Source: Synechococcus sp. CB0101
GTDB taxonomy: Bacteria > Cyanobacteriota > Cyanobacteriia > PCC-6307 > Cyanobiaceae
Reading direction: 5' to 3'
Length of the DNA stretch: 64,000 nt
Assembly (NCBI RefSeq): GCF_000179235.2
Contig: NZ_CP039373.1
Location: 1,457,860-1,521,859 of the forward strand
The notes beneath the pieces were generated by a model, which ran no database searches, was not told the DNA's origin, and worked only from the letters and a program-made list of their open reading frames with translations. This document shows positions 1-64,000 of this stretch, piece by piece (position 1 is the stretch's first letter; every line of letters starts with the position of its first letter). A program made the translations under genes and the position numbers.

Positions 1-405
1 GAATGCCGCCGGCCAGGCCATCCCCGCCGCCGCGGCCGGCAGCGGCAAGCCCAGATCCGCCAGCAACTGCAGCAGCGACTGCCCCATCTGGCGCTGCTGG
101 GCCCGGAGCTCAGGCGCTTCCCGTTGCGCCAACAGCCAACCATCGAGCGCCACCACTGCAGGCAAGCCGCCATCGCCTTGGCGCCATGCGCGCAGCTCGG
201 CCTGAAGCTCCCCCAGGGCCGCCGCTTCCACGGCCACGGCCCCCCGCTGCAGTTCAGCCCGCAGCCACGCCTCGAGCGCCTCCGCCCCAGCCAGCTGGCC
301 CCGCTGCACCAGCACCTCCATCCCTTCGGAGTAGCTGAAAGCGCCTACGGGCAGGGCCGGGCTCACCAGCTGGAACAACCTCAGCCGGGCGGCAGCAGTG
401 CTCAC
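1..405 (-). CDS. ureF: Urease accessory protein UreF (3' part missing)
   Basis: UreF acts with UreD and UreG to load nickel into apo-urease. The reading frame starts at a GTG (403-405) that overlaps the ureE stop as GTGA, so the two are translationally coupled. The N-terminus reads LRLFQLVSPALPVGAFSYSE, the typical UreF opening, where the LPVGAF(S)YS(E) motif is diagnostic. The gene runs off the left edge, so about 135 codons are visible out of a usual 220-230. ureG is not in the window and may lie just beyond the edge. Confidence 0.93.
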   Translation of the reverse strand, partial: MSTAAARLRLFQLVSPALPVGAFSYSEGMEVLVQRGQLAGAEALEAWLRAELQRGAVAVEAAALGELQAELRAWRQGDGGLPAVVALDGWLLAQREAPELRAQQRQMGQSLLQLLADLGLPLPAAAAGMAWPAAF

Positions 406-905
406 GGATGACTGTGGCCGTGATGGTGATGGCCCAGGCCTTCGTAGGCACCGGCCTCCGGTTGGAACGGCAGCTGAGCGAACTCCACCGCCAACCCCCG
501 CTGGCGCAGCAGATCGGCCAACACGCTGTCTTGCAGGAGCACCAAGCGATCGGCATGCAGCTCCATCGCCACATGGCGATTGCCGAGGTGATAAGCCGCC
601 TGGAGCAACGCGAGGGGATCGGCGCTGCGCACCTGCATCACCGGCTCAGCCGCCGCAGCCACCTGCACCTGAATCTGCCCATCCGCACTGGCCAGGCGCT
701 CGCCGGGACGCAGGGCCGCACCGCGAGGCAATTGCAACAACAGATCGGATCCACAGGCTGAGCGGCGATGCCCCCGCAGGCTGGTGCGCTCATCCGCGGC
801 CAGGGGGAGCTGCAACACAAGCTCGGCAGCCGGCCAGGGCGCCTGATCCGGCAAGCGCTCCACCAACAGGATGGCGGCTTCGTGCGGCATCGCGGCAGTG
901 GGCAT
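402..905 (-). CDS. ureE: Urease accessory protein UreE, nickel metallochaperone
   Basis: UreE delivers Ni2+ to the urease activation complex. The 167-residue product has the UreE N- and C-domain layout and ends in a histidine-rich tail (GLGHHHHGHSHP), a typical nickel-binding C-terminus. Translation may start at ATG 905 or at a second ATG 18 bases downstream (MPHEAAILLVERL), which fits family N-termini equally well. The stop overlaps the ureF GTG. It is divergent from ureD with a 92-base gap that should hold both promoters. Confidence 0.93.
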   Translation of the reverse strand: MPTAAMPHEAAILLVERLPDQAPWPAAELVLQLPLAADERTSLRGHRRSACGSDLLLQLPRGAALRPGERLASADGQIQVQVAAAAEPVMQVRSADPLALLQAAYHLGNRHVAMELHADRLVLLQDSVLADLLRQRGLAVEFAQLPFQPEAGAYEGLGHHHHGHSHP

Positions 906-948
906 CGCGGAACGGGCTGCACCCTGGCGGTCGCCGGAGTGCCACTAT

Positions 949-962
949 GTGATCATCGCTAC
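949..962. promoter_or_regulatory. NtcA-like site GTG-N8-TAC between ureE and ureD
   Basis: The sequence GTGATCATCGCTAC matches the NtcA consensus GTA-N8-TAC at five of six positions. It lies in the 92-base divergent gap between ureE and ureD. NtcA control of urease genes is plausible for nitrogen regulation. The match is one base off, so chance cannot be excluded. Confidence 0.3.
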
Positions 963-997
963 CAAAGCGGCGCGGCAACGGCCGGGAGCATGCGCCC

Positions 998-1909
998 ATG
1001 AACGGCACCCTCTCCGCCTCAACCACCGGCTGGCAAGCCACCGCCAGGCTGCAGTTCCTGGAGCGCCATGGGCGCACCCAGTTTCAAGGGGGGGCCACCG
1101 CTCCGCTCAAGCTGATGCGCAGTACAGCGCAGAGCAGCGGCCATTGCGAGCTGCCCCTGCTGCACACCGCCGGGGGCCTGGTGGGCGGCGATCAGCTGCA
1201 GCTGCAGCTGGATCTCGAAGCGGGCAGCCGGGCGCTGCTCACCAGTGTGGCGGCGCAGAAGGTGTACGGCAGCGTGCGCCGCTCCCGGCTCCACCCCCAG
1301 GGCGTCTGGGCTGAGCAGAAGCTGGCGGTGCGACAGGCGGCGAACAGCGATCTGGAGTGGCTGCCCCAGGAGCTGGTGCTGTACGCCGACGCCCTCTATC
1401 AACAGCATCTGCAGGTGGACCTGGCCCCGGGCGCCAGTTTTCTGGCGATGGAGGTGGTGCGGCTGGGACGCACCGCCGCGGATGAAACGTTGGGAGAGGG
1501 CTGCTGGCGCTCCAGCACCAGCATTCGCCGCCAAGCCACACCCAGCCAGCCCGAGCGCTGGGAACTCGTGGATCGGCTGCAGCTCCATGGCGAAGCGCTG
1601 CACGGGCCACACGGCATGGACGGGCAACCGGTCTTCGGCTCCCTGGTGTGGGCCGCGCCAGCCCCCCTGGACGCCGCACCCTTACTGGAACAAGTACGCG
1701 CAGCCCGCACCGGGCTGGAGGGAACGATGGCCTGCGGCGCGCTGGAGCAAGGGTTGGTGGCGCGCTACCGCGGACCATCCAGCCAGGCGGCCCGCTTCTG
1801 GTTCTGCCGGATCTGGGCGCTGATCCGCGCCCAACGCGGACTGGCCCCACCGGAACTGCCACGGGTTTGGCCGTTTCAGGAGCAGCCACTCCACCAGTGT
1901 TCAGCCTGA
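998..1909 (+). CDS. ureD: Urease accessory protein UreD
   Basis: UreD (UreH) is the scaffold on apo-urease for UreF and UreG. The 303-residue product has the family's features: LxFLERHGRTQFQGG near the N-terminus, HTAGGLVGGDQ at about residues 56-66, and LLTSVAAQKVYGS. Length is normal for the family. It starts the rightward ureDABC operon, with 72 bases before ureA. Confidence 0.95.
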   Translation: MNGTLSASTTGWQATARLQFLERHGRTQFQGGATAPLKLMRSTAQSSGHCELPLLHTAGGLVGGDQLQLQLDLEAGSRALLTSVAAQKVYGSVRRSRLHPQGVWAEQKLAVRQAANSDLEWLPQELVLYADALYQQHLQVDLAPGASFLAMEVVRLGRTAADETLGEGCWRSSTSIRRQATPSQPERWELVDRLQLHGEALHGPHGMDGQPVFGSLVWAAPAPLDAAPLLEQVRAARTGLEGTMACGALEQGLVARYRGPSSQAARFWFCRIWALIRAQRGLAPPELPRVWPFQEQPLHQCSA

Positions 1910-1981
1910 ACACAGAGCCCGCTGGGCAGCGATCAGAGTGCTGGTCTTGACTGGACTGAGCGTTCAGGCCCGCCCTTCGCC

Positions 1982-2284
1982 ATGCATTTATCCCCTCAGG
2001 AGAAGGACAAGCTCCTGATCGTGACCGCGGCCCTGCTGGCGGAACGGCGCCTCAACCGCGGCCTCAAGCTCAACCACCCCGAGGCGGTGGCCTGGCTCAG
2101 TTTTCAAGTGCTGGAAGGAGCCCGCGATGGCAAAAGCGTGGCCGAGCTGATGCAGGAAGGCACCACCTGGCTCAGCCGCGACCAAGTGATGGAGGGCATT
2201 GCTGAGCTGGTGCATGAGGTGCAGATCGAAGCGGTGTTTCCCGATGGCACCAAGCTCGTGACCCTCCACGACCCGATTCGCTGA
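1982..2284 (+). CDS. ureA: Urease gamma subunit UreA
   Basis: Smallest urease subunit, 100 residues, the standard length. It begins [20 protein letters not shown] and contains the conserved stretch [11 protein letters not shown], both hallmarks of UreA. It packs with UreB and UreC in the (alpha-beta-gamma)3 enzyme that hydrolyses urea to ammonia and carbamate. It sits 22 bases before ureB. Confidence 0.98.
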
Positions 2285-2306
2285 CCACCCACGCCGCATC
2301 CTTCCC

Positions 2307-2624
2307 ATGGCACCACTGATCCCCGGCGAACTGATCCCCGAACCCGGCGAGCTCGAACTCAACGCCGGCCGGCCCGTCACCACCTTGCTGGTGGCCAATA
2401 CCGGTGATCGCCCGGTGCAGGTGGGATCGCATTTCCACTTCTTTGAAGTGAATGCCGCACTGGAGTTCAACCGTGAAGCCGCCCGGGGCCTACGGCTCGA
2501 TATCCCCGCCGGCACAGCCGTGCGCTTTGAGCCCGGCGACAGCCGCGAGGTGCAGCTGGTTCCCTTCGCCGGCCAACGGCGCATTTTCGGATTCAACGGC
2601 CTGGTGAACGGCCCCCTCGACTGA
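2307..2624 (+). CDS. ureB: Urease beta subunit UreB
   Basis: Beta subunit of urease, 105 residues. The motifs MIPGEL-like ([16 protein letters not shown]), [15 protein letters not shown] and the C-terminal [11 protein letters not shown] are characteristic. It is separate from UreA, as in most bacteria and unlike the fused Helicobacter arrangement. It lies six bases upstream of ureC. Confidence 0.98.
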
Positions 2625-2630
2625 CCTCCC

Positions 2631-4327
<1,697 letters not shown>

Positions 4328-4343
<16 letters not shown>

Positions 4344-4726
4344 ACCAGGGGGGGGACCCGGGGCAGGGGCTGATCCAACTGCACGCCGATCAGCTGCAAC
4401 AGCCCCAGCTCGCCAGCTGGGCAGCTCCAACGCAGCACAGCCGGTAGCCGCACCGCACCAAACCCCGGATGCTGACTCACATCGAGCAGCAGCGGCTCGC
4501 CGACAAGTGTCGTCTCCAGGCAGGGCACCAGCAGCGCCATGCCGCCGTGGCTGATGTCGAGGATGTCGGCTGTCATCCAGGCGCCGGGGGGCTGGCCGTT
4601 GGGCAGGAAGCGCAATTGCACCGGCAGCACACTGCCGACCGCCATGCGGGGTTCATGGCGGCGATTGAGCGGCTGGCCCACCTGATCCCAGAGGGGCTGA
4701 TCCAAGGGCTGCTCAGGGTGCGCCAT
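4328..4726 (-). CDS. PilZ-domain protein (predicted c-di-GMP binder)
   Basis: The 132-residue product from ATG 4724-4726 (a longer in-frame start exists at 4789) carries both halves of the PilZ signature: RHEPR (RxxxR) at about residues 22-26 and DISHGG (D/NxSxxG) about 37 residues later. PilZ domains bind cyclic di-GMP and act on cellulose synthesis, motility or partner proteins. It is a stand-alone PilZ domain with no fused output, convergent with ureC and divergent from the ATP-grasp operon. The target is unknown. Confidence 0.75.
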
Positions 4727-4838
4727 GAGCCAAAACCTAGGCAGGCACACGCAGCAGCGCCAACCCGGCCGTTCCGTAGCAACTGCCACCTGAAGGGGCC
4801 AGACAGCTCTGCATGATCACGCCACCGCAGGCTCGGCG

Positions 4839-6278
4839 ATGTTCACCGACTACCGGCCCAGCAAGGGCTACGACGAATATTTCAGCGCCAGCGAAGAACC
4901 CCGCAGTGCGCTGCAGCCGCTGCTTTCCTCCCTGGGCGCACTGGGGCTGGAGCAGCTCAACCGCAACCACGCCGCGGCCGGCATGCTGCTGAAGCGGCTG
5001 GGGGCCACCTTCCGTCTCAACGATTCCGGCAACCGCGGCGGCGAGCGCATCCTTCCCTTTGATCCACTGCCCCGCCTGATTGGCTCCAGCGATTGGGACC
5101 TGCTGCAGCGCGGCCTGATCCAACGCCTCGAAGCGATCGATCTGTTTCTGGCGGATGTGTATGGCGATCAGGCCATCCTTCGCGATGGTGTGATCCCTCG
5201 TGAAGATGTGGAGACCTCCCAGGGCTGGCGGCCGCAACTCCGCGGGTTCCGGCCACCGCTGGGCAAGTGGTGTCAGATCTCCGGCCTCGATCTGATCCGC
5301 GATGGACTAGGCACCTGGCGCGTGCTGGAAGACAACCTGCGCTGCCCCTCGGGCGTGGCCTACTTCCTCGAGAACCGGCGCGTGATGAAGCGCATGTTCC
5401 CGAGCCTGTTCAGCGGCCGCACCGTGCAGCCGATCGACAGCTATCCATCCCAGCTGCTGCAGACCCTGCGGGATCTGGCCCCCTGGACCGAAGCGCCGCG
5501 GGTGGTGCTGCTCACACCGGGGGTGTTCAACAGCGCTTACTTCGAGCACAGCTACCTGGCCCAGCAAATGGGCATCTCCCTGGTGGAGGGGCGCGATCTG
5601 GCCTGCCAGGACGGGCGGGTGTGGATGCGCACCACCCAGGGCCTCGAGCCGGTGGATGTGATCTACCGCCGCATCGACGATGACTTCCTCGATCCGGCGG
5701 TGTTCCGCTCCGATTCGATGCTCGGGGTGCGGGGCTTGATGGAGGTGTATGCCCAGGGCCGCGTCGCCATCGCCAACGCGCCTGGCACCGGCGTCGCCGA
5801 CGACAAGCTCATCTACGCCTACGTGCCTGAGATGATCCGCTACTACCTCGGCGAGGAGCCGATCATCGAAAACGTGCCCACCTATCTGTGTTCACGGCCC
5901 GATGATCAGGCCTATGTGCTGGCGCACCTGAAGGAGCTGGTGGTGAAGGCGGTGTCGGAAGCCGGGGGCTACGGGATGTTGATCGGTCCCCATGCCAGCG
6001 AAGCGGAGATTCTCGATTTCGCCGACAAGATCCGCGCCAACCCGCGCAATTTCATCGCCCAGCCCACCCTCGAGCTCTCCACCGTGCCATCCCTCAGCGA
6101 TGGCGAGCTCTATCCCTGCCACGTGGATCTGCGGCCCTATGTGCTGCGCGGTAAAGACGCCTGGGTCACCCCTGGTGGCCTCACCCGTGTGGCCCTGAAG
6201 CGGGGTTCGCTGGTGGTGAATTCGTCGCAGGGCGGCGGCTGCAAGGACACCTGGATCGTGGAGGAAGCCCCATGCTGA
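4839..6278 (+). CDS. Circularly permuted ATP-grasp protein (DUF404/DUF407 type)
   Basis: The 479-residue product belongs to the circularly permuted ATP-grasp family. It has the sequence GTWRVLEDNLRCPSGVAYFLEN in the core, PGVFNSAYFEHSYLA, and a C-terminal GGLTRVALKRGSLVVNSSQGGG block. These proteins are predicted amino-acid or peptide ligases. It is the first gene of a four-gene operon and overlaps the alpha-E gene by seven bases. The usual partners (alpha-E, transglutaminase-like, DUF2126) all follow in order, supporting a joint pathway whose product is unknown. Confidence 0.9.
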   Translation: MFTDYRPSKGYDEYFSASEEPRSALQPLLSSLGALGLEQLNRNHAAAGMLLKRLGATFRLNDSGNRGGERILPFDPLPRLIGSSDWDLLQRGLIQRLEAIDLFLADVYGDQAILRDGVIPREDVETSQGWRPQLRGFRPPLGKWCQISGLDLIRDGLGTWRVLEDNLRCPSGVAYFLENRRVMKRMFPSLFSGRTVQPIDSYPSQLLQTLRDLAPWTEAPRVVLLTPGVFNSAYFEHSYLAQQMGISLVEGRDLACQDGRVWMRTTQGLEPVDVIYRRIDDDFLDPAVFRSDSMLGVRGLMEVYAQGRVAIANAPGTGVADDKLIYAYVPEMIRYYLGEEPIIENVPTYLCSRPDDQAYVLAHLKELVVKAVSEAGGYGMLIGPHASEAEILDFADKIRANPRNFIAQPTLELSTVPSLSDGELYPCHVDLRPYVLRGKDAWVTPGGLTRVALKRGSLVVNSSQGGGCKDTWIVEEAPC

Positions 6279-7312
6279 GCCGCGTTGCCGACTCGCTCTA
6301 CTGGATCAACCGGTATGTGGAGCGCGCCGAAAACCTCTCACGCTTCGTGGAGGTGAGCGAAGCCATGGCGCTCGACTGCCCCCCGGGCAGCGCCGAGCCC
6401 TGGCAGCCCCTGATCGATGCCAGCGGCGACCGCGATCTGTTTGATCAGCTGTATCCCAGCGGCGGCGGCCCCGATCAGGTGGTGGAGTTTCTGGTGAAGG
6501 CTGAGGACAACCCCAGCAGCATCGTGAACTGCATTGCCCTGGCTCGGGAGAACGCCCGCCAGATCCGCGATGTGATCACCACCGAGATGTGGGAGCAGAT
6601 CAACGATCTGTATTGGACCCTGCTCGAGAGCGACAGCTTCTGGCATCAACCACCCCAGGAGCAGCTGCGCGAAATCCGCCGCGGCTGCCAGCTCTTCTAC
6701 GGGATCACCGACGCCACCTTGAGCCGTGATCTGTCCTGGCAATTCAGTCGCCTGGGCCGGCTGATCGAACGCGCTGATAAGACCACGCGCATCCTCGATG
6801 TGAAGTACTTCCTGCTGCTGCCCAGCCCGGAAGAGGTGGGCGGCGTGCTGGATGAACTGCAGTGGATTTCCCTGTTGCGCTCAGCCGGGGCTTACCAGAT
6901 GTTCCGCCAGTCGCAGCAGGGAGTGATCACACCACGGGCGGTGGCGGCCTTCCTGCTGCTCGACCGCAACTTCCCGCGCTCGGTGCGCTACTGCCTGGAG
7001 CGGATCGATGAAACCCTCCAGGTGGTGGCGGCCGGCGCCGCCGCGGGCAAGCCAGATCCCCTCGAGTGCCTGAGCGGACTCACCCGCGCCCGCTGGAGCT
7101 ACACCGGCATCGACGAACTCGTGACCGGCGGACTGCATGAATCCATCGACGCTCTCCAGCAGGATCTCAATAACCTGCATGAGCTGATCCACGCTCGCTA
7201 CTTCGTGTTGCCGAGCCTGGCCACCGCCGATGAAGCCGCCGCCATTCCACCGGCGCAGGCCTCCGTTTCTGTCTCCGCCACCAGTCACGACCTGGCATGC
7301 GCGCCCGCCTGA
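6272..7312 (+). CDS. Alpha-E domain protein
   Basis: The 346-residue product opens MLSRVADSLYWINRYVERAE, the diagnostic alpha-E (DUF403) start, and is predicted all-helical. It contains a second similar segment (LSRDLSWQFSRLGRLIERAD) near residue 150, consistent with the internal helical duplication in this family. Its biochemical role is unproven. It almost always accompanies the circularly permuted ATP-grasp partner, here by direct overlap, so it is probably a subunit or substrate scaffold. Confidence 0.9.
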   Translation: MLSRVADSLYWINRYVERAENLSRFVEVSEAMALDCPPGSAEPWQPLIDASGDRDLFDQLYPSGGGPDQVVEFLVKAEDNPSSIVNCIALARENARQIRDVITTEMWEQINDLYWTLLESDSFWHQPPQEQLREIRRGCQLFYGITDATLSRDLSWQFSRLGRLIERADKTTRILDVKYFLLLPSPEEVGGVLDELQWISLLRSAGAYQMFRQSQQGVITPRAVAAFLLLDRNFPRSVRYCLERIDETLQVVAAGAAAGKPDPLECLSGLTRARWSYTGIDELVTGGLHESIDALQQDLNNLHELIHARYFVLPSLATADEAAAIPPAQASVSVSATSHDLACAPA

Positions 7313-8166
7313 TCCACCGGTTCGACTACCGCTACACCAAACCGGTGTTGCTGGGGCCGCATCGCTTCTGCCTGCGCCCACGGCCCCACGGGTTTCAGCG
7401 GCTGATCGACTACCGCCTGGAGATCTCCCCCGATCCAAGCCAGCTCTATGAGCTGATGGCCGCCGGTGGTGACACCATCACCCGTGCCCGCTTTCTCGGT
7501 GAAGCCGATCACCTCACCGTGATCGCCACCAGTGAGGTGGAAACCTTCAGCCCGCCCTTGCTGGAGGCCTGCCTGGATGAACAGATGGCCCAGCTGCCGG
7601 TGCAAATCGGCCGGCTCAACCCCGACCTGCTCAGCAACCTGCAGGGCTGGCTCCCCAACGGCCAGCACGACGGCGCCGCCGTGGACGTGGCCCAAGAAGC
7701 ACTGATGGGGAGCGATGGTCGCAGCCTCAACTTCCTGCAGCAACTGATCGAGGTGATCCAGGACCGGGTGAAATACACCCAGCGGCACGTGGGCCCCGCC
7801 TGGCCCGCCGGCCGCACCCTGAAGGAACGGGTGGGCTCCTGCCGCGACCTGGCGATGCTGATGATCGAGTGTTGCCGCAGCGTGGGGCTGCCGGCCCGCT
7901 TCGTGAGCGGCTACCACCTGGTGGAGCCCAAGCCCGAGCGCTACGACCTGCACGCCTGGGCGGAGGTCTATCTGCAGGGTGCCGGTTGGCGGGGTTTTGA
8001 CCCCAGCGGCAAGGGGGCATGCGATGACCGCTACATCCCGGTGGCCACCTCCTCGCGTTCCGATCTCACCGCAGCGGTGAGCGGCACCTTCTCCGGCCCG
8101 CCTGGGGTGGAGAGCGACCTGGAGTGGGACATCAGCGCTGAGATCCTCAGTTCCGCACTGCGGTAG
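7297..8166 (+). CDS. Transglutaminase-like protein with N-terminal beta domain
   Basis: The 289-residue product has an N-terminal beta-rich domain (about 1-80) and a transglutaminase-like core. The catalytic triad is visible: Cys182 in RVGSCRDLA, His219 in DLHAWAEVY and Asp235 in GFDPSGKG. This family includes peptidases and acyl transferases, so activity could be cleavage or amide exchange. It overlaps the alpha-E gene by 16 bases, so it is co-translated. No signal peptide is seen, suggesting a cytoplasmic role. Confidence 0.9.
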   Translation: MRARLIHRFDYRYTKPVLLGPHRFCLRPRPHGFQRLIDYRLEISPDPSQLYELMAAGGDTITRARFLGEADHLTVIATSEVETFSPPLLEACLDEQMAQLPVQIGRLNPDLLSNLQGWLPNGQHDGAAVDVAQEALMGSDGRSLNFLQQLIEVIQDRVKYTQRHVGPAWPAGRTLKERVGSCRDLAMLMIECCRSVGLPARFVSGYHLVEPKPERYDLHAWAEVYLQGAGWRGFDPSGKGACDDRYIPVATSSRSDLTAAVSGTFSGPPGVESDLEWDISAEILSSALR

Positions 8167-8224
8167 CCGTTGGTGCTGCTGGATCAGCGCGGCCGCGCGA
8201 TGACAGGGCCAGCCACCGCTGGCC

Positions 8225-10270
8225 GTGAACGCCGTCAACCACGTCCCCGAGTCGAACGCCGCCACCGCAAGCGCCGTTGAAGCGCGGCTCCAGCAAGCCG
8301 GTATCCAGCTCACGATGGGCGGCGAGCCCACGCTGGTGCCGATCGAGCCCCAGGGGGCTGAGTGGAGCGTGGCCGCCGATGGCCCCACCAAGCTCCGCTA
8401 TGCACGCCAGTTAGCCGCTGAATTGCAGCGCCGCGCCTGGCCTGGCAGCACCCTGCTCTATTGCCCCGGCAAGCAGTACGACGGCGAAGTGAACCCGCGC
8501 TGGGCGCTGCGGCTGATCACTGGCCAGAACGGCGAACCGCTGGTGCCGATCACCCCCTCAGGCGACTACATCCCCAGCCCCGCCGAGCTGCACAGCCTGA
8601 TCGAGTCCGTGGGCCGCGATCTGAGCTGCACCCTGCAGGCGCTGCCCCTGCGGGATCCGCTCCAACACGACCGGCAGGTCTGGGCAATTCCGCTCAGCTG
8701 CACGGAGGGGCAGTGGCGTTCGGTGGACTGGCCGCTGCAGGAAGAGCTGCGCGAGCTGAGCGGAGCGCCTGGCCCCGCCGGCCTGCGCCTGCCGCTCCAA
8801 CACTTCCCCAGCGGCGAACTGCGCCAGGTGCTCACCCTCGAGCGTGATCCCCATGGCTGGGCCTTGTTTCTGCCGCCCCTGGAGCGAGAGCCCCTGGAGG
8901 TGTTGCTGCAACGGCTCGCTGCCCACAGCCCCGGCTGGAAGGAGCCGGAGCTGAGCGGGGTGCTGCCCTGGGATGCCTACGCCCACTGGCAGGTGCTGGG
9001 CCTCACCGCCGATCCCGGGGTGCTCGAGGTGAATCTGCCGGTGTGCCACACCTGGCATGACTACGCCGGCTGGATCCAGCTTCTGGACGAGGCCGGCGCG
9101 GCAGTGGGCTTACGCAGCTGGAAGCAACAGGGTTCACGCACGGAAGGCACCGGCGGCGGAAATCACCTGCTGCTGGGCGGCCCCAGCCTGGAGGCACACC
9201 CGTTCTTCCATCGCCCAGCCTGGCTGGTGGGGCTGCTGCGCTACTGGCAGCACCACCCCTGCCTGGCATATCTGTTCAGCGGCCGCAGCGTGGGCCCCGC
9301 CTCCCAGGCACCGCGGCCCGATGAGGGCAGCGCCAGCCGGCTGGATCTGGAGCTGGCCCACCGGGCCCTCGAGCAACTGCCACCGGGTGACCAACGCGTG
9401 GCCATCGGCGAAACCCTGCGCCACCTGCATGCCGACCGCAGCGGCAACACCCATCGCAGCGAGATCAGCCTCGACAAGTTCTGGAACCCCGCCTGGACCG
9501 CCGGCTGCCAAGGACTCCTGGAATTCCGCGCTCTGGAATCCCTGCCGGATCACCGCTGGACCAACGCCGTGGCCCTGTTGTTTCGGGCGCTGGCGGTGCG
9601 GCAGCTCAACCCCGAGCACCGGCCCAAGGGGCTGCGCACCTGGGGCGACGACTTGCATGATCGAGCGATGCTGCCCAGCGCCCTCTGGGCGGATCTGGAG
9701 CAGGTACTGGCCGACCTGGCCGCCTATGGGCTGCCGCTGGATCCAGAACCATTGCGAGCCATCTGGCAGTGGCGCTTCCCAGCCTTGCTGCAGTGGCAAG
9801 CCGGAGAGGCGGAGCTCTGCATCCGCCAGGCGCTCGAACCGTGGCCGCTGCTGTGCGACACACCGGTGGAGGGCGGCAGCACCAGCCGCTTTGTGGACAG
9901 CTCCCTGCGGCGCTTCGAGCTGATCGCGAACCCCAGCTTCCGCCGCAGCTACACGCTGGCCATCCAAGGGCGCCCCCTGGTCTGGCCCCGCGACCCAGAG
10001 CAACCCATCGCGGTGCGCTTCCGCCAGGAGGCCCTGTTCCCCTGCCTGCACCCGTGCCTGCCGGTGGATGTGCCCCTGCAGCTGGATGTGCTCGCGGCAG
10101 ACAGCGGCGAACCGGTGGCGCACTGGCGACTGCGGGATGAGTCCAGCGGTTTTGAGCTCCTCACCGAAGGCACCGCTATGGCCAAAACGCCCGCACCACT
10201 AGCTCACGGCAGCGCTACGCCCCTCCGCGGCGCCGGGGAGCACTGCAGCACAGTGGATCTACGCCTCTGA
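8225..10270 (+). CDS. DUF2126 protein (transglutaminase-associated)
   Basis: The 681-residue product matches DUF2126. It contains LTMGGEPTLVPIE near the N-terminus, LYCPGKQYDGEVNPRWAL, and GGGNHLLLGG near residue 315. In many bacteria this region is the C-terminal half of a protein of about 1100 residues that starts with the transglutaminase domain. Here the two halves are separate adjacent genes. It is the last gene of the ATP-grasp operon. HTWHDYAG, GGGNH and conserved acidic residues suggest a metal- or nucleotide-binding enzyme, but the reaction is unknown. Confidence 0.85.
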   Translation: MNAVNHVPESNAATASAVEARLQQAGIQLTMGGEPTLVPIEPQGAEWSVAADGPTKLRYARQLAAELQRRAWPGSTLLYCPGKQYDGEVNPRWALRLITGQNGEPLVPITPSGDYIPSPAELHSLIESVGRDLSCTLQALPLRDPLQHDRQVWAIPLSCTEGQWRSVDWPLQEELRELSGAPGPAGLRLPLQHFPSGELRQVLTLERDPHGWALFLPPLEREPLEVLLQRLAAHSPGWKEPELSGVLPWDAYAHWQVLGLTADPGVLEVNLPVCHTWHDYAGWIQLLDEAGAAVGLRSWKQQGSRTEGTGGGNHLLLGGPSLEAHPFFHRPAWLVGLLRYWQHHPCLAYLFSGRSVGPASQAPRPDEGSASRLDLELAHRALEQLPPGDQRVAIGETLRHLHADRSGNTHRSEISLDKFWNPAWTAGCQGLLEFRALESLPDHRWTNAVALLFRALAVRQLNPEHRPKGLRTWGDDLHDRAMLPSALWADLEQVLADLAAYGLPLDPEPLRAIWQWRFPALLQWQAGEAELCIRQALEPWPLLCDTPVEGGSTSRFVDSSLRRFELIANPSFRRSYTLAIQGRPLVWPRDPEQPIAVRFRQEALFPCLHPCLPVDVPLQLDVLAADSGEPVAHWRLRDESSGFELLTEGTAMAKTPAPLAHGSATPLRGAGEHCSTVDLRL

Positions 10271-10275
10271 AGCCA

Positions 10276-10317
10276 CTGAAATCGAAAGGGAATCCGGTGC
10301 TGTTTTCAGCTTTTTTT
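10276..10317 (+). terminator. Possible terminator after the ATP-grasp operon
   Basis: CTGAAA (10276-10281) can pair with TTTCAG (10304-10309), and a run of seven T follows (10311-10317). The loop is long and the stem short. An alternative is a four-base GCTG/CAGC hairpin next to the T run. It is placed just after the DUF2126 stop. Confidence 0.4.
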
Positions 10318-10407
10318 CCCAAGCCTCAAGATTGATTGCGTGGGCAAAAACACACATGCCAGGCCAGCTGCTGCAGACGTAGAAACAGATCAGTACGGAG
10401 CAGATCC

Positions 10408-10611
10408 ATGGGCGGGCCACTGCACCTTGTCGGTCTCACAGGCGATGGCTGCCGCATTGCCCGCGATGGGGCTGGCGGCTATGTGGTGAACCACGCTGAA
10501 GTGGATGGCGCCTGGCAGCGGGTCGCCAACCTGCCCGCTGCCTACGCCGTGTGTGAGCGCTTTAACCAGCGCGATGTTGTGCCCCTGCCCCGCCGCCGCG
10601 AGCAGGCCTGA
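10408..10611 (+). CDS. Small hypothetical protein, 67 aa
   Basis: The reading frame from ATG 10408, with a purine-rich stretch (acggagcag) just upstream, encodes a compact 67-residue protein beginning MGGPLHLVGLTGDGCRIARD. The composition is soluble, with one Trp and two Cys and an arginine-rich tail. A longer start at 10336 would add a Cys/Arg-rich extension that does not look like protein. I do not recognise the family. It is convergent with the cupin gene. Confidence 0.6.
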   Translation: MGGPLHLVGLTGDGCRIARDGAGGYVVNHAEVDGAWQRVANLPAAYAVCERFNQRDVVPLPRRREQA

Positions 10612-10620
10612 GGCGGAGCC

Positions 10621-11097
10621 TTACCAGCTCACACCGTGCAGCTTGGGCAGCGGAGCGGTCTTGAAGGTGGTGGCAAACAGCCGTGGAATCACGCGGCTGT
10701 TGTACACCCGAAATTCGCGCACCACGCTGGCGCCTTCCTCGCGCACAGCCTGGTTGAGCACCACTGAGCCATCGGGATCCGACACAGAACGGTGGAAGGT
10801 GCCGGGCGGGATGCGCAGGATGTCGCCACCCGTCTCCAGGCGAACAATGTGGTACGGGTAATTCCAGCCGAAGTTCACCAGATAGAAGGTGCGACCTCCA
10901 TGCAGGGCTAGGAGGTTGTCCTCTTGGTGGGGGTGCAGATAGAACTGCCAGGCTCCTGTTTTCTCCTCATCGGGGGGGCTAACGGCCGGCCCGGAGTGAA
11001 TCACCAGATCGCGGGCGTTGGATTCGGCAACGGTGATGTCGAAGAAACGCACCGCGGGGGTATCGCGGAACTTTTCATAAGGAATGAGCTCAAACAT
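10621..11097 (-). CDS. Cupin-fold protein of unknown function
   Basis: From ATG 11095-11097 (MFELIPYEKF) the product has 158 residues; an upstream in-frame start at 11178 would add 27 low-complexity residues. It has a cupin-like metal site: HPHQEDNLLALHGGRTFY in motif 1 and PPGTFHRSVSD in motif 2. Cupins include dioxygenases, isomerases and sensors, so substrate cannot be assigned. It stands alone between a small unknown gene and an NtcA-type site at 11303-11316 upstream. Confidence 0.75.
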   Translation of the reverse strand: MFELIPYEKFRDTPAVRFFDITVAESNARDLVIHSGPAVSPPDEEKTGAWQFYLHPHQEDNLLALHGGRTFYLVNFGWNYPYHIVRLETGGDILRIPPGTFHRSVSDPDGSVVLNQAVREEGASVVREFRVYNSRVIPRLFATTFKTAPLPKLHGVSW

Positions 11098-11302
11098 CGG
11101 CGCTCGTTCCGATGCAATGGGCTCATGGGATCGGCTTTCGCGTTCAAGCGAGTCTTGCTGGAGGGGGAGCGAAACCATGGCGAAGGGAGAGGCGGCGGCC
11201 CAGGGGATTGGTCAATGAACCGCACTCGCAAGCGCTTCATGGTTCGCAGCACTACGTAATCAACCTTTCCACAGACCAGTGATTCAGGTGGTTTTGCAAT
11301 CA

Positions 11303-11316
11303 GTAGCGTTGGTTAC
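11303..11316. promoter_or_regulatory. Consensus NtcA-type box GTA-N8-TAC
   Basis: GTAGCGTTGGTTAC fits GTA-N8-TAC exactly. It lies 19 bases before the ORF at 11335 and about 206 bases upstream of the cupin start. For classical NtcA activation it is too close to the rightward ATG, so it would suit the leftward cupin gene or act as a repressing site for the rightward ORF. Confidence 0.4.
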
Positions 11317-11334
11317 ACCTCTGGCCGAGCTCCG

Positions 11335-11712
11335 ATGACGGCACCCCCGAGCAGCTGCACCCATCAAGGCTGGCGATCCGGCGTGACCAGCGCAGCCTTC
11401 ACGGCCCGCAAGCAACAGGCCTTGGCCCTCCTGCTCACGCGTCAGTTGATGGATGCGCAGTTTGTGCGCGCCGACGCGGCAGGCAGCAATCGCCTTTGGC
11501 AAGAGGTGGCCGACCTCGACCTCAATCCCGATCGCATCCTGCACCTGCTCTACTGCGGTCTCGACGGCAGCGATCGCCAGGCCCTAGCCGACCAGGACGA
11601 CGCCTGGATCCAAGCTCAGCCATCAGCCCAACCGACGCGGGGCTGGGGCTTACGCCATCTCCACCTCGGGCGTGGGCTGCGGCGCCCTCAGGCTTCCCTC
11701 AACCCTGTTTGA
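11335..11712 (+). CDS. Hypothetical protein, 125 aa
   Basis: The frame from ATG 11335 encodes 125 residues. The middle (ARKQQALALLLTRQLMDAQFVRAD, then LDLNPDRILHLLYCGLDG) looks like a helical soluble protein, while the last 30 residues look like non-coding translation. It overlaps the cobA 3' end by 14 bases on the opposite strand. It could be a genuine lineage-specific gene with an altered C-terminus. No family recognised. Confidence 0.45.
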   Translation: MTAPPSSCTHQGWRSGVTSAAFTARKQQALALLLTRQLMDAQFVRADAAGSNRLWQEVADLDLNPDRILHLLYCGLDGSDRQALADQDDAWIQAQPSAQPTRGWGLRHLHLGRGLRRPQASLNPV

Positions 11713-12493
11713 GCGGGATCGGCATCTCCACAGCAGCGGGCTCAGGCGCACAACTCTCCACCCGCTGATTCACCACCTCACCGATCACCACGATCGAGGG
11801 GGAAGCGAGCTCTGCCTCAGACACAGCAGCCGCCAACCCGGCCAGATCGGCAATCACCGAGCGCTGACCGCGCACCGTGCCCTGCTGCACCGCCGCAGCC
11901 GGGGTGGTGGGCGCGAGGCCTCCCGCGATCAACTCCTCGCAGATGTGGGGCAGGTTGTGCAGGCCCATGTAGATCACCAAGCCATCGCTGCTGCGCGCCA
12001 ACGCGCGCCAATCCACACTCGGGCGCGCTTTATCGATTTCCTCGTGGCCGGTCACGAAGGTGACGGAGCTGCCGGCACGGCGATGGGTCACAGGAATCCC
12101 CACATAGGCGGGGGCGGCGATGCCGGCGGTCACCCCGGGCACCACCTCCACCGCCACCCCATGGCGCTCCAGGTGGGCCGCTTCTTCTCCACCCCGACCA
12201 AACAAAAAGGGATCGCCGCCCTTGAGCCGCACCACGCAGCGATGCCGGCCGGCCAGCTCCACCAACACCGCGTTGGTGCTGGGCTGAGGCACGGAATGGT
12301 GGCCGCGCCGCTTGCCCACAAAGTGCTGCTCGGCCGTGGCCGGCACCAGCGCCAATACCTCCCGCGGCACGAGCGAGTCGTACACGAGGGCATCGCAGCT
12401 GCTCAGCAGCCGATGGGCCTTGATCGTGAGCAGATCGGGATCGCCAGGACCGGCGCCCACCAGATACACCTTGCCGATGCTGGACTCCGTCAT
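11699..12493 (-). CDS. cobA: Uroporphyrinogen-III C-methyltransferase (siroheme pathway)
   Basis: The enzyme methylates uroporphyrinogen III at C2 and C7 with SAM to precorrin-2, the branch point to siroheme and cobalamin. From ATG 12491-12493 the product has 264 residues. It shows the family's VYLVGAGPGDPDLLT N-terminus, VRLKGGDPFLFGRGGEE, and VPGVTAGIAAPAYVGIPVTHR. It is a stand-alone SUMT, not the CysG fusion. It overlaps the upstream CbiX-like gene as ATGA. Siroheme supply fits the nearby nirA. Confidence 0.95.
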   Translation of the reverse strand: MTESSIGKVYLVGAGPGDPDLLTIKAHRLLSSCDALVYDSLVPREVLALVPATAEQHFVGKRRGHHSVPQPSTNAVLVELAGRHRCVVRLKGGDPFLFGRGGEEAAHLERHGVAVEVVPGVTAGIAAPAYVGIPVTHRRAGSSVTFVTGHEEIDKARPSVDWRALARSSDGLVIYMGLHNLPHICEELIAGGLAPTTPAAAVQQGTVRGQRSVIADLAGLAAAVSEAELASPSIVVIGEVVNQRVESCAPEPAAVEMPIPLKQG

Positions 12494-13149
12494 GGCAGGT
12501 TGCGCAGCAGGGTGAACACCAGGTCTCGGGTGGCAGGGCGCTCGAGCAAGGCCGGAGCTTCGAAGCCCGCATCCTCTAGCTGAGCGGTGATCCGGTTGGG
12601 GGCCAACGCGAGGGGGAACGGGCCGCCACCAGCTCCGTCCACCGTCCACTCACTGATCAATGGGCGCTCCACACGCTGCGACAGAGCGCTCAGATAGCGA
12701 TCAGCCACGCCGGGGCGCAAGGGGTGGTGCAGCACCGAACCAGAGCCAGCCGTAGCCACCAGGTGGTGGAGGTGCTCCAGCCACGCAGGCCAAGCCCCCA
12801 GAAACGGCAACAGCACCACCTCATGGCCCGCCGTGCGCAGCCGGGCCCGCAGGGCCGGAAGATCAAAGCGGGCATGGCTGCCGGGCGTGAGCAGCAACGG
12901 CACCACCAACAGCCGCTCTCCAGGCGGCAGCGCCACCGGATCAGCGGTGAGCGGCTGCACCCACACCGGCGCAGGCCGCTGCTCAGCCAAGGCGCCCAAC
13001 GCCTGCTCGAGCACGGCAGGAACCACACCACCGCTGTGGCCATGCACCACCACCAACAGCGACCAGGGGCCACGGCGCCGCAGGTTCCGTAGCAACGGCC
13101 ACCACTCCCTGGAGCCGTGGACTGGTGAAGTCGGCACATCGCCTGTCAT
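12490..13149 (-). CDS. CbiX/SirB-like chelatase family protein
   Basis: From ATG 13147-13149 the product has 219 residues. It carries the CbiX-type core: LLVVVHGHSGG with the putative metal-binding His, and LLVVPLLLTPGSHARFDLP resembling the second His site. The family inserts Co2+ or Fe2+ into sirohydrochlorin. The stop overlaps the cobA ATG, so the pair probably supplies siroheme for nitrite reductase. Ferrochelatase versus cobaltochelatase activity cannot be told from sequence alone. A long upstream in-frame extension to 13398 is ignored as low-complexity. Confidence 0.75.
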   Translation of the reverse strand: MTGDVPTSPVHGSREWWPLLRNLRRRGPWSLLVVVHGHSGGVVPAVLEQALGALAEQRPAPVWVQPLTADPVALPPGERLLVVPLLLTPGSHARFDLPALRARLRTAGHEVVLLPFLGAWPAWLEHLHHLVATAGSGSVLHHPLRPGVADRYLSALSQRVERPLISEWTVDGAGGGPFPLALAPNRITAQLEDAGFEAPALLERPATRDLVFTLLRNLP

Positions 13150-13158
13150 GCCTTCACC

Positions 13159-13377
13159 ATGCCATCGCAGCGCCCCATCCCCAGCTCGCGACGCAGCCGC
13201 ACCGCTCGGCCGCAAAGCAGGAGCACTCGCCGGTCCAGCGAGCGGTTCAACGCCGACACCACCGACACACGCTGGCGCCGCGAGCTGGATGCCGATCTGA
13301 TGGCGATGGGCCGGGTCTGGCAGATGATCCGCTACGGCGCTGTGCGGATGCTCGGCGAAATCGGCCGTCAATACTGA
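13159..13377 (+). CDS. Small basic hypothetical protein, 72 aa
   Basis: The frame from ATG 13159 gives 72 residues: an arginine/serine-rich N-terminal half and a more ordered C-terminal half (RWRRELDADLMAMGRVWQMI) that looks like an amphipathic helix. It begins nine bases from the divergent CbiX-like start. No family recognised; the C-terminal half reads as a real protein, so a later start is possible. Confidence 0.5.
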   Translation: MPSQRPIPSSRRSRTARPQSRSTRRSSERFNADTTDTRWRRELDADLMAMGRVWQMIRYGAVRMLGEIGRQY

Positions 13378-13440
13378 AGATCGGCTCACCACGAGCATCT
13401 GAGAACCGCATCATCAACTCGGATGACGCGCCCTTCTCAA

Positions 13441-13454
13441 GTAGCGGTTGACAC
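13441..13454. promoter_or_regulatory. NtcA-like site upstream of nirA
   Basis: GTAGCGGTTGACAC matches GTA-N8-TAC with one mismatch (CAC for TAC). It lies about 205 bases before the nirA ATG in a 282-base gap (13378-13659). nirA is a classic NtcA target in cyanobacteria. No strong -10 element was found at the expected spacing, so the call is tentative. The rest of the gap shows no gene I can support. Confidence 0.4.
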
Positions 13455-13659
13455 CATTCGCCAAGCCCACGGCATTCGTAGCAACAGCAACAAACGCCCT
13501 GCCGGGCCGAATGGCTTAATCACACCAACCAAGCCGTGCTGTTCGTTCTGAAGCGGCCTGGAGACAGCGCACCCCCATGCAGCGCGCCGAACCGTGTCTC
13601 GGTTCGAGCCCGACAACGCTGGCTCCAGTTCCACTCAGACCATTTCCTCAACAGCAGCC

Positions 13660-15234
13660 ATGGTGGTTAGCCCATCCATCACTGACGAGTCCCCTCAACC
13701 CGGCGCCTTGGCGCCTTGGCTCGAGGGCAAAAAACTCAACAAGATCGAGCAGAACAAAGCCGCGAAAGACGGTCTGCTCGTGGGCAGCGAGATCGAACGG
13801 TTTGCCCAGCTCGGCTGGGAAAACGTCGATGAGACCGACCTCCAACTTCGGCTCAAGTGGTACGGAATGTTCTGGCGCCCGAAAACGCCAGGGCTGTTCA
13901 TGCTGCGCCTGCGCGTGCCCAACGGTGTGATCAGCGCCGAACAACTGCGCGTGGTGGGCGGCATCGTGGCCCGCTACGGCACCAACGGCAGTGCCGATAT
14001 CACCACCCGCCAGAACATCCAGCTGCGCGGTGTTCTGCTGGAAGATCTCCCCGAGATTCTGAGCCGTCTGCAGGAGGTGGGGCTCACCACCATCCAATCC
14101 GCCTTCGACAACCCCCGCAACGTGACCGGCAATCCCATTGCCGGCATCGACCCCCACGAAATCGTGGACACGCGGCCTTACACGGTTGAGCTGGAGAACT
14201 ACCTCACCAACAACCGCGCCGGCAATCCGGAATTCTCCAACCTGCCGCGCAAGTGGAACACCGCTGTTGCCGGAGCTCGCGACAACTTCCTGCTCCACAA
14301 CGACATCGTGTTCCACCCGGTGGAGCGCAACGGTGAACTGGGCTTTGGGGTGTGGATCGGCGGCATTCTCTCCTCGCAGATGAATGCCTACGCCATTCCC
14401 CTCAACGCCTGGGTTCGCCCCGATCAGATCTGCGCCATCACCGGAGCGGTGATCAAGATCTGGCGCGACAACGGCGAGCGCGACAAGCGCCCCAAAGGCC
14501 GCTTCCGCCTGTATCTCGATCAGGTTGGGCTCGACGCCTTCCGTTCGATGGTGGAAGAGCGCTTCGGCCCGCTCACCCCGGACCCGGGCTCAGTGTTTGA
14601 TCACGAACCCCGCAGCCACTACGGCATTCATGCCCAGAAGCAGGAAGGCCTGCACTACGCAGGCCTGCACGTGCCGGTGGGTCGCCTCAAGGCCGACGAC
14701 TTCCAGGATCTGGCGGGGCTTGCGGAACGCTATGGCGACGGCGACATCCGCCTCACCGAAGACCAGAACGTGATCCTCAGCGGGATCGCCTCCGAGCAAA
14801 TCCCTGCCTTCCAGGCCGAGCCACTGCTGCAGCGCTTCAGCCTGACCCCGAGCCATCTGGCGGCCGGCACCGTGAGCTGCACGGGCAACACCTACTGCAG
14901 CTTCGCCCTCACCAACACCAAGGATCAGGCCCTCACCGCCGCCGAAGAACTCGACCGCGAGCTGGAGCTGGCCGAGGAGCTGAAGATCCATTGGACCGGC
15001 TGCCCCAACACCTGCGGCCAGGCCTACATGGGGGCCATTGGCCTCACCGGCACCAAAGCCCGCAACCCTGAGGGCGGCATGGGCGAGGGCTACGACATCA
15101 CCGTCGGTGGCTCCCAGGGGGCCAACCCTCAGATCGGTGAACTGCATCGCAAAGCCGTACCCGCCAGCGAGGTGAAACAGGTGCTCAAGGAGCTGCTGAT
15201 CGAGCAGTTCGGCGCCAAGCCTCGCCAGCACTGA
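13660..15234 (+). CDS. nirA: Ferredoxin-nitrite reductase NirA
   Basis: NirA reduces nitrite to ammonium with six electrons from ferredoxin using a [4Fe-4S]-siroheme centre. From ATG 13660 the product has 524 residues. The cluster ligands are visible as Cys407 and Cys413 (CTGNTYC) and Cys448 and Cys452 (CPNTC). The siroheme-binding TTRQNIQLRG and the LTEDQNVIL half-repeats are intact. A GTG at 13594 would extend the protein by 22 residues. It heads a cluster with a channel protein downstream and siroheme genes upstream. Confidence 0.98.
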   Translation: MVVSPSITDESPQPGALAPWLEGKKLNKIEQNKAAKDGLLVGSEIERFAQLGWENVDETDLQLRLKWYGMFWRPKTPGLFMLRLRVPNGVISAEQLRVVGGIVARYGTNGSADITTRQNIQLRGVLLEDLPEILSRLQEVGLTTIQSAFDNPRNVTGNPIAGIDPHEIVDTRPYTVELENYLTNNRAGNPEFSNLPRKWNTAVAGARDNFLLHNDIVFHPVERNGELGFGVWIGGILSSQMNAYAIPLNAWVRPDQICAITGAVIKIWRDNGERDKRPKGRFRLYLDQVGLDAFRSMVEERFGPLTPDPGSVFDHEPRSHYGIHAQKQEGLHYAGLHVPVGRLKADDFQDLAGLAERYGDGDIRLTEDQNVILSGIASEQIPAFQAEPLLQRFSLTPSHLAAGTVSCTGNTYCSFALTNTKDQALTAAEELDRELELAEELKIHWTGCPNTCGQAYMGAIGLTGTKARNPEGGMGEGYDITVGGSQGANPQIGELHRKAVPASEVKQVLKELLIEQFGAKPRQH

Positions 15235-15320
15235 TCGGTCCTGGCGCGCAGATCACGGCCGCGGCGCTGCTCTTTTGAAGCCCGGCTCCCTGCCTGCCGC
15301 ACCCCCATCCTCCACACGCC

Positions 15321-15455
15321 ATGCCTTCCTCCAACCAACGCGATCTCTTCTCTCGCTTTGTGAACTGGCTCAGCAGCAGCGGCCAGGACAAACCGCCGAT
15401 CAGCCGCAACAGCCGCGATCTCCTCTCACGCCTGATGAACCGCATCAGCGGCTGA
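15321..15455 (+). CDS. Microprotein with two tandem repeats, 44 aa
   Basis: A short frame from ATG 15321 encodes 44 residues made of two copies of one unit: NQRDLFSRFVNWLS (residues 5-18) and NSRDLLSRLMNRIS (30-43), sharing NxRDLxSRxxNxxS. Each unit is a potential amphipathic helix, linked by a Gln/Asp/Lys/Pro-Pro hinge. It lies in the nirA to channel gap. The repeat conserved at protein level argues for a real gene. No recognised family, and the ribosome site is weak. Confidence 0.55.
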   Translation: MPSSNQRDLFSRFVNWLSSSGQDKPPISRNSRDLLSRLMNRISG

Positions 15456-15501
15456 ATTCAGCCATTCGTTCCAGTCAACCCAAACCAGCGCAACGCAAGC
15501 C

Positions 15502-16413
15502 ATGAGTGCAACAGCATCACAGATGGACTACGTCCTACCCAATGAACTTGTCGACGGCATGATCGCCGCCGGCGGCAAGAAAGCCACGGTCAGCGTGAAG
15601 AACCTGCTGATCCGCGGTTTCTACTCCGGCGCAATCTTGGGCTTGGCCGTGATCCTCGCTCTCACTGTGGCCGCACAGTCGGGCATGCCCTTCCTGGGAT
15701 CGTTGCTGTTCCCCTTCGGCTTCGCCAGCATCGTGCTCTTCGGCATGGAGCTGGTCACGGGCAACTTTGCGTTGTTGCCCATGAGCGTTTGGGCAGGCAA
15801 GAGCAGCTGGAGTGCCACCTTCCGCAACTGGATCTGGGTGTGGATCGGCAACTTCATCGGCACAGCCGTTGTTGCCCTAATCATGTGGGCCAGCCTCACT
15901 AGCGCCGGCACCGTTGAACCTCTGGCGGCTGCCGATGGCGGCAAAGGCTGGCAGGTGGTGGCAGCCACGATCATCAAGCTCAACAAGCTGAACGTGGTGA
16001 CCAAATACGAAGCCCTCGGGGGCACAGGTTTCTTCCTGGCCTTCCTGCGTGGCGTGGTGGCGAACTGGCTGGTTTGCCTGGGCGTGACCATGGCTCTGGT
16101 GAGCAAGAGCGTGCCCGGCAAACTTCTGGCCTGCTGGCTTCCCATCACTGCTTTCCAAACGATGGGCATGGAGCACATCGTGGTGAATCAGTTCCTGCAC
16201 ACCGCCGGCCCCCTGCTGGGTTCCGGGGTGCCCTTCAGCAAGGTGATCGTGTGGAACTTCATCCCGGTCACCGCCGGCAACATCGTGGGCGGAATGGTGT
16301 TCATCGGGATGCTCTTCTACAGCACCCACCGCACCAAGATCACCAACGTGCTGCCCAAGGAGCACGATGAGAAGCTCGAGCGTGAGCTCGCCGCCGAACT
16401 GGGCGCCCGCTGA
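15502..16413 (+). CDS. Formate/nitrite transporter family channel
   Basis: The 303-residue membrane protein has the FNT fold: six predicted helices, LFPFGFASIVLFGMELVTGNF in the first half and a GMEHIVVNQF segment matching the second half-repeat. FNT pentamers pass nitrite, formate or related anions. Position directly after nirA and before a helical-repeat protein makes nitrite the likely substrate. Symbols focA or nirC are used for relatives but neither is proven here. Confidence 0.9.
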   Translation: MSATASQMDYVLPNELVDGMIAAGGKKATVSVKNLLIRGFYSGAILGLAVILALTVAAQSGMPFLGSLLFPFGFASIVLFGMELVTGNFALLPMSVWAGKSSWSATFRNWIWVWIGNFIGTAVVALIMWASLTSAGTVEPLAAADGGKGWQVVAATIIKLNKLNVVTKYEALGGTGFFLAFLRGVVANWLVCLGVTMALVSKSVPGKLLACWLPITAFQTMGMEHIVVNQFLHTAGPLLGSGVPFSKVIVWNFIPVTAGNIVGGMVFIGMLFYSTHRTKITNVLPKEHDEKLERELAAELGAR

Positions 16414-16416
16414 TCC

Positions 16417-17214
16417 ATGCCCTCCACTGCCGCTGCCAACAGCGTGCTCTCTCCTGAGGAGCACGCGGACCTCGCTGCCCGGCTGGGTCGATGGCGGCGG
16501 CAACCCCTCAGCCCAGAAGAACTGGCTGAACTCTTGCCCCGGATCGCCGAGCCCGATCTGGCCCTCGCTGTTGGCGAGCGGCTGGGGATGGCCGGCCCCG
16601 GGGCGATTGCGTTGATCTTGGACCTCTGCTGCGATGGAGGGTGCAGCCTTCCGCTGATCCGCGCCCTGGGCATCTGCCATCACCCACAAGCGAAGGATCA
16701 ACTGCTGCAGTGGCTGGACCCAGCAGGACCCCTGCGCCCAGCCGTGCTTGAAGCGCTGGCCTGCTGGAGCCAGGAGATTGATCTGGCCATCATTGAATCG
16801 GCCCTCACCGCGCCCGCCCAAGCCGAGCGACTGGCGGGCTTAGCCCTGCTCACCTTCCGCAGCCGCAGCCTGAGCACCGATGCGTTCCTCACGCTGACCC
16901 AACCCCTCCTGAGCGATCTGCGCGTTGAGGTGGTGATTGCCACGTTGAGGCTCCTTCAACGCCGCCAAGAACCCGAAGTTCTGGCCGTTCTGGATTCCTG
17001 CATTGATGCCGACCAGCTGCCCGGCGTGGCGGAAACAGCCATCCAGGCCCTGGGCTGCATCTCCAGCCACGACAGCTGCCGCCTGCTGATTGCACGCTTG
17101 AGACAGCTGCAGCACACACCGCTGGAACACTGCATCCGGCGACAACTCCAGGCGCAGGTGCGTCATCGCACCTGGCTGGAGCAACAGCTGCGCGAGCAGG
17201 ATCTGACGCTCTGA
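16417..17214 (+). CDS. HEAT-like helical repeat protein
   Basis: The 265-residue product starts three bases after the channel gene, so it is co-transcribed. It is leucine- and alanine-rich with repeated helical pairs (for example LSDLRVEVVIATLRLLQRRQ, and AETAIQALGCISS) typical of HEAT or armadillo-like repeats. Such repeats mediate protein contacts and, in cyanobacteria, can resemble phycobilin lyase subunits. Linkage to nirA suggests a role in nitrite assimilation or enzyme assembly, but function is unproven. Confidence 0.65.
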   Translation: MPSTAAANSVLSPEEHADLAARLGRWRRQPLSPEELAELLPRIAEPDLALAVGERLGMAGPGAIALILDLCCDGGCSLPLIRALGICHHPQAKDQLLQWLDPAGPLRPAVLEALACWSQEIDLAIIESALTAPAQAERLAGLALLTFRSRSLSTDAFLTLTQPLLSDLRVEVVIATLRLLQRRQEPEVLAVLDSCIDADQLPGVAETAIQALGCISSHDSCRLLIARLRQLQHTPLEHCIRRQLQAQVRHRTWLEQQLREQDLTL

Positions 17215-17228
17215 TTCAGCAAGACATC

Positions 17229-17252
17229 AAAAAAGCCCGCCGAAGCGGGCTT
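17229..17252 (-). terminator. Rho-independent terminator of cynS
   Basis: On the minus strand AAGCCCGC-TTCG-GCGGGCTT forms an eight-base stem with a UUCG-type tetraloop, and runs into TTTT. It follows the cynS stop. In the plus direction no T run follows, so it mainly serves cynS but could stall the convergent transcript. Confidence 0.85.
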
Positions 17253-17270
17253 GCTGGGTGAAGGATTACT

Positions 17271-17753
17271 TCACCATTTTTTGTAGGGCAAAAACTTGCC
17301 GCACATCGTCACCTTGACACGATCCCCAGCAGGATCAACCACTTTGTCGACATCGAGGGTGAAATCAATCGCACTCATGATGCCGTCGCCGAACTTCTCC
17401 TGAATCACATCCTTGAGCGGCATGCCATACACCTGCATGATCTCGTAGAAGCGGTAGATCAGGGGATCTGTGGGGATCACAGGATCAAGACCGCCCTTGG
17501 TGGGATAGGCCTGCAGTGCTTCGGTGATCGCCGGATCAAGGCTCAGGAGTTCAGCCAACTTGCTGGCCTCTTCAGCCGATGCCGTGGACTGGCCGTAGAA
17601 CAAAGAAGCGATCCACACTTCATCACGACCCAACGCCGCCTCAAGGTCAGCGAAGCTCAAACCTTTGGCCTTCTTGGCCGCCATGAGCGTGGCTGTGATT
17701 GTGGCCTGAGAGGGAGCCGCAAGGGAGGGCATTGCAGCGGGGGTAACAGTCAT
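17271..17753 (-). CDS. cynS: Cyanate hydratase
   Basis: Cyanase converts cyanate and bicarbonate to ammonium and CO2. The 160-residue product is standard length with the catalytic triad Arg101, Glu104 and Ser127 (in [10 protein letters not shown] and [10 protein letters not shown]), offset by five from E. coli numbering. The N-terminal helical domain is intact. No cynABD transporter genes are adjacent, unlike in many cyanobacteria, so it may use internal cyanate or a distant importer. A GTA-N8-TAC palindrome lies 130 bases upstream. Confidence 0.97.
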
Positions 17754-17878
17754 ACCAAAAGCCGCATTCGCGGCAAAACAGCAACGGAACGCTCAGAAAA
17801 GAAGCGCCGTTCCGGGTTCAAGAATCGCCCGACCCAAGACTTCAACAATGCAGCCGTTGCAACCGAAGACCACTCCAA

Positions 17879-17900
17879 TCTGGTAGCGGTCGCTACCAGA
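17879..17900. promoter_or_regulatory. NtcA-type box within a 22-base inverted repeat
   Basis: The core GTAGCGGTCGCTAC (17883-17896) fits GTA-N8-TAC exactly. It sits in an inverted repeat with ten-base arms TCTGGTAGCG and CGCTACCAGA and a two-base centre. It lies between divergent cynS and the TrpD-like gene. NtcA control of cyn genes is known in cyanobacteria, so activation of cynS is the simplest reading. Confidence 0.6.
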
Positions 17901-17955
17901 AGCGGTCCCTCCGGCGCGCAGAATCGCAGTTGAGACCCAGCTTTAGCGAAATCGT

Positions 17956-19041
17956 TTGACGCTCGCTGCCCCTGCCACCACCACAGACAGCTCGTGCAGC
18001 GCTGCCAGCAAGGAACGCTTCAAAACCTATCTGCGCAAAATCGGCAGCGGCGAACACACCAGCAGTGGCCTGAGCCGCGACGAGGCCGCCGATGCGATGG
18101 AGCTGATTCTGGATGGGGGTGCCAGCCCTGCCCAGATCGGTGCCTTCCTCATCGCCCACCGCATCCGCCGGCCCGAGCCGCAGGAGCTCACCGGGATGCT
18201 GGATGTGTACAGGCGCCGCGGCCCCCAGCTGCGCACCAGCCAACCAGCCATCAGTTTCGGGATGCCCTTCGATGGGCGCACCCGCACCGCACCGATCTAC
18301 CCGCTGACCGCTCTGGTGCTGGCTTCAGCCGGGCTGCCCGTGGTGCTGCAGGGAGCCGGCCGCATGCCGGTGAAATACGGCGTCACCGCCGTCGAGCTGT
18401 TTGAGGCACTGGGCCTCTCACTCGGGGGCCGCAGCCTGAGCTGGGTGCAGCTGCAACTGGATCAGCTGCAGCTGGCTCTGGTGCATCAGCCCGACCACTT
18501 CCCCGCCGCAGAAACCCTGATCAGCTACCGGGAAGATCTGGGCAAGCGGCCACCGGTGGCCAGCCTGGAACTGATGTGGACGGCCCACCACGGTGATCAC
18601 CTACTGGTGAGCGGATTTGTGCATCCGCCGACCGAAGCGAGAGCGTGGCAAGCCCTGGAGCTGGCGGGCGAAACCAACGTGCTCACCGTGAAAGGCCTGG
18701 AAGGCAGCACCGATCTCCCCATCAGCCGGGCGTGCGTCACGGGTCGGCCCAGCAGCGGTGGCGATGGGCGCCAAATCTTGCATCCGCGCGACCATGGCTG
18801 CTTCGGCCACGATCCCCTCTGGGAAGGGATCGAAACCTGGGGATCCCAGGCGATGGCCGCACTCGGTGGTCAAGGTGAGTTGGCGAATCCCCTGCTCTGG
18901 AATGCCGGCACCTATCTCTGGCAAGCCGGCCTCGACCCTGATCAGGCCAGCGGTCTGGATCATGCGCGGGAGCTGTTGCAGAGCGGCGCCGTCTTGCAAC
19001 GCCTGCAGCAGCTCCGGGAACACGCAGGCCCTAAGGCCTGA
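17956..19041 (+). CDS. Anthranilate phosphoribosyltransferase-like paralogue (TrpD2/YbiB type)
   Basis: The 361-residue product has the glycosyltransferase family 3 layout: N-terminal helices (LSRDEAADAMELILDGGASP, AQIGAFLIAHRIR) and a core with VVLQGAGRMPVKYG. The canonical TrpD PRPP-binding GTGGD motif is not seen at the expected place (FGMPFDGRTRTAP instead), so tryptophan synthesis is unlikely. YbiB-type paralogues bind nucleic acid and are of uncertain function. The frame starts at TTG 17956. It may share the NtcA-type palindrome with cynS. Confidence 0.7.
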   Translation: MTLAAPATTTDSSCSAASKERFKTYLRKIGSGEHTSSGLSRDEAADAMELILDGGASPAQIGAFLIAHRIRRPEPQELTGMLDVYRRRGPQLRTSQPAISFGMPFDGRTRTAPIYPLTALVLASAGLPVVLQGAGRMPVKYGVTAVELFEALGLSLGGRSLSWVQLQLDQLQLALVHQPDHFPAAETLISYREDLGKRPPVASLELMWTAHHGDHLLVSGFVHPPTEARAWQALELAGETNVLTVKGLEGSTDLPISRACVTGRPSSGGDGRQILHPRDHGCFGHDPLWEGIETWGSQAMAALGGQGELANPLLWNAGTYLWQAGLDPDQASGLDHARELLQSGAVLQRLQQLREHAGPKA

Positions 19042-19043
19042 AC

Positions 19044-19253
19044 TCAGCGGCTGCCGAGGTCTTGCCAGAGGGTGGCTTGATGGGCCACCACGGGCTGCAC
19101 GGCGCTGGCCTGAGCCGGTACAACGGTTTGCGCTGTTTGCATGCTGCGCACCAGCTGAACCGCCAGGGAGGCGACCACAAAAGCGCCGAGAAAGCCAGCA
19201 GCCACCGTGATGGGGCTGCGCTCAGTGGAAACTGCCGAGGAACGAAGGGCCAT
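19044..19253 (-). CDS. Small single-helix membrane protein, 69 aa
   Basis: The 69-residue product has one hydrophobic helix (ITVAAGFLGAFVVASLAVQLV, split after 20 residues at about 15-35) after a short polar N-terminus and a soluble C-terminal tail with Gln/Val/Ala. It ends two bases from the convergent TrpD-like gene. No family recognised. Confidence 0.6.
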   Translation of the reverse strand: MALRSSAVSTERSPITVAAGFLGAFVVASLAVQLVRSMQTAQTVVPAQASAVQPVVAHQATLWQDLGSR

Positions 19254-19494
19254 CAGACCGAAGCATCACTGCGGTCACTATGGAGACTCGGCCCAGCCCG
19301 TGCCAGCAGCCGGCGCGAGAAACGTTGCAGAGGCGGCACCAACACCCCAGCTGGAAAGAGCCAACTGACGCTGATCCGATGTGATCCAGCCATGGCAAAC
19401 CCCAAGGCTCATTCCCAGGGCAATCGCAAAGCGCATCGCTTGATCACTTGAATGGAGGCATCGTCGTGGGAGTGAGCTGTCCGCGCGGCAACCG
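19254..19494. other. Intergenic region before narM
   Basis: A 241-base gap. It contains an ATG-initiated frame of 19 codons (19392-19451) encoding a basic peptide ending HRLIT, which is too short to support. No NtcA consensus and no clear hairpin were found. It should carry the narM promoter. Confidence 0.5.
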
Positions 19495-19959
19495 ATGACA
19501 CCAAATCCAACAGCCAACCACTGCTTCGACTTCGAACAAAACTTTGTGGGCAATTGGCGCTGCATTCCGCTCTGCGTGCGCCGCAAGTTGGATCTGATCG
19601 GCCTCAAGCTGAAGCTGAACCACTGGCTGGCCATGAGCCAGGCGCAGCGGCAGGAATTGGTGGATTGGGACGATCAACCAGCAGCGCTCGCTGACATGGC
19701 GGAGCACTGCCGCAGCCTGACCCGATCGATGGCCGAGGGGGAAGCCAAACCCCTACCGCCCGCTTGCGGCGAAGCCTGGCAACTCGGCTCAAGCGTGGCC
19801 GAACACGTGGCGGCCGCCGCCAGCGAACGGGACATCGCCCTCGGCGTTGAGCAGTGGCAAGAGCTCAATGAACTGGAGCGCTTCGCCCTCTGCAAACTGG
19901 CCCGGCCTGGCCACGATCATCACAACCTGGAGGCCGCTTTCTCCGAAGTGCTCGCCTGA
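19495..19959 (+). CDS. narM: Nitrate reductase-associated protein NarM
   Basis: The 154-residue product shows the family signature: FDFEQNFVGNWRCIPLCVRRKLD followed by GLKLKLNHWL, given here only in outline; the key features are the Cys in CIPL and the KLD motif. In cyanobacteria NarM is required for active ferredoxin nitrate reductase, probably in assembly or electron transfer. It is convergent with narB and their 3' ends overlap by 40 bases (19920-19959). Confidence 0.9.
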   Translation: MTPNPTANHCFDFEQNFVGNWRCIPLCVRRKLDLIGLKLKLNHWLAMSQAQRQELVDWDDQPAALADMAEHCRSLTRSMAEGEAKPLPPACGEAWQLGSSVAEHVAAAASERDIALGVEQWQELNELERFALCKLARPGHDHHNLEAAFSEVLA

Positions 19960-22175
19960 AGAAACAGGCGCCGCAGACGCTGCAAGCGCCCTTCGCTCTG
20001 CTCCAGCGGCTTCACCACCGACACAGCAGGGGCCACCACCACGGCCGTCGCCTTCAGTTCGGGCTGCTTGGAGATCGGGCAGGCCTGATCGTGCATCAAC
20101 ACGTTGGCCTCACAGGCCTGATCCTGACTGAATCCCCAGTGCATCGGCAGGAAAACTGAACCGGGGCGAATGCGGTCGCTCACGAGCACCTTGGCGGTGA
20201 CACTGCCACGCCTGGAGCTCACGGCCGCCAGCTCCCCATCCACAACACCGAAGCGCTTGGCATCGTTGGGGTGAATCTCGAGCAGTGGCTCGGGATGCAT
20301 GGTTTGCAAGCGGTCCACCTTGGCCGTGCGCGTCATCGTGTGCCACTGCCCCAGATAGCGGCCCACCGTGAGCACCAGGGGATAGACGGCACAGGGAGGC
20401 TCCGCCAGGCCCAGCACCGGATCCGCCACAAAACGGGCACGGCCCGATGGTGTGGGGAAGCAGCCATTGGCGTAGAGGCGTTTGGAATCGCTGCTGGCGA
20501 TCGAGCCTTGGGGGAACGGCCACTGCTGCGGACCCTCCTGATCCAGCAGCGCATGGCTCAAACCGGAGACATCACACACCCGCCCCGCCGTGAGCGCCGC
20601 AAACTCGGCGTACACCTCCGCCGAGGAGTTGTAGGTGAACTGCTGCTCGTAGCCGAGACGCCGGCCCAGCTCCGCAAACACCTCCCAATCGGGGCGGCTT
20701 TGGCCGTGGCGCGGGCGATAGGCCGGGCAATAGGTGACGCGCCGCTCGGAATTGGTCATCGCCCCGGCTTTCTCACTCCATTGGCTGGCGGGCAGCAGCA
20801 AGTGGGCGTAATGGGCCGTTTCGGTATCGGCGTAGGCGTCGCTCACCACCACCAGTGGGCAACGGGCCATCGCCGCCTTCACCCGCTCGAGGTTGGGCAT
20901 GCTCACCAGCGGGTTGGTCGCGACCACCCACCAGAGATCCAGCTCACCGCGCTCCATCGCCTCCACCTGCTGCCAGGCAGCAAGCCCCGGCGATGCCGCG
21001 ATCGATCCCGGCTCCAAGCGCCAGGCCGCCTCCAGCTCGGCACGGTGCTCGGCATTGGCCACGAGCCGGTATCCCGGCAGCAGGTGGGCGAGGCCGCCAG
21101 CCTCGCGCCCGCCCATGGCGTTGGGCTGACCCGTCAGGGAGAAGGGGCCAGCTCCCTGTTTACCGATCTGGCCGGTAAGCAGGTGCAGGTTGATCAATCC
21201 GCACACCACAGCCGTGCCCTCACGCCGCTGGTTCACCCCCATCGACCAGAGGCTGAGGATGCGGTCGTTCCGCGCCCAGAGCGCCGCCACATCCCGCAGC
21301 TGCTGCTCACTGATCCCGCAGAGTTCAGCCGTTCGCTCGGGCGTGGCCGAGGCCACCAGTTGAGCGAAATCTGCGAGCCCTTCGGTGGCCTCTTCGATGA
21401 AATCAGCATCCAAACCACCGGCTGCGATCACCAGATGGGCAATGCCGTGCAGCAGCGCCAGATCACTACCGGGCTTAATGGCGAGGTGAAGGTCTGCAGC
21501 CTTGGTGGTGTCGGTAGCGCGGGGATCCACCACCACCACAGTCACGTCTTTCGGCGTGCGTTTCTTGCGCTTGAGCAGCCGCTGAAACAGCACGGGATGG
21601 CACTCGGCCGTGTTGGTGCCGATCAGAAAAGCAACGCTGCAGTGATCGAGGTCTTCGTAGCAACAGGGCGGGCCATCGGAGCCAAGGCTGCGCGTGTAGC
21701 CAGCCACCGCTGAGCTCATGCACAACCTGGAGTTGGCATCAAAGTTGTTGCTGCCCAGGGCTCCCTTCAGCAGCTTCTGGGCCAGGTAATAGTCCTCGGT
21801 GTGGAACTGGCCTGAGCCATACATGGCGATGGCCTGGGGGCCTTTCGCGGCCAGGGTGCTGCGGATCCTCCCTTCCAGCAGATCAAAGGCCTGATCCCAG
21901 CTGATCGGCTGGAAATCCTGATCCAGGCTTGAGCGATACAACGGCTCGCTCAAGCGGCCACGGGCCAGGGTGTCGCCCACCGTGGCCCCCTTGATGCACA
22001 CCTGCCCCTGGCTGGAAGGATGCTGGCGATCGCCGCGGGCGGTCCACACCGGGTTGCCCTCCGCATCACGCTTCACCGCCTGCCCCGGCTGGGCGGGAGG
22101 CATCAGCTCAAGCCCGCAGCCCACACCGCAGTAGGGGCATTGGCTGCGCACACTGCCGGTTGAGGAGAGGGCCAT
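19920..22175 (-). CDS. narB: Ferredoxin-dependent assimilatory nitrate reductase NarB
   Basis: NarB reduces nitrate to nitrite using ferredoxin, a [4Fe-4S] cluster and bis-MGD molybdenum cofactor. From ATG 22173-22175 the product has 751 residues. The N-terminal cluster ligands are Cys13, Cys16 and Cys20 (CPYCGVGC) plus a fourth in QVCIKG. Molybdopterin oxidoreductase and dinucleotide-binding domains follow, with the GAGPFSLTGQPNAMGGRE stretch typical of NarB. It is downstream of nrtP in the same direction, 90 bases away, and its 3' end overlaps narM. Confidence 0.98.
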   Translation of the reverse strand: MALSSTGSVRSQCPYCGVGCGLELMPPAQPGQAVKRDAEGNPVWTARGDRQHPSSQGQVCIKGATVGDTLARGRLSEPLYRSSLDQDFQPISWDQAFDLLEGRIRSTLAAKGPQAIAMYGSGQFHTEDYYLAQKLLKGALGSNNFDANSRLCMSSAVAGYTRSLGSDGPPCCYEDLDHCSVAFLIGTNTAECHPVLFQRLLKRKKRTPKDVTVVVVDPRATDTTKAADLHLAIKPGSDLALLHGIAHLVIAAGGLDADFIEEATEGLADFAQLVASATPERTAELCGISEQQLRDVAALWARNDRILSLWSMGVNQRREGTAVVCGLINLHLLTGQIGKQGAGPFSLTGQPNAMGGREAGGLAHLLPGYRLVANAEHRAELEAAWRLEPGSIAASPGLAAWQQVEAMERGELDLWWVVATNPLVSMPNLERVKAAMARCPLVVVSDAYADTETAHYAHLLLPASQWSEKAGAMTNSERRVTYCPAYRPRHGQSRPDWEVFAELGRRLGYEQQFTYNSSAEVYAEFAALTAGRVCDVSGLSHALLDQEGPQQWPFPQGSIASSDSKRLYANGCFPTPSGRARFVADPVLGLAEPPCAVYPLVLTVGRYLGQWHTMTRTAKVDRLQTMHPEPLLEIHPNDAKRFGVVDGELAAVSSRRGSVTAKVLVSDRIRPGSVFLPMHWGFSQDQACEANVLMHDQACPISKQPELKATAVVVAPAVSVVKPLEQSEGRLQRLRRLFLQASTSEKAASRL

Positions 22176-22198
22176 GGAGCAAGCAAAAGACTGAGAAA

Positions 22199-22247
22199 GG
22201 GGAACCCCGGAGGGCTCCCCTACTGGCACCCATCAATCGCTGGGTGC
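22199..22247 (-). other. Two hairpins in the nrtP-narB spacer
   Basis: The 90-base spacer holds two inverted repeats. GGGGA (22199-22203) pairs with TCCCC (22216-22220) with an inner CCC/GGG. GCACCCA (22226-22232) pairs with TGGGTGC (22241-22247). No long T run follows in the transcribed direction, so they look like processing, stability or partial attenuation elements rather than a strong terminator. Confidence 0.45.
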
Positions 22248-22265
22248 TGATGAATGGCCGAAGAC

Positions 22266-23822
22266 TCAGACCTGCGCCAGGGCCGTTTCGTCGGCGTGTT
22301 CTTCGGCAAAGGATCCTTTGGGCTCCTTGAGGAAGAAGTAGCAAAGGAAGCCCACAATCAGGCCTGCAATCCCCAGGATCTGGAAGAAGGCACTGTTGGA
22401 TGCCGCGACGATCTCAGCACTGGGCTCAGCCGCATCACCGCCCATCCAGATCGGAAGCAAGCTGAAGATGGTGAGGTAAGCCACGGCGCCCACATTGCCG
22501 TAGGCACCCACCATGCCGGCGATCTGACCGGTCACACGCTTCTTCACCAGAGGCACCATGGCGAAGGTGGCGCCTTCACCCGCCTGCACAAAGAAGGAGC
22601 AGGCCATGGTGAGCAGCACGGCAATCGCAATGCCTGTCGTTCCGGTGAAGGTTCCAGGCTTGATCAGGCTCATCACCAGATAACCCAGGCCCAGACCGAT
22701 GGTGAGGAAGCCCATCGTGCCCTTGCGGCTACCCATGCGGTCGGAAATCAAGCCACCGCCGGGGCGGGCCACCAGGTTCACGAAGGCATAGCAGGAGGCC
22801 AGGATGCCGGCCGTTGCCTTGGGCAGATCAAAGGTGCTCTCGAAGAAAGCGGGGAGCATCGACACCACCGCCAGCTCGGAACCGAAGTTCACGATGTAAG
22901 TGAGCTCAAGAATGGCCACCTGCTTGAACTCGTAGCGATCCTCTTTGGGATAGGTCTTGTTACCGAGGATGAGGTCGCGATTGGTGCGGATGATGCCCCA
23001 GGTCTGGAAGGCGAACCAGATCAACACCAGCGCCATACCGATCGTGTAGCCGGTGGCATCCAGGAACTTCACCTTCTGCAGGCGCCACACCAGCACCGCC
23101 AGGATGGCTGCGAAGGGAACGTTCATCCCAAGCAGGCCCCAGAAGTCCTTCATCGAGGTCACTTCCAGGCCAGCCGATTTCGCAGGCTTCTGGTAGGTCT
23201 TGCCGGGAGGCGTATCGGTGACGTTGGCGTAATAGATGAAGCCATACACCGCCGAGATGATGCCGGTGAGGGCGATCGCACCACGCCAGTTGAGGATTTC
23301 ACCGGTGGGCAGCTCAAAGCCGCCGGAGAACGACAGCCAGCCGGCCACCAGCACGAGGGTGAGCGCGGAGAAGGCCGAACCAAAGTTGCCCCAACCGCCA
23401 TACACACCCTCGGCCAAACCGATTTCCTTCGGCGGGAACCACTCGGCCACCATGCGGATGCCGATCACGAATCCGGCACCCACGATGGACAGCAGCAGGC
23501 GGGCCACCACCAGCTGATTGAAGTCCTGCGCTGCAGCAAACATCAGGCAGGGAATGGCCGCAAACACCAACAGGGTGGAGTAGGTGATGCGAGGGCCAAA
23601 TTTATCCAGCAGCATCCCGATCAGGATGCGGGCCGGCACGGTGAGGGCCACGTTGCAGATCGCCAGGGTGCGGATCTGGGGAACGGTCAAACCGAAATCG
23701 GCCTTCACCGTGGTGGCCAGAGGTGCCAGGTTGAACCAGACAACAAAGGTGAGGAAAAAGGCGAACCAGGTGAGATGGAGCGTTCGATATCTCCCCTGGA
23801 ACGACCAGAGGTCGCCAAGCAT
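22266..23822 (-). CDS. nrtP: Nitrate/nitrite permease NrtP (MFS type)
   Basis: The 518-residue 12-helix protein is a major-facilitator nitrate/nitrite porter. It has the nitrate signatures GWGNFGSAFSAL and a second related segment GAYGNVGAVAYL, and the MFS loop motif ARILIGMLLDKFGPR. NrtP is the high-affinity nitrate transporter of marine cyanobacteria, replacing the ABC NrtABCD. It forms an operon with narB. NtcA-type sites lie upstream at 23947-23960 and 24019-24032. Confidence 0.97.
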   Translation of the reverse strand: MLGDLWSFQGRYRTLHLTWFAFFLTFVVWFNLAPLATTVKADFGLTVPQIRTLAICNVALTVPARILIGMLLDKFGPRITYSTLLVFAAIPCLMFAAAQDFNQLVVARLLLSIVGAGFVIGIRMVAEWFPPKEIGLAEGVYGGWGNFGSAFSALTLVLVAGWLSFSGGFELPTGEILNWRGAIALTGIISAVYGFIYYANVTDTPPGKTYQKPAKSAGLEVTSMKDFWGLLGMNVPFAAILAVLVWRLQKVKFLDATGYTIGMALVLIWFAFQTWGIIRTNRDLILGNKTYPKEDRYEFKQVAILELTYIVNFGSELAVVSMLPAFFESTFDLPKATAGILASCYAFVNLVARPGGGLISDRMGSRKGTMGFLTIGLGLGYLVMSLIKPGTFTGTTGIAIAVLLTMACSFFVQAGEGATFAMVPLVKKRVTGQIAGMVGAYGNVGAVAYLTIFSLLPIWMGGDAAEPSAEIVAASNSAFFQILGIAGLIVGFLCYFFLKEPKGSFAEEHADETALAQV

Positions 23823-23946
23823 GAAAGGGCTTCGATGGAACGAGACGAACCCTGGCCCTCAGAACAGCAGCGACCGGGACAATGATGAAAACGGCGCCAA
23901 TGCAAACCGTTGGATGGATTGCACCATTCAGCTAGCGCCCCGGGAT

Positions 23947-23960
23947 GTGGCGGCTGCTAC
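23947..23960. promoter_or_regulatory. NtcA-like site GTG-N8-TAC upstream of nrtP
   Basis: GTGGCGGCTGCTAC matches GTA-N8-TAC with one mismatch. It lies about 125 bases upstream of the nrtP start and 59 bases inside the consensus box at 24019, so two sites are in tandem. Confidence 0.35.
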
Positions 23961-24018
23961 AGAACCACTGAGCCTCGCGAGACCCAGCCCCCAGAACAAG
24001 TCTTCAACGTTCGCTTTC

Positions 24019-24032
24019 GTAACGAGCGCTAC
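24019..24032. promoter_or_regulatory. Consensus NtcA-type box upstream of nrtP-narB
   Basis: GTAACGAGCGCTAC fits GTA-N8-TAC exactly. It lies about 197 bases upstream of the nrtP start and about 124 bases before the proposed mobA start. nrtP and narB are known NtcA-activated genes in cyanobacteria. Confidence 0.6.
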
Positions 24033-24155
24033 GACTTGCGTCCCGCGGGCTCCGAAAGGCTCCGCTCACGCCTTGCCATCCGTCGTGCATCAACAGCGCT
24101 CCACCTCTGATCTGCTGCGCGAACACAAGGCCGAGCTCGGCAGCTTGAGGGTGTT

Positions 24156-24743
24156 CTGAACCTCCACTGCTGCCTACTGAGCGGAGGCGCCAGCCGCCGC
24201 ATGGGCCAGGACAAGGCGCTCTTGCCCCATCCCGAGGGGGGCTGCTGGCTCGATCACACCCTGCTGCAACTGGCCAGCCTCCAAGCTCCGATCACGCTGT
24301 TCAGTCGCTGGCCGCAGCATCTGATGCGGGCTAAGACGCTCGCCCTCCCCCAGCTGCAAACCCTGCTGGAACCGGAGCCCTGGGAAGGTCCGCTGCTGGC
24401 CCTGCATCGCTTGATGAGCCTCCTCCCCGATCAGCGCTTGTTGCTCTGCCCCGTGGATATGCCGGCGCTGAACAGCGACGTACTCCAAGCCTTGAGCCAA
24501 GCAGCCGAGGCTGAGCCAGAGGCCATTCATCTCGCCCATGACGGCACGCGCTGCCAACCCCTGCTGGGGGTGTATCCCAGTGACACAGCCTCACGCCGTT
24601 CGCTGGCATCGGCCATCGCCACCGGCGAGCGGCGGCTGCAGACATGGCTCAGCGCGGCGCGGTGCCGCAGCGTGAGCTTGGATGCAACAGCGATCCGCAA
24701 CGTGAACAGCGCCGATGAGCTGGCCCAGCTGCCCCGCCTTTGA
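24156..24743 (+). CDS. mobA: Molybdenum cofactor guanylyltransferase MobA, probable CTG start
   Basis: MobA adds GMP to molybdopterin to make the MGD cofactor that NarB needs. The nucleotide-binding N-terminus LLSGGASRRMGQDKALL is encoded from 24174, upstream of the first in-frame ATG (24201), which would delete half of it. The frame opens at 24111 with no ATG, GTG or TTG. The best start is CTG 24156, five bases after GAGG (24147-24150). From there the product has 195 residues, normal for MobA. It overlaps moaA by one base. Confidence 0.85.
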   Translation: MNLHCCLLSGGASRRMGQDKALLPHPEGGCWLDHTLLQLASLQAPITLFSRWPQHLMRAKTLALPQLQTLLEPEPWEGPLLALHRLMSLLPDQRLLLCPVDMPALNSDVLQALSQAAEAEPEAIHLAHDGTRCQPLLGVYPSDTASRRSLASAIATGERRLQTWLSAARCRSVSLDATAIRNVNSADELAQLPRL

Positions 24744-25771
24744 TGACGGTCGCTGACCTGCTGGACCGGCCCCTTGGCGTGCTGCGGCTCTCGCTCACGG
24801 CCCGCTGCAACCTGGCTTGCCCCTACTGCCTGCCGGATGGCCAGGAACCATCAGGGCTCCTGAGCATGGAGCAACGGCTCCAGGTGGCGAAGGCGGCGGT
24901 CGCCCTGGGGGCCAAAAGCTTGCGCCTCACCGGCGGTGAACCCCTGCTCTACAAAGAGCTCGATGAACTGATCGGCGCGCTGCAGCCACTGCGGCGCGAA
25001 GGATTGCAGGAGATCGCTCTCACCAGCAATGGGATGCTGCTGTCGGCCGAGCGGGCCCAACAGCTGCGTGAGGCAGGGCTTGATCGCCTCACCCTCAGCC
25101 TCGATGGCACCACCGGCACCAGCGTGGCGGCGATGGCGGGGCTAGCGGATCCAGCGGCCGGCGAACGGGCCCTTAAACAGGTGCTGCGGGCGATCGAGCA
25201 TGCGCGTCAGGCCGGCTTCGATCCAGCCCAGGGGGCGCTGAAGCTCAATGCCGTGATCCAACGGAACCGCAACGCGGAGCAGGTGTTGCCCCTGGCCCAG
25301 CTCTGCCGGCAGCAAGGGCTGGAACTGCGGCTGATCGAATACATGGATGTGGGCAACCGCAACGGTTGGCGGCGGGCTGAGGTGGTGCCAGCCGCTGAGA
25401 TGGTGCGCACCATCGGCGAGCAGTGGCCGCTCGAGCCCCTGGGGCGCGCGGGGTCCAGCACCGCCAACCGCTGGCGCTACCGCGATGGCCGGGGTTGCGT
25501 GGCGATGGTGGCATCGGTGAGCGAGCCCTTCTGCGGAGATTGCAACCGCCTGCGGGTTACGGCCGATGGCATCGCCTACACCTGCCTGTTTGCCGCACCC
25601 GGCAGTGGCGTGGATCTCAAACCCTCACTGGCAGCAGGCCGCGATCAGGGCGACCTAGAGGCAGCACTGGACCAGCTCTGGAGGCAGCGCGCCGATCGCT
25701 ACAGCGAAGATCGCTCCCGCAGCGCCACCCCCCCAGGCGCCCATGCGGAGATGGCCTATCTGGGGGGCTGA
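24743..25771 (+). CDS. moaA: GTP 3',8-cyclase MoaA
   Basis: MoaA is the radical SAM enzyme that makes 3',8-cH2GTP, the first step of molybdopterin synthesis. The 342-residue product has the SAM cluster cysteines 22, 26 and 29 (CNLACPYC) and a second C-terminal cluster in FCGDCNRLRVTADG with a further Cys near YTC. The LTGGEPLL motif binds SAM. The start ATG overlaps the mobA stop (TGATG). The C-terminal GG typical of functional MoaA is present (AYLGG). Confidence 0.97.
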   Translation: MTVADLLDRPLGVLRLSLTARCNLACPYCLPDGQEPSGLLSMEQRLQVAKAAVALGAKSLRLTGGEPLLYKELDELIGALQPLRREGLQEIALTSNGMLLSAERAQQLREAGLDRLTLSLDGTTGTSVAAMAGLADPAAGERALKQVLRAIEHARQAGFDPAQGALKLNAVIQRNRNAEQVLPLAQLCRQQGLELRLIEYMDVGNRNGWRRAEVVPAAEMVRTIGEQWPLEPLGRAGSSTANRWRYRDGRGCVAMVASVSEPFCGDCNRLRVTADGIAYTCLFAAPGSGVDLKPSLAAGRDQGDLEAALDQLWRQRADRYSEDRSRSATPPGAHAEMAYLGG

Positions 25772-25781
25772 GGCCTGAAGC

Positions 25782-26522
25782 TCAGAGCCCGAGCAATTTC
25801 CACGACGCCAGCAGCAGCACGGCCGCCAGGGCCCGTCGAATCCAGGCCACCGGCCAGTGGCGACTCCCCAGGCGCGACCCCAGGCCGCCGGCCAGCACCA
25901 CCACTCCCAGCCAGAGCAGCAGATCCGGCCTGGCGAAGGCCCCTGCAGGCCAAGCGCCCGCCCAGGCCAATCCCGCCAGCCCTGCAATCGAGTTCACGAG
26001 GATGAACAGCACCGACACCGCCGCCGCCTGACGGGTGGTGCACCAGCGGCAGAGCAACAGCAGCGGCGTGAGAAACACCCCGCCACCGGTACCAGTGAGA
26101 CCGGCCAGCAAGCCCAACACCCCGCCGGCCGCCATCAACACAGCGGGCCTGGGCTCCTGAAGCAGCGGGGGATCCTGCAAACGGCGCCCCAGCCGCCAGG
26201 CCGACAGCAGCAACACAACCCCCACCAGCCGCCGAAACCACAGCGCCGGCAACGCCAGCCAGCCGCCCAAAAAAGCAGCCGGAATCGCCAGCACGTACAC
26301 CGGCCAAAGGCGCTGCCAGGGAAGGTGACCCGCCCGCAGGAAATTCCAACAACCCACGCTTGCCACCAGGGTATTGAGCAGCAGCGCCAACGGCTTGATC
26401 TGCTCAGCGGGCCAACCGGCCAGCGCCAGAACGGCGATGTAGCCCGACGCACCGGCATGGCCAACGCAGGCGTACAAGAAGGCCACAACAGCCAAAGCTG
26501 CTGCGATCACACCGCTCGTCAC
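25782..26522 (-). CDS. TauE/SafE-family membrane exporter
   Basis: From GTG 26520-26522 (overlapping the HPP stop as GTGA) the 246-residue protein has about seven to eight helices and the TauE/SafE pattern, with the paired segments [15 protein letters not shown] and [17 protein letters not shown]. The family exports sulfite, sulfoacetate or other organic anions. It is translationally coupled to the HPP transporter and MoaB in a leftward operon, so a nitrogen- or molybdenum-linked anion is possible but unproven. Confidence 0.85.
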
Positions 26523-27052
26523 AACCAGTGGCGGGGGTAGGGCTGTGCCCCGGGCACCCAACGGCTGAAGCCCCAGGCCAGCAGCACCAGCAACACCGAC
26601 CCGCTCAAAACTGGAAACAGCAAAAAGCCCCAGCCCACCTTCAGGTAAACCGCCAGAAACGCCATCCCACCGGCGGGGGGATGCAAGCAGCGCAACTGCT
26701 GGCAAAGAACAATCGTGAGGGCCACGGCCAGCGCCGATACCACAGGCCCCTGCCCGGCCACGCTCACCAAAGCCACCCCGACCAGAGCACCGAGCACATT
26801 GCCCAGCACGATGTTGCGCGGTTGCGCCAGAGGCGTGGCTGGATAGCCAAACAGGAGCACGCAGGAGGCCCCCAAGGGGGCCGCAATCAACACCTGTCCG
26901 CTCCACAGCGAGAGCAGGCCCAGCAACAACACCGCGCACAACGCCGCCAGGGAGGTCACCCCGATCTGATTGAGCTGAAAGTGCGGCTGATAACGCCGGC
27001 CCCTCCGCCGCTCCCGCCGAGTCACCACGCGCAGGCGCCGCAGCCTCCTCAT
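26519..27052 (-). CDS. HPP-family membrane protein, probable nitrite transporter
   Basis: The 177-residue product has four helices and the eponymous HPP motif in [11 protein letters not shown], after a basic N-terminus. An HPP-family protein conserved in cyanobacteria and chloroplasts has been shown to transport nitrite. Its place between moaB and a TauE gene in a nitrate assimilation island supports that role. It overlaps moaB by four bases (ATGA) and the TauE gene (GTGA). Assignment to nitrite is by family and context, not residues. Confidence 0.8.
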
Positions 27053-27555
27053 CCCGCCGGCTCCGTGAGCCGCGGCAGCAATTGCACCAGGTTGCAGGGG
27101 CGCGTGGAGGCATCGAGCTGGGCTGCAATCAAGCGATCCCAGGCGGTTTCCACCGCATCGAGCGAACCGGGGAGCACAAAAATCACCGTGCCATTGGCCA
27201 CGCCTGCCAGGCAGCGGCTTTGCAACGTGCTGGTGCCGATCGTTTCAAAGGAGAGCACGCGAAACAGCTCGCCAAAGCCCTCGATCGTTTTGTCGAGTAG
27301 CGGCGCCACCGCCTCGGGAGTGCCATCGCGGCCTGTCAAACCTGTGCCGCCGCTGCTGATCACCACCTGCACGGCCGGATCGGCGATCCAACGGCTCAGC
27401 TCGGCACGAATCTGATAACGGTTATCGGGCACGATGCGGCGCTCCACCAAGCGGTGGCCGCCCGCCTCAAGCCGCTGCTGCAGGGCATCACCGGAGCGAT
27501 CATCCGCCCGGGTGCGCGTGTCGGAAACCGTGAGCAGAGCGATGGCGAGGCTCAA
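27049..27555 (-). CDS. moaB: Molybdopterin adenylyltransferase MoaB/MogA family
   Basis: The 168-residue MoaB-type protein adenylates molybdopterin ahead of metal insertion by MoeA. It shows the family's [33 protein letters not shown] and a C-terminal [12 protein letters not shown] motif. It begins a leftward operon with the HPP and TauE genes and is divergent from moaD. Confidence 0.93.
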
Positions 27556-27623
27556 GACCAGGCATGAAGGCGATCACCATGCTGGCAAGGAAGCCGCCGG
27601 GGGCTCTGGTTAGCGTTGGCCCC

Positions 27624-27884
27624 ATGGGTGAAGCACTGGCGAACGGGATCCGCATTTGCTTGTTCGCCGGGCTCAGGGAGCAGGCGGGCTGGGCTGAGCA
27701 GCACGTGCCCGTAGCAGCAGCCGCGCAGGAACCACTCACCCCCGAGCACCTCTGGAACAGCCTGCAACTGCCAGGTGCCTTGAGCAGCGTGCGCATCGCC
27801 ATCAACCACCAGTTCGCCGACCCGCAGACCCCGCTTCAACCCGGCGATGAGCTGGCCTTTCTGCCTCCCATCAGTGGGGGCTGA
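27624..27884 (+). CDS. moaD: Molybdopterin synthase small subunit MoaD
   Basis: From ATG 27624 the 86-residue ubiquitin-fold protein ends in PPISGG, the di-glycine tail that is thiocarboxylated to donate sulfur. Upstream ATGs at 27564 and 27579 would add a 15-20 residue extension without family support. moaE follows after 10 bases. Confidence 0.92.
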   Translation: MGEALANGIRICLFAGLREQAGWAEQHVPVAAAAQEPLTPEHLWNSLQLPGALSSVRIAINHQFADPQTPLQPGDELAFLPPISGG

Positions 27885-27894
27885 GGCCACAGCC

Positions 27895-28347
27895 ATGCCG
27901 CTGCGCATCACGCTTCACACCACGGCGTTCGAGCCCCTGGAGGCTTTGGCCCAGTGGCAACAGGAGCTCTTGAACGGGGGACAGACCCCCAGCGCAGCCG
28001 AGAGCCTGTTCATCGGCCGGGTGCGCGGCGAAGCGGCCGATGGCGGTGCCCTTGCGGCCCTCGAGCTCGAGCACTACCCCGGCATGACCGAACGACAACT
28101 GGAGCAGCTGGCCCAGGGCTGCATGGCGCGCCATGGCGCCCTCAGCTGCCTGATCCAGCACCGCATCGGCCGCGTGCTCCCGGGGGAAGCCATCGTGCTG
28201 GTGGCCATCGGCGCCGATCGCCGCGGCCCCGCCCAGCGCTGTTGCCAGGAGCTGCTCGAAGCGCTGAAGCACGACGCACCCTTCTGGAAACGCGAGTGGC
28301 ACGCCGATGGCCGCAGCACCTGGATCACCGGCAACACGCCGTTGTGA
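27895..28347 (+). CDS. moaE: Molybdopterin synthase large subunit MoaE
   Basis: From ATG 27895 the 150-residue product contains IGRVRGEAADG, LELEHYPGMTERQL, HRIGRVLPGEAIVLVAIGA and the catalytic FWKREWHADG region. With MoaD it converts precursor Z to molybdopterin. It ends two bases from convergent moeA. Confidence 0.96.
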   Translation: MPLRITLHTTAFEPLEALAQWQQELLNGGQTPSAAESLFIGRVRGEAADGGALAALELEHYPGMTERQLEQLAQGCMARHGALSCLIQHRIGRVLPGEAIVLVAIGADRRGPAQRCCQELLEALKHDAPFWKREWHADGRSTWITGNTPL

Positions 28348-28349
28348 AC

Positions 28350-29585
28350 TCAGAGCAGCGGCAACCGCAACAGCTGCGCCCACAGCTCTGTACCCGCCTC
28401 CAGGGCCCCCAGCTCCGCCGGGATCTCCAACAGCAGATCAGCGCCGGATAACGAGCCGATGCGCGAAGAGGCCTGCGATCCCTCCACCCGGGCCCAGAGC
28501 CCACCATCGGGCGCCACCACCAGCTGGGCCCGCGCCAGTTCAGGTCGGCCGGCACCACGGCGCAAGGCTGCCTCCAGGCGCACCTTCAGCCGCGGCAACG
28601 GCTCCGGCTCAGCGCCCTCCAGCTTTTGCAACGCCGGCCAGAGCAGCTGCAAGGCCGTGATCGCCGCAGCCACCGGATTACCCGGCAACCCAAAGAAGGG
28701 CACCCCTGCCACCTGCCCCCAGGCAAACGGCCGCCCGGGCTTGAGAAACAGCTTCCAGAAGCGCACCTGCCCCAGCTCTTCCACAAGCGGGCGAATCCAG
28801 TCGCTGTCGCCGGCGGACACGCCGCCGGTGCTCACCACCACATCACAATCCGCCGCCAACTCCTGCAGGGCCTGGCGCAAGGGCTCCGGCTGATCCACCA
28901 CCACCCTCTGCTGCGCCACCGCATATCCCAACCGCTGCAGCAACGCGCTGAGAAGCGCGGAATTGCTCTCCCAGATCTGGCCTGGCCCGCGCACCTCACC
29001 GGGTGGCAGCAGCTCATCACCGCTGATCAGCAGACCAATCCGGGGCCGGCGCATCACGCTGAGCTCGCGCACCCCACAACTGGCCAGCCGCCCCAGCTCG
29101 GCCACCCCCAACCGCTGGCCAGCCGCCACCAGCTCCTGGCCAGGGGCCGCTTCCTCCTGCGGGGAGCGAATCCAGGGGTTCGGCCCGCAGGGTTTCAGCA
29201 GCTCCAGTTGATCGCCTTGAGCGGCCATCAACTCCTGGGGCAACACCCGTTCACTGCCCTCCGGCACCACGGCGCCGGTGAGGATGCGCACCGCTTCACC
29301 TCCCTCAAGCCTGGCGCCGAAGGGCGCACCGGCTGCCGAAACCCCAACCAAACGCCAACGGGCACCGGGCTGGGGCTGCTCGCTTCCGGCGATGGCGTAG
29401 CCGTCCATGATCGAGGCGCGAAACCCGGGCACGGCCGCAGCCGCCTGCACAGCCCCGGCCGTGATGCGCCCCAGGGCAACGGACAACGGCACCATTTCCG
29501 AGAGGCCCGTGGGTTGCAGCGCTTCGAGGATCTGAAGGCGGGCCTGCTCCAGCGGCAGCCCTTCGCGGCCGTAGGGCTCAGTCAT
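28350..29585 (-). CDS. moeA: Molybdopterin molybdenumtransferase MoeA
   Basis: MoeA inserts molybdate into adenylated molybdopterin. From ATG 29583-29585 the product has 411 residues and the MoeA domains: [28 protein letters not shown], the [15 protein letters not shown] loop and [11 protein letters not shown]. It overlaps the moaC 3' end by eight bases. Both leftward genes are co-transcribed. Confidence 0.96.
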
Positions 29586-30075
29586 CGCGCTGCCAGTCGC
29601 CATGGCGACCGCCGCTCTTGCTGAGCAAGCGCACGCCGCTGATGGTCATCGCCGGATCGGCGGATTTGAGCATGTCGTAAAGGGTGAGCAGGCCCACTTG
29701 CACCGCCGTGAGCGCCTCCATCTCCACCCCGGTGCTGCCGGTGGTGCGGGCACTGGCCTCCAACCGCAACCCAGAGCCATCCGCGCTGGGCTCAATCACC
29801 ACCTCCACACCGCTAAGTGCAATCGGATGGCACAGCGGAATCAACTCCCAGGTGCGCTTGGCCGCCTGGATCGCCGCCACCCTGGCCACGGCCAGCACGT
29901 CGCCTTTGGGCGCTCGGCCCTCCATCACCAACGCCAACACCTCCGGGCGCATGTGGATGCATCCCTCGGCCCGCGCCTCCCTGCGCGTGCTGGGCCGTTC
30001 GCCCACCTCCACCATGTGCACCTCGCCCGTGGCCTTGAGGTGCGTGAGCGAGAGGGGTGGCGGCTCCGGCGGCAT
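29578..30075 (-). CDS. moaC: Cyclic pyranopterin monophosphate synthase MoaC
   Basis: MoaC converts the MoaA product into cyclic pyranopterin monophosphate. From ATG 30073-30075 the 165-residue product has [36 protein letters not shown] and the C-terminal [13 protein letters not shown] longer in-frame start to 30141 adds 22 unlike residues. It is the first gene of the moaC-moeA operon. Confidence 0.96.
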
Positions 30076-30400
30076 GGATGAAGCGGCAGGGATCAAGCCA
30101 CCATCCTGATCGGCATCACCAACCTGGCCGAGCAAAACCAAAATCTTTCCGAACAGGGTGGAACCAACCGGACAACACCTTTACGTTTCCGATCACGCTG
30201 AAGGTCGAAACATGCTCGTGAAAAGTGGGAATGGCTCCATTTCGATGGTGGGTGGGTTTGTGATGAGCGCGCCCCAACAGCACAACCAGCACCGTGCAAC
30301 CAGCAACGGCTTTGCTCTGCTGCTGAGCCAACTGCTCAAGCGCCTGCGTTGACCGCCGCATTCCGCATGGGAAGGTGAGCCCACACCTGGGCCCATCCCC
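30076..30400. other. Intergenic region between moaC and the MFS gene
   Basis: A 325-base divergent gap. The best short frame (ATG 30212 to stop 30352, 46 residues, ending in a leucine- and arginine-rich helix) is possible but has no other support. The region should contain promoters for moaC and the MFS gene. No NtcA consensus found. Confidence 0.5.
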
Positions 30401-31657
30401 ATGCGCTGGAGCCGCCCCTCCACCAGCCTCTGCGCGTTCGTCACGCTGCTCAACGACCGGCTGGGCGAGAGCATCGTGTTTCCGCTGCTGCCGTTCCTGC
30501 TGGCGAGCTTCACCAGCAACGGCCGCACCCTGGGTCTGCTGGCGGGCAGCTACGCCCTGGCCCAGTTCGCCTTCACACCGCTGATCGGCGCCCTGAGCGA
30601 CCGCTACGGCCGCAAACCGGTGATCGCCGCCTGCGTCGCTGGGTCCGTGCTGGGGCTCGGGCTGTTCGCCATCACCCTCAGCATTGATTGGCAGGCCATC
30701 CCCTGGGCCGCCGGCAGCCTGATTCCTCTGGCGCTGCTGTTTGGCGGGCGGCTGATCGATGGTGTGAGCGGCGGCACCGCCGCCACCGCTGGCGCCGTGC
30801 TGGCCGACATCTCCACTCCGGAAAATCGAGCCAAAGCCTTCGGCTTGATCGGCGTGGCTTTTGGCCTGGGCTTCATCCTCGGGCCCGCCTTCGGAGGGGT
30901 GCTGGCGGGCTTCAACGTCACCCTGCCGGTGTGGGTCGCCACCGGCTTTGCCGTGATGAACCTGCTGCTGGTGCTCACCGTGCTGCCGGAAACCCATCCG
31001 CCGGAAGCCCGTCAGGCGATGCCGCGCAAACGGGATCTCAATCCCTTGGTGGCCCTCAAACGGGTGTTCACCAACCCTCAGGTCCGCCGCCTCTGCGCTG
31101 CCTTTTTCCTGTTCTTTCTGGCATTCAACGGCTTTACCGCCGTGCTGGTGCTCTATTTCAAACAGGTGTTCAACTGGGGGCCTGGACTGGCCACAACAGC
31201 CTTCCTGGTGGTGGGCGTGGTGGCCACGGTGGTGCAGGGCGGCCTGATCGGCCCGCTGGTCAACCGCTTCGGTGAATACCGGCTCACCCTGGCGGGCCTC
31301 GGCTTTGTGATCGTGGGCTGCCTGCTGATTCCCCTGGCCCGAAACAACAACGCCGCCGCAGTGGTGTTCAGCGCTGTGGCGATCCTGGCCCTGGGCACGG
31401 GCCTGGTCACCCCGAGCCTGCGGGCGCTGGTGTCGCGCCGGCTGGGCGACAGCGGTCAGGGCGCAGCCCTGGGCAGCCTGCAGGGTCTGCAGAGCCTGGG
31501 CAGCTTCATCGGGCCACCCCTCGCGGGCCTCAGCTACGACCTCCTGGGCCAGCGCAGCCCCTTCTGGCTGGGGATCGCCGTGCTGGTGGGTGTGGCGTCG
31601 CTGGTGGCAGGCGGCCTGCCGTCAAGCGGGGAGCGCACGCAAAACAGCGCCGTGTGA
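30401..31657 (+). CDS. MFS transporter (drug or solute exporter)
   Basis: The 418-residue protein has 12 predicted helices and the TetA-like MFS motif GALSDRYGRKPV after helix 2, with NDRLGESIVFPLLPFLL as helix 1 and ADISTPENRAKAFGLIGVAFG for the antiporter motif C region. This subfamily includes multidrug and tetracycline exporters, so substrate is undefined. ppk starts directly at its stop codon. Confidence 0.85.
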   Translation: MRWSRPSTSLCAFVTLLNDRLGESIVFPLLPFLLASFTSNGRTLGLLAGSYALAQFAFTPLIGALSDRYGRKPVIAACVAGSVLGLGLFAITLSIDWQAIPWAAGSLIPLALLFGGRLIDGVSGGTAATAGAVLADISTPENRAKAFGLIGVAFGLGFILGPAFGGVLAGFNVTLPVWVATGFAVMNLLLVLTVLPETHPPEARQAMPRKRDLNPLVALKRVFTNPQVRRLCAAFFLFFLAFNGFTAVLVLYFKQVFNWGPGLATTAFLVVGVVATVVQGGLIGPLVNRFGEYRLTLAGLGFVIVGCLLIPLARNNNAAAVVFSAVAILALGTGLVTPSLRALVSRRLGDSGQGAALGSLQGLQSLGSFIGPPLAGLSYDLLGQRSPFWLGIAVLVGVASLVAGGLPSSGERTQNSAV

Positions 31658-33832
31658 TTGCTAATTTGCACCGACAGGTTGATTGGTGCCGAATTGGCTG
31701 AACCCGCAGTAGCCCCGGAGCTTTACATCAACCGGGAGCTCAGCTGGGTGGCCTTCAATCAGCGGGTGTTGGCCCAGGCGCTGAGCGAGCACACGCCACT
31801 GCTGGAGCAGGCGAAATTCAGCGCCATTTTCAGCAACAACCTCGACGAATTTTTCATGGTGCGTGTGGCTTCGTTGAAGTCACAGATCGAGGCGGGCGTT
31901 CAAAGCCTCAGCGACGACGGCCTCACCCCCAGCCAGCAGCTGGCCAAGGTGCGCGAAGCACTGGCACCGCTGCTCAGCCAGCAGCAGGCCCACTACCGCC
32001 ACTACCTCAAGCACCAGCTGGCGGAAGCCGGCGTGCACCTGATCGACTACGCCAGGCTCAACAAGAAGCAGCAGCAGTGGATCAACACCTACTTCCAAAA
32101 CGCCATCTTCCCGGTCCTCACCCCGCTGGCGGTGGACCCGGCCCATCCCTTCCCCTTCATCAGCAACCTCAGTCTCAACATTGCGGCGCTGATTCGTGAT
32201 CCCGAATCAGGCCAACAACAGTTCGCCCGGGTGAAGGTGCCGCAGAAAAACCTGCCGCGCTTTGTGCAACTGCCCGTGGAGCTGAGCGACCACGAACCCA
32301 CTCCGATTTATACGGCCGTTCCCCTTGAGCAAGTGGTGGCCTTCAACCTGCAACTGCTCTTCCCCGGCATGACCGTGGAGGGGCACTACTTCTTCCGCGT
32401 CACCCGCGACGCCGACCTGGAGCTGCGCGATCTAGAGGCCGACGATCTGATGGAGGCCCTGCAGCAGGGCCTGCGCAAGCGGCGCATGGGCGGTGAAGTG
32501 GTGCGATTGGAAGTCGCCGACGAAATGCCACAAGACGTGGTGGATCTCCTGCTGGAGGGCACCGGCGTGGAACCGGCGGACCTCTACCGCATCAACGGGC
32601 CGCTGGGTCTCGACGACCTGATGAGCCTGATGGGCGTGCCGCTGCCCAAGCTCAAAGACAAGCCCCATCGCGGCCGAACCCCCGCCGCCCTGGCCCGCGC
32701 CCAAAAAAGCCTGCTGGAAGACGGCTCGATCAAAGCCGAAGAATTCGAGAGCATCTTCTCGGTGCTGCGCCGAGGGGATGTGCTGCTGCACCACCCCTTC
32801 GATCTGTTCTCCACCTCCGTGGAGGAGTTCATCAATCAGGCCGCCGACGATCCCTCGGTGCTCGCCATCAAGATGACGCTCTACCGGGTGTCGAAAGACT
32901 CCCCAATTATCGCCGCCCTGATCCGAGCCGCCGAAAACGGCAAGCAGGTGATGGCTCTGGTGGAGCTCAAGGCCCGCTTTGACGAGGACAACAACATCCA
33001 GTGGGCCCGGCAGCTGGAGCGCTCCGGCGTTCACGTGGTGTACGGGGTGATCGGCCTCAAGACCCACACCAAAATCACCCTGGTGGTGCGCAAGGAAAAG
33101 GAACGGCTTCGCAGCTACTGCCACATCGCCACCGGCAACTACAACTCCCGCACCTCCACCCTGTACACCGATCTCGGGCTGCTCTCAGCACGCCCTGAGC
33201 TGGGGCAGGACCTAGCGGAGCTGTTCAACTACCTCACCGGCTTCTCCAAACAGCAGGAATTCCGCCGCTTGCTCGTGGCCCCTGTAACCCTGCGGCGACG
33301 CATGCAGGAGTTGATTGAGCGCGAAACCGAACATGCGCTGGCCGGACGCCCTGCCTCGATCAAGGCCAAGATGAACGCCCTGGTGGATCCGGCGATCATC
33401 GCCAGGCTCTATGCAGCATCCCAGGCCGGCGTGCAGATCGATCTGGTGGTGCGCGGCATGTGCAGCCTGCGTCCAGGGGTGGAGGGCGTGAGCGACAACA
33501 TCCGCGTCTCGAGCGTGATCGGTCGCTTTCTTGAGCACTCACGTCTCTTCTGGTTCGCCAATGGCGGCGACCACGAGATGTTCATCGGCAGTGCCGACTG
33601 GATGGGCCGCAACCTGGACCGCCGCGTGGAAGCCGTGGTTCCGATCGAAGATCCAGGCCTCCATCAGAAGCTGCTGCGCCTGATCGATGCCTATCTCGCC
33701 GACAACTGCACCGCCTGGGACATGCAGGCCGATGGCCGTTTCGTGCGGCGCATCCCCGACGAGGAAAACGTGGCCGTTCAAGCCGATTTAATTGAGGGCT
33801 GGCACCGCAACTTGAGCAGCAGCGACAACTAG
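31658..33832 (+). CDS. ppk: Polyphosphate kinase
   Basis: PPK1 makes polyphosphate from ATP. The 724-residue product carries ELYINRELSWVAFNQRVL at the N-terminus, the catalytic autophosphorylated His in GLKTHTKITLVV, and the second His in RFLEHSRLFWF. Length matches PPK1. There is no ATG: the frame opens at TTG 31658, with TTG 31679 and 31694 as further candidates. It lies immediately after the MFS gene. Phosphate-related pstS is 15 kb away, not linked. Confidence 0.95.
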   Translation: MLICTDRLIGAELAEPAVAPELYINRELSWVAFNQRVLAQALSEHTPLLEQAKFSAIFSNNLDEFFMVRVASLKSQIEAGVQSLSDDGLTPSQQLAKVREALAPLLSQQQAHYRHYLKHQLAEAGVHLIDYARLNKKQQQWINTYFQNAIFPVLTPLAVDPAHPFPFISNLSLNIAALIRDPESGQQQFARVKVPQKNLPRFVQLPVELSDHEPTPIYTAVPLEQVVAFNLQLLFPGMTVEGHYFFRVTRDADLELRDLEADDLMEALQQGLRKRRMGGEVVRLEVADEMPQDVVDLLLEGTGVEPADLYRINGPLGLDDLMSLMGVPLPKLKDKPHRGRTPAALARAQKSLLEDGSIKAEEFESIFSVLRRGDVLLHHPFDLFSTSVEEFINQAADDPSVLAIKMTLYRVSKDSPIIAALIRAAENGKQVMALVELKARFDEDNNIQWARQLERSGVHVVYGVIGLKTHTKITLVVRKEKERLRSYCHIATGNYNSRTSTLYTDLGLLSARPELGQDLAELFNYLTGFSKQQEFRRLLVAPVTLRRRMQELIERETEHALAGRPASIKAKMNALVDPAIIARLYAASQAGVQIDLVVRGMCSLRPGVEGVSDNIRVSSVIGRFLEHSRLFWFANGGDHEMFIGSADWMGRNLDRRVEAVVPIEDPGLHQKLLRLIDAYLADNCTAWDMQADGRFVRRIPDEENVAVQADLIEGWHRNLSSSDN

Positions 33833-33910
33833 CTGTCATCACCGATACAACCAGAAAGAAATACCGATGAAAATGCTGCGGTAAATCTTCCGATTCGCTG
33901 CAGTCTCGAG

Positions 33911-33929
33911 TTAGCAAAAGTGCTACATT
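33911..33929 (+). promoter_or_regulatory. Promoter-like dyad and extended -10 before the sigma factor
   Basis: TTAGCA-AAAG-TGCTAC (33911-33926) is an inverted repeat (TAGCA/TGCTA) that overlaps an extended -10 element TGC-TACATT (33922-33929 region). It is 115 bases before the sigma factor ATG. A bound repressor here could block RNA polymerase. The half-site resembles the CIRCE half TTAGCA but the spacer is too short for HrcA. Confidence 0.4.
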
Positions 33930-34043
33930 CCGGCCAAATCAATGTGAGATCGGGGCTGCGGGCATGTCTCACCGCTCCAAAACATCTCCTCCACGCTCCA
34001 CCGCCCAGCCCACCGCCACCGGCCTCAACGCCATTTCAACGCC

Positions 34044-35009
34044 ATGGACGCCAACAACAGCACTGCTTCCGGGCCGTCGAGCAACAGATCAACCCCTCGA
34101 TATGGCGCATCACGTCAGGGAGGTCGCCTCAGTGCTGATTCGATCGGCTGGTATCTGAGCAACATCGGCCGGGTGCCACTGCTCACCGCCGCTGAAGAGA
34201 TCGAACTGGCGCATCACGTGCAACTGATGAAGCAGCTCCAGGAGCTGCCCAGCGATCAACTCACCCCGCGGCAAAAACACCAGATCCGCATGGGCTGCCG
34301 GGCCCGCGATCGCATGATGGCGGCCAACCTGCGCCTGGTGGTGAGCGTGGCGAAGAAATATCAGAACCAAGGCCTCGAACTGCTGGATCTGGTGCAAGAA
34401 GGCGCCATCGGCCTGGAGCGTGCGGTCGACAAATTCGATCCCGCCATGGGCTACAAGTTCTCCACCTATGCCTATTGGTGGATCCGTCAGGGCATGACCC
34501 GGGCCATCGACAACAGCGCCCGCACCATCCGCCTGCCAATTCACGTGAGCGAGAAGCTCTCCAAGATGCGCCGCATCACCCGAGAGCTCTCCCATCGCTT
34601 CGGCCGGCAACCGAATCGGCTCGAGCTGGCCCACGCCATGGGCATGCAGCCGGAAGAACTCGAAGATCTGATCTCCCAGAGCGCCCCCTGCGCCTCCCTC
34701 GATGCCCATGCCCGCGGAGACGACGACCGCAGCACCCTGGGCGAACTGATCGCCGATCCCAACAGCAATGAGTCCATGGATTCCATGGACCGCAACCTGC
34801 AGAAGGAGCATCTCGGCACCTGGCTCTCCCAGCTCAACGAGCGGGAGCGGCGGATCATCGAACTGCGCTTCGGCCTCGAGGGCCAGGAACCCCTCACCCT
34901 GGCCGAGATCGGCCGGCAGATCAATGTTTCCCGCGAGCGGGTACGCCAGCTGGAGGCCAAGGCCATCCTCAAGCTGCGCATGATGACCAATTATCAGCAG
35001 GCTGCCTAA
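34044..35009 (+). CDS. RNA polymerase group 2 sigma-70 factor
   Basis: The 321-residue product lacks the large primary-sigma N-terminus and starts with region 1.2 (SIGWYLSNIGRVPLLTAAEE). Region 2 (ANLRLVVSVAKKYQNQGLEL, then YAYWWIRQGMTRAI) and region 4.2 (LTLAEIGRQINVSRERVRQL) are intact. Cyanobacterial group 2 factors direct nitrogen, carbon, light and circadian responses and are often named sigB to sigE or rpoD2-6; which one this is cannot be said from sequence. It is followed after 10 bases by a phytol-kinase-like gene. Confidence 0.92.
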   Translation: MDANNSTASGPSSNRSTPRYGASRQGGRLSADSIGWYLSNIGRVPLLTAAEEIELAHHVQLMKQLQELPSDQLTPRQKHQIRMGCRARDRMMAANLRLVVSVAKKYQNQGLELLDLVQEGAIGLERAVDKFDPAMGYKFSTYAYWWIRQGMTRAIDNSARTIRLPIHVSEKLSKMRRITRELSHRFGRQPNRLELAHAMGMQPEELEDLISQSAPCASLDAHARGDDDRSTLGELIADPNSNESMDSMDRNLQKEHLGTWLSQLNERERRIIELRFGLEGQEPLTLAEIGRQINVSRERVRQLEAKAILKLRMMTNYQQAA

Positions 35010-35019
35010 GCCCGCGCCG

Positions 35020-35697
35020 TTGACCTCGGTTCTCTTTCAACAGCTCACCGGCATCGCCGTTGTGCTTCTTTGGCTCGCCGTTGTGGTGAGCATCGCTCTC
35101 GCCGTTCGCCATTACTTCCCCGATCAGCGGGAATGGAGCCGCAAGGTGGTGCACATCGGAACTGGCCCGGTGGTGCTGCTGGCCTGGGCACTCGGCATTG
35201 GTCGTGGGGTGGCCCTGCCAGCCGCCATCGCCGTCACCTTGGCCACAGCGCTCAACCACCGCTTCAGGCTGCTGCCCGCCGTAGAAGATGTGGGCCGCCA
35301 TAGCTACGGCACGATCGCCTATGGCGCTTCGATCGCGATCTTGCTTGCGCTGTTCTGGCCGGCTCAACCGCTGGCGGTGGCAGCGGGGGTGCTGGTAATG
35401 GCAATCGGCGATGGCCTGGCGGGCCTGATCGGACCGCAGCTGCGCTCACCCCGCTGGCGCGTGCTCGGTCAGGGGAAATCGCTGGCCGGCACCCTGGCCA
35501 TGGCCGGCGGCGCCCTGGTGGTGCTGATCGTGTTGCAGTGGATGGCCCACGGCCAGGGCCTGGCCGCCCCCGCCCTGCCCAACCTGATCTGGATGGCCCT
35601 GGTGGCCACAGCCCTGGAGCAGCTCAGCGGCTTTGGCCTCGACAACCTCAGCGTTCCCCTCAGCGCTGGCCTGCTCTGGCAGCACTGGGCCACCTAG
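35020..35697 (+). CDS. Phytol kinase / dolichol kinase-family membrane protein
   Basis: The 225-residue, multi-helix product has the CTP-dependent kinase family motifs: REWSRKVVHIGTGP near residue 40, and GDGLAGLIGPQL with LGQGKSLAGTLAM, matching the CDP/CTP-binding loop. Phytol kinase recycles phytol to phytyl phosphate for tocopherol or chlorophyll. It starts at TTG 35020 and ends four bases from a convergent gene. Confidence 0.8.
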   Translation: MTSVLFQQLTGIAVVLLWLAVVVSIALAVRHYFPDQREWSRKVVHIGTGPVVLLAWALGIGRGVALPAAIAVTLATALNHRFRLLPAVEDVGRHSYGTIAYGASIAILLALFWPAQPLAVAAGVLVMAIGDGLAGLIGPQLRSPRWRVLGQGKSLAGTLAMAGGALVVLIVLQWMAHGQGLAAPALPNLIWMALVATALEQLSGFGLDNLSVPLSAGLLWQHWAT

Positions 35698-35701
35698 ACC
35701 G

Positions 35702-36034
35702 TCAGGCCAACAGCATCGCTTCGCAACGCCGCTCCCAGTCGTGCTGTGTGCCCAGGCCAGCCACCAGGCGCCGATCATCGGGCTCCGCCACCAAGCGCAG
35801 CTGCCACTGGCGGATGGCTTCGGCACGCTCCAGCCACACATCCACCACGGTGCTGTGGATGCGATCACGCTCCCAACCGCGCCCCTGAGCCGTGTCCAGC
35901 GCCCACTCCAGCAACGCATCCAGTTGAAACGGCCGAAAGCCAGCAAAGGCAGGCCCCTGGCTCACACTGCTCTGCTCGAGATAAAAGAGCTGCAAAGGAT
36001 CAGACACGCCACAAAACTGCAGGAGATAGGTCAT
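35702..36034 (-). CDS. Uncharacterised small protein downstream of a CIRCE element
   Basis: From ATG 36032-36034, with a strong ribosome site (AGGGGG) about eight bases upstream, the product has 110 residues. An alternative GTG start at 36079 adds 15. It is soluble with a mixed alpha/beta look: MTYLLQFCGVSDPLQLFYL, then a charged helical half rich in Trp, Arg and Glu. No family recognised. The perfect CIRCE 86 bases upstream suggests HrcA-repressed, heat-inducible expression. It is convergent with the kinase gene. Confidence 0.75.
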   Translation of the reverse strand: MTYLLQFCGVSDPLQLFYLEQSSVSQGPAFAGFRPFQLDALLEWALDTAQGRGWERDRIHSTVVDVWLERAEAIRQWQLRLVAEPDDRRLVAGLGTQHDWERRCEAMLLA

Positions 36035-36120
36035 CAGCAGACCCCCTGATTGCGTCTTTCCAAACACTACCCAGCGCACCCCGGAGCGCTGTTCAGCTCA
36101 AACAGTTTGCAAACTCACAG

Positions 36121-36155
36121 TGAATTAGCACTCGCAACACGAGAGTGCTAATTCA
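36121..36155 (-). promoter_or_regulatory. CIRCE element (HrcA operator)
   Basis: The sequence contains TTAGCACTC-N9-GAGTGCTAA exactly (36125-36151). The arms extend to 13 bases (TGAATTAGCACTC and GAGTGCTAATTCA) around the nine-base spacer. This is the consensus HrcA operator, normally before groESL or dnaK. Here it lies 14 bases after the aroG stop and 86 bases before the ATG of the 110-residue gene, both leftward. TTAGCA and TAATTC inside the arms could serve as -35 and -10 with an 18-base spacer. Confidence 0.92.
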
Positions 36156-36168
36156 TCTCTTCACTGGC

Positions 36169-37242
36169 TCAAACCGCAGCCACAGCCTTGCCTTGAGCGT
36201 GGGCAACAGCCCCGGCCAGTTCCGCCAGCACCTCGCGGGTCACGCCGAGATCAATGCAGGCATCGGTGATGCTCTGGCCGTAAGTGAGCTGCGAGAGATC
36301 CGCCGGGATCTTCTGGTTACCAGCCACCAGATGGCTCTCGATCATCACGCCCATCACATGGCGTGAGCCAGCGCGCAGCTGCTCCGCCACCGCCGCGGCC
36401 ACCTCGCCCTGACGGCGGTAGTCCTTGTTGGAGTTGCCGTGGCTGCAATCCACCATCACCCGTGCGGGCAGGCCGTCTTTCTCCAGGGCCGCCGCCGCCG
36501 CTTCGATCGCTTCCGTGTGGAAATTGGTGCCCTGCTTACCGCCCCGCAGCACCAGGTGGCCATCGGGGTTGCCGGTGGTGGTCACGATCGCGGCGCTGCC
36601 GTCTTTGTTGATGCCCAGGAAATGGTGGGGGCGTGCAGCAGCCTCCATCGCATTGATGGCGGTGCTGGCGCTGCCATCGGTGCCGTTTTTAAAGCCGATC
36701 GGCATCGAGAGCCCCGAGGCCATTTCGCGGTGGGTCTGGCTCTCGGTGGTGCGTGCACCAATCGCAGTCCAACTGATCAGATCGGCGATGTACTGGGGCA
36801 CCACCGGATCCAGCAGCTCCGTAGCGGCCGGTAGGCCCATCTCCGCCAGATGCAGCAGCAGGCCGCGGGCCAGCTTCAAGCCGGTGTTGATGTCGTAGCT
36901 GCCATCGAGGTGGGGGTCATTGATCAGGCCCTTCCAACCCACGGTGGTGCGGGGCTTCTCGAAATACACACGCATCACCACCTCCAGCTGATCGCGGTGG
37001 CGCTCGTGCTCTTGGGCAATGGCGGCCGCATACTCCTTGGCGGCGTCCACGTCGTGCACCGAGCAGGGGCCGACGATCACTAGCAAGCGCTGGTCGTCGC
37101 CCCGGAGGATCGCCTTGATCCGCTCGCGCGCCTCACGCACCGTGGCCGCCGCTCCATCACCCAGGGGCAGCTCGCGGTGCAGCAGCGCCGGCGCCACCAG
37201 GGGCCTGGTTTCCACCACGTGGAGATCAGAGGTGGAGATCAT
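36169..37242 (-). CDS. DAHP synthase, class I (AroF/AroG type)
   Basis: The enzyme condenses phosphoenolpyruvate and erythrose 4-phosphate into DAHP, the first shikimate step. The 357-residue product has the class I signatures [37 protein letters not shown] and [13 protein letters not shown] with metal ligands. Which aromatic amino acid inhibits it cannot be read directly. A CIRCE element lies just downstream. aroE is elsewhere in the window. Confidence 0.97.
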
Positions 37243-37382
37243 GCCGGCAGCCGCGCAGGGGCAGGGGGATAGGGAAGCCTAAAAGCCCGATTGCAGCCGT
37301 TGTCACCAGAGCAAGGCAGGGCGGCAAAGAACAATGGGTGTCACGTCACAGTTCGTCAGGTCCGCAGGGGCCCCTTACGCCG

Positions 37383-39998
37383 ATGGTTGCCAGCAGCTTC
37401 CTTGCCGAGTACCGCGCCGCCGCTGCGGAACGTGAAGCCCTGGGAATCCCGGCCCTGCCGCTCACAGCCGCCCAGTGCCAGGACCTCACGGAGCTGCTGC
37501 AGGCACCGCCCACCGGAGAAGAGACCTTCCTGCTGCACCTGCTCTCCGAGCGCATCCCGCCCGGTGTGGATGAAGCCGCCTACGTGAAGGCTGACTGGCT
37601 GAGCGCCGTGGCCCAGGGCAAGACCACCAGCCCGCTGGTGAGCCCTGTGGAGGCGGTGAACCTGCTCGCCACCATGATCGGCGGCTACAACGTGGGCGCG
37701 CTGATCGAGCTGCTCTCGAGCAGTGATACCGCCATCGCCGAGGCCGCCGCCACGGGCCTCAGCCGCACCCTGCTCGTTTACGACGCCTACAACGATGTGC
37801 TGGAGCTGGCCTCCAGCAACGCTTACGCCAAGCGGGTGATCGACAGCTGGGCCAATGCCGAGTGGTTCACCGCCAAGCCGGAGCTGCCCGCGGAGATCAC
37901 CGTGACGGTGTTCAAGGTGGAGGGCGAAACCAACACCGACGATCTGTCGCCGGCCACCCACGCCACCACCCGCCCCGACATCCCCCTGCACGCCACGGCG
38001 ATGCTGGAAACCCGCATGCCCGGCGGCCTTGAGCTGATCAGCCAGCTGAAGCAGAAGGGCCACCCCGTGGCCTACGTGGGCGATGTGGTGGGCACCGGCA
38101 GCTCCCGCAAATCCGCCATCAACTCGGTGCTCTGGCACACCGGCACCGACATCCCCCATGTGCCCAACAAGCGCAGCGGCGGCGTGGTGCTCGGCGGCAA
38201 GATCGCCCCGATCTTCTTCAACACCGCTGAAGACTCCGGCGCCCTGCCGATCGAGTGCGACGTGACCGCCCTCAACAGCGGTGATGTGATCACGATCCGC
38301 CCCTACGCCGGCACGATCGAGCGCGCCGCCAGTGAAGCGAAGGCTGGCGAGATCGTGGCCCGCTTCGAGCTCAAGCCCAGCACGATCACCGATGAGGTGC
38401 GCGCCGGCGGCCGCATCCCGCTGCTGATCGGCCGCTCGCTAACCGACAAAGTGCGCGCCCAGCTGGGCCTCCCCGCCAGCGATCTGTTCATCCGCCCCAC
38501 GGCCCCGGCCGACAGCGGCAAGGGCTTCACCCTGGCCCAAAAGATGGTGGGCAAGGCCTGCGGCCTGGCGGGTGTGCGCCCCGGCACCAGCTGCGAGCCG
38601 CTGATGACCACCGTGGGCTCCCAGGACACCACCGGGCCGATGACCCGCGATGAGATGAAGGAGCTGGCCTGCCTGGGCTTCTCCGCCGATCTGGTGATGC
38701 AGAGCTTCTGCCACACCGCGGCCTATCCAAAGCCGGTGGACCTCAAAACCCACGCCGAGCTGCCCGACTTCATCAGCTCTCGCGGCGGCGTGGCCCTGCG
38801 CCCCGGCGACGGCATCATCCACAGCTGGCTGAACCGCATGCTGATGCCCGACACCGTGGGCACCGGCGGCGACAGCCACACCCGCTTCCCCCTGGGCATC
38901 TCCTTCCCAGCCGGATCAGGCCTGGTGGCCTTCGCGGCCGCCATCGGCGCCATGCCGCTCGACATGCCCGAATCGGTGCTGGTGAAGTTCTCCGGCTCCC
39001 TGCAGCCGGGCGTAACCCTGCGGGATGTGGTGAACGCGATCCCCTACGTGGCGATCCAGCAGGGGCTGCTCACCGTGGAGAAGGCCGGCAAGAAAAACAT
39101 CTTCAGCGGCCGGATCATGGAGATCGAAGGATTGCCCAATCTGAAGCTCGAGCAGGCGTTCGAGCTCACCGATGCCACCGCCGAGCGCTCCTGCGCCGGC
39201 AGCACCATCAAGCTCTCGGTGGACACCGTGAGCGAATACCTGCGCAGCAACGTGGCGCTGCTCAAAAACATGATTGCCCGGGGCTACAGCGATGAGCGCA
39301 CCCTGGCCCGCCGCATCAAGGCGATGGAGGCCTGGCTGGCCAACCCGGTGCTGATGGAGGCCGACGCCGACGCCGAGTACGCCGCGGTGATCGAGATCAA
39401 CCTCGATGAGATCACCGAGCCGATCCTGGCCTGCCCCAACGACCCCGACAACGTGAAGACCCTGAGCGAGGTGGCGGGCGATCGCATCGATGAGGTGTTC
39501 ATCGGCTCCTGCATGACCAACATCGGCCACTACCGCGCCGCCGCCACGGTGCTCGAGGGCCAGGGCGAGAACAGCGCCCGCCTCTGGGTGTGCCCGCCCA
39601 CCCGCATGGATGAGGAGATGCTCAAGCAGGAGGGCTACTACGCCATCTTCGAGAAGGCAGGCTCCCGCATGGAGATGCCCGGCTGCTCGCTCTGCATGGG
39701 CAACCAGGCCCGCGTGGAAGACAACACCACCGTGTTCTCCACCAGCACCCGCAACTTCAACAACCGCCTCGGCAACGGCGCCCAGGTGTACCTGGGCAGC
39801 GCTGAACTCGCTGCGGTGTGTGCCCAGTTGGGCCGGATCCCCAGCAAGGAGCAATACCTGGCGATTGCCGCCGCCAAGATCGATCCCCGCGGCGCCGAGC
39901 TCTACCGCTACCTCAACTTCGATCAGATCGAAGGTTTTGAAGACAGCGGTCGTGTGGTGAGCGCGGAGCAGGAAGCCAAGGTGCTGGCGGAGGTCTGA
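37383..39998 (+). CDS. acnB: Aconitate hydratase B
   Basis: AcnB interconverts citrate and isocitrate. From ATG 37383 the product has 871 residues; a GTG at 37338 would add 15. The N-terminal HEAT-like domain (about 1-150), the swivel domain, and the catalytic part with [13 protein letters not shown] and [11 protein letters not shown] cluster cysteines are in AcnB order. Active-site [11 protein letters not shown]-like ([13 protein letters not shown]) is present. It is the main TCA aconitase in cyanobacteria. Confidence 0.98.
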
Positions 39999-40005
39999 TC
40001 GGTCC

Positions 40006-41379
40006 TTGCTCGGCAACCGCCTCCCGCTGGACCCTCAAGCCTGGAGGGCCAGCCGCAACCTTGAGCGACTGATTCAGCAGCGCTGGCCAGCCGTGTTCAT
40101 CACACTGCTGGTCACTTCGCTGGGGGCGGCCGTCACCGGCTTGCTGTTCAAAACCGGCGTGGGCTGGCTGGGTAGCTGGCGGCTGCGCTTGCTGGAGGTG
40201 GCCAGCCCCTGGCTGGTGCTGCCGTTGCTCGGCGCCATGGGCGGTGCCTTGTCGGGTCTGCTGGTGCAGCAGTTAGCCCCTGCCGCCGCTGGCTCGGGCA
40301 TCCCGCACGTGATGCGATTTCTGGCCCGTCAACGGGTGCCCATGCAGCTGCGGGTCGCCGTAGTGAAACTCGTGGCCGGCATCGTGGCCATCGGCAGCGG
40401 CTTCCCCCTCGGGCCGGAAGGCCCCTCAGTGCAGATGGGCAGCTCGGTGGGCTGGCAGATGGCGCGCTGGTTCAAAGCGCCGCCATCACTGATGCGCGTG
40501 ATCGTGGCCGCCGGAGGCGGCGCCGGGATTGCCGCCGTGTTCAACGCCCCCCTGGGCGGCTTCTTCTATGCGATCGAAGAACTGTTGCGGCAATCCGGCC
40601 CCGTGCTGCTTCTGTTGGTGATGAGCACCGCGTTCCTGGGCAGCTTCTGGGCCGATCTGATGGGCCTGGCCGGGATGGGCAGCAAGGCCGCTGGGATGGG
40701 ACACGAAGGCTTTCGGCTGGTGAGCGAGTACAACCCCGATCTCACCTTCATGCCTCTGGATCTGATTTATCTCGTGGTTTTGGGGGCGGCTGTTGCCTTG
40801 CTGGCCGAGCTCTACAGCCGCTACGTGGTCACGATGCAACGACTGGGCGTGCGTTGGTTTCCCGACCAACTGGTGCTGCGCATGATGCTGGGCGGCCTGA
40901 TGATCGGGCTGGTGTACGCCGCACTGCCCGACGACTTCCGCAACACCGCGGCACTGCAACACGCCATTGCCGATGGCCACGTGGATGTAAGCAAAGCCGC
41001 AGGCATTTTTACGTTGCTGTTCTTTGGCACAGGCCTAGCCGCCTCCACGGGGGCGCCTGGCGGCCTGTTCGCTCCGATGCTCACCTTGGGTGGCGCACTT
41101 GGACTGATCGCCGCAGGGTGGGCGGAGGCCGCCACTGGCCATGCACCCACCACGTTTGTCTTCGCTGGCATGGCTGCCTTCATCGCGGCCTGCTCGCGCA
41201 CACCGATCACAGCTGTGTTCCTGGTGTTTGCCCTCACCAAGAACCTTTTGATCCTGAAACCGCTACTGGTTTGCGCCGTCGCCAGCACCGTGATGGCGAG
41301 CATCCTGCACGAGCAATCGATCTACAAACGCCAGCTGAAGCTGATGGGCACCCTCAAGCCCTTGCTTCCATCACGCTGA
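40006..41379 (+). CDS. ClC-family chloride channel or antiporter
   Basis: The 457-residue protein has the ClC fold. The selectivity motifs are GSGIPHV near residue 95 and GPEGPSVQMGSSVG, with the gating glutamate in GPEGP intact as in proton-coupled antiporters. GAPGGLFAPMLTLGGALG holds the third motif. The Ser and Tyr that line the Cl- site are not resolved here. The frame starts at TTG 40006, eight bases after acnB. Confidence 0.9.
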   Translation: MLGNRLPLDPQAWRASRNLERLIQQRWPAVFITLLVTSLGAAVTGLLFKTGVGWLGSWRLRLLEVASPWLVLPLLGAMGGALSGLLVQQLAPAAAGSGIPHVMRFLARQRVPMQLRVAVVKLVAGIVAIGSGFPLGPEGPSVQMGSSVGWQMARWFKAPPSLMRVIVAAGGGAGIAAVFNAPLGGFFYAIEELLRQSGPVLLLLVMSTAFLGSFWADLMGLAGMGSKAAGMGHEGFRLVSEYNPDLTFMPLDLIYLVVLGAAVALLAELYSRYVVTMQRLGVRWFPDQLVLRMMLGGLMIGLVYAALPDDFRNTAALQHAIADGHVDVSKAAGIFTLLFFGTGLAASTGAPGGLFAPMLTLGGALGLIAAGWAEAATGHAPTTFVFAGMAAFIAACSRTPITAVFLVFALTKNLLILKPLLVCAVASTVMASILHEQSIYKRQLKLMGTLKPLLPSR

Positions 41380-41394
41380 AGGCAGCCTCGGCCG

Positions 41395-42537
41395 TCAGGT
41401 CAGCGGTGGTTGGGCGACAAAATCCAAGGGTGTCAGGCCGCCGTTGCCATCGGGATAGTTCGCGAAGCCCACGGTGACCTGGCCAAATTGTGAGTTGGCC
41501 GTTGTGAGCACACTCGCCTCCTGGTCACTGCTGCGGGTCACCTTCAGATCACGCCAATGGGCATCGGATTTGAAATCGCCTTGCTTGTTGCGCTTCACCG
41601 TGACAACGGAAGCGATCGCTGCATCACCTTTACGGTTCAACGCCACGCTGGTGGCAGGCAAGCGATAAGCGCCCCTCTTCGTGCGATAGATCCCCTCAAA
41701 ATGGCTGATTAGATCTGTGCGCTCACGGTTGCGATAGGCAAAGCTGGTGTAGTGACTGAATCGGCCCGTGACGCTGTCGTAATCAATCAAGTAAGCCTCT
41801 CCCGAATCCACACGACTGTTACCGCGCTTGAGCCGCTCACCCGAGCCTCCAGCAATGGTGTAAGTGCCGTCTTCGTTATCCCAGATGCCATAGGCGGTGT
41901 GGGTCACCAAGGGATCACGTTGCCCCGGATATCGAATCAGGGTCTGTGCACCTGTCTCGAGATCAACAATGAAGGCGGTGGAACTCAAGCTGAAGTAACC
42001 AGTGAGATCATCCACATCAGCGTTGTCGGCATTCCCCACCGCCAATCCACCATCCACCGAATGCACAAAGGTGTATGTGCCTGGCGTACCCAGCTGCGTG
42101 ATGCCCTGCACGCTCCGCCACCCATCTGCACTCGACCCATCCACGGCGCCGGTGTAGGCAAAACCAACGATGGCGGGATCCTCCGGTGTGGGGCTCGCAC
42201 CGTTGAGATTGCGGGTGTAGGCGCCCACCAAATTGGCCTGGCCCGCCCCCAGATTGTCGGGGCCATATACGCTGGTACCAGCGGCAGCAAAGCTGTCGGG
42301 AACAGCCACGGTGCTCCAAACGCCGGATCCACTCACCCCATCACGAGCAACCGCATCCAGCGGCCCCTGGTAAACCAAACCCACGGGCGTTGGGCCGGGT
42401 GAGTTGTTGGCACCCACCAAGAGATAGGTGCCAGGAAGATCGCCGCCTTTGATCCCCTGAAGGTAAGTCACAACCCCTGAGCTATTGCCAGGGTTGTATT
42501 GAAAGGGGGATGTGACCTTCAGAGGACGGCGGGGCAT
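41395..42537 (-). CDS. Orphan beta-rich repeat protein, 380 aa
   Basis: The 380-residue product begins MPRRPLKVTSPFQYNPGNSS, with no signal peptide. The first half contains repeated Gly/Asn/Pro-rich beta units (GTYLLVGANNS, GLVYQGPLD and ANLVGAYTRNL, GFAYTGAVD), about 70 residues apart. The second half includes DNEDGTYTIAGGSGERL and ends NGGLTPLDFVAQPPLT. It looks like a beta-propeller-like or HAF-type protein. The codon use and AT content look less GC-rich than neighbours, consistent with transfer. No family assigned. Confidence 0.7.
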   Translation of the reverse strand: MPRRPLKVTSPFQYNPGNSSGVVTYLQGIKGGDLPGTYLLVGANNSPGPTPVGLVYQGPLDAVARDGVSGSGVWSTVAVPDSFAAAGTSVYGPDNLGAGQANLVGAYTRNLNGASPTPEDPAIVGFAYTGAVDGSSADGWRSVQGITQLGTPGTYTFVHSVDGGLAVGNADNADVDDLTGYFSLSSTAFIVDLETGAQTLIRYPGQRDPLVTHTAYGIWDNEDGTYTIAGGSGERLKRGNSRVDSGEAYLIDYDSVTGRFSHYTSFAYRNRERTDLISHFEGIYRTKRGAYRLPATSVALNRKGDAAIASVVTVKRNKQGDFKSDAHWRDLKVTRSSDQEASVLTTANSQFGQVTVGFANYPDGNGGLTPLDFVAQPPLT

Positions 42538-42724
42538 CCGATTCGAGGCTGCAGGTTCTCAAAACGCTAGGTGGATTCACCCTGAACAGCCACATCAACC
42601 CAACCCTGTTGAGCAGATGAAACCGGCCAGGTGAGAGCCTGGAGCAACACAACCACACCCCCTCCTGAACCAGGAAACCCTGCTGTTTGAACCCGCCGCC
42701 CCGGCCGCCGGAGCGCTGCGGGCG

Positions 42725-44278
42725 GTGCTGGCCTTCCCCAGCACCTACACGGTGGGGATCACCAGCCTTGGTTATCAAGTGGTGTGGGCCACCCTGGCCC
42801 AACGCAGCGACGTGGATGTGCGCCGCTTGTTCACCGACCAGGGGGACCCGCCACACCGCCACTGCGATCTGTTCGGCCTGTCGCTGAGCTGGGAGCTCGA
42901 TGGGCCAGTGCTGCTCGATCTACTGGAGCAGCAGCGCATCCCCCTATGGGCCGCTGAGCGTGGCGACAACGATCCGATCGTGTTTGGAGGCGGCCCGGTG
43001 CTCACCGCCAACCCTGAACCCCTGGCCCCCTTCTTTGATGCGGTGCTGCTGGGGGATGGCGAACTGCTCTTGCCCGCCTTCATCGATGCCTTGCAGGCCT
43101 GCCGCACAGCACCGCGGCCCGAGCGGTTGCGGCAGCTCGCACAGGTGCCCGGCGTGTATGTGCCGGCGCTCTACGCGCCGCGCTACGGCGCAGAGGGGGA
43201 ACTGCTGGCCGTGGAGCCCATCGAGCCAGGCGTCCCCGCCACGGTGGCGAAACAAACCTGGCGCGGCAACACCCTCAGCCACTCCACGGTGATCACGCCG
43301 GAGGCGGCCTGGCCTTCGATCCACATGGTGGAGGTGGTGCGCAGCTGCCCGGAGCTCTGCCGCTTTTGCCTGGCGAGCTACCTCACCCTGCCCTTCCGCA
43401 CCCCAAGCCTCGACGACGGCCTGATCCCTGCCGTGGAAAAGGGTCTTAGCGCAACCCAACGCCTCGGGCTGCTCGGCGCCTCGGTGACCCAACACCCCCA
43501 GTTCGGCGACCTGCTGCAGTGGCTGGATGGCGAGCGCTTCGAGGGCACCCGGGTGAGCGTGAGCTCCGTGCGCGCCGCCACGGTCACCCCGGAGCTGGGT
43601 CGAATCCTGGCCAAGCGCGGCAGCAAATCGCTCACGATCGCCATCGAAAGCGGCAGTGAACGGATGCGGGAGGTGGTGAACAAAAAGCTCGCCACCGATG
43701 AGATCCACGCCGCCGCTCGCTACGCCAAAGAAGGCGGACTCACGGGCCTGAAGCTCTACGGAATGGTGGGCCTGCCCACCGAAGTCGACGCTGACGTAGA
43801 GGCCACAGCCGAGCTGCTGCTGGCCCTGAAGAAAGCCACACCCGGCTTGCGCCTCAGCCTGGGGGTGAGCACCTTCGTGCCCAAGGCCCACACCCCCTTC
43901 CAATGGCAGGGGGTGCGACCGGAGGCGGAGAAACGGCTGAAGCTGCTGGCTAAACGGCTCAAACCCAAAGGAATCGAACTGCGGCCCGAGAGCTATGGCT
44001 GGAGCGTGATCCAAGCGCTGTTGTCCCGAAGCGACAGGCGCCTGGCCCCGGTGATCGCCGCCGCCCGCGGCCGCCACGAAAGCTTGGGGGGGTGGAAACA
44101 GGCCTACCGCGCCGTGCGAGAGGGCGATACACCCTCCGGATCAGCGCCCCTCCCGCCCCCCTGGGACGAGGTGATTCATGCCAGCTGGAATGCCGAGCGG
44201 GTCTTGCCCTGGGAGCACCTCGAGGGACCGCTGCCAAAAACCACCCTGCTCAAGCACCAGCAGGAGGCGCTGGCCTGA
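42725..44278 (+). CDS. B12-binding/radical SAM protein
   Basis: The product (517 residues from GTG 42725) has an N-terminal Rossmann-like cobalamin-binding-type domain (VGITSLGYQVVWATLAQRSD, with FGGGPVLTANPEPL) and a radical SAM core with cysteines at 43346-43369 (CPELCRFC). The GLKLYGMVGLPTE and YGWSVIQ segments match the TIGR03960-like family. Function is unassigned. The family's conserved N-terminus (ETLLFEPAA) is encoded upstream of the GTG with only CTG codons (42665 or 42680) as starts. The 3' end overlaps the convergent ligase-like gene by 29 bases. Confidence 0.85.
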   Translation: MLAFPSTYTVGITSLGYQVVWATLAQRSDVDVRRLFTDQGDPPHRHCDLFGLSLSWELDGPVLLDLLEQQRIPLWAAERGDNDPIVFGGGPVLTANPEPLAPFFDAVLLGDGELLLPAFIDALQACRTAPRPERLRQLAQVPGVYVPALYAPRYGAEGELLAVEPIEPGVPATVAKQTWRGNTLSHSTVITPEAAWPSIHMVEVVRSCPELCRFCLASYLTLPFRTPSLDDGLIPAVEKGLSATQRLGLLGASVTQHPQFGDLLQWLDGERFEGTRVSVSSVRAATVTPELGRILAKRGSKSLTIAIESGSERMREVVNKKLATDEIHAAARYAKEGGLTGLKLYGMVGLPTEVDADVEATAELLLALKKATPGLRLSLGVSTFVPKAHTPFQWQGVRPEAEKRLKLLAKRLKPKGIELRPESYGWSVIQALLSRSDRRLAPVIAAARGRHESLGGWKQAYRAVREGDTPSGSAPLPPPWDEVIHASWNAERVLPWEHLEGPLPKTTLLKHQQEALA

Positions 44279-45581
44279 AGGCCCAGCAGCGCAACCCTGC
44301 CAAGAGGATCCAACCGGCGATGTTGAGGCGGCTGTCGTACATCGGGATGTCGCTGGCGTGCAACACCGCCACCACCAGGACTGAGGCCCACCAGGCCCGC
44401 TCGAACACCGGCCCAGTGGCCATCCCCTGGCGCAGGCCGCGAACCAGCAGCCACAGCACCAGTCCCACCACCAGGAGCGCCACGGGCAATCCGAAGCTCA
44501 CCGCCAGATCGAAGGCGATGTTGTGGGGGTGGCCATGCCAGCGGCCGGTGCGCAGGGGATAGATCACGCTGAATGCGGCAGAGCCCCAGCCCAGCCAGGG
44601 GCGCTCCGCGATCAGCCCGGCTGCCACGCTCCATTGGGTGATGCGCAGGGAGGCCAGCTTGCGCTGGCTTTGATAGTTCAGATCGTTGAGGCGCCCCCAG
44701 ACCGACTGCGGCACCAGGGCACGGGCGGGATCCTGCAACACCGCAGGCACCCCCGGCAGGGTGGCCAGGGCCACGGGTAGGAGCGCCAACAGCAGGAGCG
44801 GCAGCAGCCATAGCCAACTGCCAGGCCCCGCCACCAGCGGCACCGCCAGCAACATCGCCCCCCAGGCGTTGCGGGAATCGGTGAGATAGAGGGCCGCCAC
44901 CTGGGCAGCCGCCAGAGCCAGCACCACCAGCAGGCGCCAGCCACTGCCGGCCAGCCCTTGCCGCCAGCGACGAGCGCAGGCCAACAGCGCCGCCAGCAGC
45001 AGCGGCCAGCTCAGCGACAGCCAGGCGGCTGTGATGTTGGCGTAATCGAACAGGCCGGAGAGGCGCCCTTCCGGGCGGCCCCCCTCCTGCAGATGCCAGA
45101 TCACAGCCCCACCGAGGATTTGCCAGGGCCCCTGCCAGCCCAGCCAGAGCTGCCCCAGGCCAGTCACCACCACAGGCACGGTGCCGGCCACCAGCGCCAG
45201 GGCCACCCGGCGCCGCGCCGCCGCATCGGCCACGTAGGGCTGGAACGCCCAGAACCCCCAAAACAGGGGCACCCAGTTGAACAGTCCCACCCAGGCGAGG
45301 GACGGGGCATAGCTGGGCAAGGCCTGGCTGCGCAATGAGGCCATGGCCGCCCCTGCCAGCATCAAGGCCGCCACCAGCGCCAACACGCCGTTGACCCGGT
45401 CATGCCACCAGGGGCTGCGCCGGCGGCTGCCCTGAATCAGCGGTACCAGCAGCAGGATCGCGGCGAAGAGCGCGCTGGCGGGCAACACGAACACCCCGAG
45501 CTGAAAACAACGCCAGCCCCACAGGTCCGCCTCAGGCGGCCGGTGGGCATCCAACCGGGCGCGCAAGGCAGCCCCGCTCAC
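44250..45581 (-). CDS. O-antigen ligase-like membrane protein
   Basis: The 443-residue protein has about ten helices and the O-antigen ligase/Wzy signature near the C-terminus: WHGHPHNIAFDLAVSFGLPV, with RLSGLFDYANITAAW earlier. The family ligates polysaccharide to lipid A-core or polymerises O-units, and also includes the cyanobacterial IctB-like proteins. It starts at GTG 45579-45581 overlapping the purU stop. No glycosyltransferase cluster is nearby, so the substrate is unknown. Confidence 0.8.
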   Translation of the reverse strand: MSGAALRARLDAHRPPEADLWGWRCFQLGVFVLPASALFAAILLLVPLIQGSRRRSPWWHDRVNGVLALVAALMLAGAAMASLRSQALPSYAPSLAWVGLFNWVPLFWGFWAFQPYVADAAARRRVALALVAGTVPVVVTGLGQLWLGWQGPWQILGGAVIWHLQEGGRPEGRLSGLFDYANITAAWLSLSWPLLLAALLACARRWRQGLAGSGWRLLVVLALAAAQVAALYLTDSRNAWGAMLLAVPLVAGPGSWLWLLPLLLLALLPVALATLPGVPAVLQDPARALVPQSVWGRLNDLNYQSQRKLASLRITQWSVAAGLIAERPWLGWGSAAFSVIYPLRTGRWHGHPHNIAFDLAVSFGLPVALLVVGLVLWLLVRGLRQGMATGPVFERAWWASVLVVAVLHASDIPMYDSRLNIAGWILLAGLRCWAFRPAPPAGA

Positions 45582-46450
45582 TCGAACACCGCCGTGCGAC
45601 CGCGATACACCATCACCTGACGCTTCAAGTGCAGCCGCACCGCCCGAGCCAGCGCCAGGCGTTCGGTATCGCGGCCCTTGCGGATCAGATCCTCCACTTC
45701 ATCGCGGTGGCTCACGTTGACGGTCGACTGGGCAATGATCGGACCGGCATCCAGCTCGTCGGTCACGTAGTGGCCGGTGGCACCGATCAACTTCACGCCC
45801 CGCTCCCAGGCCCGGTGATACGGCTGGGCGCCCATAAAGGCAGGCAGGAAGGAGTGGTGGATGTTGATCACCCGGTGGAAGGCATCCGGGGGATCAAAGA
45901 CCGCCAGAAAACGCGGCGTCAGCACCTGCATGTACTTGGCCAGGATCACCAGCTCGATGCCGTGCTCCGCCAGCAGCTCCAGGTGGCGGGCCTCCGCCTC
46001 CTCGCGGTTGGCATTGCTGATCGGCACATGCTCGAAGCAGGCGCCGAACTCCTCGGCGATCGAGCCCAGATCGGGGTGGTTGGCGATCACCAGCGGCACC
46101 CGCATCGGCAACTCGCCGGTGCGCACACGCCAGAGAAGATCCAGCAGGCAGTGATCCTGCTTGCTCACAAAGATCGCGACGGCAGGCTTCTCATCGGAGA
46201 AGGTGACGGTCTGCTCGCCGTGGAGCCGCTCAGCCAGCGCCGCCGCGGCCGGAGCAATCGCCTCGCGGGGCAGGCCGAAACCCTCGAGCTGCCACTCAAT
46301 GCGGCTCAGGAACAGCCCAGCTCCCTGATCACTGTGGTGATCGGCGTGCACGATGTTGCCGCCATTACCCGCCACCCAACCGGACAGCTCACGCACCAGG
46401 CCTGGCTGATCCGGGCAGATCATCTGAAGGATGGCCGTGGCAGCCGTCAT
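45578..46450 (-). CDS. purU: Formyltetrahydrofolate deformylase
   Basis: PurU hydrolyses 10-formyl-THF to THF and formate. From ATG 46448-46450 the product has 290 residues: an N-terminal ACT domain (ICPDQPGLVRELSGWVAGNG) and a formyl hydrolase domain with LAKYMQVLTPRFL, NIHHSFLPAFMGAQPY and DAGPIIAQ. The catalytic Asn-His-Asp set is intact. Formate produced could feed PurT, encoded at 57247-58437. It overlaps the ligase-like gene by four bases (GTGA). Confidence 0.96.
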   Translation of the reverse strand: MTAATAILQMICPDQPGLVRELSGWVAGNGGNIVHADHHSDQGAGLFLSRIEWQLEGFGLPREAIAPAAAALAERLHGEQTVTFSDEKPAVAIFVSKQDHCLLDLLWRVRTGELPMRVPLVIANHPDLGSIAEEFGACFEHVPISNANREEAEARHLELLAEHGIELVILAKYMQVLTPRFLAVFDPPDAFHRVINIHHSFLPAFMGAQPYHRAWERGVKLIGATGHYVTDELDAGPIIAQSTVNVSHRDEVEDLIRKGRDTERLALARAVRLHLKRQVMVYRGRTAVFE

Positions 46451-46581
46451 GGCGAGGCGGGGCGCAGCCCTGGAAAAGCTGAATTCTGCCGGCCTGCTGG
46501 CCACGGCCCGTTGCAGCTCGCCATCGGGGCGCTTCAAGGCGAAAAGCCCTGGGTAAAGTCCCGCAATCAAGCTCCAACGTC

Positions 46582-47088
46582 ATGGCTGCTCAGTCGATGT
46601 CCGCGCTGACCACCCGGTTTGCATCCGCCCTGCGCAGCCTGGCCCTGGTGGCTCTGGCTCTGGTGCTGAGCTTCGGCCTCACCGCCTGCAGCGGCGGCAA
46701 GGCGAAGGCCCCCACCCTCAGCGCCGACGACATCGCTGTGATCGAACGCCAGGCCGAGGGCTTCCTCGCGGCCCGCGACCGCCTGCCCGAGCTCGCCACG
46801 CTGGTGAACGAGCGCGACTGGACCTTTACCCGCAACCTCATCCACGGCCCGATGCAGGAAGTGGGCCGCGAGATGCTCTACATCAACCAGCGCCTGCTCC
46901 CCGCAGAGCGCCCCGAGGCCAACAAGCGCGCCGACGCCCTCAAGGAAGCTCTGGCTGAGCTCGATGAAGCCGCCCGCCTGCAGGACGCCAACAAGCTGAG
47001 CAAGGCCTACATCAAGGTGGCCAGCGGCTTCGGTCTCTATGCCCAGGTGCTGCCGGCCCAGGTGCAGGCCGACCTCAAGCAGGCCTGA
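46582..47088 (+). CDS. psbQ: Photosystem II lipoprotein PsbQ
   Basis: The 168-residue product has a type II signal peptide: basic N-terminus, hydrophobic core and lipobox LTAC with Cys36. The mature part is a four-helix bundle (EGFLAARDRLPELATLV, WTFTRNLIHGPM, ASGFGLYAQVLP) as in cyanobacterial PsbQ, which stabilises the oxygen-evolving complex on the lumenal face. It is divergent from purU with 131 bases between. Confidence 0.95.
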   Translation: MAAQSMSALTTRFASALRSLALVALALVLSFGLTACSGGKAKAPTLSADDIAVIERQAEGFLAARDRLPELATLVNERDWTFTRNLIHGPMQEVGREMLYINQRLLPAERPEANKRADALKEALAELDEAARLQDANKLSKAYIKVASGFGLYAQVLPAQVQADLKQA

Positions 47089-47147
47089 TTCCAGCCTCTA
47101 TCACCATCACCACCCCCGAGCCCACCCGCCGGCCCACGTCGATCACC

Positions 47148-48212
47148 GTGATCGGCGCCGGCGTGGTGGGCCTTTCTGTGGCCTGGCTGCTCTGCCAGCA
47201 CGGCCACCGGGTGCAACTGATCGATCCAGCCCTGGCCCGCGGCCAATCCATCGATGCTGGCAGCAGCGCCGCCCTCGGGCTGCTCATGGCTCAGGTTTTC
47301 CGGCGCAGCAGCGGCCGGGGCTGGCGGCTGCGGCAGCAATCACTGGCGCTGTGGCAGCAGTGGCGAGAGCAGCTGGCCCAGCGCGGATACCAGATCCCCT
47401 GGCGAGCTGGCCTGCTGCAACTGGCCTGCAACGAGCAGGACTGGCAGGCCCAAACCCGCCTGGCTGAACAACGCCAACAGCAGGGTCTACCGCTGCGGCT
47501 GCTTAGCCAGGCGGAACTGCAAGCGCTCAGCCCCGCCCTTCCCGCTGAAGCCGCCGGAGCGCTCTTCTCTGCGAACGACGGTCAACTCGACCCGCAACCA
47601 GCCATGCAGGCCCTCCTGCACGATGGCCAGCGCCACGGCCTGCGCACCGAGGCGGCGGCTGTGCTGCAGCTGGAGCGTGGCAGCAAAGACGCCGATGGGC
47701 GGTGGATGATCCACACCGAGGCAGGCACCTGCAGCAGCCACTGGCTGGTGATCGCAGCCGGCCTGGCAAGCCCAGCGCTGCTAGAGCCACTGGGCCACAC
47801 GCGCCCCCAAAGCCCGGTGCTGGGCCAGGCCCTGGAGCTGCAATTGCCAGCTGGGTGCAATGCCGAGAGCTGGCCAGGCAGCGTCAGCTGGGATGGCATC
47901 AACCTGGTGCCCCGCCCTGGCGGGAGGCTCTGGCTCGGCGCCACCGTGGAGCCGGGCGTCACCCAAGGCAGCCCCGAGGCTCTGGCCCAGATGCGCCATC
48001 TCAGCGGCGCCGCGCCCGACTGGCTGCGGGAGGCCACAGCGCTGCGGCATTGGCAAGGCCTGCGCGCCCGCCCCGACGAGCGACCGGCCCCGCTGCTGGA
48101 GCTGCTCGAACCCGGCCTACTGCTCACCAGCGGCCACTACCGCAACGGCGTGTTGCTGGCCCCCGCCACGGCGGCGTGGGTGCTGGAGCAGCTCGAGTCT
48201 CCGAGACCTTGA
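47148..48212 (+). CDS. FAD-dependent amine/glycine oxidase-like protein
   Basis: The 354-residue frame from GTG 47148 encodes a DAO-family flavoprotein with the dinucleotide motif IGAGVVGLSVAWLLCQ directly at its start and GSSAALGLLMAQ, then a C-terminal LLTSGHYRNGVLLAP typical of ThiO-like glycine oxidases. The first beta strand is encoded by SITV upstream of the GTG, where only ATT (47088) or ATC codons could start. Glycine oxidase for thiamine synthesis is a possible role; the substrate is unproven. Confidence 0.8.
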   Translation: MIGAGVVGLSVAWLLCQHGHRVQLIDPALARGQSIDAGSSAALGLLMAQVFRRSSGRGWRLRQQSLALWQQWREQLAQRGYQIPWRAGLLQLACNEQDWQAQTRLAEQRQQQGLPLRLLSQAELQALSPALPAEAAGALFSANDGQLDPQPAMQALLHDGQRHGLRTEAAAVLQLERGSKDADGRWMIHTEAGTCSSHWLVIAAGLASPALLEPLGHTRPQSPVLGQALELQLPAGCNAESWPGSVSWDGINLVPRPGGRLWLGATVEPGVTQGSPEALAQMRHLSGAAPDWLREATALRHWQGLRARPDERPAPLLELLEPGLLLTSGHYRNGVLLAPATAAWVLEQLESPRP

Positions 48213-48226
48213 TCTGGTCTTTAAGC
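48208..48226 (+). promoter_or_regulatory. Possible Pho box before pstS
   Basis: CTTGATCT and CTTTAAGC are two CTT-starting eight-base units separated by three bases, resembling tandem PhoB-type repeats (CTTAACCT) with six and four matches. They overlap the end of the oxidoreductase gene and lie about 75-90 bases before pstS. The match is weak. Confidence 0.25.
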
Positions 48227-48299
48227 CACACTGGCGGGCTGTACATAGGGTCAAAGGCAGGTCGCTGAACCCACGGCCTCCACGACTACCTCCTCCGAC

Positions 48300-49298
48300 A
48301 TGCGCCGAACCACCACCGCTCGAGTCCTCACCGGACTGGCCGGACTCGCCGCCAGCTTCAGTCTTGCTTCCTGCTCGCTGGGCGGCGGCGATGCCGTGAA
48401 AGGCACCCTCGCGGGCGCTGGTGCGTCATTCCCCGCCGCCATCTACCAGCGCTGGTTCCAGGAACTGGCTTCGGAAGGCGTTCAGGTGAACTATCAGTCG
48501 GTGGGCTCCGGCGCCGGGGTGCGCCAGTTCACCGCCGGCACGGTGGATTTCGGTGCATCCGATGCGCCGATGAAGGAGGACGAGATCGCCAAGGTGAGCC
48601 GCGGCGTGCTGCAGATCCCGATGACCGCCGGCGCCATCGCCGTGGCCTACAACAATCCCGGCTGCGACCTCAAGCTGAGCCAGCAGCAGTTGGCGGAGAT
48701 CTTCCTCGGCAAGATCACCAACTACAGCCAGCTGGGCTGCGCTGACCGGAAGATCACGGTGGTGCACCGCTCCGACGGCTCCGGCACCACCTACAACTTC
48801 ACCAAGCACCTGGCCGCCATCTCTGAGGCCTGGAAAAACGGTCCTGGCACCTCCAAAACCGTGGCCTGGCCCACGGGCGTGGGCGCTAAGGGCAATGAGG
48901 GTGTGGCCGCCCAGCTCAACCAGGTGGAAGGTGGCCTGGGCTATGTGGAATCGGCCTACGTGAAAGGCAAGCTGCAGGCTGCGGCACTCACCAATGCCTC
49001 CGGCGAGATCGTGAAGCCCAGCAGCGAAAGCGAGAGCGAAGCGCTCGGTTCGATCGATCTGGGCCCCAACCTGATCGGCGGCAATCCCAATCCGCTGAAG
49101 GGCTACCCGATCGTGACCTTCACCTGGATCCTGGCCTACCAGAACGGCAACGGCGCCAAGGCCGAACTGCTGCGCAAGGCGTTCAACTTCATGCTCTCGG
49201 AGCAGGCCCAGGCCCAGGCACCCCAGCTCGGCTACGTGACCATGCCGGCAGCCGTGATTGAACAATCCAAGGCAGCCGTGGCCAAGATCAGCGAGTGA
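48300..49298 (+). CDS. pstS: Phosphate ABC transporter substrate-binding protein PstS
   Basis: PstS captures periplasmic phosphate for the PstCAB importer. The 332-residue product has a lipoprotein signal (LASC, Cys25) and the phosphate-binding family motifs: GAGASFPAAIYQRW, VGSGAGVRQFTAGTVDFGASDAPM and VHRSDGSGTTYNFTKHL. pstC, pstA and pstB are not adjacent. PhoB control would be expected. Confidence 0.96.
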   Translation: MRRTTTARVLTGLAGLAASFSLASCSLGGGDAVKGTLAGAGASFPAAIYQRWFQELASEGVQVNYQSVGSGAGVRQFTAGTVDFGASDAPMKEDEIAKVSRGVLQIPMTAGAIAVAYNNPGCDLKLSQQQLAEIFLGKITNYSQLGCADRKITVVHRSDGSGTTYNFTKHLAAISEAWKNGPGTSKTVAWPTGVGAKGNEGVAAQLNQVEGGLGYVESAYVKGKLQAAALTNASGEIVKPSSESESEALGSIDLGPNLIGGNPNPLKGYPIVTFTWILAYQNGNGAKAELLRKAFNFMLSEQAQAQAPQLGYVTMPAAVIEQSKAAVAKISE

Positions 49299-49341
49299 GC
49301 ACCAGACGCGGCCAACTGTTCAACCCGTTACAAAGAGCACA

Positions 49342-49437
49342 GCTGCGGGGCTAGACCCGCGGCATCATTGGCCCACGACCTGCATCGGGTCGGGCAAGGG
49401 AGAACATCGAGACGGGTTGGCACCCGTCTCTTTTTTT
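49342..49437 (+). ncRNA. Candidate structured small RNA or 3' UTR of pstS
   Basis: Three hairpins occur in a row: GCTGCGGG/CCCGCGGC (49342-49363), CGACC/GGTCG around a seven-base loop (49376-49392), and a nine-base terminator stem GAGACGGGT/ACCCGTCTC (49409-49430) with seven T (49431-49437). They fill the pstS-dnaK gap and contain no supported open frame. A promoter was not identified, so processing from the pstS transcript is equally possible. Confidence 0.45.
49409..49437 (+). terminator. Strong rho-independent terminator downstream of pstS
   Basis: GAGACGGGT-TGGC-ACCCGTCTC is a nine-base perfect stem with a four-base loop and seven T. It terminates the pstS transcript or the small RNA candidate and protects convergent dnaK. 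Confidence 0.93.
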
Positions 49438-49462
49438 GCCTGAGCCCAAAGGCATGGGCATG

Positions 49463-49487
49463 AAAAAACCCCGGCCGAAGCCGGGGT
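49463..49487 (-). terminator. Rho-independent terminator of dnaK
   Basis: On the minus strand ACCCCGGCTTCGGCCGGGGT forms a GC-rich stem with a TTCG-type loop, then TTTTTT. It follows the dnaK stop by about 20 bases. Confidence 0.93.
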
Positions 49488-49507
49488 GAACGAGCCGTGA
49501 CCAGAGG

Positions 49508-51409
<1,902 letters not shown>

Positions 51410-51492
51410 GGATGTCCTCTGAACTGGAGGCATCCTCAACAGCGGGCCCGTGCCGGGGCTAGGTGTGGTTGCCGAACAGCACCCGACCCAGC

Positions 51493-52392
51493 GTGAGCGG
51501 CTTCCCCAGCATTCGCGGCACCACAGCCCTGGTGGGGGTACTGGGCGACCCCGTGCACCACTCCCTCTCGCCGGTGATGCAAAACGCCGCGCTGCAGGCG
51601 ATGGGGCTCGATTGGGTGTTTCTGGCTCTGCCCGCCGCGGCCAACCAGCTGCCTGCGGTGGTGCGAGGCCTGGAGGCCATGGGCTGCCGCGGCCTCAACG
51701 TGACCATTCCCCACAAACAGGCGGTCGCTGCCCTCTGCCAAGAGCTGAGCCCGCTGGCTGAACGGCTGGGGGCCGTGAACACGCTGGTGCCGCTGGCCGG
51801 CGGCGGCTGGCACGGCACCAACACCGACGTGGAAGGGTTCTGCGCGCCGCTGCGCCGCTGCGGCAGCAGCTGGAGCGGCAAGCGCGCCGTGGTGCTCGGT
51901 TGCGGCGGCAGCGCCCGGGCCGTGGTGGCCGGCCTGGTGGAGCTGGGGTTCAGCTCGATCCAGCTGGCGGGCCGGCGGGCCGATGCCCTGGCGGCCTTCC
52001 TGGCGGACTGCCAGGCCTGGGCACCGCAACTGCAAGCGCTCAGCTGGGCCAGCGAGGACGGCAGCCTCGCCGACGCCCTCACGCAGGCTGATCTGGTGGT
52101 GAACACCACCCCGGTGGGCATGGCCTCAGCCAGCAACCCTGCCGCCGCAGAGGCTTGCCCACTCAACGACGGCGAGTTGAGCGCTCTGCAGAGCGGAGCC
52201 AGCGTGTACGACATCATTTACACCCCACGCCCCACGCAACTGCTGCAGCGCGCCACCAGCCGCGGCTGCCGCAGCTTCGATGGGCTGGAGATGCTGGTGG
52301 AGCAAGGGGCCGCCGCCCTGCGCCTGTGGAGCGGCCTGCCGGAGGTGCCGGTGGAGGTCATGCGTCAGGCACTGCTCGAGCACCTGCCATAG
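51493..52392 (+). CDS. aroE: Shikimate dehydrogenase AroE
   Basis: AroE reduces 3-dehydroshikimate to shikimate with NADPH. From GTG 51493 the product has 299 residues; GTG 51463 would add ten. Motifs are [27 protein letters not shown] with the catalytic Lys, GTNTDVEGF, and the NADP-binding [12 protein letters not shown](V)GM (NTTPVGM) and [12 protein letters not shown] close the fold. Confidence 0.95.
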
Positions 52393-52416
52393 CCTCTGGC
52401 CATTGAGGAGCACGCG

Positions 52417-52878
52417 ATGGGCGACATTCCCTGGTGGCAACGGTTGCTAGCGGTGCTGGCCTACCTGCTGCCCTGGAGCGATGCTCTGCCCTTTGCCGGC
52501 TCGCTCGACAACCTCTTCCCGGCCCTGCAGTGGCTGATGCTGCCGGCTCTGCCGGTCCTGCTGCTCGAGCGCAATGTGCCCTTCGGCGGCTTCCTGCTCT
52601 TCCTGGTGCTGTTCCTGGCGGTGGTGCGCAACCCGCGCATCCCCTACTACCTGCGCTTCAACGTGCTGCAGGCGATCCTGCTCGACATCGTGCTGGTGGT
52701 GGTGTCGCTGGCCTTCCAGCTGCTGCAGCTGCGCAACATGGGTTTCGCCGGCCGCACCCTCGACAACACCGTGTTCCTGGGAATGCTGGTGCTGCTTGTG
52801 TTTGCCGTGGTGCAGTGCGTGCGCGGCAAGGAGGCCGACGTTCCGAGCCTCTCAGAAGCGGTGCGCATGCAGCTGTAG
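52417..52878 (+). CDS. Tic20-family membrane protein
   Basis: The 153-residue product has four predicted helices and opens [20 protein letters not shown], like the cyanobacterial relatives of chloroplast Tic20. The plastid protein forms part of the inner-envelope import channel; the bacterial role is not established. It sits between aroE and rpsF with 24 bases after aroE. Confidence 0.8.
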
Positions 52879-52967
52879 GGTGGACGATCCGCCGCTGGAG
52901 AGCAGGGGCCTCGCTCCGGCCCACCAGCCACCGTTCCCTTCGGCGTCCAAGTCGGATCGCGCAAGCC

Positions 52968-53336
52968 ATGTCGCAGCCCTATTACGAAACGATGTACATC
53001 CTTCGTCCGGACATCCCGGAGGAAGAGGTGGAAACCCATGTCACCAAGTACCGCGATCTGGTGACTGAGGCCGGCGCTGAGGTGCTCGATTGCCAGATGC
53101 GTGGCAAGCGCCGCCTGGCCTACCCCATCGCCAAGCACAAGGAAGGCATCTACGTGCAGCTCGCCCACAACGGCGACGGCCAACAGGTGGCCACCCTCGA
53201 GAAAGCGATGCGCATCAGCGAAGACGTGATTCGCTATCTCACCGTCAAGCAAGACGGCCCCCTGCCTGCCCCCCGCAGCGGCCCCGTGGCCCAAGCCACC
53301 AGCGACGCTGCTGCCCTGCAGACCACCGAAGCCTGA
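52968..53336 (+). CDS. rpsF: 30S ribosomal protein S6
   Basis: From ATG 52968 the 122-residue product has the S6 signature: [36 protein letters not shown] and a variable C-terminal tail. S6 binds S18 and 16S rRNA. No rpsR or ssb neighbours are present, unlike in many bacteria. Confidence 0.97.
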
Positions 53337-53356
53337 TCGCTTCCGGCAGCTTGAAT

Positions 53357-53394
53357 CCCGACCAGGCCTTGGTTAAGGTTTGGTCGGGTTTTTT
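53357..53394 (+). terminator. Rho-independent terminator after rpsF
   Basis: CCCGACCA (53357-53364) pairs with TGGTCGGG (53381-53388) around a 16-base loop, followed by six T. It lies 20 bases after the rpsF stop. Confidence 0.88.
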
Positions 53395-53412
53395 GTGGCT
53401 GGGCGTTATCCG

Positions 53413-53795
53413 GTGGACGAACCAATCACCGAGCAGCCACAAGAAGCCAGCGAGCTTCCTTTGCAGCTAGCGCTGGCCACAGCCGAGCGCAAACTGGCGG
53501 AAGCACGGCTACAAACGCCGAGCTCGAAGCGCTGCTCGAGGAGATTCCCGAGATCTTCGAGCGCAAATTTGAACAGCGCCTACAACCGGTGCTGGAGCGG
53601 CAAGAACGATTGCTCGACGACAACACCGAGCTGCGCCAGCAGATCCAACTGCTGGCGCCAGTCCCGGGTGAGGTGCGCTTGCGCTTTAACCCCGACGCCG
53701 CCACTCAGGGCGGGCTGGCCCTGCCACCGCTGCCGAGCCGGCCGCCGATCCGGCGCATGGGCCGAGCGGATCGCCAGAGCCCTCGCGCCGCCTGA
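53413..53795 (+). pseudogene. Frameshifted coiled-coil protein gene
   Basis: A frame from GTG 53413 (VDEPITEQPQEASELPLQL) reads as protein to about 53514 and then degenerates. The next frame from 53514 continues the same kind of sequence (NAELEALLEEIPEIFERKFE, QERLLDDNTELRQQIQLL) to the stop at 53795. One missing base in the A run CTACAAAC (53509-53516) would join them into about 127 residues: an acidic N-terminus, a coiled coil, and a basic Pro/Arg tail. It could be a pseudogene, a sequencing error or a programmed shift. Confidence 0.6.
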
Positions 53796-53797
53796 GC

Positions 53798-54997
53798 TCA
53801 GCGCTGGCTGGCGGCCCAGAGACGGGTGGGCAGGCCCCAGACATAAATGAAGCCTTCAGCGGCGCGGTGGTCGAACTGATCACCGGCGTCGTAGGTGGCC
53901 ATATCGGGCACGTAGAGGCTGTTGGCGCTGCTGCGGCCCACAACGGTGGCGTTGCCTTTGTGCAGCTTCACCTTCACGGTGCCGTTCACGGTGCGCTGGG
54001 TGCGATCGATGAAGCCGTCGAGGGCATCCTTGAGCGGGCCGTACCAAAGGCCCTGGTACACCTGATCCGCCCATTGCTGCTCGAGCTGGCGCTTGCTGCG
54101 CAGCACGTCGGCGGCGAGGGTGAGGCTCTCCAGTTCCTGGTGGGCCTTGATCAGGAGCAGCAGACCCGGGGTCTCGTAAATCTCCCGGCTCTTGATGCCC
54201 ACCACCCGGTTCTCGATCATGTCGAGGCGGCCGAAGCCATGGTTGCCGGCGAGTTCATTGGCGCGGCGGATCAGGCTCACCGGATCGAGGCGCACCCCAT
54301 CGATGCTCACCGGGTTGCCCTGCTCAAAGCCGATCTCCACCACCTGTGGCTGATCAGGCGCCGCATCCACACTCACGGTGAGGGCGTAGATCTCCTCAGG
54401 CGGCTCCACGTTGGGATCCTCAAGCGGGCCGGCCTCAATCGAACGACCCAAGAGGTTGAGGTCGATCGAATAGGGCGACTTCTTGCTCACGGGCGACGGG
54501 ATGCCGCAGCGCTCGCCATAGGCGATGGTTTCCTCGCGGCTCATGCCCCACTCACGAGCCGGGGTCAGCACCTTCAGATCAGGGGCCAACGCACCGATGG
54601 CCACATCGAAACGCACCTGATCGTTGCCCTTGCCAGTGCAGCCATGGGCCACGGCATCGGCACCCACCTCGCGGGCAATCTCCACAAGACGGCGGGCAAT
54701 CAGGGGCCGGGCCAGGGCGGTGGAGAGCGGGTAGCGGCCTTCGTAGAGAGCGTTGGCACGGATCGCCGGGAAGGCGAATTCGCGGATAAACGGCTCGATC
54801 AGATCCCCAACGATCGACTGACTGGCACCGGAATCGAGGGCCTTCTGGCGGATCGGCTCCAGCTCATCGCCCTGACCCAGATCAGCGGCGAAGGTGATCA
54901 CCTCCTCCACGCCCCACTCGTTTTTCAGATAGGGGATGCAGACGCTGGTGTCCACACCGCCGGAATATGCGAGTACCGCCTTCTTGGCCCGGCCCAT
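53798..54997 (-). CDS. argG: Argininosuccinate synthase ArgG
   Basis: ArgG joins citrulline and aspartate with ATP. From ATG 54995-54997 the product has 399 residues: the P-loop-like [24 protein letters not shown] and [15 protein letters not shown] are standard. It ends two bases from the convergent coiled-coil gene. Its start overlaps the end of a small membrane protein gene by one base. Confidence 0.97.
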
Positions 54998-55353
54998 CAA
55001 CGCTCTCCATGCGCGCAATCGATCGATTCTCCCCTGTCGTGGTGGCGCCGCATCCGCGCGAGCAGCAGGGCCGCCATCAGCGCCGGCGGCAGCAGCACCA
55101 ACAGCAGAGCCAGCAGCGCCGGCAGGCCTGGATTCGCCTGGGCCCAGGCCTGCTGCAACAGGGGCGACGGCCAGTGCTGGCCGGCAGCCACCAGCGCCGC
55201 GCTCAAGGCCAGCGCCAGCAACCACGGCCCCAGCAGGGCCCGCCAGAGGGGCGTGTTGTGGTGAGCCAGAACGATCGCCGCAGGGGACTCCGTTAGGATG
55301 GTCGATTGGCACACGCCGGGCCGCAAGCCGCACGTGCCGCCGCCCGCGCTCAA
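54997..55353 (-). CDS. Small two-helix membrane protein, 118 aa
   Basis: The frame encodes up to 118 residues with two hydrophobic stretches ([20 protein letters not shown] and [20 protein letters not shown]) and a basic C-terminus. The first 25 residues look non-coding, so translation probably begins later at a non-ATG codon. The stop overlaps the argG start region, so they may be co-transcribed. No family recognised. Confidence 0.5.
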
Positions 55354-55376
55354 CCCGTGCCCTCCCCGATCGCCAT

Positions 55377-55652
55377 ATGAGCAGCAACCTCAGCACCAGC
55401 CTCAGCCAGTTGGATGGCATCAACCCGTCGCTCACCCGCTACGGGCGCAATGAGCCGGCTCCGGTGCTGCCCCTGCGCGAAGAGCCCGATCTGCTGAGCT
55501 GGCTGGAAACCAGCGGCCGCCTGGTGGCCGATGAGGAAACCGCCAGCAGCGATGTGAGCACCGTGGAGGAAGAAGAGCTCTCCGCACTGATGGGCGAGAA
55601 AGAGGACTACAACGCCGCCGACGAGCAGAACGAGGAAGATTGGGAGGACTGA
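55377..55652 (+). CDS. DUF3134-family protein
   Basis: From ATG 55377 the 91-residue product contains [20 protein letters not shown] and [15 protein letters not shown], which match the cyanobacterial DUF3134 family. The tail is strongly acidic. Function unknown. It precedes mraY by 43 bases. Confidence 0.85.
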
Positions 55653-55695
55653 TCTCCTCAGCCCCTTGATCTCCCCCACCAGGCTGATCGCCTCC

Positions 55696-56760
55696 ATGCC
55701 CAGCAACAGCCGCTCCCTGGCGCTGTTGCTGGGTTTGTTGCTGTTGGGGCTGAGTGCCCTCTGCGACTGGTTCAGCCAGGCTCCGCAACTGGTGCCCCCG
55801 TTGCTGATCAGCGCCGCGGTGAGCAGCGTGCTCTGTGCCTGGGGCGTGCCGCAACTGCGCCGACTCAAGCTGGGCCAGGTGATCCGAGAAGAGGGGCCCC
55901 AGGCCCACCAAAGCAAGGCGGGCACTCCCACCATGGGCGGCCTGCTGGTGGTGCCGGTGGGGGTGATCGCCGGAGGTCTTGTGGCCCCCGCCGATCAGCG
56001 GCTGCTGGCGGTGGCCGCGATCACCCTGGCCACCATGGCCATCGGCGCGGTGGACGACTGGCGCAGCCTCACCAAACGCCACAACACCGGCTTAAGCCCC
56101 CGCGGCAAATTGCTGCTGCAGGCCCTGTGCGCCATCGGGTTTCTGGCCTGGGCCCACTGGGATCAGCAGATCGCCGCAGCGATCGCCCTACCCCTGGGTT
56201 GGGTGCTGCCCCTCGGGCTGCTGATCTGGCCGCTTGGCCTGTTTGTGTTCCTCGCGGAGAGCAACGCCACCAACCTCACCGATGGCCTCGATGGCCTGGC
56301 CGCTGGCTGCGGCGCCATCGTGTTCAGTGGCCTCGGCGTGCAGCTGATGCTGCGGGGCCATGAAGGCGATCCCGCCATGGCCGGTTTCTGCGCCGCCATG
56401 GCGGGCTGCTGGCTGGGCTTCCTGCTGTTCAACCGCCACCCGGCACGGGTGTTCATGGGCGACACCGGATCGCTGGCCATGGGTTCGGCCCTGGCGGCGG
56501 TGGCGCTGCTGAGCAACAGCCTCTGGCCGCTGCTGTTGATGGGCGGGGTGTTCCTGGCCGAATCGCTCTCGGTGATCGTGCAGGTGTGGGTGTTCAAGGC
56601 CACCAAGAACCCCGCCACCGGCCAGGGCAAACGCGTGTTCCGCATGGCGCCGCTGCATCACCACTTCGAGCTGGGCGGCGCCAGCGAGCAGCAAGTGGTG
56701 GTGGGCTTCTGGCTGATCAGCCTGATACTGGTGGTATTGGGACTGGTGCTGCTCCCCTGA
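55696..56760 (+). CDS. mraY: Phospho-MurNAc-pentapeptide transferase MraY
   Basis: MraY attaches phospho-MurNAc-pentapeptide to undecaprenyl phosphate, making lipid I. From ATG 55696 the 354-residue, ten-helix product has [11 protein letters not shown], the aspartate-rich [26 protein letters not shown] and the [10 protein letters not shown] loop. TTG 55666 would add ten residues. It overlaps the next gene by one base. Confidence 0.96.
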
Positions 56761-57002
56761 TGGCGTACTTCACCTGGAAGGAGGCCGGTCTCACGGCCGA
56801 TTGCGCCAGCCTTGAGGCAATGGCGGCGCGCTTTGAGGAAGCGGCCGCACTGATGCGGCGGATGGCGGCGGAAGGGTTCGTGCTGGAACGCCACAGCGAT
56901 GGGCAGCACATCACCCACGGCGATGCCTCGGTGTTTGCCGCCTACGGCTTCATCGATGAGCAGTCACCGGTGCGACAGCTGGATCTGATCGATCAGGCCT
57001 GA
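56760..57002 (+). CDS. Small conserved-looking protein, 80 aa
   Basis: The ATG overlaps the mraY stop (TGATG). The 80-residue product is soluble and helical in its centre (SLEAMAARFEEAAALMRRMA) and ends QLDLIDQA. Coupling to mraY suggests a linked or neutral partner, but no family was recognised. Confidence 0.7.
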   Translation: MAYFTWKEAGLTADCASLEAMAARFEEAAALMRRMAAEGFVLERHSDGQHITHGDASVFAAYGFIDEQSPVRQLDLIDQA

Positions 57003-57025
57003 TCAGTCCGGCTTGGGCCGGCAGG

Positions 57026-57196
57026 TCAACCGGGCCGGCGCAGGTAACCCACCAACCAGACCACGATGAACGCCAGGGCCGAAATGCCTAGGTACACCAG
57101 GGTCCAGCGCTGGAGGCTCTCGATGCTCAAACCATTGAGCAGTCCATCGGCGGCATCACCGGCGGTGGCATAGGCCAATGGAAGGAACTGCAGCAC
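57026..57196 (-). CDS. Small single-helix membrane protein, 56 aa
   Basis: From GTG 57194-57196 the 56-residue product has a short N-terminus (LQFLPLAYATAGDAADG) and one C-terminal hydrophobic helix (LVYLGISALAFIVVWLVGYL) with a basic end. Longer starts to 57373 add Pro/Arg-rich sequence. No family recognised; size and layout resemble small photosynthetic-membrane subunits. Confidence 0.5.
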   Translation of the reverse strand: MLQFLPLAYATAGDAADGLLNGLSIESLQRWTLVYLGISALAFIVVWLVGYLRRPG

Positions 57197-57246
57197 AGGG
57201 GGGCGCCGGGGCAGGATCGGAGCAGTCTCTCGCCTCAGCCGCGGCC

Positions 57247-58437
57247 ATGGCCAGCCCCACCTTTCCGCGCACCCTGATGTTGCTGGGCAGCGGGGAGCTG
57301 GGCAAAGAGGTGGCCATCGCCGCCCAGCGCCTGGGCTGCCGGGTGATCGCGGTGGATCGCTACGCCGGCGCACCGGCCATGCAGGTGGCCGATCAAGCCG
57401 AGGTGGTGGCCATGACCGACCCGGAGGCCCTCAAGGCTGTGGTGCGCCGCCATCAGCCGGATGTGGTGATCCCGGAAATCGAAGCGCTGGCGGTGGATGC
57501 CCTGGCGGAACTGGAATCCGGCGGTATCACCGTGATCCCCACGGCACGGGCGACGGCGGTCACGATGAATCGCGATCGGATCCGCGATCTCGCCGCCACC
57601 GAGCTGGGGCTGCGCACCGCCCGCTTCGCCTATGCCGAAAGCGCTGAGGCGTTAGCCGCCGCCGCGGCGCCCCTGGGCTGGCCGGTGGTGGTGAAGCCGG
57701 TGATGAGCTCCTCCGGCAAAGGCCAGAGCGTGGTGCAGGGCCCCGATGGCATCGCCGCCGCCTGGGACGCCGCCATGGCCGGCGCCCGTGGCAGTGGCGC
57801 ACGGGTGATCGTGGAGGAGTTTCTGCACTTTGAGCAGGAGATCACCCTGCTCACCGTGAAGCAGTGGGAGGGCCCCACCCTGTTCTGCCCGCCCATCGGG
57901 CACATCCAGGAGCGGGGTGACTATCAATGCAGCTGGCAACCGGCCCATCTGGAGTGGGAGCAACTGGCCGCCGCCCAGAGCATGGCGCGCCTGGTGACAG
58001 ACAACCTCGGCGGTGCCGGCATCTTCGGAGTGGAGTTTTTTGTGTGCCGCGGCCGTAACGGCAGCAGTGAGGTGGTGTTCTCCGAGCTCTCCCCCCGCCC
58101 CCACGACACCGGCCTGGTGACACTCGCCGGCCAGAACCTCAGCGAATTCGAACTGCACCTGCGGGCGGTGCTGGGACTGCCCATCCCGGAAATCCGCTCC
58201 ACCGGCCCTGCCGCCAGCCGGGTGATCCTGGCGGAGCAAGCCAGTGAGAGCGTGGCCTTCAGCGGCTTGGATCAGGCCCTGGCGGAGGTGGATGTGCAGG
58301 TGCTGCTATTCGGCAAGCCCGATGCCCGCCCCCACCGGCGCATGGGCGTCGCCTTGGCCAGCGGCGCCAGCCTGGAGGAAGCGCGCACGAAGGCGGATCA
58401 GGCCGCGGCCGCGATCACGGTGCTCCCCGGCCGCTGA
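57247..58437 (+). CDS. purT: Formate-dependent GAR transformylase PurT
   Basis: PurT makes formyl-GAR from GAR, formate and ATP. From ATG 57247 the product has 396 residues. The ATP-grasp fold has LMLLGSGELGKEVAIAAQRL, VVKPVMSSSGKGQSVVQG and FSELSPRPHDTGLVTL with Mg ligands. It uses free formate, which PurU (45578-46450) can release. Confidence 0.96.
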   Translation: MASPTFPRTLMLLGSGELGKEVAIAAQRLGCRVIAVDRYAGAPAMQVADQAEVVAMTDPEALKAVVRRHQPDVVIPEIEALAVDALAELESGGITVIPTARATAVTMNRDRIRDLAATELGLRTARFAYAESAEALAAAAAPLGWPVVVKPVMSSSGKGQSVVQGPDGIAAAWDAAMAGARGSGARVIVEEFLHFEQEITLLTVKQWEGPTLFCPPIGHIQERGDYQCSWQPAHLEWEQLAAAQSMARLVTDNLGGAGIFGVEFFVCRGRNGSSEVVFSELSPRPHDTGLVTLAGQNLSEFELHLRAVLGLPIPEIRSTGPAASRVILAEQASESVAFSGLDQALAEVDVQVLLFGKPDARPHRRMGVALASGASLEEARTKADQAAAAITVLPGR

Positions 58438-58514
58438 TCCAGCTGGGCGAGAGGCCCAGATGCCCCTGGCCACAAGGGAAGACGCGCGATACGGTGCGGC
58501 CACGCACACCGTCC

Positions 58515-59555
58515 ATGTCGCAGGCCCAGCCCAATCCCGCGCCCCGTCGCCGCGATTCCCGCGGGCGGCTGAAACCTGTGGAGCAGCAGGAGCGGCAGGG
58601 CCGTCGTGGCGCAGCGCCCGCCCGCAACAAGGCCACGGTGACACCGCTCGACCAGCGGCGGCGCCCCAAAAACACCAAACCAGCGAAAAGCGGCCTGCCG
58701 CGACTTCCCCTGTTTCTTGCCGGGATCGGGCTGGGCTACGGCCTCAATGGCCCGATCCCCCATCTCGCCACGGGCCTGCTGGGGGGCCTGCATCACCCCA
58801 GCAATGTGATCAGTTCGCTGGTGGCACCGGCCGGCATGGGCGACCGGCGCATCGTGGTGATGGGCACCGACCACGTGAGCACCAACACCGATGTGATGTT
58901 CACGGTGCAGCTGCGCGATGGCCGCACCGAGCTCACCCAAGTGCCGCGCGACACCTTCATCGAATCCGACCGCTATGGCGTGATGAAGGCCAATGCGCTC
59001 TACAGCAGCGGCGGGCCTGACATGGTGAAGCAGGAGCTCAGCAAGCTGCTGTCAGCTCGTGTGGATCGCTACCTGGTGCTCAACCTCAATGCCGTGCAAC
59101 GGCTGGCGGATGCTCTGGGTGGGGTGGAGGTTGATGTGCCGAAGCGGATGTATTACGTGGACAACAGCCAAGGGCTGTACATCGACCTCTATCCCGGCCG
59201 GCAACTGCTCAAGGGTGAAGCCCTGGAAGGTTTCCTGCGCTTCCGCCACGACGAACTCGGCGACATTGGCCGGATGGAGCGGCAGAAGCTTGTACTCAAA
59301 GAGGTGTTCAAGAAGCTGGCCAATCCCGCCATGGCCACCCGTCTGCCTGAGCTGATGAACATCGCCGGCAAGGACGTGCTCACCGACCTCTCTCCAGTGG
59401 ATATGGGTGCCCTGGTCACGGCCATGGCCTCCACCAAGCTCAGCTCCAGCCGCTTGGAAGGCACCCCCTACTGGCATGAAGACATCAGCTACTGGCTGCC
59501 GGATGCCAACCCGCATCGCGAGCTCTATCGCAGCCAGGAGCAACCGCCCCTCTGA
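58515..59555 (+). CDS. LytR-CpsA-Psr family protein
   Basis: From ATG 58515 the 346-residue product has a basic, disordered N-terminus (about 1-60), one transmembrane segment (PLFLAGIGLGYGLNGPIP) and an LCP domain with VMGTDHVSTNTDVMFTVQL, QVPRDTFIES and FLRFRHDELGDIGRMERQ. LCP enzymes transfer undecaprenyl-linked glycans or teichoic acids to the wall; in cyanobacteria the acceptor is unclear. It is 77 bases after purT. Confidence 0.9.
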   Translation: MSQAQPNPAPRRRDSRGRLKPVEQQERQGRRGAAPARNKATVTPLDQRRRPKNTKPAKSGLPRLPLFLAGIGLGYGLNGPIPHLATGLLGGLHHPSNVISSLVAPAGMGDRRIVVMGTDHVSTNTDVMFTVQLRDGRTELTQVPRDTFIESDRYGVMKANALYSSGGPDMVKQELSKLLSARVDRYLVLNLNAVQRLADALGGVEVDVPKRMYYVDNSQGLYIDLYPGRQLLKGEALEGFLRFRHDELGDIGRMERQKLVLKEVFKKLANPAMATRLPELMNIAGKDVLTDLSPVDMGALVTAMASTKLSSSRLEGTPYWHEDISYWLPDANPHRELYRSQEQPPL

Positions 59556-59559
59556 GCGA

Positions 59560-61680
59560 TCAACGCCGCAGGAAGCGGTAGTGATCCAGGCCCTCCAGCA
59601 CCCCCCAGGCTTGGCGGCGTGAAGCGAAGAACACCTTGGAGCGGCGGCGCAGATCGTCGAGGGAACGATCGTGATCGCCCACCACCACGCCCAGGGCACG
59701 GCCATTGAGCAGCTCACCGTCACCCTGCTGCGAGGCCACCACCAGCACCTGCTCCAGCGGCAGCCCCCAGCGCAGGCTCAGATGGCGAATCGCCTCGGCC
59801 TTGGAGGCCCGCAGCGGCAACACATCCAGGAACCAGTGGTGGAACAAATGGGCGCGGGCTTCCAAGCGGCCCTGGCGCAAGCGCTGGCGCACCATCTCCA
59901 GCACCCCAGCCGGAGGCGGCTGAAGGGTGTAGCTGAGCTTGAAGGGCCCCTGCTGCGCCTCCGGTTGGGGAACCAGGCGCGGCGCCAAATCCGCCAAGGC
60001 CTGCTCCACGGCATCACGCTGCCAACCCTGGGCGATGTGCTCTCTCCAGGCCAGATCCGGCACACCCTCATGGCCATAGAGGATCTCGGCACCGGCCTCG
60101 AGAATCCAGACCTGGGGCGCCGGCAGATGCAGTTCGTGGTAACGAAGGCTGGCTGAGGCGAAGCTGCGACCACTGATCATGCCGATGCCGCAGCTGGAAT
60201 CAGCTGCCAAGCGACGACGTAGCTCCTGCAATCCCGCCGGATCGGGTGCATCGAGGCACACATCCAGATCCAACAGCAATAGGCGCTTCACCGGCGCGGT
60301 GGGCTCAGCCGGCAGCACAGGCTGCGGCCGCTGCTGCTGCACCTCCTGACAACGGCGCTGGGCCAGGCCGAGATAGGCGCACACATGGGCATCCCAGCTG
60401 AAATTGCGGCTCACGGCCTCGATGCCGTTGTCGCGCCAGCGGCGCCAGCGTTGGGGATGAGCGGCAGCGGCTTCAAGGGCTTGCTGGAGGTCGTCGAGGT
60501 CGGTCACATCCACCAGCTGGCCGTTGGCGCAGCGCTGCAGGATGTCGCGGGGTCCGCCGTCATCGGTAGCCACCAGCGGCAGGCCGCAGGCCGCCGCCTC
60601 CAAGAGGGTGAGCCCGAAGGGTTCGGTGAGCGCTGGGTTCACAAACACGCCGCCCCGCCGGGCTGCCCAGCGATAAATGGCCGGGATATCGTCGCCGCGG
60701 TGCTGCTTCGGATAGGCCACCCGCCCGTAAAGATCGAAGCGATCCACCAGTTCAAAGATCTGTTGGAACTGGTCGCGCTGCTGTTTCTCCATCGAGCGGG
60801 GATCCTCCCGGCAGCCCAGCACGAGCACCAGGTTGTGGCGCTCCTGCAAGAGAGCCGAGCGGCCATAGGCCTCCACCAGGGCAGGCACGTTCTTGCGGCG
60901 CACAGCCCTGCAAATGCACAGCAGCGGCGGCTTGGCCGGATCCCGCAAAAACGGCCGCATCAACTCCGCCACCGCCTGCTCCTCACCCGGCAGCGGCTGG
61001 GGATGGAAGCGCCGGGCATCCACTCCCGGCGGCACCACCACCGCGCGGCCGGCCACAAAGCGGTCGTAGCGGCTGTACTGCTGCTCCGCCTCCTGTTGCG
61101 TGCTCGTGATTACCAGGGCCGCCTGCGCCAGGGTGCGCTCCTCGGCATCAATCCGGCGGCTGATGGCGTAGGTGTGCTCGATCTGGTCGTGGGCCATGCC
61201 TCCGGCCAGCAGACGGCGCTGCTTCTCACGGCCAAGGGAATGACCGGTAAACAGCAAGGGAATGCCCAGCCGCTGCGACACCAGGGCGCCCACGTAACCG
61301 GCATCGGCGTAGTGGGCATGAATCCAGTCGGGACGACGCTCCTGCGCGGCGATATGCGCGACCACCGCATCCGCCAGCTCATCGAGATGGGGCCAGAGCA
61401 GCTCCTTGCGCAGATAACGGCGCGGGCCGCAGGGCAGGCGCACGATGCAGGCTCCACCGCCCAACTCCTCACGGGGCTCGGCGTAATCGGGAGACACGCG
61501 CTTGTCGTGAATCAGCCGGGTGACCACCTCAACCCGGTCCACCTCCGGCCGAGCCGCCAGGCTACGCATCAACTCCAGCACGTAGGTGGTCTGCCCACCG
61601 GTATCAGCATCACGCCCCAATTCGAGGTCGTGACCACGAAACAGACCGTGCAGATGCAGATGAAGCAGATAGAAACCCAT
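59560..61680 (-). CDS. Sucrose-phosphate synthase with degenerate phosphatase domain
   Basis: The 706-residue product opens MGFYLLHLHLHGLFRGHDLE, then GRDADTGGQTTYVLELMRSL, the GT-B sucrose-phosphate synthase signature. The glucosyl-donor region contains VNPALTEPFGLTLLEAAACG. The C-terminal domain (about 460-706) resembles sucrose-phosphate phosphatase but its motif I is DLDVCLD rather than DLDxTW and its motif III is GDHDRSL rather than GDSGND. It therefore probably has no phosphatase activity. Sucrose is a compatible solute in this lineage. Confidence 0.9.
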   Translation of the reverse strand: MGFYLLHLHLHGLFRGHDLELGRDADTGGQTTYVLELMRSLAARPEVDRVEVVTRLIHDKRVSPDYAEPREELGGGACIVRLPCGPRRYLRKELLWPHLDELADAVVAHIAAQERRPDWIHAHYADAGYVGALVSQRLGIPLLFTGHSLGREKQRRLLAGGMAHDQIEHTYAISRRIDAEERTLAQAALVITSTQQEAEQQYSRYDRFVAGRAVVVPPGVDARRFHPQPLPGEEQAVAELMRPFLRDPAKPPLLCICRAVRRKNVPALVEAYGRSALLQERHNLVLVLGCREDPRSMEKQQRDQFQQIFELVDRFDLYGRVAYPKQHRGDDIPAIYRWAARRGGVFVNPALTEPFGLTLLEAAACGLPLVATDDGGPRDILQRCANGQLVDVTDLDDLQQALEAAAAHPQRWRRWRDNGIEAVSRNFSWDAHVCAYLGLAQRRCQEVQQQRPQPVLPAEPTAPVKRLLLLDLDVCLDAPDPAGLQELRRRLAADSSCGIGMISGRSFASASLRYHELHLPAPQVWILEAGAEILYGHEGVPDLAWREHIAQGWQRDAVEQALADLAPRLVPQPEAQQGPFKLSYTLQPPPAGVLEMVRQRLRQGRLEARAHLFHHWFLDVLPLRASKAEAIRHLSLRWGLPLEQVLVVASQQGDGELLNGRALGVVVGDHDRSLDDLRRRSKVFFASRRQAWGVLEGLDHYRFLRR

Positions 61681-61794
61681 CCGGATCTGCGGCGATTAGC
61701 TCAGCTTTAGCCGAACTTTCAAGAGCAGACAGCAAGAAATGCGGAAAAGATCCCGAATTCATGCACAAATGCTGACGTAAATAGATTAAAGAAA

Positions 61795-63804
61795 TCAGGC
61801 CTTGCCCACCAGCTTCTGGCGCAGGCCCTTGATGCGGTCGCGCAGGTTGGCGGCTTCCTCGAACTCCAGGTTCTTGGCCGCACTCTTCATTTTTTCTTCC
61901 AACTGCTGAATCAACTCCGGCAGGGCATCCAGGGGTACTTCGTTGTGCTCGGCCTGCTCGGTGGCCTGCTCCAGCTGCTCATCGTTGAGCCGGCGCGACA
62001 CCTCCAGAAAGGCCAGGATCGAATTACCCGCCCGCTTGCCTGCGGGGGTGGGTGTGATCCCGTGCTTCTCGTTGTAGCTCTGCTGGATGGCGCGGCGACG
62101 CTCCGTTTCCGTGATCGCCTTATCCATGCTGTCGGTGAGGTTGTCGGCATACAGCAGAGCCACACCCTCCACGTGCCGCGCTGCGCGACCGATGGTCTGA
62201 ATCAGGGAACGCTCGGCCCGCAGGAACCCCTCCTTATCGGCATCGAGGATCGCCACCAGCGACACCTCGGGCAGGTCGAGGCCCTCCCGCAGCAGGTTCA
62301 CCCCCACCAGCACGTCGTACTCGCCGTTGCGGAGGTCTTGGATGATCTCGATCCGCTCGATCGAATGGATCTCGGAGTGCAGGTAGCGCACCCGCACGCC
62401 GTTCTCAGCCAGGTAGTCGGTGAGGTCTTCGGCCATGCGCTTGGTGAGGGTGGTCACCAGCACCCGCTCCCGCTTATCGGCCCGCAGGCGAATCTCTCCC
62501 AGGAGGTCGTCGACCTGGCCTTCGGTGGGCCGCACCTCCACGATCGGATCGAGCACGCCGGTGGGGCGAATCACCTGCTCCACCACCTGGCCATCGCTTT
62601 GGCGCATCTCCCAGTCGCCCGGGGTAGCGCTCACGAAAATCGTCTGCCGCGCCTTCTCCCAGAACTCCGAGCCTTTCAGGGGGCGGTTATCAGCAGCGGA
62701 GGGCAGGCGGAAGCCGTGCTCGATCAGCACCTGCTTGCGCGATTGATCGCCGTTGTACATCGCCTGCAGCTGACTGCAGGTCACGTGGCTCTCATCCACC
62801 ACCAGCAGCCAGTCGTCAGGGAAATAGTCGATCAGGCATTCCGGCGGCGTGCCGGCGGCACGGCCGGCCAGATGGCGGGCGTAGTTCTCCACGCCGTTGC
62901 AGTAGCCCACCTGCTCGAGCATCTCCAGGTCGTAGGTGGTGCGCTGCTCCAACCGCTGCGCCTCCAGCAGGCGACCCTGCTCATTGAGCACATCCAGGCG
63001 CTCACGCAACTCACTGCGAATCGCCTTGATCGCATCAGCGAGCCGCTCCTTCGGGGTGACGAAGTGCTTGGCCGGATAGATGTTGATGCTCTCGAGGCTC
63101 TGCAGAATCTCGCCGGTGGTGGGATCCACGTAGCGGATCGCCTCCACCTCGTCTCCGAACAGCTCGATCCGCACCAAGCGGTCTTCGTAGGCCGGGCCGA
63201 TCTCGAGCACATCACCGCGCACCCGGAAACGGCCGCGGGAGATTTCCAGATCGTTGCGGGAATATTGGTTGTTCACGAGCTCCCGCAGGGAGCCGCGTAA
63301 ATTCAGGGTTTCACCCACCTCGAACTTCACGGCTGCCTTGAGGTATTCACTGGGAATCCCCAGGCCGTAGATGCAGCTGATCGAGGCCACCACAATCACA
63401 TCGCGCCGCTCAAACAACGAGCGGGTTGCCGAGTGGCGCAGCATGTCGATCTCTTCGTTGATCGATGCCGTTTTGGCGATATACGTGTCGGAGACGGGCA
63501 CATAGGCCTCCGGCTGGTAGTAGTCGTAGTAGGAGATGAAATATTCAACGGCGTTGTTGGGGAAGAACTCCCGCAACTCATTGCACAGCTGTGCAGCCAG
63601 GGTCTTGTTGTGCGCCAGCACTAATGCCGGCCGCCCCGTCTGGGCGATCACATTGGCGATGGTGAAGGTTTTGCCCGTACCGGTGGCCCCCAGCAGCGTC
63701 TGATAGCGCTCGCCGCCCTCAACGCCAGCCACCAGACCCTGGATCGCCGCGGGCTGATCACCCTTGGGGCTGTAGGGAGCGTGCAGTTGGTAGGGGTTGG
63801 CCAT
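61795..63804 (-). CDS. uvrB: UvrABC excinuclease subunit UvrB
   Basis: UvrB is the damage-verifying helicase of nucleotide excision repair. The 669-residue product has Walker [16 protein letters not shown], the beta-hairpin region [12 protein letters not shown], the DESH box VVDESHVT, motif [11 protein letters not shown] and a C-terminal UVR motif ([18 protein letters not shown]) for UvrC contact. Length is normal. Confidence 0.98.
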
Positions 63805-63822
63805 CCGGCCATTCTCGGGCAG

Positions 63823-64000
63823 TCAGCCCAGCGGCGTGGTGCTCATCAGCAACGCCGCGCGGGTGGCGGACACCTCCAGGCCGAGCCCACCCAGGATCAC
63901 CGCAGAGAGCACGGCGTACACCACAGCCCCGAGCACCGCGCTCACCAGGCCGTTGCGCAGCCGGAAGCCCTGGATCAACCAAGCGGCGAGGGCGAACAGG
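63823..64000 (-). CDS. C-terminal part of a holin-like (YvlD-type) membrane protein
   Basis: The last 58 codons of a leftward frame (stop 63823-63825) encode two hydrophobic segments (LFALAAWLIQGFRLRNGLVS and VVYAVLSAVILGG) and a short tail ending TTPLG. The QGFRLRNGLVSAVLGA pattern resembles the phage-holin-like/YvlD family of small bacterial membrane proteins. The rest of the gene is outside the window. Confidence 0.65.
   Translation of the reverse strand, partial: LFALAAWLIQGFRLRNGLVSAVLGAVVYAVLSAVILGGLGLEVSATRAALLMSTTPLG

Follow-up and report, generated by a model that had tools for sequence, protein, structure and literature searches.

We consider it likely that a perfect CIRCE element in Synechococcus sp. 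CB0101 is a working HrcA operator for an uncharacterised gene encoding a 110-residue protein, which would share its repression with the groE chaperonin genes and supply a helper-type product. The comparison of cyanobacterial genomes gives good support to the view that this gene is a conserved member of a small cyanobacterial HrcA regulon, together with groESL and, in numerous other cyanobacteria, a lone groEL. A preliminary description of this DNA had suggested that HrcA has an unrecognised target here; since the element is kept in relatives within the family, hrcA is present, the association recurs at distant loci and the neighbouring genes have changed around it, that suggestion is now well supported as something that we infer from sequence comparison.

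The element and its genomic setting

The window analysed here is a stretch of 64,000 nucleotides, and the features discussed are collected in Table 1. A pattern scan of the window recovers the CIRCE core with no mismatches, and the perfect repeat extends to arms of 13 bases. The core is the sole match in the window at up to three mismatches, a level that was reached in one of 100 shuffled sequences. The start of the 110-residue gene lies 86 nt from the extended arm and 90 nt from the core, and the gene is led by an AGGGGG ribosome-binding site. The stop codon of the DAHP synthase gene, on the same strand, is separated from the inverted repeat by a gap of 17 nt. Neither neighbour of the gene matches a chaperone family, and at up to three mismatches no further CIRCE turns up in the window, which leaves the Hsp70 gene (dnaK, 49508-51409, minus strand) without one. 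On all of these points, the perfect repeat with its 13-base arms, the position and ribosome-binding site of the downstream gene, the lack of a flanking chaperone gene and the bare dnaK, the preliminary description was accurate.

Table 1. Features at and around the candidate HrcA operator (positions in the window).
Feature	Position	Strand	Basis and remarks
CIRCE (candidate HrcA operator)	36121..36155	.	core 36125-36151, TTAGCACTC-N9-GAGTGCTAA; full arms of 13 bp (36121-36133 and 36143-36155)
Second conserved dyad, CTGTTTGAGCTGAACAG	36089..36105	-	family form CTGTTC-N5-GAACAG (here CTGTTT); possible activator site near -40
Inferred -10 element, TAGTGT (TAnnnT)	36064..36069	-	19 nt past second dyad, 55 nt past CIRCE core
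Ribosome-binding site, AGGGGG	36042..36047	-	sequence; AGGAGG in several relatives
Gene for uncharacterised 110-residue protein of many cyanobacteria	35702..36034	-	ORF, homologues, dN/dS
DAHP synthase, same-strand upstream neighbour	36169..37242	-	PF00793, E 6.3e-92; not counted as part of the system
Convergent downstream neighbour, 225 residues	35020..35697	+	no significant Pfam match; outside the system

When the whole genome (2.79 Mb, one contig) is scanned at up to three mismatches, one other CIRCE is found, with one mismatch and lying before groESL, and the reversed control pattern also gives one match; a stricter CIRCE pattern yields two sites against none for the reversed control. A genome lacking hrcA had been named beforehand as grounds for giving up the proposal, and hrcA is present (G000:C1:2729008-2729631). 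With an inverted repeat, a conserved dyad around a free 9-nt spacer and hrcA in the same genome, the site has the properties by which a CIRCE element would be recognised from its sequence.

Conservation of the operator and extent of the regulon

Of 300 family genomes, 117 have a homologue of the 110-residue gene (among the 196 of good quality, 94 do), and one locus was taken from each of 110 of these 117. A CIRCE-like site with at most five mismatches lies 69-118 nt upstream of the gene in 101 of the 110 loci and in 13 of the 15 genera examined, so that the scan of relatives that had been proposed at the outset does find the element before the orthologue, and its lack in all relatives, another outcome named beforehand as grounds against the proposal, is not what is seen; the loci share ancestry, and these counts are not independent events. 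Among the 101 sites, 16 have no mismatch, 6 have one, 38 two, 14 three, 15 four and 12 five. The background is close to nil: in the rest of the 110 loci none of 415,172 positions matches with four mismatches or fewer and six match with five, while the reversed motif is found upstream in one of 110 loci with five mismatches, never better, and elsewhere at two positions with four and eight with five. The arms vary together: each pair remains complementary in 78-100% of the sites, by way of matched changes (TTA/TAA, TTG/CAA, CTG/CAG and TCA/TGA), and the 9-nt loop varies freely.

Seven genomes fall outside the 110-locus counts. In G221 and G275 the homologue match starts right at a contig edge, so that no DNA precedes it; the gene is partial or broken in G096, G107, G269 and G293, where a CIRCE-like site has 2, 1, 0 and 2 mismatches, respectively; and in G279 the contig ends at about the expected position of CIRCE. 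We also note two loci (L335, 2174-2200; L338, 2213-2239) in which a CIRCE-like site stands beside a broken or shortened gene, within the stretch of its expected first residues.

The site is absent from nine loci (six of six in genus g24, the single locus of g32, one of three in g48 and one of 23 in g6), and all nine genomes do have hrcA. The six g24 genomes (L077, L078, L080, L082-L084), which include Synechococcus RCC307, carry the gene and hrcA with neither CIRCE nor the second dyad described below, and would provide a natural control for expression studies. It could be argued from the uniform absence of the site in a genus retaining hrcA that the element is a non-functional relic, or else a chance match; however, it is present in 13 of 15 genera and in five other families against a background near zero, and we give this reading practically no credence.

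Beyond the family, a phylum search with a 48-sequence profile finds homologues in 101 of 386 genomes, 80 of them outside the family. From these 80 loci, 40 were hand-picked, covering most of the list's top and then a spread of others; a site with at most two mismatches lies within 400 nt upstream in 16 of the 40, which belong to five families, and 24 are without one at that threshold. None of 114,072 other positions in these loci matches at a tolerance of four mismatches, and in the upstream regions the reversed control has five at best. Some distant loci carry more than one copy: L249 has a CIRCE variant in three tandem copies before the homologue (1972-1998, 2029-2055 and 2086-2112), and L236 and L238 have a second CIRCE-like copy each. 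A contig titled as a Bifidobacterium breve MAG (L202) carries the cyanobacterial gene, and for that reason looks mis-binned.

The operator is also kept where the surroundings of the gene differ. Among 80 family loci compared over about 2 kb on each side (L034-L113), 14 have none of the window's four neighbouring genes; these 14 are all from genus g5, and every one of them has CIRCE, with one to four mismatches and 105-109 nt before the gene. No DAHP synthase could be located within 2 kb in 14 CIRCE-keeping loci, and the distant loci inspected for their surroundings have neighbours differing from those of the window. The best explanation would be that CIRCE belongs to the 110-residue gene and not to what surrounds it. 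The initial label of an orphan element holds in that no chaperone gene adjoins it, but it falls short in the wider comparison, where the site recurs before the homologues.

The same comparison bears on whether the repeat is instead a terminator or RNA hairpin of DAHP synthase, or a heat-sensing leader hairpin, that merely resembles CIRCE. The repeat lies just past the stop codon of DAHP synthase, RNA copies of inverted repeats are able to fold, and a scan of 35690-36400 places two overlapping terminator-like sites in the leader (36070-36091, minus strand). CIRCE is not among the terminator-like sites of that scan, however, and 35600-36400 gives no Rfam match at E up to 1. The letters of the HrcA consensus are conserved beyond what pairing alone would require, and the element persists where no DAHP synthase is found nearby, as well as in distant genomes. 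We regard such an origin as highly improbable.

In the family sample hrcA is found in 204 of 300 genomes, and in 112 of the 117 that have the 110-residue gene; the five others are 73-88% complete. Conversely, 92 of the 204 hrcA genomes have no detected copy of the gene. The skew in co-occurrence is strong (Fisher p 7e-19), a value inflated by shared ancestry. With the stricter CIRCE pattern, 148 of 300 family genomes give a match, and with its reversed control two do. The regulon was sampled as one CIRCE locus per genome (30 from the family pattern search and 29 from a second search, the genomes' further sites standing outside the sample), and within 1.5 kb of these 59 loci lie groESL in 45, groEL alone in 11, the 110-residue gene in three and none of these in zero. 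Operator, conservation, hrcA, regulon sample and protein family are shown in the sequences themselves; the regulatory role that we build on them is a proposal.

Promoter geometry and a second dyad

The operator of the 110-residue gene differs from that of groE in its position. Of 57 groE loci taken, 55 could be oriented, and in 45 of these a TAnnnT hexamer starts 4 nt before CIRCE, an arrangement with the operator abutting the -10 that is usual for groE without defining it; it occurs at none of the 101 CIRCE-bearing family loci of the 110-residue gene. A non-abutting operator is unusual for a simple repressor site. What is new, then, is that CIRCE of groE abuts a -10-like TAnnnT and CIRCE of this gene does not, having a second dyad and a TAnnnT downstream of it instead.

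The second dyad is conserved in the family: 58 of 110 leaders contain GTTC-N4-8-GAAC, a pattern present 27 times in 426,345 bp elsewhere in the loci. When dyads are scored out of 12 against CTGTTC-N5-GAACAG, a TAnnnT follows at exactly 19 nt in all 46 leaders scoring 11 or 12, and in 72 of the 82 scoring at least 9, the overall rate of TAnnnT being 0.0084 per leader position. Most g5 loci, and those of g24, have a weak dyad or none. Measured from CIRCE, TAnnnT starts after 55 or 56 nt in 52 of 101 loci, after 78-79 nt in 24 and after 66 nt in six. A consensus promoter scan of 35690-36400 gives no sigma-70 match, and the transcription start that we place here would follow from the dyad and TAGTGT, whose positions would put the centre of CIRCE near -81. 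The two overlapping terminator-like hairpins already mentioned (shuffle mean 0.6) fall in the stretch that separates the second dyad from the inferred -10. Of the 16 distant loci with a site, six, all belonging to family f7, show a hexamer of the TA type 55-57 nt past CIRCE; because these leaders are AT-rich and hold other TA-type hexamers as well, the spacing is a weak hint.

An alternative is that HrcA acts at a second promoter whose start lies inside CIRCE, the dyad and its TAnnnT forming a separate, HrcA-independent promoter. The groES start of Synechocystis has been mapped to the CIRCE loop, in the portion of the report available (PMC2662882), and several distant loci are AT-rich immediately 5' of CIRCE. 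In the family, though, a TAnnnT ending at position 2 of CIRCE is found in none of 101 loci. Between -45 and +9 of the CIRCE start, any given TAnnnT offset is shared by at most two of them, against the 45 of 55 groE loci with the abutting hexamer. We think a promoter of this kind unlikely, if still worth bearing in mind.

NtcA-type class II promoters have GTA-N8-TAC near -41.5 and a TAN3T -10 element. The leader of the 110-residue gene resembles them in that a dyad stands about 20 nt before TAnnnT with no standard -35, and differs in the letters and spacing of the dyad, GTTC-N5-GAAC. Variants include wobble forms of the type GTTT...GAAC, and the mirror change was not seen; an RNA-hairpin reading of the dyad was nevertheless set aside because of its exact 19-nt spacing to TAnnnT. 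A regulon of wider extent was also looked for, and none was recognised among the 28 perfect-dyad sites in 17 of 30 chosen genomes. Eleven of these sites are at the 110-residue gene, and the other 17 (in 16 loci) comprise 12 inside a listed ORF, three that are terminator-like and two that are intergenic. The two intergenic sites are one place common to two genomes (L323 and L324, both 1001-1017), and another place recurs in three (L330, L331 and L333, 1001-1017). In L318, L320 and L321 (1001-1017) the dyad stands between A-rich and T-rich runs, and these sites resemble rho-independent terminators.

The protein, its control and wider meaning

Purifying selection acts on the 110-residue reading frame, with dN/dS values of 0.013-0.267 in comparisons with nine relatives, and across 33 aligned members L38, W54 and W67 are invariant. 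The window protein is small and overall not hydrophobic, and with a pI of 4.89 it is acidic. It has no match in Pfam or NCBIfam, and no convincing sequence match to a chaperone or heat-shock family was obtained from Pfam, NCBIfam or PDB. Scattered weak hits were rejected as inconsistent, among them Csf3 for four of 48 homologues (best E 0.0014), DUF2889 for one of 48 (E 0.012) and, in the set of 33 reaching distant families, DUF5845 for one (E 0.0037) and GrpE for two (E 0.059). Profile searches of PDB, with best E values of 0.34 and 0.017 (a putative HTH regulator, ybaQ), are too weak for use. An AlphaFold2 model built from 54 sequences is weak (pLDDT 63.6, pTM 0.56), and Foldseek against PDB returns no match at E up to 0.001 (best 1.4), a result in which a weak model could hide a structural match. 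Homologues were absent from viral contigs searched with the profile, from plasmids searched with a distant homologue and from phages searched with the window protein. With a structure model of this quality, we can no more than guess at what the protein does; our guess is a soluble protein that probably helps, or partners with, the chaperonin system of cyanobacteria.

In the excerpts available, the targets of CIRCE in cyanobacteria are groESL and groEL (PMC2662882, PMC8400943, PMC5381637, PMC4755962, PMC2758279, PMC4390874, PMC4227741), one of these papers also naming another heat regulator, Sll1130 (PMC4390874); part of a review states that the influence of HrcA may extend to genes lacking CIRCE (PMC7760821). 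A heat regulator such as Sll1130 might conceivably bind the second dyad. The operator sequence is the same as in the CIRCE/HrcA control of groESL and groEL2 that such excerpts describe for Synechocystis, Limnospira and the Stigonematales, and CB0101 too has hrcA and a CIRCE before groESL; the present target, in contrast, has no convincing sequence match to a known chaperone family, and its operator lies upstream of the inferred promoter rather than against the -10. A precedent is wcw_0502 of the Chlamydiota, a non-chaperone gene with an intergenic CIRCE for which, in the part of the paper seen, HrcA occupancy by ChIP-qPCR and heat induction were measured (PMC12038028). In both cases CIRCE stands before a lineage-specific non-chaperone gene and is conserved among homologues; the phylum is different, the proteins are unrelated by annotation, and the cyanobacterial case is known from sequence. 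The open-access literature yielded no earlier report of the 110-residue gene as an HrcA target, a search in which, lacking the locus tags of model strains, such a report could be missed.

We propose that, in the absence of stress, GroEL would keep HrcA active and HrcA would occupy the operator and hold the gene down, a step that draws on the GroEL-HrcA feedback outlined in the consulted parts of two papers (PMC7760821, PMC9696931). Heat or misfolded protein would draw GroEL off, HrcA would release the operator, and the gene would be expressed along with the chaperonin. Since the operator lies some 81 bp upstream of the inferred start, off the core promoter, HrcA probably acts by hindering an activator that would occupy the second dyad, near -40, rather than by blocking polymerase. 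Binding of HrcA and the existence of this activator are themselves things that we infer, and the unusual position of the operator means that the sign of HrcA control is not certain.

HrcA might, for example, be an activator or co-regulator at the upstream site, so that the gene would fall on loss of HrcA. The site would be centred near -81, a position that class I activators can take, and the recurrent spacings between CIRCE and TAnnnT (55 or 56, 66 and 78-79 nt) would agree with such a role. What has been seen of the literature, however, describes HrcA as a repressor, and the titles and abstract openings retrieved with activation terms report no activation by it. We hold activation to be improbable, and HrcA to be probably a repressor acting from upstream. 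There is, finally, a slim chance of something larger: that the gene represents an ancient, phylum-wide third branch of the HrcA regulon encoding an unrecognised chaperonin-linked factor, under a mode of control new for HrcA in which the -81 operator works together with a regulator of CTGTTC-N5-GAACAG, HrcA being possibly an activator.

The control exerted by HrcA is usually seen as a chaperonin feedback loop, and the 110-residue gene is a strong candidate for an overlooked component of that loop, because its operator has been kept in distant cyanobacteria while the neighbouring genes changed. The upstream position of the operator calls into question the simple picture of HrcA as a repressor that blocks the promoter, and whether HrcA controls the gene could be put to a direct test in any tractable cyanobacterium with a copy of it. 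As judged from these genomes, the case points to what may be an overlooked member of the cyanobacterial heat-shock response.
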